From contig BCKL01000019.1 of assembly GCA_001600635.1 (NCBI GenBank), positions 124,001 to 188,000 on the forward strand: 64,000 bases of DNA. Direction: 5' to 3'. The position numbers and the translations under genes were made by a program. This DNA is from Leucosporidium creatinivorum (Eukaryota > Basidiomycota > Microbotryomycetes > Leucosporidiales > Leucosporidiaceae). Under the pieces are notes generated by a model. That model was not told the DNA's origin and searched no databases. It was given only the letters and a program-made list of their open reading frames with translations. Every line of letters starts with the position of its first letter. Position 1 is the stretch's first letter. Shown here piece after piece: positions 1-64,000 of this stretch.

Positions 1-172
1 CCATGCAATCCCGTCCTTCAGATACGTTGCACGGCCTCGCGGACGGAGACCAGCGGGCAGCAGAGACGGTGAGAGGAAGAGAGCCCCCGCTTCAATTTCT
101 CCCTTCGCCTGCTCGCTCGCTTCCTTATCCTCGCTCCTCTGCCGTCCAATCGCACTCGCCCTTGCTACTCAG

Positions 173-1435
173 ATGCCTGAACTTCTCAATACTACTGGCC
201 CTACCGGTCTCAGCGCTCACATCAACTTCATTGTTCCTCGAGAAGAGATTAAGCAGCCGCTGTCCAACTATCTCCGCTTCGACGTGGCTAATCTGCCTCC
301 AACTACTGGTGAGGCCTCGACCAGGAGGAGCTACTACAATGCTGTGCTGACGGCTGCCCCACTTCAGAAACCCTCATTCCACTGCATGACCTACGCGAGG
401 ACATGGAGAGCTTGCCCTCGGTCGAGGAGCAGCTGGACAAGTCTGGGTAAGATCTGAGCCTCCTAAGCCTTTCATACACGTACTTACACACTCTTGGCTT
501 CCTATAGATACGCTGTCTTGACCCACACCTCCGCCTGCGATCTTGGAGAGGCTCTGGACACCGTCTCGGGCACCGATTCCTACATCGCCGAAGCTATCAG
601 CCTTTACAAAGAGCAGCTAGGTGCGACCAAAGTCATTCCCTGGAACTCGGTTATCCGCTCCAACTCGTCTGACGCCGGTAAGCCCCGTTTTCCACCCGTG
701 CGCTCGTTCCAAGACTCACCGAGCTTCCTAGCGCAGGCAAGGAGACAGTCGAAGCTCGCCAGCTCTCCCCCGAGAAGGGCATGCCTCCTATGAAGCAGGT
801 CAAAGCAACAGCTCGCTCGGCGCACGTTGATCAAGATGAAGACTACGCAAGGGTCATCTGCAAGCGCGCTGCTGGTAAGGCCTAAACTTTCGGTGCTGTT
901 GCTCGCTTTCCTCTCCAAAGGCTGACCTTCTCTCTGCAGGCGACGACGTCTTCGAAAAGTACAGTCGGGTACAGATCATCAACCTCTGGCGCCCTCTGAC
1001 CGGTAAGCTTGGGCGAAGGGCGTCTAGTCTAGTCGCTTTTAACGCTTCTGCTCGCAGGACCTGTCACCAACGCTCCTCTCGCCATCGCCGACTACACCAC
1101 TATCGACGTCAAGAACGACATGCTAGTATTCGCTTCCGCCTATGGAACAGGCTACGGAATCCACTACAGCCGTGAGTTACGGCCTGCACGCCTTCGCCGA
1201 GTAGCTCCCAGCTGACCCTCTGCCGCTCTCAGCCGCGCAAAAGTGGAGCTACATCCAACACCAGCTTCCGAGCGAGAATATTCTACTGCGCTGCTTCGAT
1301 AGCTGGCAAGGGAGGGACGGACAGGCGCTCTTCTGCCCCCATGTAGCTTGCGACGTGGTGGGCGAGCCCGATCTCGGTATTGCAGAGGTTCCGAGGACGA
1401 GTATCGAGCTTCGCATGGTTGTACTACACGCTTAA
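173..1435 (+). CDS. CmcJ/NvfI (AsaB-like) family oxidoreductase, multi-exon
   Basis: This gene encodes a roughly 300-residue protein of the fungal CmcJ/NvfI family (AsaB, gibberellin-desaturase-like), thought to be Fe(II)/2-oxoglutarate-type oxidoreductases of secondary metabolism. The protein is read through about seven short introns. The first (from about 309) joins DVANLPPTT to ETLIPLHDLRED, and the next (from about 448) joins QLDKSG to YAVLTHTSACDL. Family marks seen are SAHVDQDE (the HxD-like metal site), INLWRPLTGPVTNAPLAIAD, CFDSWQG, LFCPH and the closing RTSIELRMV. The start at 173 is the first ATG in the frame that opens the domain. The family assignment rests on these motifs; substrate and pathway are unknown. 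No other biosynthetic genes lie beside it, so a solitary catabolic or detoxifying role is as likely as a cluster role. Confidence 0.72.
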
Positions 1436-2071
1436 ACTCCTTTCAATCGATTTGTTGCATCTCTCCAAGTTCAAGGCTCATCTGAGACCGCGCCGAGCTC
1501 GTCGCCAGCTAGTCCGGACTGCGAGCGAGAACGTCTCGCTCCTCGTCACACGACTTTGACCGTACCAGTGGGGTCCGAAGCGTGTCTCTCACACTACTTC
1601 AAGGAAGTAAGCTCGACAGAGCAGGCAGCGGACAGCTTTTCCCGGTTGAGACAAAGGAAGAAGGAAGGGGCTCGCCCTTACCTTTGGCTAGTTTCTGTGC
1701 TGTCGAGATGTCGGAGATCGTCGCAAGGTCATCGACTCTACGCACTGACGATTCGCTGGATACGCCGTCAGCAAGCAACAGCTCGGCTCAGCAAAGGCTG
1801 TCGGCGCCGAGCAGGAGGTGCTCGCCGCCTTCACCGAGCTCGCGCTCCACGAGCTGCAGCCTCTGCTCTTTCACGCACAGCGTGCTGAGTGCTGTTGAGC
1901 TTGCACAGGATATGCACTCTCAACAGGGTTAAACAAGAGTCAAAGAGCGGAGATTAGGCGCCGCCGAGAATTCGCGGGGTCACCGCCGACTCGCATCTGA
2001 AATCTCGAGGAGGGAACGATGATGCAACCGAAGCTCTCTACAGCTCTCTTCTCCTCCACCTACCTCCCAGC
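1436..2071. other. intergenic stretch
   Basis: No gene is supported here. Short open frames at 1556-1932 overlap each other in two frames, have no recognisable protein and no splice pattern that would extend them. The interval holds the 3' end of the upstream oxidoreductase gene and the promoter of the gene starting at 2072. Confidence 0.5.
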
Positions 2072-2913
2072 ATGTCAGCCTGGCTTCCTAGCGAAATTTG
2101 CCCGCCCTCACCGCCGCTCTTCAACAGTCGCGCCGAGCCATCGCCGATGAGACCTACCTCCCCTTCGCCAGTTCTCAGCTCGCTTGCCGCAACGGAAAGA
2201 AAGCAGTTGTTTCCTAAGCACCTCCCTCCTCCACCTTGGAACCCCTCTCGCCCGCCAGCAGTCGACGAAGCGACAATTCTCCTTTTAAACGGGCTCGAAG
2301 CGGTCCCGGCCAGCTTCGTTCGTACCGCCCTTCAGCGCCTCGGTAAGCTCGATTGAGTGACTCCAATTGCTCATGTCACTCACTACGACTCGCGCTTGCA
2401 GGCTCTAGTCTCCTCGCCTCGTCCCTTTCGTCCGTGCCAGCTGCTCAACTCCACCTCTTCGAACGCCCCGCCAACAACACCAGATCCAGCACGTCGCACC
2501 CTTCTCTACCTTCATCAACACACACCCTCCTCCTACACTTCGACGACGGCTCCAACTCCCTCTTACTCCCCGTCCTCGGCCTTCTTTGGGCGCTCACATC
2601 CCAGGCGCTCGCTTGCCTCGCATCTCCCTCCACCGACTCGACACCGCTCGAACTGCACCTCCCCTCACTCGAAGGGTTTGCCATCTTCCTTGACTGGATG
2701 CACTACCCGACTCGAGCAACCCTGCTCAACGCGATCCATCGCAACGACCCTCCTTCGGCGCAAGAAGCAAACGACTCGGTGCTGGCGCTGAGGAAAATGC
2801 AGAGGCTCTGTGCGCTGTGGCGGACTGTCGCGGCGCTTCAGGTTGCCGATGAGGAACTCTGGGAGGTGATGAGGGAGTCTTGGGAGGAGCTGGCGGTGCA
2901 GGCAAGGAGGTGA
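2072..2913 (+). CDS. unrecognised protein, two exons
   Basis: I do not recognise this gene. Exon 1 (2072-2341) encodes a Pro/Ser-rich N-terminus ending in PASFVRTALQRLG. A 60-nt intron (GTAAGC donor, acceptor CAG near 2401) follows. Exon 2 encodes about 170 residues with a Ser-rich start, then an amphipathic, Leu-rich region (LLLPVLGLLWALTSQ, LHLPSLEGFAIFLDWMHYP) and a helical end rich in Trp and Glu. No signal peptide or clear membrane helix is seen. The pattern 'LPSLEGFAIFLDWMHY' followed by a helical tail suggests a small all-alpha regulatory domain, but I cannot name it. The coding call rests on the clean splice and the even codon pattern. It lies tail-to-tail with the glycosyltransferase gene, about 255 bp away. 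Confidence 0.5.
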
Positions 2914-3168
2914 GCTCGGCGGAGAGGCTTCGAGCCGATCTGAAGGCGGGGACGGGCTTCCTTTGAGGCAGGCGAGAAGGAGTGTAGCTTTGAGGAGATG
3001 AACGAGTGCTAGGTCTCGTGTTGTAGTACTATCGACTAGTAGCGTCGCTTTCGGAAGGCTGATCCAAGACACGGCTCATTCTCGGCTCAAAGGCGCCCGA
3101 CAAGAGAAGCGATCATGCGAGCCGATAAATATCATAAGAGAGTCTACAACACGATTTACAGAGCAAAC

Positions 3169-5258
3169 TTAATCCTCGTCTTTGCTATCCATCGCAAAAT
3201 GCCCCGCCGAGTTCCAGAGCCGACCAACGAAAGCGGCGCCCTTGCCTCCCTTCTCCTTCTCCTGCTCCGACCACACCGCCGTTCGACCAGCAATGACTTG
3301 CTCGGTGAATTGACTGTTCTTGCCGCATTTGCCGGTGGTGGAGGCGGAGGCACTGGAGGCGCCGGCGATGAAGACTGCGAGGCGGAGTCAGCTCGGCGCG
3401 ACGAGGAGAGGAAGCAAGAAACACACCTTCAGCCTTCATGAGCACAATCTTGTCGACGATACCAACGATCGCGCCATCCAACTCCTGGAAGTCGACCTTG
3501 CCCTTGCCCAACATCCCCCTCATCTCCCTCGAGAGCTTGACCTTGCTCTGCTCCTTGACAAACGACGTCAACTCGAGCCTCCCTTCTTTCTCCCTCTCCG
3601 CTCCAAACTGCTCCTCGAATTCGTCGAGGAAGCCCCTCATCGCGACATGGTGCTCGGGCGTGAGCATCTTGTTCAAAGTCCCCGAATGAGCATCGGCGGA
3701 CCCTCCCTGCAGTCCTTCGATCGGGTAGTCCATAGCGAGGTAGACTTGCTTGATTTGAGGGTATTGCTGCTTGAGCTCGGCGAGTCGGCGGATGAGGGAG
3801 GAGGCGCAGGTCGAGAGCGCCGAGACGGGGAGGGTTTCGGTGCGCCAGTGGATGGCGATGTAGGGGGAGAGGGAGGTGGTCATTTGCTGGCCGAGAGTTG
3901 TCCAGTGTGAGGAGTAGCGGAAGTAGGAATAGGGAGCGGGGGTGGGGCGTGTGGGAGCAAAGTAGGATGCGAGGGCCGGGGAGAGAAGCGAGTAGCGTAG
4001 ACTGGGAAGTGAAGCGAGGGTCAGCGGAGCGCCTGAGGGAGAAGAGAATACGACGCACTTGTACTGTATGACTATGACGTCGGGCGAGCCTTGATCCGAT
4101 GCCTCATCCTCCAACAACGTCCTCACGACTTTCTCTCCGAACTGATGCCGCACCTCATCCGACTTGTAGTCGTTGGAAGGAGAGAAGAATGCGCGAGGCG
4201 AATGCGTCGCAAAGTCGAGTCGAGTGGAGCCGAGGCAGAAGCGGTTGAGGGGCATGATGGCGGCGTCGTCGGGCACGGGACTCCCTCGCGACATGGCGAC
4301 GAGTTGTGCTGTTGGGACCTTCTTCTTGTCTCGCTTGGTGTAGGCGATAAAGTCTCGGTGGGTGATGTAGGGGATGTCGAACGAGGCGAGCGAGTCGGGG
4401 TCGTAGTAGAGAGAGAAATCGTTGCCGTAGCAAGTGCCGAAGCGGGAGCGTCTGACTTGCGGGAGGACGAGGGTGCGGTTGAGGCTGATGGCGAGGAGTC
4501 CGAGGTTGTAGAGGTGGCTCTGAGCTTTGGTCTCTTGCTCGCCCATCCAGGCGACGAGGAGATAGCGACCAGTCGGTTCAGCGAGGGGCTTCGGCGGCGG
4601 CGGCGCCTGTTGCTCCACTTTGACGTAGACAAGGTCCTCCTTTGCTGGTGGTGGCGGATTGGCGGGTCGCGGAGCGTAGATGGGTCGTCGGAGAGGCGGG
4701 GCTACTGGTCTTGCTGGGAGAGGCGAGTCTGGTTCGACGTTTGGCGGTTCGGCGACGACTAGCGGATCCTTCGGGACGGCTCCCGCTCCCTTGCCCAGCG
4801 CAAACGTATCTTGCTCCGCCGCAAATCCACTCGTCCCGAACCTCGCCAGCACATCACTCCTCAACAAGACCTGCACCAGAACGATGACGGCTCCTCCAGC
4901 GACGCAGAGCCACAGCGCGACTCGTTGAAGGGTGACACCCTTGCCCAGGTGATCCTCGACCCATTCCCTGGCGCGATGCTTGGAGCGTAGGACTTGTTTC
5001 CGTGCTCTCCGCGTTGTAGGCGAGTCGGGGACGAGGCGGTAAGTGCGTTTCGAAGGGGGAGTGGTGGGGACGGTAGGGAGGGTGATTCGATGGGAAGTGG
5101 AGAGGGTGCGTTGGTGGATGTGTCGAGTGTATTGTTGCTGCTGTACACTGCGTGAGGTCGGTGATGTGGGAGCCGCTGGAAGAGAGCAAAAGCGACGCGA
5201 TTAGTTCGGGCGCGTCTCTTTCGCATTGGACAGCAGTGAAGAGCTTACCAGTGGACAT
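3169..5258 (-). CDS. type II membrane glycosyltransferase, protein O-fucosyltransferase-like
   Basis: The first exon is only ten bases (MST plus one base). After a 70-nt intron the frame continues as AAPTSPTSRS and reaches a basic stretch and a single membrane helix, VALWLCVAGGAVIVLVQVLL, typical of a Golgi type II enzyme. A proline-rich stem follows, then the catalytic region beginning RYLLVAWMGEQETKAQSHLY, where the family normally has its nucleotide-sugar-binding start. A later YIAIHWRTETLP carries the H-x-R-x-E-type motif of GDP-fucose O-fucosyltransferases. Two more introns are inferred: about 4009-4059 (IQYK to LRYSLLS) and about 3370-3431, after which the last exon gives VFIAGASSASAS and the conserved-looking end. 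Total length is about 600 residues. The fucosyltransferase superfamily is fairly secure; donor sugar and acceptor are not. Confidence 0.72.
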
Positions 5259-5751
5259 GCTGTTCTACAGTCGACAGCAGCGCTGAGGGAGAGCTCTCCC
5301 AGAGGTGTACTCGAGCTACAGAGGCGGAAAAGCAGAACGAAGCGAGACGTAAAAGGGAGAGCCGCTCGAGCGAGAGACCAAAGAAGATCAGCGCGTCGAG
5401 CCAACGGCCTGCTTCGCTGCAGGATTTCGTCTTGTGCAGAGTCGTGCGACATTGCTGCTGCTGCATCCCCCATCTCCCCTTTGTGCTCTCGCTGTTGTAC
5501 AGCAGCCGGTTCTCTTCCCTCTCCCCTCATCGCCGACCGTTGGAGCCGGGGAAGGCCTGACGAGCGAGAAGCTGCTTATGGTCATTCACTAGCTTGAGCG
5601 CTCGCTAAGGGTGCCGTTCAAAGCTGCAACTCGTCGTCGAACTACAGCTTGGACCTCTGCCCGTTTCTCTGGACTGCAAGACCGAGTTCGGCCCTCGCTG
5701 CGAATGACCTCCGGCTCGGTCGAAGTTACCTGGTACAATGAGCGCCCGGAT
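5259..5751. other. intergenic stretch
   Basis: About 490 bases hold the promoter of the glycosyltransferase gene and the 3' end of the MFS gene, both on the minus strand. Overlapping short frames exist but none has a recognisable protein. Confidence 0.45.
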
Positions 5752-8410
5752 CTAATGCAATGATCTACCTCTACCCCTCTCTCCCATCTCCCCTCTACTA
5801 GCGCTCTCTTTCTCCTCGACATCACTCCGCTCCAGCACCTTCTCCTCCCGCCCGGCCGAGACCAACGTCGCAGCACTCGCCGTCTCCCCCTCCTCAACCA
5901 TCTCCTCCCCCTTCTCCCTCTCTGTCCTTGCCTGAGGTCCATCCATCCCAGCCTGCTCCTCCCACTTGGCTCCATACGCCCTCATCCGCTCCCCGTACCG
6001 AATCGTCAAGCAGACGAGCAGGAAGCCCACCCAGCAAAGAGCGGCGGAGAAGGTGTTGGTCCAGCCTACGCCGATCTGCATCTGTCGCGATGTAAGCTAG
6101 AGGTCAGCTCGGGCGCCGAGAGGAGAAAGAGGGCAAGCGACGAACGATGAGAGGTAGAACGAACGCCGAGGCCGCCGCTGAGAGAGTGTACCGCAGAGCG
6201 TTGTTGACGGCAATGACTTCAGAGCTCTTGTGCTGCATCACGTCGACACAATACGTGTTCGCAGCAGTGAGGACGAACCTGAAAAGAGGGGAGGGGGGGG
6301 GAGGGGAGGGGAGGGGGAAAAGGGAGATCAGCTTGTCGTCCCCTCGCGTCGCTCCCTGCACCTCGAAGAACTCACATCAACCCCACTCCATCAAAGAACA
6401 GCAACACCACCGCCAACGCCAAGCCCACCTTGCCTCCCACCTTGTCCAACACCCACCCCAACGCCAAAACCGAGCAAGGCAAGATCCCGCCTCCCCCGAG
6501 CAGAGTAGCGCGTAGCCGGTCCTCGGGGACGTAGACGCCTTTCCGAATTTTGTACCAGCGGGTGAGCTCCCAGTCGGCGTATTTGCCGGTGACTTGCGAG
6601 GCGAGAGCGTTGCCGAGCTGTGGGAGGGGAAGTGAGGAAAGGAGAAGATTAGCGGTGCGGCTGAGTGGGGAGGTAAGAGGGAGAAAGGTGATGGAAGAGA
6701 AGTAGGAGCAAAGAAGAGAATGTGAAAGGAGATGAGAAGCGAGACTCACGCCTTGCGCGATGTAGAAGCAGCCAAGAAGAGCGAGGTTGGTGATGTTGTA
6801 TCTCGGCGCGAGGGTTTGAGAGAGGGGGACGAGGATCGTGTAGGTCGACATGAGGACGAAGGCCGAGTTGATGCTCTGTGGCGGTAGTCGAAGGTGTCAG
6901 CGTTAGCGAGCCGGGCCGAAGCGAGCTTCGGCGCTCGTCGCTCGGCTTGAATCTCATCATTGAATCAGGTGAGGGGATGAGACTCACCACCAACAGAATG
7001 TGCGGCTGCCTCAATAGCTTGACCGATCCCACCGGGTTCAGGAAGACCGTGTCCCTCCAAGCCCTCCTCACCCAACCACCACCCTCCTCCTCTCCCCTCT
7101 CCCTCCTCTCTTCCCTCATTCCCTCAATCCCCTTCCGATGACTCGTCTCCGGAAAACAACAGAACGTCAAAACGCAAGCCACGACTCCCATCGCAAACAA
7201 CAACCACTGCATGGCCCTCCAGCCCGTTCCTATTGGCTTGACGTACTCGGACAGTACGCCGGCGATGGCAGGGGCGAGGGCGGGACCGATGAGGATGCCC
7301 GAGTAGAAGTAACCCATTGCTGCGCCGCGTCGGTGGCGAGGGTAGAGGTCGCCGATGGTGCCGGCGCCGACGGAGAGGACGGCCGAGGAACCAGCTGAAG
7401 AGCGCCGAGAGGTGAGAGAAGGAGTTAGCGCTCAGCTCGGTCGACGGGGAGGGCAGATGCAGAGAGAGGAGATATAGAAGAGCAGAGACGCTGAGCTTAC
7501 CTCCCTGGATGATGCGTGTGATGATCAACGCGACGAGCGAGTTGGAGAGAGCTACGCCGAGTGAGCCCAAAGTGTAGATGGGTAGCGAAGTGAGGTAGAT
7601 GGGTCGTCGGCCATCTATCGGTAAAGATTGTCAGCGGTCTTGCCGCGCCTCCCAGAGACGGAGGAACGTACAGAGTCCAGCGTAAGGCGCCCACATCAGG
7701 GGCACGACGCCGATGACGAAGATGTATATTGCTACGGTGGCGTTGAGAACCGTGGGAGTAGTGTGAAGGTCGTCACAGATTTGAGGAATGGAAGGGAGAA
7801 AGGCGGAGGAGGAGAAGGCTGTTCGGCGTAGAGGGAAGAGTCAGCGCCGAGCCGAGCGCACACAGAAGCTGAGAGACGACTCACGAGCCAACAGCGCCGC
7901 GAATGCTACCATAGCAACAATACAACTCTTCCTCTTCTCGCTGAATCTGTTGTACATCTTCTCCGCCGTTATTTCCGCTTCAGTCATGGTCTGCGCTTGG
8001 TCTGGCTGCTGATCGACGTCCAGCTCGTCCTCCTGAGCCTCGGCGATCTCTTCGGTCTCCTTTCTTGCTCTGCCTGCAGCCCCAGCAGCTCCAGCTGTCG
8101 TCTTCCCTCGCCTCGAACTCCTCATCGACTGACTCAGCCCCAGCCCTCCTCCTCCCCGATAGCCTTCCACCTCTCCACCTCGGCCCACGCTGGACCTCGA
8201 TAAACTTGGCGACAGTTCCAAATCCGCCATAGCCTGTGAGCTAGGCAAGTCGTACGCTCCTGCTCCTCCTCCGCCGGAGCCGGCGAGCTCATACCCTCGA
8301 GTGCGGGACGAGATGGACGAGGAGCGCTGAGGGCGAGGGGCTGCGGATGGGGCTGAAGCTGTAGGTGAGGTTGAGGTTGATGGCAATGCTGCGCTGCTTG
8401 GTAAGCTCAT
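5752..8410 (-). CDS. MFS transporter, drug:H+ antiporter (DHA1)-like
   Basis: A multi-exon gene for a major facilitator superfamily protein of about 650 residues. A cytosolic N-terminal tail of about 150 residues is Ser/Gly-rich. The domain opens at EKMYNRFSEKRKSCIVAMVA. Further exons give PIYTLGSLGVALSNSLVALI, then the loop DLYPRHRRGAAMGYFYSG and PALAPAIAGVLSEYV (the antiporter 'motif C'-like region). GTGWRAMQWLLFAMGVVACV and CCFPETSHRKG end the first half. The C-terminal half runs from RQPHILLV to a last helix, AALCWVGFLLVCLTIRYG, and an acidic Glu-rich tail. This layout matches DHA1 transporters such as the polyamine/quinidine (Qdr, Tpo, Dtr1) group. The substrate cannot be told. A G-run intron at 6288-6322 (C-rich in the transcript) is the only odd stretch. 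The promoter is shared with the divergent gene at 8747. Confidence 0.82.
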
Positions 8411-8746
8411 CTTGCTGGCTGCACGAAGAGCGAAGCGAAGAAGCGAGAGAGACAGTCAAAACGGGAGCAAGCGAAGTGCTTTCGGCCGGTAGTCGAGTGC
8501 AGAGATTGGAGAGGCTGGTAGAGCAGCCAAAGCTTCTGATAGGTTTTAACAGAAAGCTACAGTCACGCGAGCTTGTGCCGAGCTTGGTTTGGTCGGAGAG
8601 GAGGCTCATCAGCTCAGCGCGACGAAGGCGAGACGGCTCAGCTTCGAAGCTTCTCTAGATCTCTCGCTTCGACTGTTCACTGCTTCATCTCGTTCCGCAC
8701 GCCCGATCGACTACAGCTCTTTCTCAATCGTTACTGCTCTTCAAAT
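8411..8746. promoter_or_regulatory. divergent promoter region between MFS and Cdc25-like genes
   Basis: A 336-bp gap separates two head-to-head start codons, so it must serve both genes. I see no clear TATA box or named binding site. The stretch just before 8747 is pyrimidine-rich, as is usual for fungal transcription starts. Confidence 0.45.
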
Positions 8747-9637
8747 ATGGCCTCCCGTTTCATCGACCACTCCGAGCTGGCGCAATTGATGCGCTCCGGA
8801 GCTCAGGCGGGACGAGATTACCAGGTGGTGGATGTGCGAGGTGGGTCATCGCTTCTTTATAGCTCCGAAGAGCTCCTGCTCTGCTGGCGAGCTGCAGGAG
8901 ATGCTCAGTGAGCTTTGAAGCTGATGAATCCGCCTTACGACGAGCAGATCACGACTTTGTGGGAGGTAACATGTGAGCTGTTACTCTTCCCGCACTGCAG
9001 CACATGCGACTGACCTCTATCACCTCAGCACCGGAGCTTTGAACCAACCCTCCGAGCAACGCACCGAGCAGTCGGTCCAAGATCTCGTCACCAAGCTCGA
9101 CGGCGGTTCGTCTGCTCTCTCTTACACGATTCGCCGACTCTCTCGCTGACCCACGATTACGCTGCACAGTCCCTAAAGTCATCTTCCACTGCGCGCTTTC
9201 TCAAGTCCGTGGTCCCAAGGCTGCGAGGATCTACGCCGAAGCGAAGGCTGCTGCTTCCCCTTCCTTGCCTTCCTCAGCCCCACCACCAACAGCAGCAGAA
9301 GCGGCTAGTGCATTTGCGCGGAATCCTTTCTCTCCTTCAGCGCCGGCACCAGCAGCAGCAGCATCGACAGACAAGTCGGAGGGAGGAGCAGCAGGAGGAA
9401 CGCCGAAAGAGCAGGAAGTGCTGGTGCTGAGGGACGGGTTCGAGGGTTGGCAGAGCCTGTACCGGGTGAGTTGTTCTCTATTCAAGCGTTCTCGCTTTGC
9501 TTTACTCTGCCTTAGGATTGGCGCCCGAAACCCGAGATTGAAACGCTGACTCTCGGTGCTCCCTCTCGACCGAGCAGCAAGATCCCTTGCTAGTGGAGAA
9601 GTTTGATGCGGCGCTCTGGGGGAGCTATGCGGCTTGA
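8747..9637 (+). CDS. Cdc25/Acr2-type rhodanese-domain phosphatase or arsenate reductase
   Basis: A small rhodanese-fold protein split by four or so short introns. Exon 1 gives MASRFIDHSELAQLM and RDYQVVDVR, the CH2A-like opening of Cdc25-type rhodaneses. A short exon then gives the DDDF..GGN(I) segment. The catalytic exon reads VIFHCALSQVRGPKAA, a perfect H-C-X5-R loop with Cys as nucleophile. The typical closing VLVLRDGFEGWQ is present, followed by a last exon ending WGSYAA. An Ala/Pro/Ser-rich insert of about 50 residues separates the active loop from the closing part. The family includes yeast Acr2 (arsenate reductase) and Ych1/fission-yeast Ibp1 (phosphatase); sequence alone does not choose between them. 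An ArsH-like gene lies at 46.1 kb, but not beside it. Confidence 0.8.
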
Positions 9638-10381
9638 ATCAAGTGAGAAACCATGCTATGTACGGTCTGCGGAGCAGCTGCTGGCTTGCGACAGGTGAAA
9701 GAGCCGAGAGGGCAAGAAAGGCTCGGCGCAGGCCGTCGGCGCGTTTCGTGGCCATGGTCAATTGCTCCGTCGACCTCGACGCTCACCGGGCTTGGTCAAT
9801 GCGTGCTTCGCTCTCCCTCTGGGGCTTCAGCTACCCTAATGAACGCGCCGAGCAGGTCAAGGGCCCGAGGATCAGCGGCTCGGTCAACCAGGGCTCAAGC
9901 GCTCGAACGACAACCGTCTCGGCCGGCTCGTCTCTGCTGCATCCCGAGGCGCCTCAGATGATCAGATCCCACCTGTACCCAACCAGGACGGGCAAGAGAA
10001 GATTCGGCAGCGAAGGATCGCCCTCCTCCTGCCGTCATCCGAGCGTTCGAGGCTTCGGCGACGGCGACCGGGAGCCTTGAGCCTGTCTGAAAGAGGCAGG
10101 ACCGGGAGTAGGGACGCCTCGATTAATCGGGGGGATGTTAGGGCGCCAAGTCGGCGTCGTGCATTGTAGTGACAGCTTCGCCTCTTCTTCACCATCTTTG
10201 CTCTGCTACAGCTCGACCTCCCAGCCTCCCCCCTCAACCTTTCGGCGCTCGGCGCTCTCTTCCCCTTCCACTCTCAACCGCTCCCCACTCCCATCACTCC
10301 GCCGTCGCGGGGCGCTTTTTGCGTCTCGTCGTTCTTGGAATCAAGCTACAGCACGAGCAACACCACCACTCGATTAGCAGC
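9638..10381. other. intergenic stretch
   Basis: About 740 bases without a supported gene. Open frames at 9634-10080 and 9962-10237 lie opposite each other, look like neither known proteins nor spliced exons, and are taken as chance. The last 150 bases are pyrimidine-rich (CTCCC-type runs) and are the likely promoter and leader of the gene at 10382. Confidence 0.45.
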
Positions 10382-11712
10382 ATGAGCCCCGATGTTCCCG
10401 CTGGCAATTGGCTGACGCAGCAGTGGGCAACTGCGTTCTATCTACCGACCTACGTTGGTCAATCCTTCGTCCCTCCTCTCTATGGACTATTTCTCGGACG
10501 CTTCTGCGCGCATCTGGCCGATGGGGAGCTGTGGAAGGAGCATACCAAGTGGTACCGAGCGTTCTTGTACGGCATTGCCACGCTTTTGACGGTCTATACT
10601 CTCCTCGTTGCTGAGGAGGCATGCTACTGGGGAGGTAAGTTCGATCACTCTATCGAAGTGTTGCTGCGGAGGTCTACAGCTGGCTAGTGGAGCTGCTGGG
10701 GCTTGCCTCGCCGAGCACCGAGCGTGCGCCGAGCTGAGCTGACCTTCTCTTCTCTCCCCCTCTCTATTGCAGCTCTCCAGAAGCGTAGCATGGAGTCCAT
10801 CTTGAATGGACATGCAGTAGACGTCGCAATCCCGCTACTAGGTGGCCTCATCTCGGCGCTCGTTTCGTCCGCCTTGGCCTACCGCGCATCCCACCTCTTC
10901 ACCTCCCGCCCCTCAAGATGGACCTTCCTGGGCGTCGTCGGATCCATCATCTTGTGCTCAGTCACAGGCTCGCTATTGGTTGCGTACAATGCCTCCCTCG
11001 TGAGTCGGATGCGGAGTTCGGCGCCGGGACCGAGAAGCTGACCTCTGCCAACGCCGCCGAGCAGCTGCTGCAGGACGATGAATCCAGTACCTCCTTCACG
11101 TTCAACAACTCCATCACCCTTTGGACGTCTACAGCTGCAGCTGCTGATGTCGTCATTTCGCTGGCTCTTTGGTTCAACCTGCGGCGCCGACTCGGGGAGG
11201 GTTTTGAGGCTTCGGACTCGATCCTGCGCACAGTGAGTTGCTTCGCAACATCTCTAGACCTTGCTGACTTAAGCTCTCATCTCTAGCTGGCTCGCGTGGG
11301 CCTCAAGACCGCTGGCTACACGACAATTGTGGCCTTGGTCGCTGCCGCTCTCTCGGCTTTCCCGCAAGACGACTACCGAACTGTCTCCGCCGTCTACGCA
11401 GCCTTCCTCCCTCTACCATGCCTCTCCTGCCTCTCCCTCTTCACCACCCTACACTCGCAGCGGACTGTCCGGGACCGCAAGGTCGCTCTGTCGTTGGCCG
11501 GCAACCTCGAGTCTATCATCGCGCCCGTCTCGTTCTCGGACCCCCTGCCCTCAGATCGTCGGGGAAGCCAAGTCAGTCAGATTTGGGAATCAGGACAAGG
11601 GTTGGACGCGAGGGACAAGGAAGCTTGGAAGCCTGACGAAGCTCGGCGGGAGGAGGGGAGTGTCTTGTCGCGCGACTCGGAGGACACGGAGAGTGACCAG
11701 TCGCCCGTTTAG
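10382..11712 (+). CDS. seven-helix membrane protein, DUF6534-like, tandem copy A
   Basis: Four exons encode about 330 residues. The N-terminal part reads VPAGNWLTQQWATAF, then PPLYGLFLGRFCAHLADGEL and a helix ending VAEEACYWG. The next exon opens LQKRSMESILNGHAVDVA and holds two helices (LGGLISALVSSALAYRASHL, FLGVVGSIILCSVTGSLLVA). The C-terminal half has the hallmarks of DUF6534 of basidiomycete membrane proteins: STAAAADVVISLALWFNLRR, then SDSILRT, a long helix pair and CLSLFTTLHSQRTVRD. A polar, Ser/Asp-rich cytosolic tail ends in SDQSPV. The role of the family is unknown. It is a close paralog of the gene at 12423 and a more distant one of those at 14176 and 33345. The start at 10382 aligns with the start of copy B. 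Confidence 0.78.
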
Positions 11713-12422
11713 CAGAGCGAGACAATATACACGTTTGGTAGAGTTATAATGTTGTATCACGAGCTTTTGACGCCGACTTCCGTCTGACCGTTTGACGTCG
11801 TCTACGAGCCGGAGGCCAGCTCGGCGATGCTTCAAGTTCATCTTCCCTTGGCCTTCGTTCGAATAGCTCTAATGAAACCTCACGAGTCATGTCAGAATCG
11901 TTTGGTCAATTCTGGGCTTCCCGATACCTTTATCTCTATCCGGGGCATCGAGCAGACGTCCACGCTCCCTGGACCTCGGCGCCGAGCTCGGTCGTCGCGG
12001 CGGCGCTCCCTCCTCGCTTCTCACGTGCGCTGGTTTCCATCGAGCGCGATGCATATCCCTCGCAAGCCAGGAAAAAGGTGTTTTATGAAGGGATCGACTC
12101 CCTTCCGCTTTCACCAGGCTCGAGATTCGAGAAGCAATTGGAGCCGACGTCTAGAAGGGGCATTGAGCGGGAGCGAGGTTCCGTCCTGAATTCGGACACT
12201 CAAGCTCAAGACCTTGCTATGTAGCTTCTGCGCATTGCTTTCCTCTCCCTCCCCTCCCTCCTGTAGCACTTGCCTGCTCCCACGCCTTCCCCCTTCCGCT
12301 ACCAACCCTCGGCGCTCGTCTCTCCACTCGACTCGGCCTTCACCCACGCCTCGCCTTCTCCTCGGGCATTCGTCTCTCTTTCGTATCCACGGTCGATCCA
12401 AGCCAGTAGACGCACTCTCACC
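11713..12422. other. spacer between tandem copies A and B
   Basis: About 710 bases without a supported gene. Overlapping frames near 11827-12224 have no recognisable product. The final stretch before 12423 is pyrimidine-rich and includes CGGCGCTCGTCTCTCC, similar in place and make-up to the leader in front of copy A, so promoter parts may have been duplicated with the gene. Confidence 0.45.
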
Positions 12423-13740
12423 ATGTCAGACGTCCCAGCCGGCTCGTGGGCTTCGCAGGCCTGGGCGACGCCGCTGTATGGATCCATCATGGCGGGGCAG
12501 ACCATCGTTATCCCTCTCTATGGACTATTCCTCGGTCGCTTCTGGGCGCATGTCTCCGACGAGGAGCTGTGGAAAGAGCACTCGAGGCGGTACCGCGCCT
12601 TCCTCTGTGCCATCACGGGGCTCTTGACGGCATATGCGCTGCTCATCATTGAGGAAAACTGTTATTGGGGCAGTAAGTGTCTAGCCAAGCTGAAGCGCTG
12701 AGCCAAGGGGCTATCCGGAGCTCGATTGAGGAGGACGAAGTGAGCGCCGAGCCGAGCTGACTTCAACTTTGTCTCCCAAACGCCAGCCATACAGAAACGC
12801 AGCTTTGACGACATCTTGCGTGGACATACTGCCGACGTTGCAGTCCCTCCCCTCGGCGGGCTCATCTCAGCCCTCGTCTCCGCCACGCTGGCCCACCGAG
12901 CTTCCCACCTCTTCACTTCTCGCCTCCGCAAGTGGACCTTCCTCGGCCTCGTCGGAGCTCTTATAGCCACATCTGTATCGGGATCAGTCCTGGTCATGTA
13001 CAACGCTCTCCTGGTGAGCACTTGCGTCCAGAAGGAGCTCTCGGAGAGAGATGCTAACGCCGAGCCCCGAATCTTGCAGCTCCTCAGCGGAGGGGAAGGA
13101 GGGTCTGTTTTCACCTTTGGCCACTCAATATCGCTCTTCATGTCTGCGGCTGCAGCGGCAGATGTGACCATCTCGGTGGCGCTTTGGATCAATTTGCGGC
13201 GCCGAGTCGGCGAGGGGTTTGAGGGTTCGGACTCGGTTCTGCGCGCGGTGAGCTACTGTCTGGCTCAGCTAAACTCTCCATGTAGGCGCTAACATGATTC
13301 AAATGATTCAGCTCGCTCAAGTTGGACTCCGAACGGCGTGCTACACAGCTGGCCTCGCCATCCTCGCCGCTGGCTTGTCTGCCTTCCCCGAGACCAACTA
13401 CCGAACCGCTCTACTCGGCTACTCAGCCGCCCTCCCTCTCCCTTGTCTCTCTTGTCTCTCACTTTTCACCACCCTCCACTCTCGACGAACGGTGCGCGAC
13501 AAGGTCACCATGTCGTTTGCCGGCGGCGCCGTCAGTCGCCTCGAGTCGTTCGTCTCGCCGACGTCTTTACTCCCTGGTCCCCCGGCGCATCGAGTACAGC
13601 TCTCCGAGTCCACAAGTCGGACCAGCCAAGCCAAGGACTCAGTACAGGATATGGAGAAGGAAGATTGGAATGCGGAGGCGGTGGAAGGGGACTCGGAGGA
13701 TTTGGCGCCGAGCAAGGAGAGTGAGCTGTCGCCTGTTTAG
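12423..13740 (+). CDS. seven-helix membrane protein, DUF6534-like, tandem copy B
   Basis: Closest paralog of copy A, with the same four-exon plan and intron positions. It begins VPAGSWASQAWATPLYG and keeps PLYGLFLGRFWAHVSDEELW, the cysteine/tyrosine motif ENCYWG at the end of exon 1, and in exon 2 RSFDDILRGHTADVA and PLGGLISALVSATLAHRASH. The C-terminal half carries SAAAAADVTISVALWINLRR, GSDSVLRA and CLSCLSLFTTLHSRRTVRDK. The tail again ends in an acidic stretch and SELSPV. Compared with copy A, membrane segments are better kept than the loops and tail. This fits a tandem duplication that is old enough for drift but still under selection. Function is unknown. Confidence 0.78.
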
Positions 13741-14175
13741 TTGAGGGGCTGTAGCTTTACTGTGTTATAGATTCAAGGTTCAGTGTAAGCTCGGGTGATC
13801 GGTTCAAATCCCTGGCAAGGAAGAAAGCCTCTTGCGAAGCCGGCGCCTCAGCACCTCTCACCCTTTCGCCTTCGCCGAGCTGCCTGACAGTGTCGAGCAG
13901 ATCGCGCGAGCCTCGCTTGGCGGGAACCTAAATGAACCTGGAGCTCTTCCCACGCTGCACCTCGACTTGCGAGTCCCGCGTCTCGTCTCCTCACTCGTAA
14001 TTGGAGCCCTTACCCCACTTTCCTTTCCCAGCTCCTTCTCTCCCTTCTCGAACTCTTGTGCTGGCTTGTATCTTGCTTGGTCTTCGCTTCTTCACAGCAC
14101 TCGCTACACCACTCGCTATACCCACACTATCGACGCCCCTCCGACACTTGACGGGTCGTCTACAGCTGCTCAACA
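13741..14175. other. spacer between tandem copies B and C
   Basis: No gene is supported. A GGTTCAAATCC string near 13800 resembles a tRNA T-loop but has no stem or body around it. The last 150 bases are rich in CTC/TTC runs and are the likely promoter of the gene at 14176. Confidence 0.4.
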
Positions 14176-15740
14176 ATGGCTGAGGAGCCCGACTACAACG
14201 GGCTCACAGGGACACCTACAGCGTCCCAGCGCGACGCCACAGCTCTTCTGATTCCCCTCTATTTGGGCTGGCAAGTGAGTCGTGCTCTTGCATGAGGATG
14301 CATGAGGATCAGCTGTAGCACATAGGAGAAACGGCGCCGAGAAGCGGCTCGATGAGGGCGCTGGATTTGGGAGCAGGAGGGAGTCAGGCAGGCGGAGTAA
14401 CAGGGCTGATAGCAAGCAGGAGCTCATCACTGACACCCTCAACATTGCACCTTCCCTCCCAAAGCTCCAGCTGCTCCTCTTCGGGTGAGCTTTGTCTCGT
14501 CTTGGGCGACCGAGCTGAACGCTGACTCGAATGGTCGCTCTACCCTGTCCATCAGACTCTGCCTTTCGATGTTCTACGACTACCACCGCTCAGAGATCTA
14601 CGCTCACCACTCCAAGAGGATGAAGACGGCGCTGTGGGCGATCTTGATCCTTCTCTGCCTCACATCACTGCTGTCGGCTGAGGAGCTCTGCTACTATGGA
14701 AGTGAGTCCTCTCTGCCTCAAAGGTCCCATTTCCTCTCTGAATGGCCTTACTACTCTCTTCAAGTTCCTACCGCCGAGCTGACGCCCTGCATCGCCGAGC
14801 AGCCTACCAATACCGGACGGGGGCCGACATCCTGCAAGGCCACTGGCCGAGCGGGATGGAAGCCCTGCTCACCGAGGTTGTCTGCGCCTCGGTTCAGATC
14901 CTCCTCACTTTCCGCGCCGCCAACTTCTTCCCTCGCAACTGGCTCCGAATCGCTTTCCTCACCTTCAACCTCCTTCTTGTCCTCGCATCAGTCTTCGGCG
15001 CTGCTTTGACCACTTCAATCGGATACCTCTGTATGTCCTAAAAGCCTCCCTTGCCCCGCGTAGGCTGATCTTGACTCCCCGAGTGCAGATTATACGAATG
15101 CGTCGGAGAAGGCTCTTCCTTTCACCTACTCCAACGCCACACTGTACGTCTATAGCCCTTCGAGCCGCTCCCTTGCTCACTTGAAACACGCCCACAGCAT
15201 CTGGTTAATCTCCGCCGCCTCCTGCGACGTCTCAATCTCGTTTGGCCTTCTTTTTAACGTTCGGCGGAGGATTGCGGATGCTGGTGTGGCAAGCTGGGCG
15301 TTCAAGAGTGTGGTCAGAACGGCGCTACAGACGGCGGCGTACACATCACTGTTCGCAGTCGGCGGTGGTAAGTTCAGTCTGTCTTTCGTCCAGAGTTCGC
15401 CGAGCCCGAGCTGACCTTCTCCGAAGCCATCGCCGCCATCGTCAGCATCACACATAACCAGAGCTACGAGACGATCGATATACCTTTCGCATGGTGGTTG
15501 CCGCTACCCTCCCTCTCCGTCCTCTCACTCTTCACAACCCTCTCGCGGAATTCGGCGGTCAGCCGCCGACTCGCGACTCGCTCGCAAGGGATGAACACCG
15601 GGATCCAGCAGCCTGGCCCCCTTCCGACACTGTTTGATATGGCCAAGTCTCCAGTAGTCCCACCTCCTCGCTCCTCTGCCCTCATCGGCATTCAGGTGTC
15701 GTCTCCGACTGAGGAAGGCTGCGCCGAGATGGACAAGTGA
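14176..15740 (+). CDS. seven-helix membrane protein, DUF6534-like, tandem copy C
   Basis: A diverged third member of the tandem group, split into about seven exons. Exon 1 gives MAEEPDYNGLTGTPTASQR and LLIPLYLGWQ. After a longer intron come LCLSMFYDYHRSEIYAHHS and a helix ending LLSAEELCYYG, which matches the E-x-C-Y-(W/Y)-G end of the first block in copies A and B. The middle exon has LLTEVVCASVQILLTFRAAN and a further helix pair. The C-terminal half has WLISAASCDVSISFGLLFNV and RRRIADAG, then LPLPSLSVLSLFTTLSRNSA, the DUF6534-like pattern. The extra introns and the longer N-terminal intron separate it from A and B. No function is known. Confidence 0.74.
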
Positions 15741-16073
15741 GGAGGAAGTGTAGGGATTCTCAGTTGTTGTAGTTCACCCTAGTATCTGTAGGTGTAGTCG
15801 ATTGTCACTTTGAACAGCGACAGCGGCAAGCGGCGCAGCTCGACAGCGAGAAGGAGCGCCGAGCGCTGGGAAAGGGGGACAGCGGGCTCGGCTTGCAGCT
15901 CGTCTTGTCGGTCGAAGCTCGAGCAGCCAGCGACGCTTCGCAAGCTACTCTGCCGCTGACCTGCACTCGTCGAAGCTCGGCGATGCTTTGCCTCTGCTTA
16001 TAAAGCTCCTCGACCTTCAACGCGTCAACCACCCCCTCCTTCCTCATCTTGCCTCGTTTCTCGCTTCCTCACC
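15741..16073. other. intergenic stretch
   Basis: About 330 bases hold the 3' end of copy C and the promoter of the zinc-finger gene. A TATAAAG string at about 15999 lies 75 bases before the start codon at 16074 and is a plausible core promoter element. Confidence 0.4.
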
Positions 16074-17781
16074 ATGTCGCTCAACCGTACGGAATTCATC
16101 GACCTAGGCTCTCACTGCTCTGAACCATCCTGCCATCAACTCGACTGTACGTCTCTCTCCCTACAGCTCGAGCTCGACGCGCGTCGCTGACTTGACGCCT
16201 TCAGTCCTGCCGTTCAAATGCCCTTCCTGCGCCTTACCATATTGCGGAGAGCACTGGAGGCCTCCTAGTGGACATGACTGCAAGCTGTATGATCCGGCTA
16301 AAGCTGATGTGAGTGAAGAGGCGTGTTGGCTGGGAGGTGGCGACTTGGCGGAGCTGAGGGAAGCTGGGAGGAGAGTTGCAGGGAAGCAGAGAGCAGCGGA
16401 GGTGTTGAGGTGGCTACAGTAGAGCGGCAGGAGCTCGTGCAGTGCGGACGGAGCTGCTGAGTGTCGAGCGAGCGGCTCGAGCGTAGTCGTTCGTTCGCTC
16501 TCTGCTGGCCCAGTCGTTCGTTCGCTCTCTGCTGGCCCAGTCGTTCGTTCGCTCTCTGCTGGCCCACGACGCGCAAGCTGTTGGAAATGGGCAGCTTCGA
16601 CGGCGTGTACTCCCTCTTGTGCTGCAGCTGCTGCTGCTTCAGTCGACTCTCCTCGAGCTCTCACCAGCTCACCCTCGACTCGAACGGCGCCCGAGGCTCA
16701 TTAGGCGCTCGTCTCGGTGGCTTGGATTGACGGTTCTCGGCTGAGGCGCTGTATGGAGAGGACGAGCGCGCATTGTACACAGACCAGAACGGCAGTTGGG
16801 CGGTCGCTGACTCGTCTACGAGGAGAGCTCGCTTCGCTGCTCGGGGCGGGTTCCCTTGCTGTAGACGATCAGCTCGGTCATGCTGCACGGGTACAAGCCA
16901 GTACCTGGAAGCCCTTAGCTTCCAACATCGGCCACAGTCCGTTCATACACCGTTGCTGACCCTCGTACTCTCGCCTCGGCGCTCACAGAACCGCATCCCC
17001 TCCTGCCCGCTCTGCTCCACGCCCATCTCCATCCCCACGAACACCGATCCAAACCTCACCATGGACCACCACCTCTCCACCACCTGCCCGACCCTTCACC
17101 CCAACCTCAAACCTCCAAAAGCCGCCAACATCTGCGCCGAGAAACGCTGCAAGGCCAAGATGATCGTGCCCATTACCTGCGAGGCGTGCAAGGCCAAGTT
17201 CTGCACCAAGCATCGCTTCGGAGGGGACCATGCTTGTGCTGGGAAGCCTGTGGCGGCGGGATCGAAGGTCGCGGGAGGGGGAGCAGGGAAGGGCAAGATG
17301 GCGCTCAGCGGTCTCGCCGCCCTTCGTCGCGCGCAAGAGGCCATCAAACCCTCAACCAACACCTCCAACGCCCGCTCGCCCATCCCTCTCGGCCGCAAGG
17401 GCAATCCCATCGTCATCTCCGACTCTGAGCCTTCCTCGGGCGCCGACTCGGACATTGAGATTATCGAGCCCAAGGCGGCGAGCAAGGTGGCAAACACGGG
17501 GAAGGGAGTCAAGGCGATGGCTAGTGTGGGAGTGGGGAGGAAGGTGGACAAGAGGGCATTGGCGGAGCAGGAGAGTCAGAGGAGGGGCTTGGAGGCGAGG
17601 GCGAAGAAGGGGTGGGTCTTGCTTCTCGGTGTCGGCTCTTGCCCGGGAACAGTGCTGACTCTCACCGCTTCCCACGGCTCGCAGACTCCTCACCGAGGAT
17701 GAGAAAGTTCGCTACGCTACGCTCAAGGCGCTCGACCACAAGAAGGGCGGGAAGAACGGCGAGGGCTGTCGCTTGTCCTAG
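16074..17781 (+). CDS. AN1-type zinc-finger protein, ZFAND2/Cuz1-like
   Basis: Two AN1 zinc fingers in series identify a ZFAND2 (AIRAP)-like protein, a family that links the proteasome/p97 to arsenite and protein stress. Finger 1 is HCSEPSCHQLDFLPFKCPSC, then YCGEHWRPPSGHDC. Finger 2 is CAEKRCKAKMIVPITCEACK, then FCTKHRFGGDHAC, with CPLCSTPISIP between them. The first intron (from 16169) joins LD to FLPFKC. The second, at 16309-16988, is 680 nt long, far above the usual 50-70 nt here; the join KAD to NRIPSCPLC copies the animal pattern, so one gene is preferred over two. The C-terminal third is low-complexity and ends in VRYATLKALDHKK after a last intron at about 17613-17684. It contains VISDSEPSSGADSDIEIIE, two SUMO-interaction-like motifs with acidic flanks. 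Confidence 0.8.
16485..16565. repeat. three exact 27-bp tandem repeats inside an intron
   Basis: The unit AGTCGTTCGTTCGCTCTCTG plus CTGGCCC occurs three times without a break at 16485, 16512 and 16539. It lies in the unusually long second intron of the AN1 zinc-finger gene. Only three units and no spacers make this a minisatellite, not a CRISPR array. Confidence 0.9.
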
Positions 17782-18047
17782 ATGCTGGGAGTAGAGCAGC
17801 GCTCTTTAGTACATGTTGTCATCACTACACCCGCATTTTTTTTTCGGTGTTCCGTCATCTATCAGCAGTCGACTCTACGAGAGAAGAGCGGAGAAAGAAG
17901 AGCAGCGATCCACGGCGGTCGTTCTCGCTCGATCTCTTGTCTCTCTCTCGTCCCGACCCTCGCCCTCTCTCGCGCTGCGCTTCATCTCAAGCTATCGACA
18001 AGCTTTTTCGGCACTATGGCTACAAGTCTTGCCCTCTGCGCAACAGC

Positions 18048-19309
18048 TCATGCCTTCTCCTCGCCCCTCGCCCTCTTCGCCGACCTCTCTCCATCATCCT
18101 CCTTGATCGACTGGCTGACGGCGGTGGTTTGGGTGGGGAGGAGGCCACGGAGGGAGAGGTCGTAGACGACTGTGTGAGGAGGAGTGGGTGCGTCAGTTCA
18201 GCTCGGTGAGGCACAGGAGCGAGGATGTTGGAGAGGGCGGCGAGGCAGGAGGAGGAGAGGCAGAGTAGTCGAGCGGGCGAGAGAGGGACAAGAGAAAAAG
18301 AGAGAGGGTAGAGAGGACGGGGTAGAAGCAGCAGAAGCGGAACAAGACTCACCCTCCTCGAGCTTCTTGACGTCGTACTTAATGCCGTCGAATCGCTTCC
18401 TCAGGGAGTCGTTCTTGAGGTTGAGCAGGCCGAAGGCGGTAGAGAGCTCCTTGGAGAACCTGCGTGAGCGATGGTGGAGTGGAGCGATGGGGGGCGAGGG
18501 GGGAGCGAGGGAGATGGAGCGACAAGGAGGGGCGGTCAGTCTCGGCGCTGAGGAATCGAAAGCGGAAGAGGGGTAGAGGGCACAGAACGTACTTGGAGAA
18601 CTGCACGGGAGCAGAGTAATCGCCCAGAGTTACGCGGTTGACGGCAAGACGGGACTTGAGGAGCAGCACAGAGTCAGCTAGAGTGAAGAGTTGGCGCCGA
18701 GCAGGACAAGGACTGACCAGCTCGTTGAGCAGCGAGATGAGACTATGGAGGTACTCCTCGGTGGGGAGGAAGAACTGATCGCGCTGTTCGGGCTTAACTG
18801 TAAGATGATACCGCTGTCAGCTACTCCGCTCCTGCCCTCCTTCGCACGACAGCGGTCGGTCGCGAACTCACTGCCTAGAGCCTCGCCAACCTCCACTTTG
18901 CTAGCCACTTCCTCACTCTCCAAGAACCTACTGACGACGATGATGAAACTGGCGTTCTGTAGGGACTGGGAGAAGGAAGGGGAATAGCGGTAGAACTGAG
19001 TCGAGGGGATCAAGCCGGCGAGGGTCGAGAGGGAGGTGCGGAGAGCGGGAAGGAGGGGCTGTAGCTGACTGAGCACCTCGGAAGCTGTAGGTTACCAAGA
19101 GTTGGGCTCAGCGACGGCGACGAGGACAGAGAGGGAAAGAACGCACTCTGTTCCTTGCCCACCGAGTGCACGCGGTTCACTACAGCCAAGCAAGCCCTCT
19201 CTGTAGTCTCTACTCCCCTCACTGCCTCGCGAATCTGCTCCCTCAGCTCGGCATCGGCCTCCAGCGAGGATTTGAGGTAAGAGAAGTCGACGGGCGAAGG
19301 GGCTGTCAT
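18048..19309 (-). CDS. translin
   Basis: Translin binds single-stranded nucleic acid as an octamer and, with TRAX, forms the C3PO RNA-processing nuclease. The minus strand gives the family from start to end over about seven exons. The start is MTAPSPVDFSYLKSSLEADA. Then come QFYRYSPSFSQSLQNASFI, EYLHSLISLLNELV, RLAVNRVTLGDYSAPVQFSK, and the best-conserved block FGLLNLKNDSLRKRFDGIKY with DVKKLEE. VVYDLSLRGLLP follows and a short Lys/Glu-rich tail ends at 18048. GDYSxP and LKNDSLRKRFDG are diagnostic for translin rather than TRAX. The gene converges with the AN1 zinc-finger gene and leaves a 266-bp shared 3' region that includes an A/T-rich run near 17830. Confidence 0.9.
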
Positions 19310-20214
19310 GTTGGAGGCTGAGGTGTGTCGAGTTGTGGGTTGCTAGCTGGATAAGAGTCGGTGCGAGCGGTGCTACAAAGACGAGAAGATGAGGGTGAGA
19401 GGGAGGGAGGGAGAGAGACGCGACGGGCAGGGTTGCCATGTTTGGAGTGAGATAAAGGTGCAGCTTTCGGTGCACCGCGGCTCACGAGTATCTCGACGTA
19501 CACTCTTCAGAGTGCTCTGTGCTCTGTTGAGTGATCTGAGAGCTCCTAGCGCCCTGCAGCTCACCGCCGAGCTTCGCATCTCGCCTAGCCGGCGGTGGCT
19601 GCTGTGCACGCTCTTCATAAAGGTCCCAGGAGGCTCATGTAAATTTTTTACCATCTGAGGGTCGCCTTGGGTTGTCAAACTTGCTGCAGTAGTATCAGAA
19701 GAGGAAAGGCCCCTGCTCGGCGAAGGTTCGGAGTGCTTTGCGGTCTCTGCACCGAGCTCGGAGCCTCCTCTCAGGGATATGCAGAGAGTATGAGTGGGCT
19801 GATTGTCTGACTGCTTGCCAGCAGTAAGGGAGGGATGTCATAGCCTGCTCATGGATGCCTGCCATGCTCCGAGCCTCCGAATCTGGGCTGGGAGATGTGC
19901 CCGAGGTGGCCGACCTGGTGTCTAGTGTACTCAACATCAAGGGTGGTCCTCCCCTGTAAGTCTGAGGAGGAAGAGGGCTAAACATAGGCTGCCTGTGTCT
20001 GCCAAGCTCCAATTGCAGGTGCTTTCAGAGTGGCCTCCTGATCTTGGGCCGGGTGCAGAACCGCACTGAGCCAAGTGCCAGGAGTGCAAGGATTGCTCCC
20101 TGCCTTCGCGCTTCTTCCACTCACCTGTTTGAAGTTGAGTCCCTTCTCTCTCTCTCATCTCTCTAGATCACACACTGATCTGGTTGTTGTTCGCCCGCCC
20201 TCAAGGCCTGGTGA
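19310..20214. other. start of gene-poor repeat island
   Basis: The first 100-150 bases are the translin promoter. From about 19680 the sequence has fewer CpG steps than the flanking genes and contains only short unrelated frames. I recognise no gene, but its composition matches the repeat island that follows, so old repeat DNA is likely. Confidence 0.45.
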
Positions 20215-20975
20215 GCCACTCCGACCCCGAACCCACAGTCATTGCTAAACTTGCTCCTCCTCGGTCCTCGGTCCTCGGTCTCGCCTTCCCCTTCCTCCGA
20301 CTCCACCTTCCTCCCTCACCACATGTACCTCCCTCCTCGCTCCCCTTGTCAACCCTTCCTTCCATTGACCTAAGTTGGAAGTGGAAGAGCGAGGAGGAGG
20401 GAAGGGAGGAGGTGAGGGCCGAGATGGCGAGATGGGCAATGTGCTATTGGGATTAGAGGGAGGGTTAGTCAGATTAGAAGAGAAGGGATTTTGGGCCTTG
20501 CTGGTGTAGAAAGCATTGGCACCTCGAGTGGCTTTTCCTTTGTCAAACAGGAAAGCTCACGGAGAGCGCCAGGTTCTCTATACCTACACCATATCAGCTT
20601 CCAATTCATTCGACCTTCCCGCCGACCCCTTTGTTGCTGCCAACTCCTCCTCGGTCTTTGCTCACAGCCCTTGCTCAAGCTTGCAGATGGTTGGGGTAAA
20701 AGGGTGGATGTTGGTTGATGGATAACCTAGTTCTTGATTGTAGTCACCATCTCCTCCCTTCTCTCTCTACCTCTCACCTCACCTACCACCTTTAGTTCTC
20801 CCATCCTATCTCCTCCCTCACCTCCCATGCACTCGTCATTCACAACTTAGACCCATTACACTATTCTTGTGTCTCAACACCAACTCCCAAGCTTTGCCTA
20901 CGTCTCCCCTTGCCTTCCTTGCCCAAAAGCATCTTGCCTAGCTCAAGTTCTCAGACTTGAAGCTGGTGCTCCCCT
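20215..20975 (+). repeat. dispersed repeat, copy 1 (inverted relative to 24850-25395)
   Basis: This stretch aligns by eye, in opposite orientation, with 24850-25395. Shared strings include CTCCTCCTCGGTCCTCGGTC, GTAAAAGGGTGGATGTTGGT and ACTATTCTTGTGTCTCAACA-like text near the 3' end. Copy 1 differs mainly by C-to-T and G-to-A changes at CpG steps: CATTGCTAAACTTGCTCC here against CATCGCCGAACTCGCTCC in copy 2. It also carries an extra block at about 20373-20586. The family is not recognised; there is no coding capacity. An old transposon remnant is likely. Confidence 0.75.
20373..20586. mobile_element. about 210-bp insert inside repeat copy 1 with ACCTA direct repeats
   Basis: Copy 2 reads GACCTACACC without a break, while copy 1 reads GACCTA, then about 209 unrelated bases, then ACCTACACC. 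The 5-bp ACCTA at both edges looks like a target-site duplication, so this is probably a nested short insertion. I see no terminal inverted repeats and no coding sequence, and cannot assign a family. Confidence 0.5.
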
Positions 20976-21212
20976 GCACTCGAGGCAGGTAAGAGGCAGA
21001 TGTTTTCCCAAAGAGACTCGGAGTGTAAAGCACTTGCCAGACACTTGCCTATACTGCCTCAGCAGGTCTGTACTTGTTTGGGATTAGAGAGTAAAACATG
21101 GCTGAGAGCACTGCTGGGTCCTCTCCGAGCCAGAGGGCTATGAAATGGAGGAGTTCAGTACAAGAAAATCTGCAAAAAAAGGATGGCCGGAAGGGCTGAG
21201 AGGCAAAAAGAG

Positions 21213-21297
21213 AGCTCCAAACCGGGTTTGAACCAGTGACCTGACGATGAACAGAAAGCAACTGCAGTCGACCGCTCTACCACTGAGCTATCGGAGC
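21213..21297 (-). tRNA. tRNA-Cys (anticodon GCA) with short intron
   Basis: On the minus strand the acceptor GCTCCGA pairs with TTGGAGC. The D arm is GCTC-AGTGGTA-GAGC. The anticodon loop holds GCA after CT, and the T arm ACTGG-TTCAAAC-CCGGT is fully paired. Base 73 is T, the cysteine discriminator. A 13-nt intron (TTGCTTTCTGTTC) fits after position 37, leaving an anticodon stem with one T-T mismatch. It is the outer, complete copy; the related copy at 27344 lacks the 3' acceptor strand. Confidence 0.8.
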
Positions 21298-21498
21298 TAG
21301 ATTTGTTGAGTTTTGGATTCACATTGGTCCTCCTCGACCTCAACAGATTACCTCTTTGCTGTTGTTCTTCACCAACCACAGTGTGGGTAGGCTTGACGGC
21401 TCCAGTGACATTGCCAACCTCCGCCCCACTCCCAGCTCTCTGAGAGCGCCAGTGGGAGTTGTATCAACAACACCAAATCTTTCCCCTACCCTCTTGGA

Positions 21499-22011
21499 GT
21501 GCTTCAGGGCAACGCCAACCCTCGGCTGAGCTGCAGTGAGCGCGAAAGCCAAGAGGTTGAGCAGGCACCTGTTTGCTACCTTGGGGTGCAGGTGGGGGTT
21601 GGAGTGAATCAAGAGGAGGGGTGGGTGGTTGTCCAAATAAAGGTGGAGCAGGAGATGTGCTCTATTCCCACTTTTGACCTTCCCTCTGCAAGTTGCGGCG
21701 CCATCATCTACTGCAACTGCTACTCCAGTATCCTCTACCTTGACCACTACTCTCTCGCCTCCTACTCAACCATCTCCCTCCTCTGGATAAGTCCCCTCGC
21801 TACCATCTGGGGGCGGAAGTGCGCCAGCAGCGAGGAGTGGCTCAAGACCCCACTCGACCAAGGCGACTTTGGGCTTATCAACCGCGGCCTCCAGCTTCGA
21901 GGTCTTTGGGCCAAGTGGATCTACTCCCTTCTCCCCTCCTCCTCCTTCCACACCCATTATTTCCAAGTCATGAGGTCAGCTCTTCCTCGCCCCCCTTTGC
22001 CAATGGTCTGA
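21499..22011 (+). mobile_element. LINE ORF2 C-terminal remnant (Tad-like), left copy
   Basis: The frame encodes 170 residues that resemble the stretch after the reverse-transcriptase domain in fungal Tad/I-type LINEs. APVCYLGVQVG stands where these have R-Y-L-G-V-P-L-G. Further on, LDQGDFGLINRGLQLRGLWA, followed by KWIYSLLPSSSF, matches the common G-G-F-G-L-x-D-x-x-x-Q-x-x-A-L-x-x-(R/K)-W-L pattern. Only the last part of ORF2 is left, with no start, no catalytic YxDD region and no 3' tail recognised. It is a 5'-truncated fossil caught between two tRNA genes. The second copy is at 27624-28136. Confidence 0.55.
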
Positions 22012-22263
22012 CGCGCTTTGCTTCCACAGTCGGCCCCTACCGGCCCACCTCAACTGTGCAAGGGTTACAAGGCCTGGCTCTTCTCTGCAGACCTCCCCCC
22101 GCCCTCGCACTCCAGTGGCCCAACACCAGCGAAGCAGCTTGAGCCCGTCTCCCTCCTTTCTCATGCCGGCCCAGCCTCCAGGAGGCAAAAAGGACACCCC
22201 GGGTTCTCCTGGAGACCGCCAGGGTGCATGGTAAAAAGTAAACTCCAGCAAAACGGGTCTTGG

Positions 22264-22328
22264 TGAACAGAGTGGGGTTCGAACCCACGCACTTTCGTAC
22301 CAGCGGATAAGTCTTGCAAGCCAGGAGC
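22264..22328 (-). pseudogene. 3' half of tRNA-Leu (truncated copy)
   Basis: This carries the T arm (GTGGG-TTCGAAC-CCCAC), variable arm, 3' anticodon stem and part of the intron of tRNA-Leu, exactly as in the whole gene at 28389-28499. It stops inside the intron at the edge of the 1,110-bp repeat. The 5' half, including the A box, D arm and anticodon, is missing, so it cannot make a tRNA. Confidence 0.85.
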
Positions 22329-22689
22329 TAACACATGGCGAGCATGAGCACGAGCAAGTGATGTGGGCCAAGAGCTGGGGCAGGCCCAGAGCAGGGTGAT
22401 GATGGGATGGGGGTGGTGTGAGGTGGCAGAGCAGTCAGGAAGAAGCCAGCAGTGAGCCGAGCTGCAGGGACCTGCAGTTGTCAGTGCAATCTCAGCCGGC
22501 TGCAATCTGGGGCCTCTGCCAAGGGGCAATTGAGGGAGGGCCGAGGTCAATGACCGGAGCAGGGGTAGGGGGCTTGGGACTGATGTGAGAGAGATCTGAG
22601 ATGGGATTTGGTGGTCAGGTGCTAGGTGGAGTTGGAGCCTTTGCGGGAGTCATGGGATGAGACACAGGCCAGCATCCCCTCTCCTGGCA
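22329..22689. other. start of the 5,015-bp insert between the direct repeats
   Basis: The unique DNA between the two 1,110-bp copies begins here. No gene or repeat is recognised in this part. Confidence 0.4.
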
Positions 22690-23450
22690 GGACCTCTCTT
22701 GTCTTGCCAGTTGCACCAAGCAAGGGGCAGTGTTAGCAAGCGAGTGACTAAACTGTCAGGACAGTCAGTTGCCCAACTCTCTCCTGCATCAAAGCCATCC
22801 ATCCTCACTGTCAAGTGTCTATGCTTTGCCACGGTCTCCCAATCTAAGAAGTGGAAGTTGTTGGCTCCGTTGGAGGTGGCAGCCTGGTCAAGGTGCTGGT
22901 AATACCCTCCCTTGTGGGCAAGGTCTTGCCGGACCAGTGAGTTATCAATAATGATCCAGGACACCTCATTGAGCGGCTTGTAGCACATCTTGCGCTCAAG
23001 GAAGTTGAAGTAGCAAGCAATGATGGTGATGGCAGGGGCGGAAGAGAGGCTGTGGATGTGCTGCCAGATCTGGACGGCCTCCCGCCATCTGTGGTGCTGA
23101 AGAGGGCTGGAAGTGTGGCGCGAGGACTTGTTGAGTGTCCAAGGGAAAATGAGAGGAAGTGAAGAGTTTCCTGCACTGAGTCGCGGTTGGTGGGAGGTGA
23201 GTAGTCTTGGGCGTCAATGAGGTTGACGTACTTGCCCAGGATGATCTTTTGCGTGTTGTTGACCTTGATGCCCTCTCGCGCAAAGTTGCAAGAACAGAGG
23301 AGAGGGAGACACCGGTCTTGGAGGTGACGGGAGCTCTGTATTTGGCCTTGAGCTCAGCACACTTGAGGGCCCAGACGGGACGCGAGAAGGTAGGTGAGGG
23401 ACCTGTTGTGGTGGCAGGGCAGCGGAGGCGGCAGCAATGCAAGCCTCAAG
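22690..23450 (-). pseudogene. decayed coding remnant of an unidentified repeat family
   Basis: Minus-strand text reads like protein in pieces: EGIKVNNTQKIILGKYVNLI and DAQDYSPPTNRDSVQETLHF, then WREAVQIWQHIHSLS, ACYFNFLERKMCYKPLNEVS and LAHKGGYYQHLDQAATSN. The pieces lie in more than one frame, so the gene is broken in several places. No domain is recognised. The setting within repeats suggests a transposon protein, perhaps a structural or accessory one. A host pseudogene is the alternative. Confidence 0.4.
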
Positions 23451-23932
23451 GGCAGCCAAGATGCCTCCAAACCTGCAAAGGGAGACGGCAATGATGCCTT
23501 CCCTCTCACTACTGCTGTCCTTGCTGGCACGGGCCCTTGATTGAGGCGGAAGGGTAGCTGGCAGGTGGCTGGTTGTGGAGCGGCAGCAAGAAGGCAAGGC
23601 TGGCAACCAAGGATGTTGTCCACATGAGTGTAAAGACCTGATATACTAGCTCTGTTGTTAGAGAGTATCGATGATGAGAGAGTCTTAGCGAATAAGTTGT
23701 ACGTTGTTAGTTGGTTTGCTTCTTGACGAGAGGGACACTTAGATGGTAAGCCCTGTTGGTTTTCTCTGAGCTCAGTCTGCTTTGCTTCGGAGACTGTCAA
23801 GCCTTGACTGTGAATTTCAGAACGAAGAGAGAGGAAGAGCTATGTAAGCTCCTTATATACCCATCTGCACCGCCCCTTGGGCGATGCCCAAACCGCCCTT
23901 GCCAGCGCCCTCGCCAGCGGGCCGCGCCGCCC

Positions 23933-24517
23933 CTCGGGCCAAGGGGCGGCCCACCTCGGCCAAAAAGTTCAGCTAGGCTCCCTTGCGACCTCTTCTCACC
24001 TTGTAGTACATGTGGGGGCTCAGGATTTGGGAGAGGCGGAGTTTGTTAGCTCAATGTGCAGCCTGCCAAACGGCGACTCTTCTAATGTCCTACAGCAGCC
24101 TGCAGACGCCGCTCAACTTGACTCGCGCGCACGGGCCGTGCGGTGAAAGGAGCACGGGTCTACTAGTGCTCCTCACTGGGACCGCAAGATAACAGGACTG
24201 TAGTGTGTATAACAAGCTAAAGAGAAAGGGATCTACGCTCAAATGCCCGCACGTCTCTAAGTCCGAAGTCGAGGGAAGCGTCGCAAGGCGCCGCGCCTTG
24301 CATGCGGGGCCCTTCGACTCTTTTCGCTCTGCAGGCTGCTGTAGACCAAGTTCCAACAGAGCAGGTCGCGCTTGGTCATGTACAGATCTATAGTATTACA
24401 GATACCGTGCCTGCACCTGTGTAGCATCACATGTGCTGTAGCTTGATCTTGCTAAATTGAGCTCAAGGGGAGCCTGGCTGAACTTTTGAGTTGAGCTCGG
24501 CCGCCCCTTGCTCGGGC
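23933..24517. mobile_element. element with about 55-bp imperfect terminal inverted repeats
   Basis: The left end reads CAAGGGGCGGCC, a short gap, then AAAGTTCAGCTAGGCTCCC with TTG. The right end, read on the minus strand, gives GCAAGGGGCGGCC, a similar gap, then AAAGTTCAGCCAGGCTCCCC with TTG. The ends are about 585 bp apart and the interior has no credible protein, so a non-autonomous DNA transposon or a foldback element is likely. The exact outer ends and target-site duplication cannot be fixed by eye. Confidence 0.6.
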
Positions 24518-24849
24518 GGTCACGTGATCTCCTCTCTTTGTCCTCCTCCTTACTTCCCTACATCCTCCAGAATTGCTGAGTACTCCTTGCTAGTTGTCCA
24601 TAGTTGCTGTGTAGTGCTGTAGTTGCATAGTACGCTAACGAGCAACCTACATCTTCCAACTTGGGCTGTTGGCCGAGCGAGTGGTCTGGCCGCTCTCCTT
24701 TGGCAACGGCGCCAGTCCTAGGCGTACAGGCTCGCTTCGGCAGAGCAGCGGCTGACGCAATTAGTACTACAAATCCCCTCACTGCTCTCCTCGGTTCCCG
24801 CAAGTGTTTCCTGGCTATTTGGGTGGGAGTTGAATGATTCCGCCTACAG

Positions 24850-25395
24850 GGAGCACCAGCTTTGAGTCCGAGAACTTGGGCTAGGCGGCCTGCTTTTGGG
24901 CGAGGAAGGCAAGGAGAGATGTAGGCGAAGCTCGCAAGTTGGTGTCGAGACACAAGAACAGTGTAATGGGTCTAAGTTGCGAAAGGCGAGTGAATGGGGG
25001 ATGAGGGAGGAGAGAGGATGGAAGGGCAAAGGTGGTAGGTGAGGTGAGGGTGTAGGAGAGAAGACAAGGGAGGAGACGACAACTACGACCAAGAACTAGA
25101 TTATCCCTCAACCAACATCCACCCTTTTACCCCGACCGACCGCAAGCTTGAGCGAGGTGCGGGAGGCGAAGACCGAGGCGGAGTTGGAGGCGGCGAAGGG
25201 GCCGGCGAGAAGGTCGAGCAAATCGGGAAGTCGATGGTGTAGGTCGATGGGAGGAAGGTTGGACAAGGGGAGCAAGAAGGTGCTCGTGGAGGAGGAGAAG
25301 GTGGAGTCGGAGGAAGGGGGAGGCGAGGCCGAGGACCGAGGACCGAGGAGGAGCGAGTTCGGCGATGACTGTGGGTTCAAGTCAGGGTCGCTCTC
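24850..25395 (-). repeat. dispersed repeat, copy 2 (inverted relative to 20215-20975)
   Basis: Read on the minus strand this aligns with copy 1 at 20215-20975 across nearly its whole length, without the 210-bp insert. It keeps more CpG steps (CATCGCCGAACTCGCTCC), so it is closer to the original state or was less mutated. It includes GTAAAAGGGTGGATGTTGGT and ends near GGTGCTCCCTGTAGG, where likeness to copy 1 stops. Confidence 0.75.
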
Positions 25396-26249
25396 AACGT
25401 CGAATGAGCGAGTGTGAGAAGCGCGAAGGAAGGGAGCGATCCTTGCACCGCCGCAAGCGCCCGCGCGCTCGATCGTACGGGCGCTCCGCTGGCGGAGCTA
25501 GAGCGGGCGAGCAAGGCTCCCTGCTGATCCCCAAAACCCTCTGCCAATTCCCCTGCTTGTGCGGGGCTATCTTCAGGGCCCCTGCTGTTCTGCGCCGAGC
25601 CCTGCAAAGCGCTAGCCGACTGCTCGTGGGTTGTTGGCTGAAGTTCACTTGCGCACCGTGAGCGCGTCCGTCGCCCGCTCACCCAATCTGGGAGAAGACT
25701 GTGGGTCTTCTCAGTGAGGTGACCGGCAATGACTCCCTTCTTGGGGGCTCCAAGCTGCTTCTTGTGCGCCTTGCAAGGAGGGGGGAAATGATGATGATGT
25801 TGTCCTTGTCCTTGGTGTTGTTCCACTTCTTGGTTGCGCCATTCTCAGCTGGGGCAAGGGCAATGGGAGCCGCCTTTGGCGCCAAGCTGGCACTGGTGTG
25901 GAAACCTTCCTCAGAGCTTGTGGAGGCGAAGGCACTTCTCGCAGGACGGCGGGAGTCAAGGTTGCCTTTGCCTTTTCACTTCTTGCTCATCTCTTCACCT
26001 TGACTCGCTTTGGCTACAGCTCAGCTCACCTTCTACGAGCAATAACCCACCTGCCTCCTCTGCTCGTGTCTCGTGAGGCTTTTCTGGAATGCTTTGGGCC
26101 AACGGCCAACGGGGGGGAGTTCTGCAATTCCCATTTTTGGTCTGCCTCCAAGGGATACTCCTTCCTTTCCCCCTTCAGCTGCTTCGCATCTGGATGGCGA
26201 GCTGAGCTGTCAACGCAAGAGAAGGCCTCAGCGCCAGGGATAGCAATGC
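25396..26249. other. repeat-island spacer
   Basis: No gene is recognised. Minus-strand frames near 25679-25959 (for example the Lys/Asn-rich NGATKKWNNTKDKDNIIII) may be part of an old repeat but have no known domain. Confidence 0.35.
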
Positions 26250-26720
26250 ATAGGGGTGCTGTAATGATGTAGTGGACTGATGTCTGTACTTTACTCGTGA
26301 GTGGACTTTGGTTGGCTTGCTCAATCAGCTTCTCCCAAAGGCTCACTTTCCTGTCCGTTCCGTGCTCAGAGTGTGAGGCTTCCGCTTAGGATACCAGATG
26401 GATTCCAGGAAGCAAGAGGCAAAACTCTCAGCTGTTATATTGTACAGTGAGACCCCTGTCTTCCCCTGCTGGCAGTGCTCTGTGCTCACTCCTTGCTTCC
26501 CTTGTGCTTGCTCCAAGCCCATCGACGCCAGACTCGGACCTGGTCTTGGGGGACATCTTTTGGGTGCTGTAATACTCCAGAGTGTCGTCATAATCATGTC
26601 TCTTGACACTAGACCTATCTGAGCTATCTCTGTGTAGCCTCTAGGGGCTCTCCTTCTTCCTTTTGAGGCAGGCAGCTGATCTTGGTGCTCGTAGAGCAAG
26701 CGGAAGGGGGACAGGTCCAC
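26250..26720 (+). repeat. diverged dispersed repeat, copy A
   Basis: This aligns in patches, in the same orientation, with 30310-30790. Shared strings are GATGTAGTGGA, CTTAGGAT followed by CCAGATG and GATTCCAGGAAG, TAGCCTCTAGGGGCTCTCC, and GGTGCTCGTAGAGCAAG. Copy A has fewer CpG steps than copy B. The family is not recognised. The patchy likeness over nearly 500 bp marks two old insertions of one element or one end of it. Confidence 0.6.
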
Positions 26721-27343
26721 CACAGAAAGCATCCAGGGAGCTGTAGCTAGGTATGAGAGGGCGAGCAAGCTGTTCTTGCTTCTTGTTGGTCGTATCTTCT
26801 CACGCGGGGCTACATCTTGCCGGGCTCTCATAGTCGGCAGCTGGCTGAGCGGTGGTGTTCTGAGCTCAAGTGACAGATCCTCCAGTGGCCTTCTTCTTCG
26901 CTTGGCTGCGGGGAGAGCCTGCGCAAGACGAGGTGGCTGGTTGCGCACCGGCTGAGGCAATCCTGGTGCAGCCTTCTCGGCCTTTGCAATAGTTGCCGGG
27001 TTTGGTCCACCAGATGAACTTGTGGCTTACCAGCGTATCACTCAGCAGCGGCCCTCTCCCCTGTGCCCTCTCTTCTCCCCTCGCCCGCCTATGCCAAATG
27101 ACCCTCAGAGTACAAACAAACAGACACTCTACACCTTTTTTCAGCCAGCCGGCACCAAGACTACAGTCCTTGCTTCTTTCCTCCTTGCGTAGTTGAGTAC
27201 ATCCCCCTCCCTTGCCTCCCTACTCTGCCTCCCTCCCTTGCCTCAGCACACCCTATCTGTCTGGCACTCTCTCTCCTTCTACTCAACTTCACCGGTTCTG
27301 CTGGGACCACCACAGTGCATCAGCCACTGAACCATACCCTGTA
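26721..27343. other. end of the 5,015-bp insert
   Basis: Minus-strand frames run through here (up to 26960) but match nothing I know. The stretch ends at the sharp edge of the right 1,110-bp repeat, reading ACCATACCCTGTA just before the truncated tRNA-Cys. Confidence 0.4.
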
Positions 27344-27422
27344 AAACCGGGTTTGAACCAGTGACCTGACGATGAACAGAAAGCAACTGCAGTCGACCGC
27401 TCTACCACTGAGCTATCGGAGC
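27344..27422 (-). pseudogene. tRNA-Cys copy lacking its 3' acceptor strand
   Basis: The body is identical to tRNA-Cys at 21213-21297, but after the T arm the sequence runs into TTTACAGGG instead of TTGGAGC. The acceptor stem cannot form and the T73 discriminator is gone. It should not give a working tRNA. Confidence 0.8.
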
Positions 27423-27623
27423 TAGATTTGTTGAGTTTTGGATTCACATTGGTCCTCCTCGACCTCAACAGATTACCTCTTTGCTGTTGTTCTTCACCAA
27501 CCACAGTGTGGGTAGGCTTGACGGCTCCAGTGACATTGCCAACCTCCGCCCCACTCCCAGCTCTCTGAGAGCGCCAGTGGGAGTTGTATCAACAACACCA
27601 AATCTTTCCCCTACCCTCTTGGA

Positions 27624-28136
27624 GTGCTTCAGGGCAACGCCAACCCTCGGCTGAGCTGCAGTGAGCGCGAAAGCCAAGAGGTTGAGCAGGCACCTGTTTG
27701 CTACCTTGGGGTGCAGGTGGGGGTTGGAGTGAATCAAGAGGAGGGGTGGGTGGTTGTCCAAATAAAGGTGGAGCAGGAGATGTGCTCTATTCCCACTTTT
27801 GACCTTCCCTCTGCAAGTTGCGGCGCCATCATCTACTGCAACTGCTACTCCAGTATCCTCTACCTTGACCACTACTCTCTCGCCTCCTACTCAACCATCT
27901 CCCTCCTCTGGATAAGTCCCCTCGCTACCATCTGGGGGCGGAAGTGCGCCAGCAGCGAGGAGTGGCTCAAGACCCCACTCGACCAAGGCGACTTTGGGCT
28001 TATCAACCGCGGCCTCCAGCTTCGAGGTCTTTGGGCCAAGTGGATCTACTCCCTTCTCCCCTCCTCCTCCTTCCACACCCATTATTTCCAAGTCATGAGG
28101 TCAGCTCTTCCTCGCCCCCCTTTGCCAATGGTCTGA
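27624..28136 (+). mobile_element. LINE ORF2 C-terminal remnant (Tad-like), right copy
   Basis: This has the same 170-residue frame as at 21499-22011, with the DQGDFGLINRGLQLRGLWA motif. The two were copied together as part of the 1,110-bp segment, not by two separate LINE insertions. Confidence 0.55.
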
Positions 28137-28388
28137 CGCGCTTTGCTTCCACAGTCGGCCCCTACCGGCCCACCTCAACTGTGCAAGGGTTACAAGGCCT
28201 GGCTCTTCTCTGCAGACCTCCCCCCGCCCTCGCACTCCAGTGGCCCAACACCAGCGAAGCAGCTTGAGCCCGTCTCCCTCCTTTCTCATGCCGGCCCAGC
28301 CTCCAGGAGGCAAAAAGGACACCCCGGGTTCTCCTGGAGACCGCCAGGGTGCATGGTAAAAAGTAAACTCCAGCAAAACGGGTCTTGG

Positions 28389-28499
28389 TGAACAGAGTGG
28401 GGTTCGAACCCACGCACTTTCGTACCAGCGGATAAGTCTTGCAAGCCAGGAGCCTATAGGAACCTAAAGCTGGCGCCTTAACCACTCGGCCATCTGTCC
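28389..28499 (-). tRNA. tRNA-Leu (anticodon UAG) with about 32-nt intron
   Basis: On the minus strand GGACAGA pairs fully with TCTGTTC. D arm GCC...GGC follows TG, with the class II A-box text TGGCCGAGTGG. The anticodon arm is CCAGC-TTTAGG-[intron]-C-GCTGG with anticodon TAG, and the long variable arm is TACGAAAGTGC. The T arm GTGGG-TTCGAAC-CCCAC is perfect, and base 73 is A as leucine tRNAs need. The intron sits after position 37, as in other fungal tRNA-Leu genes. The edge of the 1,110-bp repeat falls inside this intron. Confidence 0.87.
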
Positions 28500-29250
28500 C
28501 AAAGTAGGGTACAGAAGCTCCAAGTGCCATCCCTAGCCTACGAGGAGGTCCAGCGGCCACTTTTGAGCTTCGGTAGGGCCAGAATGGCCGTTCTTCAAGC
28601 TGCAAGCTACCGCTGGATGTGCAGGCTGCAAGAGAGTACATCAATGATGTGGTGTGAGTATGTAGAGCAGCATGGATACCCTGATGTGCAGCACGGGGCA
28701 AGGTAGAAAGGCGCTTGAGGTGAGGTCCCGGCTGCAGGAGCTTTGCCTACTGTACGCCAAGCACTACACCTCCAGAAGCTGGTACCCAGCTGTTTGCCTG
28801 GTGTGCAGGGTCAGGCTGTGAACACTCAACCTTACCCATGCCGTGACCTGGGACCCAGCGTCTTGTGAGGTAGCTCTCGCCGAAGCTTGAGCCCGGGAGT
28901 GCCAGAGAGCTGCAGAGGATAGAGAGCTGCAATATTGCACTACAAGCGTGTGCTACCTGCTATGGAATACGTGAAGCTGCTGCCCAAAGTGCTGGGCTAA
29001 ATGAGAACATGTCTCTTTCCGGGTCTGAAGGCTTCTGAGGGGGTCAGCTATTCGAGTGGGCACACCTTCAATAGGCTACCTCTCAGGGAAGCTGCAGCAG
29101 ACAGATGCGGTAGCTGCAGCAGATGTATGGGCTCACTTCACTCATCTTGTCTGTCATTCCTCAGCTTCAACTTATGCTGCACCGCTGATTTGTGATGCAA
29201 AACTTCTATATTTGGTTATGAGGACTTTAGCTAAGCTCTACTACAAGGCT
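28500..29250. other. repeat-island spacer
   Basis: I recognise no gene or repeat here. The first bases are the promoter side of tRNA-Leu. A TTTGTGATGC-rich AT patch lies near 29190-29230, next to the GST pseudogene end. Confidence 0.4.
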
Positions 29251-29840
29251 CTAAACTTGGAGGGCGGCCTTCTCGGCGAGGGCCTCGGCAACGCAAGGAA
29301 GCGTGAGGAGCTTGTCGTGCCAGGCGACAACGGCGGGGAACTCCATCTTGGGGTCGGTGTGGTTGGGGAGGAGAGCATTGATGCCAAAATTGCTCCAGGT
29401 GATGTAGGAAAGGTCGGTGACGGTGAGCTTGCTGCCAACAAGGTACTCTTGCTTGGAGAACTTGATCTCAAGGATGCTGAGGACACACATGACCCCCTTG
29501 GCGTAGCGCTCAACACCGTAGGGGATCTTCTTAGAGTGAACATCTTGAGGTGGAACGGCTTGACTGAAGTAGGGCTGTTGGAGAAGTGTCAGCTCTGAGA
29601 GTTGGCCGAGGCAAGAGGAGCGTGGTAGGGACATACATCCTGTCCAGAGGCCTAGAAGAACAGCCACTTGTTGAGAAGAGCGCGCTCCTTGGGGTCTGAG
29701 ACGAGGAATCTGCCCTGTTTTGTTATCTGCAGATCACCGAGCAGGTCAGCTTCGGCACTGGGAGACAGGATGTAGTAACTCACAGGTCTCGGCAAGGTAG
29801 AGAAGGATAGCCTTGGACACGCAGAGGGTGAAGGTTGCTG
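29251..29840 (-). pseudogene. glutathione S-transferase (Ure2-like) pseudogene, 3' part only
   Basis: The minus strand reads FTLC..KAILLYLAE, a still spliceable intron with CTGACC branch site (about 29705-29785), GRFLVSDPKERALLNKWLFF, a second intron-like stretch, then PYFSQAV, KKIPYGVERYAKG and EYLVGSKLTVTDLSYITW. The end is FPAVVAWHDKLLTLPCVAEA followed by LAEKAALQV and a stop. This is the back two-thirds of a fungal Ure2-like GST. The glutathione-binding N-terminus is missing, a stop codon replaces a Gln after LNKWLFF, and the frame slips once near AVPPQDVHSKK. Kept introns show a DNA-level copy, not a retrocopy. The likely parent type is the gene starting at 63490, though the two overlap too little in this window to align. 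Confidence 0.75.
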
Positions 29841-30309
29841 TTCTGGTTTGCCAAAGATGGTGGAGGTGCAACCTGCAGACATCCAAACATCAGTGAGCAG
29901 CTCGGCGATGGTCTTCCCCTGCTCTGCCCGGCCGCGGCGTCAAGCACGGCTGCTTCTCTCCTCTCTAGAGAGGGAGAGTGAGAGGACGGGGACATAACTG
30001 CTGGGGTAGAGCCCAAGAAAAAGCGGTTCTCCCTCCTGGTCAGACAACAGCTGGATGCGAAGGCGAGTAGCGAGCGGCGAGCGCGCGGCAAAAAAAAGGT
30101 CAGCCCTTTTTGAGCTGTGCGCTGGGCAAGGATCACTACTTGGTCTTGAGTCTTGCAGGTGTGCTTACCATGAAACCTTGTAGCGAATGCCCCGTGCAAA
30201 GACAAGGAAAGAAGATCCAGTCGACTCCAACAGCCAAGTCGGCGAGCCTCCGCCGAAGCGAGGGCCATGTGAAGGCCCTGACGCCTTTGTCCGGAGGAAA
30301 GCGATGGAA
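29841..30309. other. repeat-island spacer
   Basis: No gene is supported. The minus strand has an ATG-led frame, MALASAEARRLGCWSRLDL, that ends at a GTAAGC donor, and could be the first exon of something lost or of the repeat at 30310. I cannot follow it further. Confidence 0.3.
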
Positions 30310-30790
30310 AGGGGGTTCGTAGAGATGTAGTGGAATACACCTGTAGGCTTCTGCTGTACTAGAAGTGACCTTGGCGGACTAGCTCGTTCAACTTCTCCTC
30401 AAGGCTCGCTCGGCGATGATTGTGAGCGTAGGAACTCCTCTTAGGATTCCGGATGAGATTCAGGAAGGAGAGAGGCAGAAGCTCCCCCTTTTATAGGCTA
30501 CAAATTGACCCCTATCTGTGAGGGAATCCTCGCCGACTTGCGAGATCCCTTGAGGGAATCCTCGGCGCTCGAGGGATCCCTCGAGCCGCCCCCGGATTCC
30601 CTTCTTTGCAGCACAGCCTCCTCCAGCCGCTTCGTCGGCATTATCCCAATCTCGTATAGTTTCCTACAGCCCCCTCGGGGCTCTTCTCCCTGCCTCCCTT
30701 GAGGCTGAGGAGAGGCTTCCCTTCAGCCTCGTGCTCGTAGAGCCTGAGGGCTTCCGTGCGGACTCGCTTCTGCAAGCCCCTCTCTGGTGT
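30310..30790 (+). repeat. diverged dispersed repeat, copy B, with palindromic core
   Basis: Partner of 26250-26720. It keeps CpG steps and includes CTTAGGATTCCGGATGAGAT, AGCCCCCTCGGGGCTCTTCT and GTGCTCGTAGAGCCTGAGGG. Within it lie two copies of GAGGGAATCCTCG (about 30522 and 30553) and a perfect 20-bp palindrome, GCTCGAGGGATCCCTCGAGC, at 30567-30586. Copy A lacks this core, which is either lost there or gained here. The family is unknown. Confidence 0.6.
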
Positions 30791-30947
30791 ATAAGAAGGG
30801 CTGAGAGGGATGCGGATCTTGTCTTCCTTCGCACCACAACTCCCCGCTCTCTCAGCTCTTCACAGGCCAGCTCTCCTCTCCTCTCGCATCACTCTCCTTC
30901 TCACACTCTCCAAAGTCCCACCAGCACATCAAAAAGCGGACATGCAT

Positions 30948-32695
30948 TCACTGCTCCCCCCTATCCGCCTCCAACCACTCAGCATACTTCCTCAACCTCT
31001 CCTCCTCCCTCCCTTGCTCCTCCCTTTCCTCGCGCTCATCCCCAAACCCAGTGCCCGCAAGATCGACGCCCTGCCCCGATTTCTTGTACGTCTTGATAGA
31101 GTCGTCGGCGAGGAAGGCGGCGATGGACCGGCCGGCGAAGAAGCGGGCGTTCATTTTCTGTGTTGGGGGGGAGAGGAGAGGAGGGGAGAGGAGAGGAGAG
31201 GGAAGAGAGAGAGATTCAGTGGAGAGTGGGGAGAAGGAAGGGAGAGAGAGAGAGAGGTGAAGGGACGAACGGCGATGCAGGCTTGCGCGGCAAGGTCCTC
31301 TTTGAACCGGACGGTGATGATGCCTTGTTCCTCCTTCTGTGAGGTGGGGTGAGCGAGGAGGCAAGTTAGCGGGGGGTAATAGAACCAAGCGACCGAAAAA
31401 AACCAACAAAACTCACATCATACAGCGTCACATTGGTCACCTCGCCCATGGTCTCGCACTCGTCGCGCACGTCCTCCTTGAGGTCCAGCAGCAGCGTCGC
31501 GTCTTGCTCCAATTCCTGCAGGGTGAACATGCCTTGTAGGACGACGAGCTTGCTGTACTTTGCTTTGGCTTTGAGCGCGGCGGTCGAGTCGTCCTCGTCG
31601 GAGGACCAGTCGGTGAGCTTCCTGTAAGAGGGAGGGGTGGGGGTCAGCGGGAGGAAGAGGAGGAGGAGGAGAGATAGGGAGGGAGGGAGGGAGGGAAAAA
31701 GTGGGAAAACGCACTGCTTGAGCTTCTCTGCCCGTTTCCCCGCCTTCTGCTTCTCCAACTCGGCCTTCTTGGGGTCCTTGTCCTTCCCTCCCCCTCCCCC
31801 TCCCTCGGCCTTCTCCTTCCCCTTCCCCCCACCACTCTCCTCACTATCCCTCTGTTCAAATTCGGCCTTCTTAACCCTCATGACTCCCTCCCCACTGCCC
31901 AACTCCAACTCGGTCTCGTCAAACAACCTCACCGCCAATTCCACACTAGCCTCCTGGAGATAAACCACCAATGCCTCCCCTTTGAACTGTCCTTGCTCGT
32001 TTTTGTACATTTTGATCTTGGGCCGCCCGTCGCCGTCCTCGAGGATGAGACCCGCTTTGGAGAAGACGGAGGAGAGTTGGGTGAGGGTGGTGGAGGCGGG
32101 GAGGGAGGAGATGAAGACGGCGGTGGGGGCGCGAGGGGCGCGAGGGGTCTTGTTCTTTTTGCTTTTGCTCGTGTGGTCCGGATCGTCGGCCTTTCGCTTC
32201 TTGGCTTCGCGGGCGAGGACGGCGGCGACGGGAGCCTGGAGGTGCGAGTGCGAGTGGGAGTGGGGAGGCGAGGCAAGTCAGCTTGCTTGCTGGTCGAGGT
32301 GGACGAGAGCTACAGTAGAGAGGGAGGGGGAAGCAACGTACAGATTCATCGACACCTGCTACCGAGTAGGCTGCTTGTTGAGCCGATACGAGCTCATCCT
32401 CGAGCTGGAGGGGGAGAGGGAGAGGGAGTGAGTCGCCAACAAGCTGTAGAGAAGTAGAGCGAGTAGAGAAGAGAAGAGAAGGACTGACTAGTGGTACCCA
32501 TGCTCCTCTAGTTTCCTCCCACTCCATTTCTGTACCATCATCTGCTTCGAAAGCCCATTTGTTGGACTGTTTGTTGAAGTGGATGCGAGGGTCTGAGGCG
32601 AACGAGGCGGAGGAGGATGAGGAGGAGGTGGAGGGGGATGCTATGGGGGCTGATCCACCTGCAGCTGCAGGCACAGTCGAATTGGGCGGAGGCAT
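30948..32695 (-). CDS. Tat-SF1/Cus2-like U2 snRNP splicing factor
   Basis: The human HTATSF1 and yeast Cus2 family binds SF3B1 and the U2 snRNP through RRM and UHM-type domains. The minus-strand start is MPPPNSTVPAAAGG, then FNKQSNKWAFEADDGTEMEW, the typical N-terminal block. A Lys-rich linker precedes RRM1: APTAVFISSLPASTTLTQLS, then KIKMYKNEQGQFKGEALVVY. After an acidic/Lys stretch comes KLTDWSSDED and the second RRM, KLVVLQGMFTLQELEQDATL, ECETMGEVTNVTLYD and then (about 31355-31260) EEQGIITVRFKEDLAAQACI, RFFAGRSIAAFLAD. The tail is acidic. About six exons are seen; introns inside the gene are G/A-rich on the plus strand. The ATG at 32695 is preferred over an in-frame ATG at 32776, whose extension is only Pro/Ser/Leu repeats. 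Confidence 0.85.
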
Positions 32696-33344
32696 GGCAG
32701 ACGAGCTGAGATGGTCGGGGAGGGAGGGAGAGAGAGAGAGGGAGGGAGGGAGGGAAGGGTTGGCTCTGCACCACATCTTTGTAGCATGACGATTTCGAGA
32801 CTCTTAAACGACTGCTCTACACCAGACTAGCCTCCTTCAGTCGTCGACCTCAACACACCACTTCCGCTTAGCTTCAACCCTCGCCCGCTCTCTGCGCCCA
32901 GCTCCCTCCTCAAGCACACGGGCATTACACTCGAGCAACACCTAAATAGCACCAGTAGCCATCTCCTGCTCCCCAGCCAGCCCTCCCAACTTCAATCTGA
33001 CTCTTCAATTTCACCGACCCCGAGCAAGTAGCTCACTCGACTTCCGCAACTACACACTGCAGATCGCCCGAGTGCTCGCAAAGGAGGACCGAGGATCCAG
33101 CCCTCTCATCGAGCTCCCTCGGGAGCACTCCACCAACCTGGAGCTCAGCAAAGACAGGCTCCAGGAAGCCCGTCAACCTGCCCATTTCGGCGGGGGAACC
33201 GAGTTTCGGAGCGCTTCTGCTTCCCTCGGGTTCAATGTTCTTCGGGAGGGATGATGAGACCCTTTCTTGCTCTTCTTGCTCTCCCTTCTCTGTCGACTTT
33301 CGTGAGCTGCTTGAACACCCGACGCAGACGACAAGGACGACACG
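32696..33344. other. divergent promoter region with GA-rich repeat
   Basis: About 650 bases separate head-to-head genes. Near 32718-32760 lies a GGGAGAGAGAGA/GGGAGGGAGGGA microsatellite just upstream of the splicing-factor start. I see no credible gene; a 60-codon frame at 33072 has no known relative. Confidence 0.45.
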
Positions 33345-35160
33345 ATGAGCGATTCAGAGTTGAACCCCCTGCTCTCGCAACTTCAATCGGACCAGATTGT
33401 GAGTTGGGTTTGTCTCCTCCTCCTCGTCGTCGCGGTTCAAAGCAGGCGGCTGATCCCTTTTCGGGTTTTCCCTCCTCTCCCTTTCCTTCCCCTCCCTTTC
33501 CTTCACCTTGACCTTCCCTGCTCCTTCCCCACCTCGGCGCCGCGCCCCTCCCCTCCCCGCTCCCAACCCACGACCACGACCACACAGATCGGCCCCGTCC
33601 TCCTGGGCGCCATGGCCCAACTAACCCTCTACGGCTTGACCCTCTCCCTCCTCCTCCCCTCCCCCACCTGGCGCTCCTCCCCCCTCCCCACCCGCTCAAT
33701 AATCCTCCTCGTCGTCCTCCTCAACACTCTCTTCACCGCCATGGTCGCGCACGATATCTGGCACTACGGCACCTTGCCCCTGAGGGGCTTGTATGATGTC
33801 GTTGCTGGAACTTTGGTGCAGGCGAGCGAGCCGTGTGTCTTGGGAGTGATTGCGTTGGTGGTGCAGTTGACGCTGGGGTGGAGAAGTTCGAGGGTGAGTG
33901 CTAGTGAGGGCTCACTGGATTCATAGCTTTGCCTAGGCTTTGTGTGCTGGAGCAGCGAGGCGAATGAAAAGGAAGGAGAGAGAGCTAAACCTCGATTTGC
34001 TCGGCGCTCGGCCCTCCTCTTCGCAGATCATCCAACGACCCCAAGTTCGGTGGATCTACTTCACCGGCGTGGCGACGCTTGCTGTGCTGTATTTCCTTGC
34101 CTGTATTGGAGTCACCGTGTAGGTCTCTCTCTCGACTTTTTGTGGGTGGCAAGGAGCAGTCCGAGGGAGGGCGGTCGCTGACCTCTGTCCCCTTCGCTCG
34201 GCGACTCAGCGCGAGTGTGTGGTATCATCAAGGGAAGGTGGGTAGCGCTTGCCGTTTTTTTTTTCTCTTCTACTCTCTCCTCTCCTCTCCCTGTCGCACT
34301 CTTTCCTTCTTCCTCCCACTCGGTCTCGCTTTCGCAGAGCCAGAGCTGACATCCAAGCTCTGCTACAGTACGACGACCTCGCCGGCCTCTCCTTCACCTC
34401 CTACCTCGGTCTCTGGATGTGGTGAGCTCTTTTCCCTCCCTTCCTTTCCCTCCTTTGCGCTCCAGCCGAGCCGAGCTGACCCCTCCTCCTCCTCCTCGAC
34501 TCGCGGCGCGCGCAGGGGCGAATGCCTCACCGACCTCGTCATCACCGTTACCTGTGCGCGCGGCCCCCTTCTCCCCCTTCTTCTCCCTCCTCCCACTGAC
34601 CCTCACCCTCCCCCAACACAGACCTCATCCTCCTATACCGCCGCCTCTCGCACCAAAACGACCATGTCTCCTCCGTCATGCGCTTGATCGGGCTGCTCAC
34701 CATCCGTAGTGCAGCGTACACCACCGTCTTTGCTATGCTCGCTGCTATTACGGCGCAGGCGTTCCCCAATTTACCGTACTATGATGTGCTGTACGCCTTT
34801 TGTAACCCGCTGCGTGAGTTCGGCGTTGCTCGGCTCTTCTTCTTCCCTCTCCTTCGCTGACTTGACGGAGCGACGACGATAGCGTCACTCTACACCCTCT
34901 CCCTCTTCACCACCCTCTCCATCAAAGACACGGTCCAACAAAAACTGGGCCACCACCGTGAATTGTCCGACTTGCAGGTCACTTCGCCTTATACGTCGGC
35001 CTCCGCCTCGGGGTCGGGAGGGGGAGGGATGGCGCAGATGAGAGCCGCGGGACCGATTAGTGTTAGCGTGAGGGTCGAGGGGTTGAGGTATGGTGAGGAG
35101 GAGGGGGAGGGGGGGAAGGCGTTCGAGTGGGCTAAGGGGAGGGGGAGGGAGGAGGTGTGA
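33345..35160 (+). CDS. seven-helix membrane protein, DUF6534-like, dispersed copy D
   Basis: A fourth relative of the tandem group, 18 kb away and in more exons (about eight). It begins MSDSELNPLLSQLQSDQI, then after an intron IGPVLLGAMAQLTLYGLTLS and two further helices. Short exons give IIQRPQVRWIYFTGVATLAV and ASVWYHQGK. The C-terminal half has GECLTDLVITVDLILLYRRL, where copies A-C have the A-D-V-x-I-S-x-A-L-W-F-N-L-R-R pattern. LIGLLTIRSAAYTTVFAML and LYTLSLFTTLSIKDTVQQ follow. The tail is Gly/Ser-rich and ends in GRGREEV. It keeps the SLFTTL signature and helix order but few loop residues, so it split off before the A/B duplication. Function is unknown. Confidence 0.72.
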
Positions 35161-35735
35161 GAGGGGAGTGGGGAGGGGTTGGTTATGTGTTGTAATGTTC
35201 GTTTCTCTGTGCCCTTCCTATTTGACTTGGGCGGTTGCTGGAGAGAGGAAGGGAAGGTTCGGCGCGCGCGAGAGGGTGGAGCGGGTCGTTCAGGTCGAGG
35301 ATGGGAGACTGGGTACGAAGGACAGTTGAGCAGGAAGAAGGGATGAGCCATTGAGTACGAGAAAGGCTGAACCTCTCGAAGTAACTTGCTCTTCTGCAGC
35401 TCGTCGCGGAGACAAAATTGAGGAAGGAGCTCGGCCGAGACTTCTGCACCTGTGCCCCCTTCGGCTTTCTCGTGTGCTACAAACGCTAGGAAATATTGAA
35501 CTAAATCAACACATTGTTACTCTAGTACAATTCTGCCCGCTGCACCCCAAATTGACGGACATCTTCTCCACCTTCAAAAGGGCAAACTAAAGGACCCGCG
35601 ATTGCTCGCCCAGCGAGCGCTCAGCGGCTTGACTTCTTACCGCATCTCCCTTGACTTTGCACAGCAGCGACAGCGCGAGTAGGAAGCAGGGAAACCTTCC
35701 GAGCACATCGACCTACAGGATTTCAGCCAGGCGTA
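35161..35735. other. intergenic stretch, phytochrome promoter
   Basis: About 575 bases hold the 3' end of copy D and the promoter of the phytochrome gene. A lower-GC patch lies at about 35480-35590. No gene is supported. Confidence 0.45.
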
Positions 35736-38700
35736 ATGCCTTACTTTTCGACTTCGGCGCCAGGGGAAGAAGGGAGTCCAAGCCGGGCAGCAGCTCCTTC
35801 TCCTCCTACGTCGCCACCAACACCGCCAACAGGGATGGCCCCTCCTCCGCCATTCGAACGACGACCATCGTTGAATAATGGATCCTCGACGCGTATCTAC
35901 CCTATCAAGAGCGTAGCACACCCTTCGATGAGGGCCAGGCGCAACTCGACGGCAACGACCCTCAGCGGAGGTCCTCTTTCCCCTCGTCCCCTCTCTCCCG
36001 TCGAATCTGTGCCTTCCAGCTTTGGAGGAGATGTCAAACCTGCCAGCTTGGACCCTTTTCTCGCGGAACCTACAACACACGAGAAGTACAACAACCGCGA
36101 GGCGGAGGAAGGCGCATCTTCCGCTGGAGGCAGCGATGTTCAGCTCTTTATGAGCGAGCGGTTCGAGCACCAGGAAGGCGAGGATGGGGATCATTATATT
36201 GTGACGGGGCGGAATGGTCAGATTGAACGATGCGAGGATGAGGTGAGTTGGAGGGAGGGAGCGCGTTCGATTCGATCGAAAGGGTCCCGCTAACCACTTG
36301 ACCTGCTCTTGTACAGCCGATTCATGTACCGGGCGCTATTCAGGCGTATGGAGTCCTCATCGCTTTTGAGAAGGAGGAGGATGGGAGGCTCGTAGTGCGC
36401 CAGGCGTCCGAGGTGAGGCTCAATTTATCCCCGCTCTACAACAGCTCGAGCCGAATTAAGGCTCTGTAGGGACTCTGAGCTGTAGCTGACCATCTATCAC
36501 CACTACAGAACACCCGGCACATCATCGGTCTCTCCCCCTCAGCCCTCTTCCGCGCCTCAACCCTCGCCGACCTGCTCGATGCCGAAGAGCTCGACTCCCT
36601 CCTCGACGCCATGGACGCCCTCGACGAGCGCGAACTCGACGACCACAACATGGAGCACGGGCCCGTCTCGTTCGAGCTCTCCGGCTTCGGCGCCCCAGGG
36701 ACCGACACTTCGGACCCTCACTCCCCCGCTCGCCTGGAATGGCACTGCCATGCCGCGCTGCATCGTCCTTCGGCAAATCGACCCAACCTGCATATCCTCG
36801 AACTCGAGCTCGTGGACGATCAGATCAACCCGCTCAAGACGGTGCCGGAGGAGGTGCCGGGCGAGAGGCATGGGATGGATTATGATGAGGTGCTCGAACC
36901 GTCTGAGGAGGCGTTGAGGGATAGTACGGTTTCGATGATCAAGCCGTTGAGGGCTTTGGCGAGGATTCGGAATAATCGAAGAAGAAGGGCGGCGGCGGCT
37001 TCGAGCTCGACCTCGAGGCAGCCTTCAGAGACGGATTTCGTGGCTTTGCTGTCACAGGTGCGTTCGGGTTGCCCGTTTCGCTCGAGGATCATGACTCACA
37101 TCGCGCATCAACAGGTCAACGACCAGCTCGCCCGCGCTACGGACCTCAAGTCCTTCGCCAAGCTCACCGCGAGCGTCTTCGCCGAGATCTCCGAAGCGTC
37201 TCGCTGCATGGTCTACCAGGTGGGTCATTCGACCTCCTACCATCGGCACGAAGCTGACATTGTCATCTCGCAGTTCGATGAGCAATGGAACGGCAGCGTT
37301 CTCGCCGAGCAGGTCGACTACACCCAAACGCACGACCTCTACCTTGGCCTCTCCTTCCCCGCCTCCGGTTCTTCCCCTCTTCCTCGCTAGCATTCACAAC
37401 AAGCTCACCCCTGTGCACCTCCACAGACATCCCGCCTCAAGCTCGCGAGCTCTACCGCATCAATAAGGTCCGCCTCCTCTACGACCGAGATCAACCCACA
37501 GCGAGGATGTGCTGCCGCGACGTCGCCGAGGTCGAGACGCCGTTGGACATGACCCACTCGCTACTACGCGCGATGAGTCCCATCCACGTTAAGTACCTCT
37601 CCAACATGGGCGTGCGGTCGAGCATGTCCATCTCCATCGTGTGAGTTGGCTCTTGCGCGCTCTCATAGCCGAAGAGCAGAACTGACTCTCCTCCTCATCT
37701 CGCAGCGCCTTCGACCGCCTTTGGGGACTCTGCACCCTCCACACCTACGGCAAATACGGCCACCGCGTCTCCTTCCCCGTTCGACAACTCTGCAAACTCC
37801 TCGGCGAGGCCATCGGGCGCAACGTCGAGCGCATCTCCTACGCCACGAGGATCAACGCCCGCAAGTTGATCCATACGGAACCGTCGGTGGAGAACCCCTC
37901 GGGGTTCATTGTCGCCAAGAGCGAGGATCTGTTGGCGCTGTTTGATGCGGACTTTGGAGTGCTGAGTATTGGGGATGAGGCCAAGATTATGGGCGAGACG
38001 ACGAACTCGCAGGATATCTTGGCGCTTTTGGAATATCTGAGGTTGCGCGAGTCGGCGTGAGTTCCTCTCCATCGCTCTACTCGATCGCCGGCGCCGAGCT
38101 GACCCACTTTCGCCGCCCTCGAACAGCGAGACCATCTCGACTCAGGATATCAGCACCGATTGGCCAGACCTCGAATTCCCCTCGCAAGCACCAGCCGTCG
38201 CTGGAGCTCTCGTCGTCCCGTTCGTCTTCTCTTCACCTCCTCCCTCATCTCATCGCTTATCCCCACGCCTCCCTCCACAGACTCTCCCCCGAAGGCAAAG
38301 ACTTCATCGTCTTCCTCCGTCGCGGTCAAGAACAAGAGCGCAAATGGGCAGGCAATCCCCACTCGAAAGGATCGACCCTCGAGCCTCGGACCTCGTTCAA
38401 GACGTTCACCGAGAAGGTCGTTGGCCGGTCGAGGGCGTGGTCGGATGAGCAGGTCGAGAGCTCGGCGGTGTTGCTGTTGGTTTACTCCAAATTCATCGCT
38501 GTGAGTCGGTGTTGAGGCTGTGGAGATGGGGATCGAGCTGACGAGAACCCGATGGAACAGGTTTGGAGGGAGAAGCAGTCGGCGCTGGCTGCTAATCAGC
38601 TGAACGCGATTCTGCTGTCGAACGCAAGCCACGAAGTGCGGACGCCCCTCCACGCGATCGTCAAGTAAGTCTCGCCACTCCACTGTACTCGATCAGCTCG

Positions 38701-40862
38701 CTGACACTCTGCCGTGTCCTCCCACAGCTACCTCGAACTCGCGCTGGAAGGCGACATCTCACCCGAGGCGCGCGAGCACATCTCCCGCTCACATGAGGCG
38801 TCTCGCTCCCTCGTTCACGTCATCAACGATCTACTGGACCTTACCAGGACGGAGCAAGGTCAGGATCTGTATCTCCAGGTGAGCGTCGACACGAGCGGAG
38901 AGGAGCGGAGCCTTCTCGAGATCGACCGAGGCTAACCTCCCGCCCACAGGACCCCTTCAACCTCCCCAACACGCTGGAAGACGCCCTCGCCGTGCATCGT
39001 CGAGAAGCCGAACGCCGAGGCATCAAGCTCGACATCGTCGAATCGCCGCTCGGTACACCACCAGTCCTCCTCGGCGACCGCGCCAAGATCCGAGTGATGA
39101 TGATTAAACTCGTCGAGAACGCCCTCAAGCATACGAAGGAGGGCGGCATCCTCGTCGAGTGGGGAGAGACGTCCCTTGGCGCTGATACGACCGAGAACGC
39201 TGTGGCCAAGGCGGAGGACATTCGAGTGGCGTTGACGGTCACGGATACGGGATCTGGGATTGCGGAGGAGAAGCAAGAGGCTATCTTTCGCGAGTTCGAG
39301 GCGATCCAGCAGGATGGTCCGGAACAGGATGCGGCGGTCGGACTTGGACTCGCTACGGTGGCTCGTATCGTTCGGTGAGCTCTTGTTTGCTTTTCTCGAG
39401 TAACCTGAACCTTCGCTGACCTTTTCTCCCTCCCCCGCAGGATGCTCGGCGGTCAACTTCGGCTCGACTCCAACACCAACGAGGAGAGGGGCCCGGCGGG
39501 AACGAAGGGTGAGCTCGACTGCCATATGCTTTCGGGCGAGCGGACGCTGACAGCCCCGTTACACCACCCAGTCACTCTCATCCTGCCGTTCCGGATAGCG
39601 GCAACTCCGCAAGCCGACGACGCCACCGTCAGCGGTCGACCCACCGCCGAGCGTCGCATTAGCAATCTCGCTCGTCGCTCCAGCACCAACAGCGGCGGCA
39701 GCGGAGGCAGCGAGATCGACTCACTCATCGCCGACATGTCCTCCTCCCTCCAAGGCGACCCAACGTGCCCCCAATCACCCAGCTCGACTCGTCGGCATCG
39801 CTCCCTCACCTCTCGCTCGACCAACAGTCGCAGCTCCAACGTCTCGGCCGGCTCGCTTCGTCGCAGTGGGTCGCTCAAGAGCAACAGCCAGATCTCGGCG
39901 CCGGGCCAAGTCAAAGTCCAGGACTCCATCACGCCCTTGCGCGCCTCCAAGATCGACGCCTTCGAGGACGACCGCTCGCACACGCCCAAGGTCAGCGCTG
40001 CTGCCGGCAGGCCTTCGACTCTCCCTTCGGCCCCCGGGAACGAGGACGTCAAGATCCGCGATTTCGAGAAAGAGGAGCAGAGCAAGGCCGAGGATCGACG
40101 GAAGCGGAGCAGCACCGACGCCGAGCAGAGCAAGGCAACTTCTGCCGTCTCGTTCAAGGTTCTCGTCGTCGAGGTGATCTCTCTGTCAGACTCCCGCGTC
40201 TCTCCATCGCTTACGTGTCTCTTCCGCTACTCAGGACGAGCCCATCAACGCTACCCTCATCGAACGGCGACTCAAGAAGGACGGGCACGAGGTCACTGTC
40301 GTCCAGCACGGCGGCATGGCCGTCCGAGCGATGGAGGAGGACCCATCGTTCGATATCATACTCATGGACCTCAACATGCCTATCATGGGAGGACTCGAGG
40401 CGACGACCAAGATTCGCCAGATCGAGACCGACTACAAGGATGATTCCTCTCGGCCTCGCACGCACGTACTCAACGGTCGCATCCCCATCCTCGCCGTCAC
40501 CGCCAACTCACACGAGCGAGGACGAAGCGAGCTCGTTGATGCTGGGCTTGGTGAGTGACTTTGCGCTGCTCGGCGATGGAGGGTTGGAGCTGGGAGGCGC
40601 TTAAAGGATAGAGAGCTGACGATGTATTCGCTTCGACCCCAACAGACGGATGGTGCCTCAAGCCTATACGCTTCGCTCGCATGTTTGAGCTCATGTCGGG
40701 CGCCGTCGACCTCGAGCAGCGTCGGAGAGACTTGTACACGTGAGTCTTACCCGCCATTCGCGCTCTGAGCTTCGAGCTGACCCGTCTTCTCGCGACAGAC
40801 CGGGAGAGTGGGAGCGCGGTGGATGGTTAGCAGCACCTCCCTCGGCGCATGGGAAGCAGTAA
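35736..40862 (+). CDS. fungal phytochrome, hybrid histidine kinase
   Basis: A red/far-red photoreceptor of about 1,370 residues in 16 or so exons with the full fungal order. After a disordered N-terminus of about 160 residues comes ERCEDE joined to PIHVPGAIQAYGVLI (PAS). Cys166 in CEDE-PIH is where bacterial and fungal phytochromes bind biliverdin. The GAF domain has SFPASDIPPQARELYRINKV (the D-I-P motif) and MSPIHVKYLSNMGVRSSMSI. A PHY domain follows, with VVPLSPEGKDFIVFLRRGQ. The kinase shows H-box SNASHEVRTPLHAIV, N-box MIKLVENALKHTKEG and G-box TDTGSGIAEEKQE. After a Ser-rich linker the receiver domain has VLVVEDDEP, phospho-acceptor DIILMDLNMPIMGG and GWCLKPIRF. All key residues are present, so it should sense light and pass phosphate. 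It likely feeds a multistep phosphorelay. Confidence 0.93.
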
Positions 40863-41274
40863 GGGGGCGAGGCTCGCTTTGAGACACGGTTTTGAGCCTT
40901 CGCTTGTTGTACCACTTCGATTTTAGTTAGAGCGATTCGTAGACGGCTGCATTTCACATCGCTATCAAGCTACATCACTTTATCTGGTGAAACGGCGATC
41001 TTTCATCAAACCTGCCCCTTCCCCCTCCGACCGACTGACGTCGCTGGCACTTGCGAAAGCCTGGACACTGCTGAGTCGTCTCGTTTTCCATCTTTGCGCT
41101 CCTACGAAGCTACAGAACAACACACTCGCCTACTTGCCACATCTACCAACTCGCCCTTCCCACTACCACCTCTCCCCTCCTGCTCGGCGCTCCCCCTCCT
41201 CCTCCTCCGGCTCAACCGCACAAAGGCGTCGTTCTCGCAACTTGCGCGTTTGGCCCTCTCGATTCAACCACATC
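40863..41274. other. intergenic stretch
   Basis: About 410 bases with a pyrimidine-rich run (CCTCCTCCTCCTCCGGC) about 75 bases before the next start. No gene is supported. Confidence 0.4.
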
Positions 41275-41720
41275 ATGAGCAGGAGCAGTTCTTCGATGTC
41301 TCCCGAGTCGAGCAACGATATCGCTGCAGTCTTGGCTTCAGCACCTCCGCCACCTCAGGCCTTCAGCGAGGTTAATCCTGCGTTGCAGAAGGAGTGCGAT
41401 GCCTACCAGCCCAAAGACACAGATAAGGCGCTGCAAGAATACCGAGGTACGTGCTCGGCTATTCCACTGTGCTGAGCTGCACTGCAGTTGACTACGAATC
41501 GCGGCTGACCTTCGGCTGTTCCTTCGGCGCAGAGTCGCTTCGGCTGCACATGGCTCGTATGGCTCAAGGACTGGTGTCGCGCGACCTCAGCAACCCAGCA
41601 CACAACAGCGCTTCCAAGGTACAGCCGCCTGCGGCAACTCAGGTCAAGGATCCTGCACCCCAACCTCTCACCCATTCCGACAGCGATCCGTTGTCGGGAG
41701 CTGCTGCACCGCGACCTTGA
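41275..41720 (+). CDS. small unrecognised protein, two exons
   Basis: About 120 residues. Exon 1 begins MSRSSSSMSPESSNDIAAVL and runs to KDTDKALQEYR. An intron of about 80 nt, with a CTGACC branch site and CAG acceptor near 41532, joins it to ESLRLHMARMAQGLVSRDLS. The middle (about residues 30-75) is a predicted amphipathic helix rich in charged residues; both ends are Ser/Pro/Ala-rich and disordered. No membrane helix or targeting signal is seen. I do not recognise a family. The coding call rests on the clean splice and frame preservation. Confidence 0.5.
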
Positions 41721-42504
41721 GGAGGAGCACGATGGAGCGGGAAGGAATCACATGTATATAGCTTCTTCCACTCCCTGCTTGTATATAACAACACTCGTTC
41801 AGCACCACAAGAGGGAAGACTTCGGCGCTCGGCGCTCGACTGCTGGAAAGGGAAGACGTCGCTTGCGCCGTACGCTGGCTCTCGTCGACGAGCACACATC
41901 GCTCCAGCATCTTGGGGCCGGCGTCGTCTGCCCGCGACGGGCTGCATGGGCTGCCACAGAAGCTGCCAGGGGTGCCTCGGTCGAACTTGCCAGGGATGAC
42001 GGCGGGGGCGAGAATATCTTGCATGCAGATCGCCAGGCAAGCTTGGGAGGGCTCCGGACGGCTTCAAAAGGCTTGTACGACGACGAGCGTGAGGGATTGT
42101 CCGGAAAACTGGTCGCAGGAAGCCTGCAACACTGCGAGAGCTGCTCGGCGAGCTCGGCCCTGGCTTTGCGAAGGGAGGGGGAGGCGGGAGGCGCGCAGTG
42201 TCACAACATACACATAGTGTGATGCTCCAAGCTCCTGCAGACTCCTCTCCCATCCTCTGCCCCACTACGAGAGCATCTCAAACGGCGAACTAGCTGTTTC
42301 CAGCGGTTGTCGTTCCCCCATAACCTCGTCTCTCTTCGACTAGCGAACAGGACCAGCAGCACAGAGACAGATATCTACCGGTATCTAAGTACCAGCCTCG
42401 GTAAGCTGTCCACCTCTCGCCCTTCTGCAGAGCGTCACTGACTTGAATCTCGCTGCCCCGCTCGAAAGCAGCTCCTCAAAATCGGCTTCACCACGCGCTA
42501 AACG
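41721..42504. other. intergenic stretch
   Basis: Nearly 800 bases. Opposed frames at 41752-42222 (+) and 41639-42265 (-) overlap over their whole length and neither shows a domain, so at most one is real and I support neither. The last 130 bases precede the Cwf19 start. Confidence 0.4.
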
Positions 42505-45500
42505 ATGGGAGAGCACTCGCACTCTTCCTCACACTCTTCCAAGAAACATCGCTCGTCTTCCCACCGCGAACGAGACGACAATGAGCGAGACGGCAAGCGA
42601 TCTCGTAGCTCTCGCGACGAGCGGGACAAGGACGCGTCGCGCTCCTCGTCCAGCCGGCACAAGTCATCCTCCTCATCTTTGCATCGCCATCGCCACCGCT
42701 CTCGAGACGACAAGGAAGCAGAGGACGATGACGAATGGGTCGAAAAGGACGCTGCCCCACCTGCAACGGCTTCCAGCGCCCTGCCACCTCCGCCAGTCGA
42801 TACTGTGGGCACCTTTAGCGTCGGAGCTATCGGCCATGAGCGCTCAGGAGGACTCTCGGCGCTGTCGGGCGGCGCCATGACCGATGGCTACGGCGAGGGC
42901 GACGTTGGCGAGGCGGGCGCCGGAGGCAGCGACATGGACCTCTTCAGCGCCATGGGAGCAGAGAGGAAGCGCAGGGAGCCCAAGGAGAAGGTGGACCCGT
43001 CGGTGAGTTGCCTTGCCTGCAGCGACGCTCGCTACGACCCAGCTGACCTTATTGCCGCCGCCTCGCTATAGCAACTGATGGGCCAGTCGTCTCGCGAGCT
43101 CAACAAAGCACATTGGCAAGGCGTACCCAACCCTACTACCACCGCCGCACCTGCACCAGCTCCCACTGGCTCGCCCGCCCCCGGTTCGAGCGGATCCGCC
43201 TGGCGCATGTCCAAGCTCCGTCGAACCTACGAGACGGCTGAGGAGGAGCGTCGACCTGTGGAGGAGGTCGCTTCGGAGCGCTACGGCACGATGCAGCTGT
43301 TCGACGAGGCGAGGGAGGAGAAGCGCATCTTGGACGAGCGCGATGAGCGTCGCCGAGGAAGGAGGTCGATGGGCGGCGACGGAGGAGGAAGGAGCGGCGC
43401 TCAAACTCCCACCAACGAGGGACGACGCTTCATGTACACCGAGGCGCCGGGCAGCGCCGACAGCTCCCGTCCCGCCAGCCGAGGCGCCTTCCGCCGACCC
43501 GGAGAAGCCCCTCCCGAGCTCTCTCGGACCAGCTCCGCCACCTCCACCGCCAACAGCGGTCCCTCCACCCCAGTACCCCGAGTCTTTACCCCTCCTCCCG
43601 CTTCCGTGGTCCCTCGCACTCCTCTCGCCGCTCCCATCGCCCGCGCCGCTCCTCCTTCGGCCCTCTCGCAGAGCATGGTCCTCGACCCCGACCCCACCTC
43701 TTCGGGCGCTACGTCCGCACCGGTCCTCTCCCAGTCGGAGCTCAACAAGATGCAAGCCAAGGTACTCAAGGCTCGTCTCATGGGCAGCGACAACGCCGAT
43801 CAGCTCGAGGCCGAGTATGAGAAGGAGAGGCAGAGGGCTGCCGAGGCTCCTAGCGTTGGCGAGGTGCACATTGGTGCTGTGGGGAGTGGAGTGCGAGTCG
43901 AGGCGATGCCTACGCTGGACGGTCGAGGCAGACTCTACGATGTCGGCATGGGCAAGGAGGTCGAGGAGGAGGATAGGACGGGCAAGAGGAAGAAGAAGGA
44001 GAAGGTGCGTTTGCGAGTGCTTCAGTCTTCTACCAGGCTCAGTACTGATCTCCGCTTCCACCCTACCTTCCTCCCTCTCCACCGCCTCTTTCTGTCCTCG
44101 CCGACCTCCACCCATCTTCCCATCGCTTCTCCTCGGCCGCTATTCCCCTCCAACAGTTCGAGTCCCACGATCCCAAGACGGGCGAGGTCCTTCGCCAATC
44201 CGCCGCAGACGACGTATCACTCGCCGAGCTCGTTCGGCAAGAGCGCTTCTCGGCAGGCGCTTCGGACCAGAAGGACATGGACGCCGAGATGGCCTCTCGC
44301 ATCGCTGGCGACACGCGCTACAAGAACGACCTCGACTACGTCGACGAGAATGCCGACAAGCTAGCCAGGGCGAAGATGAAGAGCGATGTCATGAAGAAGG
44401 CTTTCGCAGTACAAGGTGAGCTTTAACTTCCTCAATTCGCCTACGCTCGAGCCTCGAGACTGACGCTCTTCTCCCTCTATCAGACTACGCCAAGACGAAG
44501 AAGGCTCTTGACAAGTGCGTTGCCATCGTTGGTTCGCTTCCTCGCCCAGAGCTCGGGCTGACGCTTTCCCTCGCTCTCCTCCCCGTTCTCCTCCTGTCCT
44601 CCCTCCTACATTACTCGTCCACCGCATCTTCACGTTTCTCTTTCTTCACCTCACTCGCTCCTCGCCCCACCAAACAGCTGCAACATGTGCTTCAGCGACG
44701 AAGGAGGTCCGCCGCGCTCGGCTGTCGTCGCTCTCGGGACTCGCACCTATCTCGGTCTTCTCGAGAACGAGGAGCTCGTCCTTGGTCACTGCAGGATTGT
44801 CCCGATTCAGCACCACTTCACCAGCTTGGAGGCAGACGACGAGACATGGGATGAGATTAAGGTGGGTTTCGGCTTCGCTGAGGTGGAGGAGCTGAGATGG
44901 GCGAGTCGCCTGGCAGTCGAAGCTGACTAGAGTCGCTCGCACAGAACTTCATGAAGACGCTCATGCAGCTCTACGCCGAGGAGGACAAGGGCGTCGTCTT
45001 CTTCGAGGCGCCCATCAATCTCAAGCATCAGAAGCACACCTGCATCGAAGCAGTGCCCATCCCCTTCGACCTGTTCGACGAGATCCCCGCCTACTTCTCG
45101 GTGAGTACGGGCACGCTGCCGAAGAGCTGTAGGGGCGGTCGGTTCGCTCGTCTTCAGCAGGCTAGAGCGCCGAGACCTCGAGAACTTCTCGCTGACCACG
45201 CCCTCTATCCCTCTCGTTTCTAAACCTCTACAGGAAGCCATCGAGAACTCGGAGCAAGAGTGGTCGCAACACAAGAAGCGCATCGTCTTCACCTCGGCTC
45301 GCCCCTTCCGCCGCTCGCTCGTGCCCAACCTGCCCTACTTCATGGTCCAGTTCGACTACAAGGGAGAGAAGGGATACGGGCACATCATCGAGGGTGTCGA
45401 CGATGCTCCGACGAGGGATGCGGATGGCGAGGAGATCCGTGGCGAGTTCGGCGACCAGGGTGGTGGAGCGTTCCCTCGGTGCGTTTTGCAGCTCTTCTTC

Positions 45501-45747
45501 TCGTTCCAATCGAAGAGAGTCGTCGATGCTGACCCATCTCTCACTCCCTTCCACCTTATTCCGCATCGTCAACAGTTGGTTCGCTACCGAGATTCTCGGC
45601 TCGACGCTCGAGCTCGAACCTCGCGCCTGGAGGAAGCCTCGCCGCCTCGACTTCCGCCACAACAACGACCGAGTGGCCAAGTTCAAGGTCAAGTACGACA
45701 AGTACGATTGGACCAAGATGCTTGCGAGCAGTGCCGATAAGCGATGA
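42505..45747 (+). CDS. Cwf19-like spliceosome/debranching cofactor
   Basis: The Cwf19/CWF19L (yeast Drn1) family acts with the late spliceosome and the lariat debranching enzyme. The protein is about 800 residues in ten or so exons. The N-terminus MGEHSHSSSHSSKKHRSSS is Ser/His/Arg/Asp-rich. Then come DLFSAMGAERKRREPKEKVD and QLMGQSSRELNKAHW, a long linker, and FESHDPKTGEVL with SLAELVRQERF. CwfJ domain 1 begins CNMCFSDEGGPPRSAVVALG, then TYLGLLENEELVLGHCRIVP with IQHH (HIT-like histidines), TWDEIK and KGVVFFEAPINLKHQKHTCI. CwfJ domain 2 includes SLVPNLPYFMVQFDYKGEKG, YGHIIEG, FPRWFATEILG and DFRHNNDRVAKFKVKYDKYD, ending at the usual family end. Introns carry CTGAC branch sites (for example 44461). 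All expected blocks are present. Confidence 0.92.
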
Positions 45748-46121
45748 GCTCGGTGCAGGTGGAGGGGCATAGCGAGGAGCAGGGTTGGATGAGGTCGCGA
45801 TCCTTCACGTGTATTGCAGAGCTGTTGTTTTACATCAAGGCGGATTTCGAGCGAGCACCTCGTACAGGATCATCGCTCCCGAGCGCCGTCCGAGCATCGC
45901 GTGCTCGGCGCTGCTTCTAGAAGCCACGTCGGCGCTACGTAACAGCGTTTTGTCAGGTCTTTTTCGGCCGAAGCGACAATTCCAATCTGATGTCCACGAA
46001 TTGTCAGCCCAGCCGCAGAAAATGACTTTCTCCCTTGCCCTCCAAGCTTCCCCGACTTCGAAATTCAAAGGGCGAAAGAGCGCGACTTGCGCTCATTCGC
46101 TTCTTTCTCTTCCACCACTCG
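45748..46121. other. intergenic stretch
   Basis: About 370 bases with the 3' end of the Cwf19-like gene and the promoter of the ArsH-like gene. Nothing else is seen. Confidence 0.4.
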
Positions 46122-47343
46122 ATGCTCCGCGCCGCCACTTCGTTGAACAGGACACTACCAACACTACACCACAGCACCCGCTCTCTCATGACTCAAACCG
46201 CCATCATCTCGTCGCCGGCAGAGCTCGACGCTTTGCGGTCCGAGGCCATTGAGGCTCGATATAGGCCATTCCTCTTGACCGAGCAGCAAAAGGAGGAGAC
46301 CGACTGGGTGAATGATTTAGAGCTCGACACGGTTGCACAGATGGCCAGTGCTGGAGAGAGGAAGCTCAAGATCCTGGTGCTCTACGGCTCGCTGCGAGAA
46401 CGTGAGTTGCAGGCAGGGCAGAGCTGTAGAGATTAGCTGACCGACGATTATCGAATCATCGATGTACAGGATCATTCTCACGGTTGACAGCCTACGAAGC
46501 TTCTCGGATCCTACACCGACTCGGCGCCGACGTACGAGTGTACAATCCTCGAGGACTGCCCATGAAGGATGATACCTCGGACAAGGATCCCAAAGTGCAG
46601 GAGTTACGAGCATTGGTGAGTTCTTCCCCGCGAGGCATGAGCCGTCGAGCGGCGACTGACCCCGAGCCTTCCTTCCCCCTTTCGCAGAGCGAGTGGAGCG
46701 ACGGGCAGTTCTGGTGCAGTCCGGAGCAGCATGGTACCATCACCGCCGTCTTCAAGAATCAGAGTCAGCATCCTTCTTGATCCTGGAGCCGTCTGCGCCG
46801 AACTGACCGAGCTCCTTCCCCTTCGCAGTCGACTGGATCCCGCTCAGCGTCGGAAGCGTGAGGCCGACCCAAGGGCGTACATTGGCTGTCTCGCAGATCA
46901 ACGGAGGTTCCCAGAGTTTCAACACCGTGAACCTCCTTCGTCAGCTCGGGCGGTGGATGCGAATGTGGACCGTAAGCTCGGCGGCGCCTGCAGTTCCCAC
47001 TCTGTCCGCCCGCTGACCTGACCCTCCGCCTTCGCTCCGTGTCCAACAGATCCCCAACCAATCCTCCATCCCCCTCGCATGGAAGTCCTTCACCCCGACC
47101 GACCGACTCCTCCCCTCCTCGAACCGTGACCGCCTAGTCGACGTCTGTGAAGAGCTCATCAAGACGACGCTTCTCCTGCTACCGCATAGGACGCTGCTGG
47201 ACGATCGCTATTCCGAGCGCGAGGAGAAGAGGGCGCACGGGAAGCTGCGGACGCAGGCAGAGACGGAGGCGGCGAAGGCGCTGACCGAGGAGGCGAAGAA
47301 GGCGGTGGAGGTGGCGGCGAAGAATGGGAGTGAGACGGCGTAG
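46122..47343 (+). CDS. ArsH-like NADPH:FMN oxidoreductase
   Basis: ArsH proteins are FMN enzymes that oxidise trivalent organoarsenicals or reduce quinones and azo dyes. The core is complete: [13 protein letters not shown] joined to [20 protein letters not shown] (flavodoxin-like FMN phosphate loop G-S-L-R-x-x-S-x-S), then [54 protein letters not shown] and [20 protein letters not shown] with [20 protein letters not shown] and the C-terminal helices follow, with a Lys/Glu/Ala-rich tail. About five exons. The N-terminal [20 protein letters not shown], with SLMTQ after it, has Arg but no acid residues and looks like a mitochondrial presequence; the second ATG (about 46188) would give a cytosolic form. 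Confidence 0.87.
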
Positions 47344-47588
47344 AAGTGGGTGCAGAGGGATAGAGTACAGTCATTACCATTCGTGTTGTATTTGCACGTC
47401 TTCCTCCATCTTTCACGGCCGAGGTGAGCTGCTCGCGCGAGATGACCGAGGACTCGCAAGGGCTCCCGGTACTCGAGCGAGGAGCAGGACAGATGGTGTA
47501 GTGCATCAGGCGTCTCTCTACGCCGCTACATGCGCAGCGACGATGCTGACCCGCGAGTCAGCGCGCCCGGCATGCCTCCCTCGGATTC

Positions 47589-49549
47589 TCACTCCCCCAT
47601 CACTCCCTCACCCTCCAGTCCCACCATCCACCCCTCTTCTTCCTCCTCCGCCTCCTCACCGCTCTCAACCTCGACCTCTGTCCCGCTGTACAGCTCCTCA
47701 AACTCGATCTCATCATCATGCCCTCCCGGGCCTCCACCGCCCTCGTCCTCATCGCCGAACAAATCCATCTCCTCGTCCTCCTCCACCCCCTCCTCTCCAT
47801 ACACAACCTCACCCCCTCCCTCTGATTCCTCTCCACCATCATCATCGAGATCTACCAACTCCTCCCCATCCCCTTCCCCTTGCTCCATCCTCGGCCTCCT
47901 TCCTCGCAATTCAGCAGCTACCATCCGACCAGCCTTCTTCGCCGCTCGAGCGTTCAGTGACCCACCACCACCACCACCACCTTGCTCGACAGGTTTCCAG
48001 ACGTCCTTCTTGCCTGCTCGGGTGGCGAGGAGAAGGAGCGCGGTGGAGAGCTCGTCGTTCGTTGAGGTGGAAGGGAAGGGGGAGGAGGGAGGAGGGTTGG
48101 TGGTGCGGTTGGGAGTGGAGAGGGAGAGGTAAGTGGAAAGGCGCTTTAGCGGCGGGGAGAAGGGGAGGAGGAGGACGAATGAGCTACCGCGGCTTGCAGA
48201 GCTCGCCGAGATGTCTATCGGCGCGCCGAGCGCAGTAGGCAGGAGCGAGCGAGAGATCGACTCACCAGCCCCATCAGCGCGGCCTCTGTATCCAAAGGAC
48301 TGCCCCGAGTGAGACCTTCTAGTATGTTGCCCAGCGAACCAGCCAAGGCGTCGTGGGAAGCTCGGTCGGCTTCCAGTCGCTCCTCGGCCGAAGCGCATGG
48401 CTCGTCAGCTACAGCTTTGCCCTTTGGGGTAGCCTCCCAGCAGAACGGAGAAGAGACGCACATTGATCCATCGCTTGTTGAAGCACAGAGGAAAGGCGAT
48501 GACGAGCTTCTGAGCCAGCTTGGCGAGGATGCGAGGGATGAGAGGGGAGAGAGTGAAATGGAGGGCGGTGGGAGAGAGGAGGAGGACGGAAAGCTCGGAG
48601 AGAGTGTGCTGATGTTGGTCCTGACTAGGAGAGGCTTGGGCGGAGGAGGCGGAGTCGATGGGAAGGGTGAAGGTGAGGAGTAGATCAAGAGAGTCGAGGC
48701 TCGGCGTTGAGTTTGGGGCGAAAGGGGAGGTCGAGTCGGCGCCGGTAGTCGCGTGCTGAGCAGACAGGATGTTGGTGCAAAATGACTGTTGAGCGTAGGA
48801 CTGCATAGGGACTGTTGGAGAAGTCCGAGTCAGCGTGTTGCGCTCGGCGCCGAGCTGCCTTCCCGAGCGGGAGCAGAGGAAACGAACGATGAACACTGCT
48901 CCCGTCTTCTGTGAGAGCGATAGAGCCGATTGAGCTGACGTTGAGAGACGCCTTTTGCTGTAGTGAAGCACGAGCGAGTTAGCCTGTTCCTCTGCAGCGA
49001 GAGAGCGACGCCGAGAAGAGACAGACTTACCTGGTCTAACCAGTCCCTCAATCCGCTCAGCAGCGCACTCTTAGTCAGCTCCTCGGAATCCAGATCAATC
49101 TCCTGCATCTTTTCCCCTTCTTCCTGCTCGGCCGAAGCTGCTCCTCCCCTCGCTCTCACTCTAATCCGCAACTCGATTCGACTCGACAAGAGGAGGAGCT
49201 CGTCGGAGGGTGCTGAGGGGCTCGAGACGGTGGCAGAGAGGGAGGGTGCCGTACTATGTGTAGGTGCGATGTTCACGGTGCTGCTGAAGGGCCGAGAAGA
49301 CATCGCCGAGGGGCCGAGGGAGGACGGAAGAGGGAGGGAGAGAAGCGAGCGAGGATGGAGGTCGGTGGAGAGCTGCTGGGGAGGGCGAGTTGTAGTGCTT
49401 GAACTAGTCTGCAGAGCCTCTCGAAGCCAGTTGGGAATGCCTTGTATCAGCTGTAATTGTAGCCGAGTCGAGTAACGAGGCGGAGTGGAAGCGGAGGACT
49501 CGGAAGGAGAGAGAGCCGAGCCCGACGCCTGAGCAGCCGAGCTGTGCAC
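47589..49549 (-). CDS. unrecognised protein with long acidic C-terminus
   Basis: I do not recognise this multi-exon gene. The minus strand begins MHSSAAQASGSALSPSESSA, then a repeated Leu/Ser stretch with IPNWLREALQTSSST and ELRIRVRARGG, an acidic EMQEIDLDSEEL-like piece and LLSGLRDWLDQ before an intron with CTGAC. Later exons give KRRLSTSAQSALSLSQKTGA with VFIVRFL, LDSLDLLLTFTLPID, LIPRILAKLAQKLVIAFPL and DTEAALMGL. The last exon gives FVLLLPFSPPLKRL, a Gly run and about 90 residues dominated by Glu, Asp and Gly. Exon edges are approximate. The middle resembles a folded alpha/beta region; the tail could be a charged chaperone- or histone-type surface. The coding call rests on continuous frame and splice signals. 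Confidence 0.5.
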
Positions 49550-49888
49550 CTCGGGCTCCGTCTAGAGCAGTAACGAGCCTCAAAACGATCATTGATGTTT
49601 TTAGCTACACTTCCATCGACTGGCCGATGAAGCTCAGCAGCGAATGGTCGCCAAGTCGGCTTCGGCGACACAGGAACGTCTCGGCGAAGGACAGTTGACC
49701 CTCGCTTCGACCGAGCTGAGCCCTTGGGAGCTGCAGCCGACTAGATCGACATCACTGCCCTACTGCCGATGTTCTACATACAATCTGCCACTCCCGTCGA
49801 ATGGCCTTTCAGCCCGCTGCAGCGACGCGGTCGTCTCTCTTCCTCAACTCTTGCCTCGTCTGTCTCGCTTCGACTGTGCTACAGCAGA
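49550..49888. promoter_or_regulatory. divergent promoter region
   Basis: About 340 bases lie between head-to-head genes (unrecognised protein and alpha-actinin). No named motif is seen. Confidence 0.4.
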
Positions 49889-52800
49889 ATGACTGATCCA
49901 TTTCGACGACCGAATGGACCTTTCTCACCTGTAACACCTCAACCACCTTCTCGCTCTCCTTCGCCCACCAAACTCTCCCGTCCGCTCTCCCTCTTTGGGC
50001 CGTCTTCAAGCTCAAGTAGCAATGTAGCAGGAGCAGCAGCATCACCTACAGCAGGATCAGGACTCCAACGCCGTCCAACACACCGCACCACTTCGTCCAT
50101 GTCATCCATCTCGCTCTCTGGCCTCTCGCTTTCGGGCGTCTCTGCCGCCAACTCGCCTGGCATGGTCCATTCACCTACATTCAACTCGTTCAGTCCTACG
50201 TTGGGTAGCGCATCGCCTCTACCAGGATCTACCAGTAGTGTAGGAGGATGGGGCTCGTTTGGCGCCATGGACAAGCAGAAGAAGGTTGGAGCGGAGCATG
50301 AGGATGTGCAGTCTAGGGTCTTTTGCAAGTGGTGAGTGCTAGTGTTGAGCTGTTTGGCTGGCGTGGAGTATTGTGCGTGAGCTACAAAGCAACAGCGACT
50401 CGGCGTATAGATGAAAGGGAGCCGGAGACGACGCGTTTCGCAGTTGATTCAACTCGCGCCGGCGGCTGGAGAGGTGGAGCTGTCGACGGCGGGGCTGAGC
50501 TAGAGGATGTTATGTAGAACATCCGCTTGCACGCGCGACCAGCTCGAGATGAGGGCGCCGAAGCGGTCACTGCGCGCATGCGAGGGGACGCTGAGGACAG
50601 ACCGTTGGTGGAAGGTGTTGCCGGTTCGTAGCTCTCAAAAAGGCTGCATCGGCAAAGCAGGAGATAAAAGGAAGCTACAGAACTGCTGTACCGTGCTCGG
50701 AGCTGACGTCGCTTCCTCGTCGCCCGGCTCGCAGGCTCAACGCTCGGCTCGAACCTCGCTATGCGCCATTAACGGACCTCGGCACCGACTTCATGGACGG
50801 AACTCGGCTAATCCAACTAGTGGTGAGCTCTCACCGCAGCCTTGACGACGGGAGAGCTTAACAGCTGATCTTCACCGCTCCCACCTCGCAGGAAGTCCTC
50901 ACCGACTCGTCTCTCGGCCGCTACAACACTGCACCAAATCATCGAGTACAACGTTTCGAGAACGCCAAGCAGGCGCTTGACAGGATTAAGGAGCTGGGAG
51001 TGCATTTGACCAACATTGGGCCCGAGGGTGAGCTTGAGCCGAGCTGGTCTCGAAAATGACCTCTCGCTGACCACTAGCTTGACTTGAACAGACATCGTCG
51101 ATGGTAACCGCAAGCTCATCCTCGGCATGATCTGGTCCCTCGTCCTAAGGTTCTCTATCGCCGATATTCAGTGCGTTTGCTTGCCTCTTTAGACCGACCG
51201 AGGCTCGCCAGCTGACCCTTCTCACCCGATTCGCTCGCTCCTTCTTCCTTCCACCTCGCTTCCCTTATCCTCCACCACCTCTCCCTCTTCCGCTCCCTTC
51301 CACTACCTTCCTTTCGCCTCTCTACTGTCGCCGCTGCCCAGGGAGGAGGGCACCTACGCCAAGGAAGGACTACTCCTGTGGTGTCAGCGGAAGACCAAGT
51401 CTTACGCCGAGGTCGACGTGCAAGATTTCAGGAGCAGCTGGAAGGACGGGTTGGCCTTGTACGGGTTTCTAGCGTTCGTCGGCGTTGTTCGGCGTTCGCT
51501 GATACACCCGTCTCTCGCAATCACCCATCCATCGCTATATCGCTATCGCCATCACGTCCCCTCTCATCCGAATCATCCTCTACCTTCTCACACAGCTGCG
51601 CCCTCATCCATCGTCATCGGCCGGATTTGCTCGACTGGGACTCGCTGTCCAAGGACCCGAGGGATGCGGAGGAGAATATGAGGAGGGTGTTCAGGATTGC
51701 GGAGGAGAGCTTGGGGATCCCGGTGAGTTGTGGTGCGGTGCAGAGGATCTTCTGGGAGGAGGGAACGAGAAGAAGTGGGGAGGAGCGGAGGAAGACCCGG
51801 AAGCGGGGGAGCTACGGCGAGGCTTGGGGGCGATCATGACCAGCAGAAAGGCAGGAGGGAGATCAGCGAGCTCGAGTTAACATCCAACTCACCTACAGCA
51901 ACTGCTCGACGTCGAGGACGTCTGCGGCAAGCGCCCCGACGAGCGCTCGGTCATGACTTACGTCGCTCAGTACTTCCACGCCTTCTCATCAACAGGTGAG
52001 TCGACCTTCTCCAATGCTCAGAGCGTGTCGAAACCGATTCGGCGCTTCCGAACGAGCTGAGCTGACTCTACTCGCACTCGCAGCTCAAGCCGAAACCGAG
52101 TCCAAGGTCATCTCGACTTTCGTCGAGAACATGTCGTCTCTCATGGTCGCCGTCAACGACTACGAGGCCCGTGTCGGCCGGGTGCGTTCTTCTAGCTTGC
52201 CCCGTTGTCGTCTTCCCTGCTGACCTCCCTCCGGTCCTTTCTTCCCTCCACTTTCCCTCGCCCTCCCGTTCTTCCTTTACATCCTACAGCTTCTCTCCTC
52301 CCTCAACCAGAACCTCACACTCTGGTCCCAAACTCCTCCGTCCCCTCCCTACTCCTCCCTCATCGCCTCGCGCGCTGATCTCGACACTTACCGCCAAACG
52401 TCCAAGCCCGAGTGGAGTCGAGAGCGAGGGGATGTGGAGGAACTGCTGTTGAACATACAGACCAAGTTGAAGACGTACGGGCTGAGTGCGTATGAGCCGC
52501 CGGAAGAGTTTTGTTTGGCGGTGAGTATCTCGAGGTTGGCGAGGAGGAAGGGCGAGGAGGAGCAAGGCGAGGTGAGTGAAGGCTGACCTGTCTTTCGCCG
52601 CGCTGCAGACTATCGAGAACAAATGGGGAGAAGTACTCGATACGGAGCTGCAGAGGAGGATACAGATCAACACGGGCATCAGGCAGTGAGTTAAGGTCTA
52701 CTTGGCGCGAGTCTGAGTCTGAGCCGAACTTATCGCTGACGTCTCTTACGATACTCCCCCCCTCTCAGAATCCAGAACGAGGCCAGGAGACGATTTGCCG

Positions 52801-54252
52801 ACCTGGCGAACGCGCTACAGCTGCAGGTCGCCGACAAGGGATGGGAGCTCGTCAACGTCTCGGGGTCGCTCGAGGTGCTGCTTTGTCGCCTCGACCACTA
52901 ACCGCCGCTCGCTAAACTTGCCATATTCTGCAGAACCAACTCTCCCTCGCCCGATCCATCCTGCACTCGCTTTCCTCCCTCACGACTCGGTTCGACGCCC
53001 TCAAGCTCGCCGAGACGGCCTTTGTCGAATGCCAAGCCGACTACAACGACTATACGGTGCACTCGGTGGAGGAGTTGGAGAGGGAGTTCACCGGCTTGGA
53101 GAGTCGAGCCAAGGCGAGGAAGCTGTTCATCGAGCAACAGGTGCGCGCCGAGCTCTCCCTTCCTGTCCGTTCATTCCAGCTAACCTTGCCTCTGCGCCAC
53201 TCCCTCCTTTTCCTCGGCATGCACTCGCTATCACACAGATCGTCGCCCGCAAGGCCACCACCGTCTCGGCCAAGGACCTCGAAGAGTTCGACTCGGCGTT
53301 CCGCTCCTTTGACAAGGATCAGCAAGGCCGGCTGGACCTTGACCAGCTGGCGGGGGCGTTGGGAGCGCTGGGAGTCGCTGAGATTGTGAGTGATGCCTTC
53401 CTTCGCCTGTGACCGAGGGAGATGGGAAGCAGAGGCGGGATCGAGATGAGCGCCGAGCGTGCGGGAGCAGCTACGAGGAGAGACTGCCAGCCGCTTTAGG
53501 CAGCGCGGTCCGAACGAGCGGAAAGGACAGGATGTGCGCCGAGAATAGAGAAGGGCGACTCCGAGCCATGCAGATGTTTGATCTACGACGACCTCGGCGG
53601 AGCGAGCTGACCTGTTTTCACCCTTCATTCGATCACCACCTCCTTCAGGACCTCGACGAGATTCACGCCCAGGTGGGAGATGAAGTGACTTACGAGGAAT
53701 TCATCCAATTCATGGTGAGTTGCACAGCCTTCCCGCACGCCCTTCGGCGTCGACTTTGCGCCCTGCAACTCCCGTCGTCGAGATTCCGATCGGCTGGCTG
53801 ACCCTCTCGGCTTTCGGCGTTGGCCACACGAAATAGGTCGCCAGGAGCGAGGAGCGACCGACTGGCGACAAGGTCAGAAGCTGCTTCCGGTCGACTGCTG
53901 GTGGCAAGGTGAGTTACGAGACTTCTGCTGCTCCGTGCGAGCCCCTCCTCGCCACCCTTCTCGGCGCCCTCCGCCGACCCTCGGCCTTCGTCGCGTGCTG
54001 CTTGATCTCGCCCTCTCCTCGCTCGACACGGCTGACCGCGCATTCATCCCACAGCCGTACATCACCGAGCTCGACCTTCGCCGCCTGGATCTGCCCGCCT
54101 CCGCCGTCAGTTTCCTGCTCGAGAGGATCGACTTTTACGAGCCCAAGAACAGAGAGGACGGCGCCCTGGACGTGGCCGAGGAAGACCAGGAAGGAGCGCT
54201 CGACTATGAGGCGTTCTTGCAGATGTTTATGGAGGGCGACGAGCGGCGTTAG
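49889..54252 (+). CDS. alpha-actinin
   Basis: Alpha-actinin cross-links actin filaments, in fungi mainly at the division ring. After a Ser/Pro-rich N-terminal extension of about 140 residues comes SRVFCKW, then a 403-nt first intron (50332-50734), then [20 protein letters not shown] of CH domain 1, [20 protein letters not shown] and [15 protein letters not shown] domain 2 has [20 protein letters not shown], then [20 protein letters not shown] across an intron. A spectrin-like rod of two or so helices-bundles ([44 protein letters not shown]) follows. The C-terminal EF-hand has [20 protein letters not shown] with a full calcium loop, the second is degenerate, and the last exons give [13 protein letters not shown] and [10 protein letters not shown] (calcium-insensitive EF domain). 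About 15 exons. The rod is short, as is usual for fungi. Confidence 0.93.
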
Positions 54253-54543
54253 AAGGGAGCTGGTCTCCCGAACTCGGTCGTTGGTGAAGAAGGACACTCG
54301 GCGATGGTTTGCTCGCGCTTTCATAGACGGTTTTCGCTGTGCAACTTGATGTACATCGTCTTCATCGGTTCTCGGCTGGAGGTGATTGGGGCACAGATGG
54401 AATGCAGAGAGCGCGCAAAGTGTACAGAGTCGTTTCTCGCAGGTATAGAACCGAGGGGATGACTAGCAACAAAAGATGAGGGAAGAGACAGCTAAGGACA
54501 AAGCTCACACACTCCTGGCGCTCAACAGCAGCCGTAGACGGGC

Positions 54544-56162
54544 TCAGTAGGCTCCCGTAACCTGAGGCTGCTGCTGCCAGCCTCCGCCGAGAGGGGCAGG
54601 GTTGTCGTTGAAGTAGTGCTCGGCCTGCTGAGGCTGAGCGTAATAGCCCTGGTTCGTCCGGGGCGAGACGGGGTGGATCAGCTGGCGAGGGTCGAGACCC
54701 AGAGGTGCGTACTCGGGCTGAGGCGGCGAGTGAGGAGTTGGGTCCGAGGCGGTCGGCGAAGGCAGCGCAGGGTGCGAGAAGGAGCCGCGGTGCTGCTGGT
54801 GTTGTGGGAGCTGATGGTGGTGCGAAAGTTGTTGCTGTTGGTGCTGAGGCGGGACGAAGGGAGTGTAGGGGAGGGTGGTCGATTGCGAGTGAGGCGAGCA
54901 TTCGGCGCCGAGGGGAACTTGAGCGGTGCTCGAGGGGAAGTATGAGTTGTAGGAAGGGGAGATGGTCGGAGTAGGGTAAGGCGACTGACGGAAGCCGGTC
55001 TCGCCGTGATTGCTGTGGTGATTGGTCGTCTGGATGCACAACGACGAAGCGGCCTTGCGAAGCCGAGGGCGCTCCTCGACAACGGTCTCCTCCTTGGTCG
55101 ATGAGAGAGTCATGCTGGGGGCAAACTTGAAGTCGGGAATCGAGGACCGACGGTGGGAAAAGCGGTCGTAGGGAGCTGGGCCGGTGCTCGACGACGACGC
55201 GGGCTGCCAAGTTGAAGTGGCAGGAGTGTAGGCTCGCCAAGTGGTGATGTCGGCGTGGCGGGGAGGAGGACCTTGCTGGGAGGAGAGGGTGGTTGAAGTG
55301 GTAGGAGAGTAGTGCGCGAACGGTGATTGGAAGGAGGGGAGGAAGGTGGTGAGGAGTCGGCGGTCCTCGGCGTATTGAGGGCGGAAGTCGGGGGCTTGCC
55401 AGCCGCTCTGGTGCACGGGGGGGAGAGCGAGGGGCATCGTGTGGGAAGAGGAAGGGTACTCGTCCATGCCTTCCAGTGAGCCAGCGGAAGCGACCGAGAC
55501 GCGGCGGTTGCCTGCTCGCTTTCCCTTCTCGGGTCTGGCGCGGATCTTGCGAATGATGCCCTCGAGCTGCGACGAGTCACCGCGGAGGAAGAAGCCGGTG
55601 GGGTGGCTGTAGTGGAGTAGAGTGAAGGTGGACAAGGGTCAGCTACCAAGGTTGGCAGTCCACACCCCGCAGTCCCGTCATGCCGAGGTTGATTCGGGCC
55701 CCGATAGGACTCAACCTCTCGGCGAAAGGCAAAGCTCACCTGAAGACGATGAAGCCGCTGGAGGAGGTCCTGCGTTCGCTGCTACGACGACGGTCGGAGA
55801 GTCGACGGAAGCCATAGTAGGAGAGCTGGCGAATGAAGCTGCTCAAGCTGCAGCATCGCGAAGCCAAGGGGTGGGGGGTCAGCGGCGGCTTCGGCGCGGC
55901 CAGCGGGGAACGGCGCAACTCACGAGCGAAACTCCCACTGGGGTGAAAGAGCATGACGAGCTTTGGCATCGTTGGCAGAGATCTCAAAGGCGTCGTCGCC
56001 AGCCCAGTGCAGCGCGTCGCCATCGAACGGCTCCTCGAGCAGCCTGCGGGAGCGCCGAGATCAGCGGGAAGTCGGCGGGAGCAGTGGCGAGGAGGAGAGG
56101 ACATACCCATGGAGCTTCTCGATGAACTGGCTCCTAGTCGGTCGTTGAGGAGTGATGGACAT
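54544..56162 (-). CDS. HSF-type DNA-binding transcription factor
   Basis: The minus strand starts MSITPQRPTRSQFIEKLHG and continues after an intron as LLEEPFDGDALHWAGDDAFE with ALSPQWEFRS. After a further intron come LSSFIRQLSYYGFRRLSDRR, the recognition helix of HSF-type domains, and SSGFIVFR joined to HPTGFFLRGDSSQLEGIIRK. A basic patch, ARPEKGKRAGNRR, closes the domain. The remaining 300 residues are Pro/Ser/Gln/His-rich and disordered, with a Q/H run (QHQQQQLSHHHQLPQHQQH) and a Tyr/Gln-rich end, typical of an activation region. There is no coiled-coil trimerisation repeat, so it is closer to the Sfl1/Mga1-like or white-opaque type regulators than to Hsf1. The target is unknown. Start chosen as the ATG just before the domain. 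Confidence 0.82.
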
Positions 56163-57218
56163 TGCTGGCGATGCAGAGCGGGAGAGGCGTCCAACTGCTT
56201 AAGGTTTCGAAGGGGGAAGCTGGGCCGCTGTTGAGGTGCTGAAGGCGGGAGGGTGTCGAGGCGCTGACGTGAGGGAGCAAGGGGTTGAGAGGTCGAGTAG
56301 AGACGGGCTCGTAGAGCTTTGGCAAGCGATAGAGATGGCGAGAGGAAGAGAGAACCGCTCGACTGGCTGGGAGAGCTCTTCTCACCGGGGCTTGATCGTT
56401 CCTCGCCTGCGTTCATGGGGACAGTCGGCTCCAACTGTGGCTCCAACTGCAGTAAGGTTGATTTAAGTTAAGGCGGCGGAGGCCTTCCCGGAGCAGGGCG
56501 TTAATTCACTCAGTCTGGGCCGACGGGGCTTTGCCTCTTCGGGCCAAAATCGTACCTTCTTCGCCTCGAAGCTGCTGAACCCCTCCTCCTCTGCAGCGGA
56601 GTCCTGTCCCCGAAGCCGACTAGCGAGCGACTCAAAGCAGGAAGAATCCACTTTACCAGCATTTCGGCGTGAACGAGCTGCTGCGATTTCATCTCCCGGC
56701 TCAGCGCTCGCCTCCCCTGCGAAATCCACGACGAATTGCTCGTCCACGCGAAAGTGCTCGGCTTGCAAGGCAGGGAGGGGATCTCGGAGTTTCGCGCATG
56801 CGACGAGGAGTCAACTTGTTGCTAATATTCTCGCCTCTCGGAGCTGCTGATCCTCATCAGCTGGAGGTTCATGGAGGGCAACTCTCTCGGTGTTCATCAA
56901 GACGACGTTTGCCCCTGCTGCTGGTCTCCTCGCCGTCCATCGCTCGCGTACCGCCTCCCCAGCTGGCCCGCAGCGATAGGCCTCCGAAGGCCGGGCGGCT
57001 GTGGGGTCGGCCTAGTCTCGAAGCGTCGGGCTCAAGAGCAGCAGGACGTGCTCATGCTCGCTCGCGAAAGCCCGTGCGAGCAGCGCGATTAGGAAAGCAA
57101 TCTATTCCCTCTGCCCAGCGGCGATGAAGACAAGATCAGATGTGGTGAGAAGTTGGCGGGCGACCATCGAGGACCGGATCCGAGCCCAGCTCGAAAGGTT
57201 CCACTGTGCAGGAAGGTA
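56163..57218. other. intergenic stretch
   Basis: Over 1 kb holds the HSF-gene promoter and the 3' end of the phosphatase gene. Opposed frames at 56463-56768 (-) and 56669-57127 (+) have no recognisable domain, so none is supported. Confidence 0.4.
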
Positions 57219-59849
57219 TCAGCTCTTCACTCCAAGGCTGCGAGAGAAGAAGAGAGACGTAAGCGTACAGCAATCGTACTCCCAGCGAATCGAAGACGTC
57301 CGTTCAATCGTCGCCGAGACGAAAGCGTCGAGAGGACACCACCCCTCGCTGCTCTTGCCACAGCCCTCGATGTTGTCGAGAGGGACGACTCCATCGTTCA
57401 GAATCCACCTCACTTTGCGCTCATCGCCACACGAGACGATTTGCGAGTGAAGATTGGCGGCGAAGGGTGAGATTTTGGAGGTGACGAAGGAGAGGTTGTT
57501 GGGGATGTGGGTTGATGGTAGAGGACCCGACGATGCGAATGTCGTGAGATTGAGGGTGGTGAGAACCGCCGAGATGACTGCGATGAAGTGGACCCGTCAG
57601 CTTCGAGTGTCCAGCGAGTTCGGCGCTCAACGATTCCGACAAACTGGTATCATGCGTGGCGTCGACGTAGAGGGCTTGGTCCAGAGGGAAGAGCTCGGGA
57701 GTATGGTAGGAGGAGTTGGTAGTCGAGTTGAACTCAATGATGGGCTGCTTGGTGACTCGCGCGAGCCATTCCTGAGGAGGCGGGAGGGTCAGCTTCGGCT
57801 ATCGCTACGAGTTGAGAGACAACTCACTTGGACCCAGCCAAGACCGAGAGCAGCTTGAGAAGGCTGTCCGAACGAGAAGATGTACCAGAATTGGATATCA
57901 TGAGCATACTCGAAGCCACGCCATTCGTCCTCTGCGTGGTGAAGATAGCGTGAGCAGGGGACAGGGAGAGCAGCAAGATCAGTGACGCACCGTTGAAGAG
58001 CGTGCAGAACTCGGAGCCGCCAATCGCGACGAGCTCGTACGCGCACATGACTGCTCGGCGTTGATAGGTCAGCCATCGCTCGGCACAAAGAGGAGCTGAG
58101 AGCTCACGCTGCATGTTGAAGACGTCTTTGAGAGTAAGCTGGACTCCCTCGACCTGGTGGGACAAGTCAGATCAGCGGCCAGCGCGACGTTCGAACTCGG
58201 CGCCGAACTCACCTGCTTGCTCAGACGTTTCCAAGCGTCGGTGAGGTAAACGGAGATCCATTCGTTCATCTTGGCGGGTCCGACAGTGAGGTTTGGTCGG
58301 TTGGCGTTCACGCAGGTCACTGCGAACAAGGGCAGTAAGCATGAGAAGCGTGGAGAACGGCGCCGAGGGAGAAAAATCGACGAACTGTAAGGACTGAGCG
58401 TGTTGTTGAAGTGGGGCCACTCGAGGGTGATGAGCTGGTGGTATTGCTCCTCGTAGGGAACTGCGAAAAGAGTCGGATCAGTGTGGAGAGCGACATCACG
58501 AGCGAAAGCACTCACTGCCAAAGAATCCAGCCGCGAAGTTGAGGGAGGATTTGGTCATGCGATCTTGCGACTCGGTGCGGAAGACGGGGAGGTTGCGCTT
58601 CTTGGATGACAGCGCAGGAGAATCGAGCAGCTGGCCATACATGTTGCGGTATTTGACGCCCAAGGCGAAGAGTTGCTCGCGCTGCGAAGAAGGGAAGATC
58701 AGTTTTCGAGTCGAGGCGACCAGACCGAGTTGATCGTAGAATCACTCCAACTCACCCCAAAGGGCGTCAGGATCTCAGCGCCAAGCTTGTACTCCCAGCC
58801 GTTGAGGAAGGCGAGCTCCCCAGTTCTGCGGACGCGAGAACGGTCAGCTCGGCGAGCACGTTTTCAATGATAAGACGAGGCGTACCCCTCGAAGCCCTCT
58901 CGACCGACGACGCTCTGAGCAAAGTCGGCGGGACCAGCGCCTGTAGTAGGGTAGCGAGCGCCGTGCCTTCAGTGGTCGACGAGGAAAGGGCAAAGCGGCG
59001 ATCAGTCGAGCATAGCGAAGCAAGTGGGTCGTAGCGGTAGTCGCATGGGGAGGACGAGGTAGTCAAGACGATTGGTTACTCACCGATGCAGAAGCTGAAC
59101 CTACGAGCGCCGAATGGCAAGGACCGAGAGAGTGGGTCAGCTTTCTCATCGTTCTCACGCTTCTTCAAACGCTGAGCAGCTCGAAATGCGCTCAAAGCTT
59201 CCACAGTCGAGCTCGAGTACCCCAGAATCCCCCAAAAGCCAGGGAGTAGAGCCCTCACCTGCTCGACCTTGCACTCCGGCGGGACTTGCGCCGAGGCGTC
59301 GATGCCATGATTGACCGTGTGCCACGGCGAGAGATTACCGAGGTGGTCGAGGATGTTGAACTAGTGTAGACGAGTAGGGTTAGTATCTGTACAGCAAGTC
59401 CAACGAAGCTGTTCACTCGCCGACTCGTTCTTGAGGGAGGGAGGAGGGCGGATAGGACTCGTATCTCGGTAAGACGGGTAGGCCGTCGCTGCAGCAAAGG
59501 CCTCGAGTCCAGCTGCCGAATGTACAGGTCAGCTTCAGCTCTCTGTACTCAGCAAGCAACACCACTCACTCGGCGTCGGCCCCTCGAAGCCAATGTTCGT
59601 CGGGAAGCTGCCTCCCTTCTTTCCGCTCGAGCCCTCGCTGCTACTGCTGCCGCTCAGTCCAGACGCCCAACAAGCCGCGATGACTAGCAATGCTGCTGTC
59701 GAGAGGTAGTCGAGCTTGAGCCGGTGGTAGAGCGATGGCTTTGTTGTGTGACTAGCGGGGGAGCCCTTGCGCGAGGTGTTGGTCGTTGGCAGCAAAGGTG
59801 AGGTCGCGGACGCTGCTGCATTGTCGTCTGAATCGTGTGGAGCCGCCAT
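57219..59849 (-). CDS. membrane-anchored histidine acid phosphatase (phytase-like)
   Basis: The minus strand begins MAAPHDSDDNAAASATSPLL, a cytosolic tail of about 50 residues, then one membrane helix, YLSTAALLVIAACWASGLSG. After VPPECKVEQ and a 158-nt intron, a 17-nt microexon (59084-59100) and a 117-nt intron, the protein reads VQLLHR joined to HGARYPTTGAGP, giving the catalytic R-H-G-x-R-x-P. Later blocks are GYEYKLG-like WEYKLGAEILTPFGREQLFA, LGVKYRNMYGQLL, FRTESQDRMTKSSLNFAAGF, and CAYELVAIGGSEFCTLFNED. The proton donor lies in LYVDATHDTSLSES. It ends near EGCGKSSEGWCPLDAFVSA. The usual phytase cysteines are present. An anchor helix in place of a cleaved signal suggests a type II vacuolar or surface enzyme. 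The C-terminal end is less certain than the rest. Confidence 0.87.
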
Positions 59850-60292
59850 CCTGCTTGCGGGCGAAGGAGAAAGGGCGCACGAGGGACGAGCGTGGAGTGA
59901 GCACGAGTCGCTACACGGAGGGAGGTGACTAGTTTACGTTGGGCTAGCGCTGCTGTACTCAAGCTCTAGTGAGGATCCGAAAGCGAACCGAGACGACGAG
60001 ACGAGCAGAGTAGTGAGCGGTCGAGCGGTCGAAGGGAGGGCGACTTTTGCTCCTCGTCGGTCAAGTTGACCGACGAGGCAGCATGGCGGTTAAGTTCTCT
60101 AACACCAGGTGATAGATCTCTTCGAAGTGAGACTGCTGCTCGCAAGCTGTACCCGAAGCTGTATTCGAGCCGACCTCGTCACCTCGGCGCCGAACCGGCT
60201 CACGACTCTGCTCGTTGCTCGTGAGCTGAAACTGATATGAAAACATTTCGGAGTACAGAGATATAGATACAAAGCAGCTGCCGAGAACCCGA
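59850..60292. other. intergenic stretch
   Basis: About 440 bases hold the phosphatase promoter and the 3' end of the P450 gene. No gene is supported. Confidence 0.4.
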
Positions 60293-62747
60293 TCACACCT
60301 CCCTCGCCTGAATATCGCAGTAAAACTCCGACTGAACGGCGAACTGAGGAGCGCCGAGGTGAGGATCAGCTGTCTTCCCCTTTGCTCGAGCGCCTTGACC
60401 ACTCACCCATTGACTCGTGCAATGCCACGGCTCCTTCTCGTCGAATGTACCGTCGACTCGGCGACCGGGCTTCGTGTGAGGCGAGGTCGGTGAGCGACGA
60501 GTGAAGGCGAAGTCGTACTTGTGCAGCAGAGTCGGGACGACCTTAGTGATCTCCATGAGCGAGATGTTCTTTCCGATGCAGACACGGGATCCACTGTGAG
60601 TGGTGAGAGAAGTCAGCAAAGCGAAGGAGAGATGAGCTCGGCGATGGCGACGACGGAAGTGCGAGGCGGCAGAGATGGACAGAGAAACAACCTTACCTGC
60701 CAAAAGTGATCAAGTTACGTTCCATGACCTTCTTTGTCGCCTCGTCGGCTTCGAGCCAGCGTTCTGGGCGGAAAACGGCGGCGTCCTCGCCAAAAGCCTC
60801 AGCTCGGCGGTGAAAAACGAAGGGGTCCATCGCCACCTGAGTACCTGGTGTTGCAAAAACAGTCAGTGGTGATAGGATAGCCGAGTGTAGGAACGCTATT
60901 GGCTCACCAGCGGCGAAGAAATGGCCGGCGAGGACGGCTCCTCCTTCGGGGACGACTCGAGGAAGGGTCCAGGGGACGGCAGGGTGAAGACGCAGGGTCT
61001 CCTTGAGGCATGCCTGTCAGGAAATGAACTGTGAGCTCATGTAGTACACAGAGGGAAGCAGCCCACTCACCTGGAAGAAGCTCAACTTGATGCCCTCGGC
61101 GTAGGTCAGAGGGAAGCTCGAGTTGCCCTCCTCGATAGCCTCCTCGATCTCAGCCATGACCTTGTCGTAGATCCTTTCGTCGCCGATGATGTAGCGGAGA
61201 AGTGCGCGCATGGTGATAGCCGTCGTGTCGGAGCCTTCGCGCCGGAGGAAGGGTCAGCCATAGTTCGTCCGAAGGAGCGGGAGAAGCAGACTCACCAGCG
61301 CCGAGAATGCTCGTGGCTGCAACTTCAATCTGACGAGTAGAGTACTGGGTGCCGTCGGGGTCTGTACAAGACGTGGTCAGCAATGAAGCGACGACGGGAG
61401 GAGCGCCGAAGGACAGCGCTCACTTTTGGCCTTCATGAGCTTCGAGCTAAACAAGATGAGATTAGCGTATCAACACGGGAAGAGAGGAGGATCAAGAACG
61501 TACAGCATATCGTTGCGATCGAAGCCGTCCTTCATCTTGGAGATGCGCTCTTGTACCGCCTTGGTCGTCTTCTCGCCGAGAGCCTGGGGTCCGCGAGCTG
61601 AGGTAAAGTCAGCTCAATAAGCTACAGATAAAGTCGGGGAGAATCACCTCCAACACGAAGCATCACGAAAAGGATGAGAAGCTTTCCCCACCGAGGCTGG
61701 GTACCTGCGAGGGTCGAAAAGACTCGGCGATCAGACGCTGTGACCTACGCGACGCCGAAGCCACGGAATTCACCAGCTAAGGCGCATGAGTAGACGAAGG
61801 ACTCGAGCACTGCAAACGACGATGTCAGCCAGCGTTCGAGAAGAGCCTGAGGAGTGGCGTACTGGGGAAGAAGCCTTCGGTGTCCTTGCCAGCAGCGCAT
61901 AGGCCGAAGGTCCGCCCGAAAGCGAGCTCGCCGACTGTGGGGGCAGCAGATCAGCTTGCAACACTTCTGTCAAGCGAGCACGACTCACCAACATCCATCG
62001 CAAGAAACTGTAATGTCTCGGCCATCTCAATCGTCGCCTTGCCGCCGCCGGCTTCGATCTTGCGGTCGAAGAGAGAGATTAAGTCGTCCAAGCAAGAGTC
62101 CACGAACTCCTCGAGCTCAACGAGAAGGGTCATAGTGTACGCCGGCGACTCGGCTCTTCTGAGCTCAGCGTGTGCTTGATTGCCGAGTGTCGACATGAGG
62201 GACGGGGTGTCGGCGCCTGTGAGTGAAGGGGAAGGTCGAAAGAGTTCATATTGTAAGCGCTGTTGTCGACTCCAGAACAGGAATGCAGCAGGAAGGTGCT
62301 CACGGAAGAAGGTGTAGAAGCTGCAGGCGCACAAAGAGCGACGGTCAGCGGGCTCGGCGAGGGGAAGCAAGGTCGGCTTGCGGCTCGACCGAGCCTCGCC
62401 ACTCACCTCGTCTTCTCAAACTTGCCACCATAGCGGTAGATCTCATTGATGGCAGCCGGATCGACGATGCTCACCATATTACGAGCGACTCTAACCACTT
62501 GACCGGCGCACTTGCCGTGCTCCTCCAGGAGCGTCCAGCCCATGTCGTGCTTGAGTGCACGGATTGACATCCATCCTAATCCCATACGGGCGAGTAGAGG
62601 ACCAGGAAGGCCGGCAAGAGGGTGGAAGAAGAGCGAGTAAGACACGTAGGCGATGAAGCTAGCCAAAAGCGATCCAGCAAGGGCGAGCAGAAGGTCTGTA
62701 GGAGCCATCGCGTTGAGCGAAGGCAATTTGGCGATGTAGTCGACCAT
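60293..62747 (-). CDS. cytochrome P450 monooxygenase
   Basis: A microsomal-type P450 of about 550 residues in ten or more exons. The N-terminus has a membrane helix, DLLLALAGSLLASFIAYVSY, then FFHPLAGLPGPLLARMGLGW (Pro-rich hinge). Core marks are the I-helix oxygen site GAGSDTTAITMRALL (rebuilt over the intron ending near 61240), K-helix CLKETLRLHPAVPW with E-x-x-R, RPERWLEAD, and the haem loop FGSGSRVCIGKNISLMEI with its axial Cys. FTRRSPTSPH and CDIQAREV close the gene. The motif text and length resemble the fungal CYP57-like (pisatin-demethylase-type) or benzoate-hydroxylase-like groups. The substrate is unknown. The ATG at 62747 is preferred since the helix follows at once; an in-frame ATG at 62834 adds only a non-hydrophobic stretch. 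Confidence 0.9.
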
Positions 62748-63489
62748 GTTGAGGCGAGCAAATGTACGAAGGGAGAGAAGGAGGATCGAGCTCCAGCTCC
62801 GGCCAATCTCACTCGTCCCCGCCCCCACCTCCACTTCGCTCTCTGCAATCTGCTGCCGAGCAATGTTGCAGCAGGAAGTTCATCTTCCCCTCGGTCAAGG
62901 TCAGCAGCCAGATTTTGTAGAGACTCCTTTCGCCTGGGAGCCTCACAAGCGTATTGCAGGTGTCCATGCAGCTCTCTTCAAGTAATGGAAGAGTACAGTG
63001 CTGTAGTATGATCGTGCAGCGAGTTGCTCGACGCAAGAGCCGAGATCGCTGAGCTTTTGACTGTCTCTCGAACACCGAGGTCTTCGCCGAGCGCTGAACG
63101 GCTTTCGCCAGGCTGAGGGCTGCCTGGTGCAGCTCCACCGAGTACCGTAGCTAGATACAGCAGCATGCTATCTCACCCACACCTGCCCTCTGCGCGCCCC
63201 AATACCGCTGTAGCGGCTTCGTCAAATCGGCGCTCGGTCCCCTGTTGCTCAAGGCCTTGCTTCAATCTCTCGCCCCTTTTACCTTGTCAGCACTTGCTCT
63301 CGCCGAGTTCATGCCTTACTCAGTTCGCAAAAGTTGCCTTGTGTGGCCTGCGGCCGATGACCGAGCAGCGTGTATGCGTTACCAAGCGCTGACCTCGAAG
63401 TGGGGTGAAACTGAGGCATGAGGCCTGAGGTTGCTCTTTTTCCTCAACTTCGTTCTCGTCTCGACATCGAATCACCTGCAGCACTTATC
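62748..63489. other. divergent promoter region
   Basis: About 740 bases between the head-to-head P450 and GST genes. Both types act in detoxification, so shared control is possible but not shown. I see no clear stress-element repeat and no gene. Confidence 0.4.
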
Positions 63490-64000
63490 ATGTCTTCCCC
63501 TCAGTTCACCCTTTACTCGCACGCTGGAGGAGTAAGTCCCTTCAGTTACAGAATCTGGATCGCGTGTTCCGCTCGACCGGTTTAGCCAGCAACTGACACG
63601 TCGCTCTTCTCGCTCTCCTGCAGCCCAACGGATGGACCGTCGCCTTCCTTCTCAAGTTCGTCTGTACTCCTGCAGCTCGTCCTTCCTGCGCCAGAGTCGT
63701 CGCCATTCTCCCCTCCGCCTTGTCGCCTTTCGCTCGCCGGATGGTGCTAACCCTTTCGTGTTCACTCATCTTACAGGGCTCTTGGACTCACCTACGAGAC
63801 CAAGTAGTGAGTGTTCTCAACCTCAGGGGTCTTCATTAGCAGCAAGACGAACGCTGACCCTCGTCGCTCGCCGCCCTCCTCCTCTCCAGCCTCGCCTTCG
63901 ACAAGTCTGAGCAGAAGGGAGAGGACTTCCTCAAGCTGAACCCCAACGGGTAAGACACTCTTCCACTCGCTCTGTAGCCCTGATGAGAGGGCCTGTGACC
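63490..64000 (+). CDS. glutathione S-transferase, Ure2-like, cut by window end
   Basis: Only the 5' part is in the window. Exons read MSSPQFTLYSHAGG, PNGWTVAFLLK, ALGLTYETKY and LAFDKSEQKGEDFLKLNPNG, which is the thioredoxin-fold N-terminus of fungal Ure2/GST proteins (usual text S-H-x-x-G-P-N-G-W-K-V and E-x-x-K-L-N-P-N-G). The third intron ends near 63888 with a CTGACC branch site. Four exons are seen so far; the substrate-pocket helices lie past 64000. The back half of a protein of this type is found as a pseudogene at 29251-29840. Confidence 0.85.

Follow-up and report, generated by a model that had tools for sequence, protein, structure and literature searches.

Within the window (the whole 64-kb stretch of DNA analysed), an insert, I, is enclosed by two direct copies of a segment, R, giving the assembled order left flank (A), R, I, R, right flank (B) (Table 1). 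The initial annotation described identical 1,110-bp repeats around a 5,015-bp insert, and exact extension shows this to be correct to the base, with 0 mismatches in 1,110 bp and a unit of 6,125 bp. R contains the body of a tRNA-Cys gene, the 3' part of a tRNA-Leu gene and a diverged stretch (21657-22144) that is LINE-like by eye and 78% like a sequence on contig C4. The pair is the sole repeat of at least 150 bp that megablast finds in the window, and a more sensitive search of 17001-33000 added one inverted pair only, 82-84% alike. Across the genome, R has two full copies, both at this locus, and seven partial matches that are either tRNA-sized or 66-78% alike. Given the length of the repeats, an origin of the pair by chance is out of the question. 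The copies are also not the LTRs of a retrotransposon, since they start with AAACCGG and end with CAGGAGC rather than having the form TG...CA, and their outer flanks differ. The lack of divergence had been read as a sign of recency or of homogenisation, and comparison within the genome supports this: the LTR pair of a retrotransposon elsewhere differs at 9 of 922 positions, the R pair at 0 of 1,110.

Both edges of R cut tRNA genes. The left edge falls 7 bases inside the 3' end of tRNA-Cys and the right edge in the intron of tRNA-Leu, whose anticodon, read by hand from the stem CCAGC/GCTGG, is UAG (the ARAGORN call, tta, is one base off). In the Rfam tRNA search the whole genes score 51.5 bits (Cys) and 50.6 bits (Leu); the truncated Cys copy (27345-27416), whose acceptor stem lacks its last bases, scores 33.2 bits, the tRNA-Leu remnant in the first copy of R is not reported, and no further credible Rfam match appears in 20-29 kb at a loose threshold. 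The tRNA introns, together with gene content and repeats, suggest a eukaryote, probably a fungus; a search of the assembly for 5.8S rRNA gave no match, with a family that scores in only 9 of 14 control genomes, all of them prokaryotic. Elsewhere in the genome the best match to tRNA-Cys is 92% over 73 bp, and the search with tRNA-Leu returned no match besides its own truncated copy. Because tRNA-Cys is whole only against the left flank and tRNA-Leu only against the right flank, as called by ARAGORN and Rfam, the locus before the event is best restored as left flank, one R and right flank (tRNA-Cys, 1.1 kb, tRNA-Leu), and the empty site proposed in the initial annotation is thus supported. Placing a 1,110-bp segment at every position of the empty-site window puts one end in each tRNA gene in 54 of 56,764 placements, a count reckoned after seeing the case.

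Where did the insert come from? I consists of the diverged remains of repeats, among them solo LTRs nested one in the other. One of these, an old LTR from a Ty3/gypsy-like family, has ATGAG on one side and GTGAG on the other (4 of 5 bases alike), is related to a 922-bp LTR pair on contig C24 (TGAGAAGACC...GGTCTTTACA) and is interrupted by two later pieces. At the site of the extra piece the C24 relative has 46 bp; the piece carries 43-bp inverted repeats (23940-23982 and 24468-24510, 84% alike), and its interior (24143-24302) has copies 84-97% alike at several other places. The second solo LTR, nested in the first, has CCGCC on both sides and a longer inverted copy in the left flank (about 20085-20978, 82-84% alike). 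The outermost 150 bp at the left end of I and 510 bp at its right end have no match elsewhere in the genome. Because the solo LTR layers are flanked by short, like sequences, the insert appears to have been ordinary chromosome before its arrival. With no Pfam match in the 13 open frames tested, a subset of the frames in I, and with these layered solo LTRs, we reject the insert as a mobile element. In each of four comparisons, transitions outnumber transversions (81:61, 7:2, 58:39 and 68:21, each over at most the three best aligned pieces), an excess counted without regard to sequence context, and repeat-mutation (RIP-like) bias was set aside as a clock. No near-identical donor of I was found elsewhere in the 27.7-Mb assembly, which may be incomplete, by a search that skipped very common words and scored the best candidates alone; among these, no sequence beyond the locus exceeds 97% identity, a value reached over 160 bp.

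Table 1. Features of the locus and local tRNA-bearing duplications elsewhere in the genome (positions are those of the window unless a contig is given).
Feature	Position	Strand	Remarks
tRNA-Cys(GCA), whole	21212-21297	-	13-nt intron; ARAGORN with introns, Rfam
Repeat copy 1 (R)	21219-22328	.	1,110 bp; exact extension
Truncated tRNA-Leu in copy 1	22264-22328	-	3' half and part of intron; compared with whole gene
Insert I	22329-27343	.	5,015 bp; remains of diverged repeats
Old solo LTR, Ty3/gypsy-like family	23629-25713	-	interrupted by two later pieces
Extra piece in old solo LTR	23898-24509	.	about 610 bp
Second solo LTR, nested in first	24845-25447	.	CCGCC on both sides
Repeat copy 2 (R)	27344-28453	.	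identical to copy 1; exact extension
Truncated tRNA-Cys in copy 2	27344-27422	-	insert sequence in place of 3' end of acceptor stem
tRNA-Leu, whole	28386-28499	-	34-nt intron; ARAGORN with introns, Rfam
Local tRNA-bearing duplication	C3		1,116 bp; 99.6% alike
Local tRNA-bearing duplication	C26		2,337 bp; 98.8% alike
Local tRNA-bearing duplication	C13		536 bp; 98.5% alike
Local tRNA-bearing duplication	C45		at least 545 bp; 98.7% alike
Local tRNA-bearing duplication	C12		at least 685 bp; 98.4% alike

We tentatively read the locus as a real, recent and local rearrangement produced by replication-based repair with template switching, at a probability of roughly 40%. A fork would have stalled or broken at one of the two tRNA genes, and the free end would then have been extended on another template, the source of the roughly 5 kb of I. 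A second switch would have returned it to the old locus, to its other tRNA gene on the sister or the homologue, and copying on through R into the right flank would leave R twice with I between. The A-R-I-R-B layout, in which both tRNA genes are intact only when read as A-R-B, speaks for this reading, as do the two edges inside tRNA genes, a type of breakpoint also documented in yeast, the lack of Pfam matches in the 13 frames tested, and the layered solo LTRs that suggest a chromosomal past for I. Several points stand against it: a surviving template of I would be expected, and nothing better than the short match given above was found outside the locus; the assembly may be wrong at the locus; and the edges lie outside tRNA genes in the three fully bounded tRNA-carrying duplications examined elsewhere in the genome, which are inverted and hold whole tRNA genes inside, whereas here direct copies have edges that cut them.

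Two known systems bear on template switching. In budding yeast, the breakpoints of segmental duplications, which require Pol32, are reported to fall at ARS, termination sites and tRNAs (PMC2518615); the likeness to these duplications, formed by microhomology/microsatellite-induced replication and at broken forks, is the position of breakpoints at tRNA genes, although those events were selected and had known parents. In BRCA1-deficient cancers, the order ABEBC is described as a cis reciprocal duplication, and the cause proposed is template switching when replication restarts at broken forks (PMC10482687). The order of segments, the direct copies of B and the foreign piece between them are all found here, with R as B and I as E. 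The sizes would be reversed, however: E is given as predominantly 50 bp-1 kb and B as 1-300 kb in the cancer duplications, against 5 kb and 1.1 kb at the present locus. E is moreover described there as copied from a distant site, whereas no second copy of E at a source locus was found among the best candidates in this assembly, and the present locus comes with no known repair defect. We do not file the locus as a member of that class.

The strongest rival is an assembly error, which we consider somewhat unlikely. The chromosome would then be A-R-B, or A-R-I joined elsewhere, with R printed twice while I was being placed, I coming for instance from another haplotype or from another locus that shares R; that no donor of I was found in the assembly fits this. 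The earlier worry on this point is justified by the assembly itself. C46 (60,264 bp) seems to be a mirror of the first 60,264 bases of C45, in that three probes (3,073, 3,161 and 1,500 bp) are identical and their coordinates sum to contig size plus one, and C54 and C55, both 21,660 bp, match as reverse complements throughout a compared stretch of 7,661 bp save for a single N versus T. At least 4 of 126 contig ends lie in tRNA genes (C25, C45, C46 and C58, with C46 mirroring C45), C58 overlaps C25 by 82 identical bases within tRNA-Asn, and of the four partial tRNA matches seen among the 63 candidates scored out of 485, three sit at contig ends, the exception being the truncated copy at 27345. 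On the other side, the window contains no N, and the R-to-I and I-to-R joins should rest on something in the reads. Neither tRNA gene at the locus is a long exact repeat, so the type of break at C25 and C58, in a multi-copy tRNA gene, would not directly apply. When R, I and the two flanks were used as queries, the assembly yielded repeats, tRNA genes and one gene paralogue but no second version of the locus.

Integration of an extrachromosomal circle, the 6,125 bp of R plus I, by one crossover with the lone R present at the old locus is an unlikely origin. It would give exactly the observed product, with identical copies and the direct copies of the shared segment present at both ends of the integrant, and accounts for the layout as well as template switching does; we prefer the latter, which needs no extra molecule for the same product. 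Were the circle from outside this genome, the lack of a donor would be expected. Re-integrated circles have been proposed as the origin of human segmental duplications (PMC7450558, PMC7188851) and of region B of wine yeast (PMC3053389), which resembles I as a segment without local origin in a fungal chromosome. Region B, however, is described as present in permuted copies at several sites with little or no similarity at the joints (PMC3053389), unlike a crossover within 1.1 kb of homology, and the present locus has one copy in one permutation. A circle also needs R joined to I at two places beforehand, and therefore R once beside I elsewhere or two fragments ligated into a circle. No such source locus or circle was found, the searches of this assembly having turned up R and the whole of I only here. 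The 13 frames tested show no recognised element of its own in I, and with no mobile or self-replicating look to I and no donor or circle sequence seen, the circle suggested in the initial annotation is not supported over its rivals.

An old insertion with a long duplication, its copies kept identical by gene conversion, seems improbable. Because tRNA genes often lie in local duplications in this genome (15 of the 20 pairs compared, 269-2,337 bp and 82-99.6% alike), conversion is possible; near-identical pairs are common among them and could be maintained in this way, and I is rich in old insertions. These duplications resemble the present one in reaching kilobase scale and, in some cases, in high identity. 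Other pairs have drifted to 82-95%, which shows that conversion does not homogenise every pair. At the present locus identity reaches the very last base at both edges of R, whereas conversion tracts usually end short of repeat edges. The remaining suggestion, a transposable element whose target duplication was very long, is not borne out: the 13 frames tested show no element-encoded enzyme (no Pfam match), and the outer edges of I match nothing else in the genome.

An assembly error at the locus would be a useful warning about this assembly. If the locus is real, it is a tidy example of an already known kind of rearrangement and preserves, in nature, a clean trace of replication-based repair acting at a pair of tRNA genes, and with so many local duplications of graded likeness it could be asked how tRNA genes seed duplications. 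By titles and abstract openings, we found no earlier report of such nuclear tRNA-carrying duplications, the nearest describing a centromere rearrangement (PMC10813616). It is a doubtful but broader thought that tRNA genes are habitual points of breakage and restart in this genome, its tRNA set growing by local duplications. Forks stalled at tRNA genes would then copy pieces of up to kilobases into sites close by, direct or inverted, and the present locus, where each switch point lies within a tRNA gene, would represent the most recent such event.

The repeat layout described in the initial annotation proved right to the base: two copies of a 1,110-bp segment, R, are completely identical at an offset of 6,125 bp and enclose an insert, I, and the assembled order is A-R-I-R-B, where A and B are the left and right flanks. 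The left copy of R starts seven bases within the 3' end of a tRNA-Cys(GCA) gene, and the right copy ends within the intron of a tRNA-Leu gene. Rfam scores the whole tRNA-Cys at 51.5 bits, the whole tRNA-Leu at 50.6 and the right-hand Cys copy at 33.2; for the tRNA-Leu, ARAGORN gives the anticodon as tta, one base off, and we read it manually as UAG (Leu) because of the stem CCAGC/GCTGG. When the tRNA-Leu gene and its flanks were searched against the genome (27.7 Mb, 63 contigs), the sole matches were the gene itself and its own truncated copy. The old order was therefore left flank, R, right flank, as first proposed, in agreement with a whole tRNA-Cys at the left and a whole tRNA-Leu at the right.

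Features of the locus, with related elements, duplications and contig ends of the same assembly (window coordinates unless a contig, C, is named; L, sequence stretch taken from the assembly)
Feature	Position	Strand	Length	Details
tRNA-Cys(GCA), whole	21212-21297	minus		13-nt intron; ARAGORN/Rfam
R, copy 1	21219-22328			
Insert I	22329-27343		5,015 bp	
Old solo LTR	23629-25713			Ty3/gypsy-like family; within insert I
Second solo LTR	24845-25447			interrupts first; CCGCC at both borders
R, copy 2	27344-28453			
tRNA-Leu, whole	28386-28499	minus		34-nt intron; ARAGORN/Rfam
Ty3/gypsy-like element	C24:154574-164233 (L039, L011)			relative of old solo LTR
Inverted duplication, near-identical	C13:193000-202000 (L048)		536 bp	tRNA-Asp; spacer 0.47 kb
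Inverted duplication, near-identical	C26:444000-453514 (L049)		2,337 bp	two tRNA-Gln; spacer 2.8 kb
Inverted duplication, near-identical	C3:256500-266499 (L050)		1,116 bp	tRNA-Gly; spacer 4.15 kb
Contig end in tRNA gene	C25 start (L041)			
Contig end in tRNA gene	C58 end (L044)			
Contig end in tRNA gene	C45 start (L045)			

What is the insert? In the genome search its full length was present only at this locus, pieces of 28 to 516 bases were 72-97% alike to other places, and the first 150 bp and last 510 bp were without match elsewhere. The old solo LTR is bordered by ATGAG and GTGAG and is split by a ~610-bp piece bearing imperfect inverted repeats. For 13 of the insert's open frames Pfam returned no match (three among six frames in one search, ten of ten in another). 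Because of the solo LTRs, the absence of Pfam matches in these frames and the matchless ends, the insert looks, from its sequence, like a random piece of chromosome rich in repeats rather than a self-moving unit. In the C24 relative, the paired 922-bp LTRs show 9 differences, and C runs stand at both outer sides, compatible with a five- or six-base duplication; its frames, read by eye with the last part of the interior left out, would encode gag, protease, reverse transcriptase and integrase. Repeats also lie in the right flank of the locus, where an LTR-like repeat at 30268-30865 is 90-91% alike to copies on C5 and C24 and has a split copy on C29. Just past the right end of the window, which spans C19:124001-188000, C19:188077-188733 is an 82% inverted copy of 29198-29847, a region with a glutathione S-transferase gene.

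The two copies of R differ at 0 of 1,110 positions (upper 95% bound 0.27%), and had they diverged like the C24 LTR pair, the chance of finding zero differences would be about 2 in 100,000. A stretch of R is 78% alike to C4 over 495 bp, diverged and LINE-like by eye, with no Pfam match for its 170-aa frame; selection keeping R identical thus seems unlikely. The identity is one of three things: a recent event, conversion, or one sequence printed twice by the assembler.

We prefer replication restart with template switching as the origin of A-R-I-R-B. A fork would have broken at one of the two tRNA genes, the broken end would then have copied ~5 kb, the insert, from elsewhere, and copying would have returned at the other tRNA gene. 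This preference rests on precedents in passages of published studies: the order matches the ABEBC of cis reciprocal duplications, for which replication restart with template switching is the proposed model (PMC10482687); yeast segmental duplications are Pol32-dependent, with tRNAs, origins and termination sites at their breakpoints (PMC2518615); according to work cited in a 2025 yeast study, forks that stall at tRNA genes stimulate copy-number change (PMC11790251); and a human insertion accompanied by duplication at the receiving site has been described (PMC5120786). The weak point of this explanation is the missing donor of the insert. If genuine, the locus belongs to an already known kind of rearrangement and is a well-preserved case of it.

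The strongest rival is an assembly error. A short-word graph could print a chromosome A-R-B and a circle R-I as A-R-I-R-B. This assembly does contain what look like mirrored contig pairs: C46 is the reverse of the first 60,264 bases of C45 at three of three probes (3,073, 3,161 and 1,500 bp; identical), and C54 and C55 (21,660 bp each) are each the reverse complement of the other, the 7,661 bp compared differing at a single position, an N for a T. At least 4 of 126 contig ends lie inside tRNA genes, and the C58 end and C25 start have 82 identical bases in common, in tRNA-Asn, an overlap that would fit short-word graph assembly. However, the two tRNA genes at this locus are not long exact repeats, the window is without any N, and searching this assembly with R, the insert and both flanks found no second version of the locus. 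The origin first suggested, a circle carrying R and the insert and integrated by one crossover, is possible but not favoured: it requires a prior R-I junction at some other place, and none was seen in the assembly.

Many tRNA genes of this genome sit in local duplications, and this wider pattern is a more interesting lead than the locus itself. We compared 20 same-contig pairs of like tRNA loci, chosen for equal or near-equal scores on one contig from the best 63 of 485 candidates, a selection that does not give a genome rate. Likeness extended well past the tRNA gene in 15 of the 20 (269-2,337 bp, 82-99.6%; several lengths are minima, bounded by the compared stretch or, for C25, by the contig end), ten of them inverted and five direct, and was confined to about the tRNA (86-110 bp) in the other five; the tRNA-Cys of this locus and that of C45 are alike over the gene only (89 bp). 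The locus studied here follows this habit, but the three duplications bounded on both edges (C13, C26 and C3) are in inverted orientation and enclose whole tRNA genes well away from their edges, whereas the duplication here is direct with edges within tRNA genes. By a post hoc reckoning in the empty-site window, with one R and no insert, 54 of 56,764 placements of a 1,110-bp segment would have one end in each of the two tRNA genes of this locus. As a control, each stretch was compared with itself by megablast over 145,827 bp (the window plus nine 5-10-kb stretches picked for repeats or tRNA genes, the mirror C54 excluded); at within-stretch distances, beyond which the C24 LTR pair lies, there was no other direct repeat of at least 150 bp, and four inverted repeats of that size were found (L041, L048, L049 and L050). 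Further inverted tRNA duplications, more diverged or partly covered, occur on C3, C10, C11, C12, C25 and C45, and direct ones on C4, C11 and C12.
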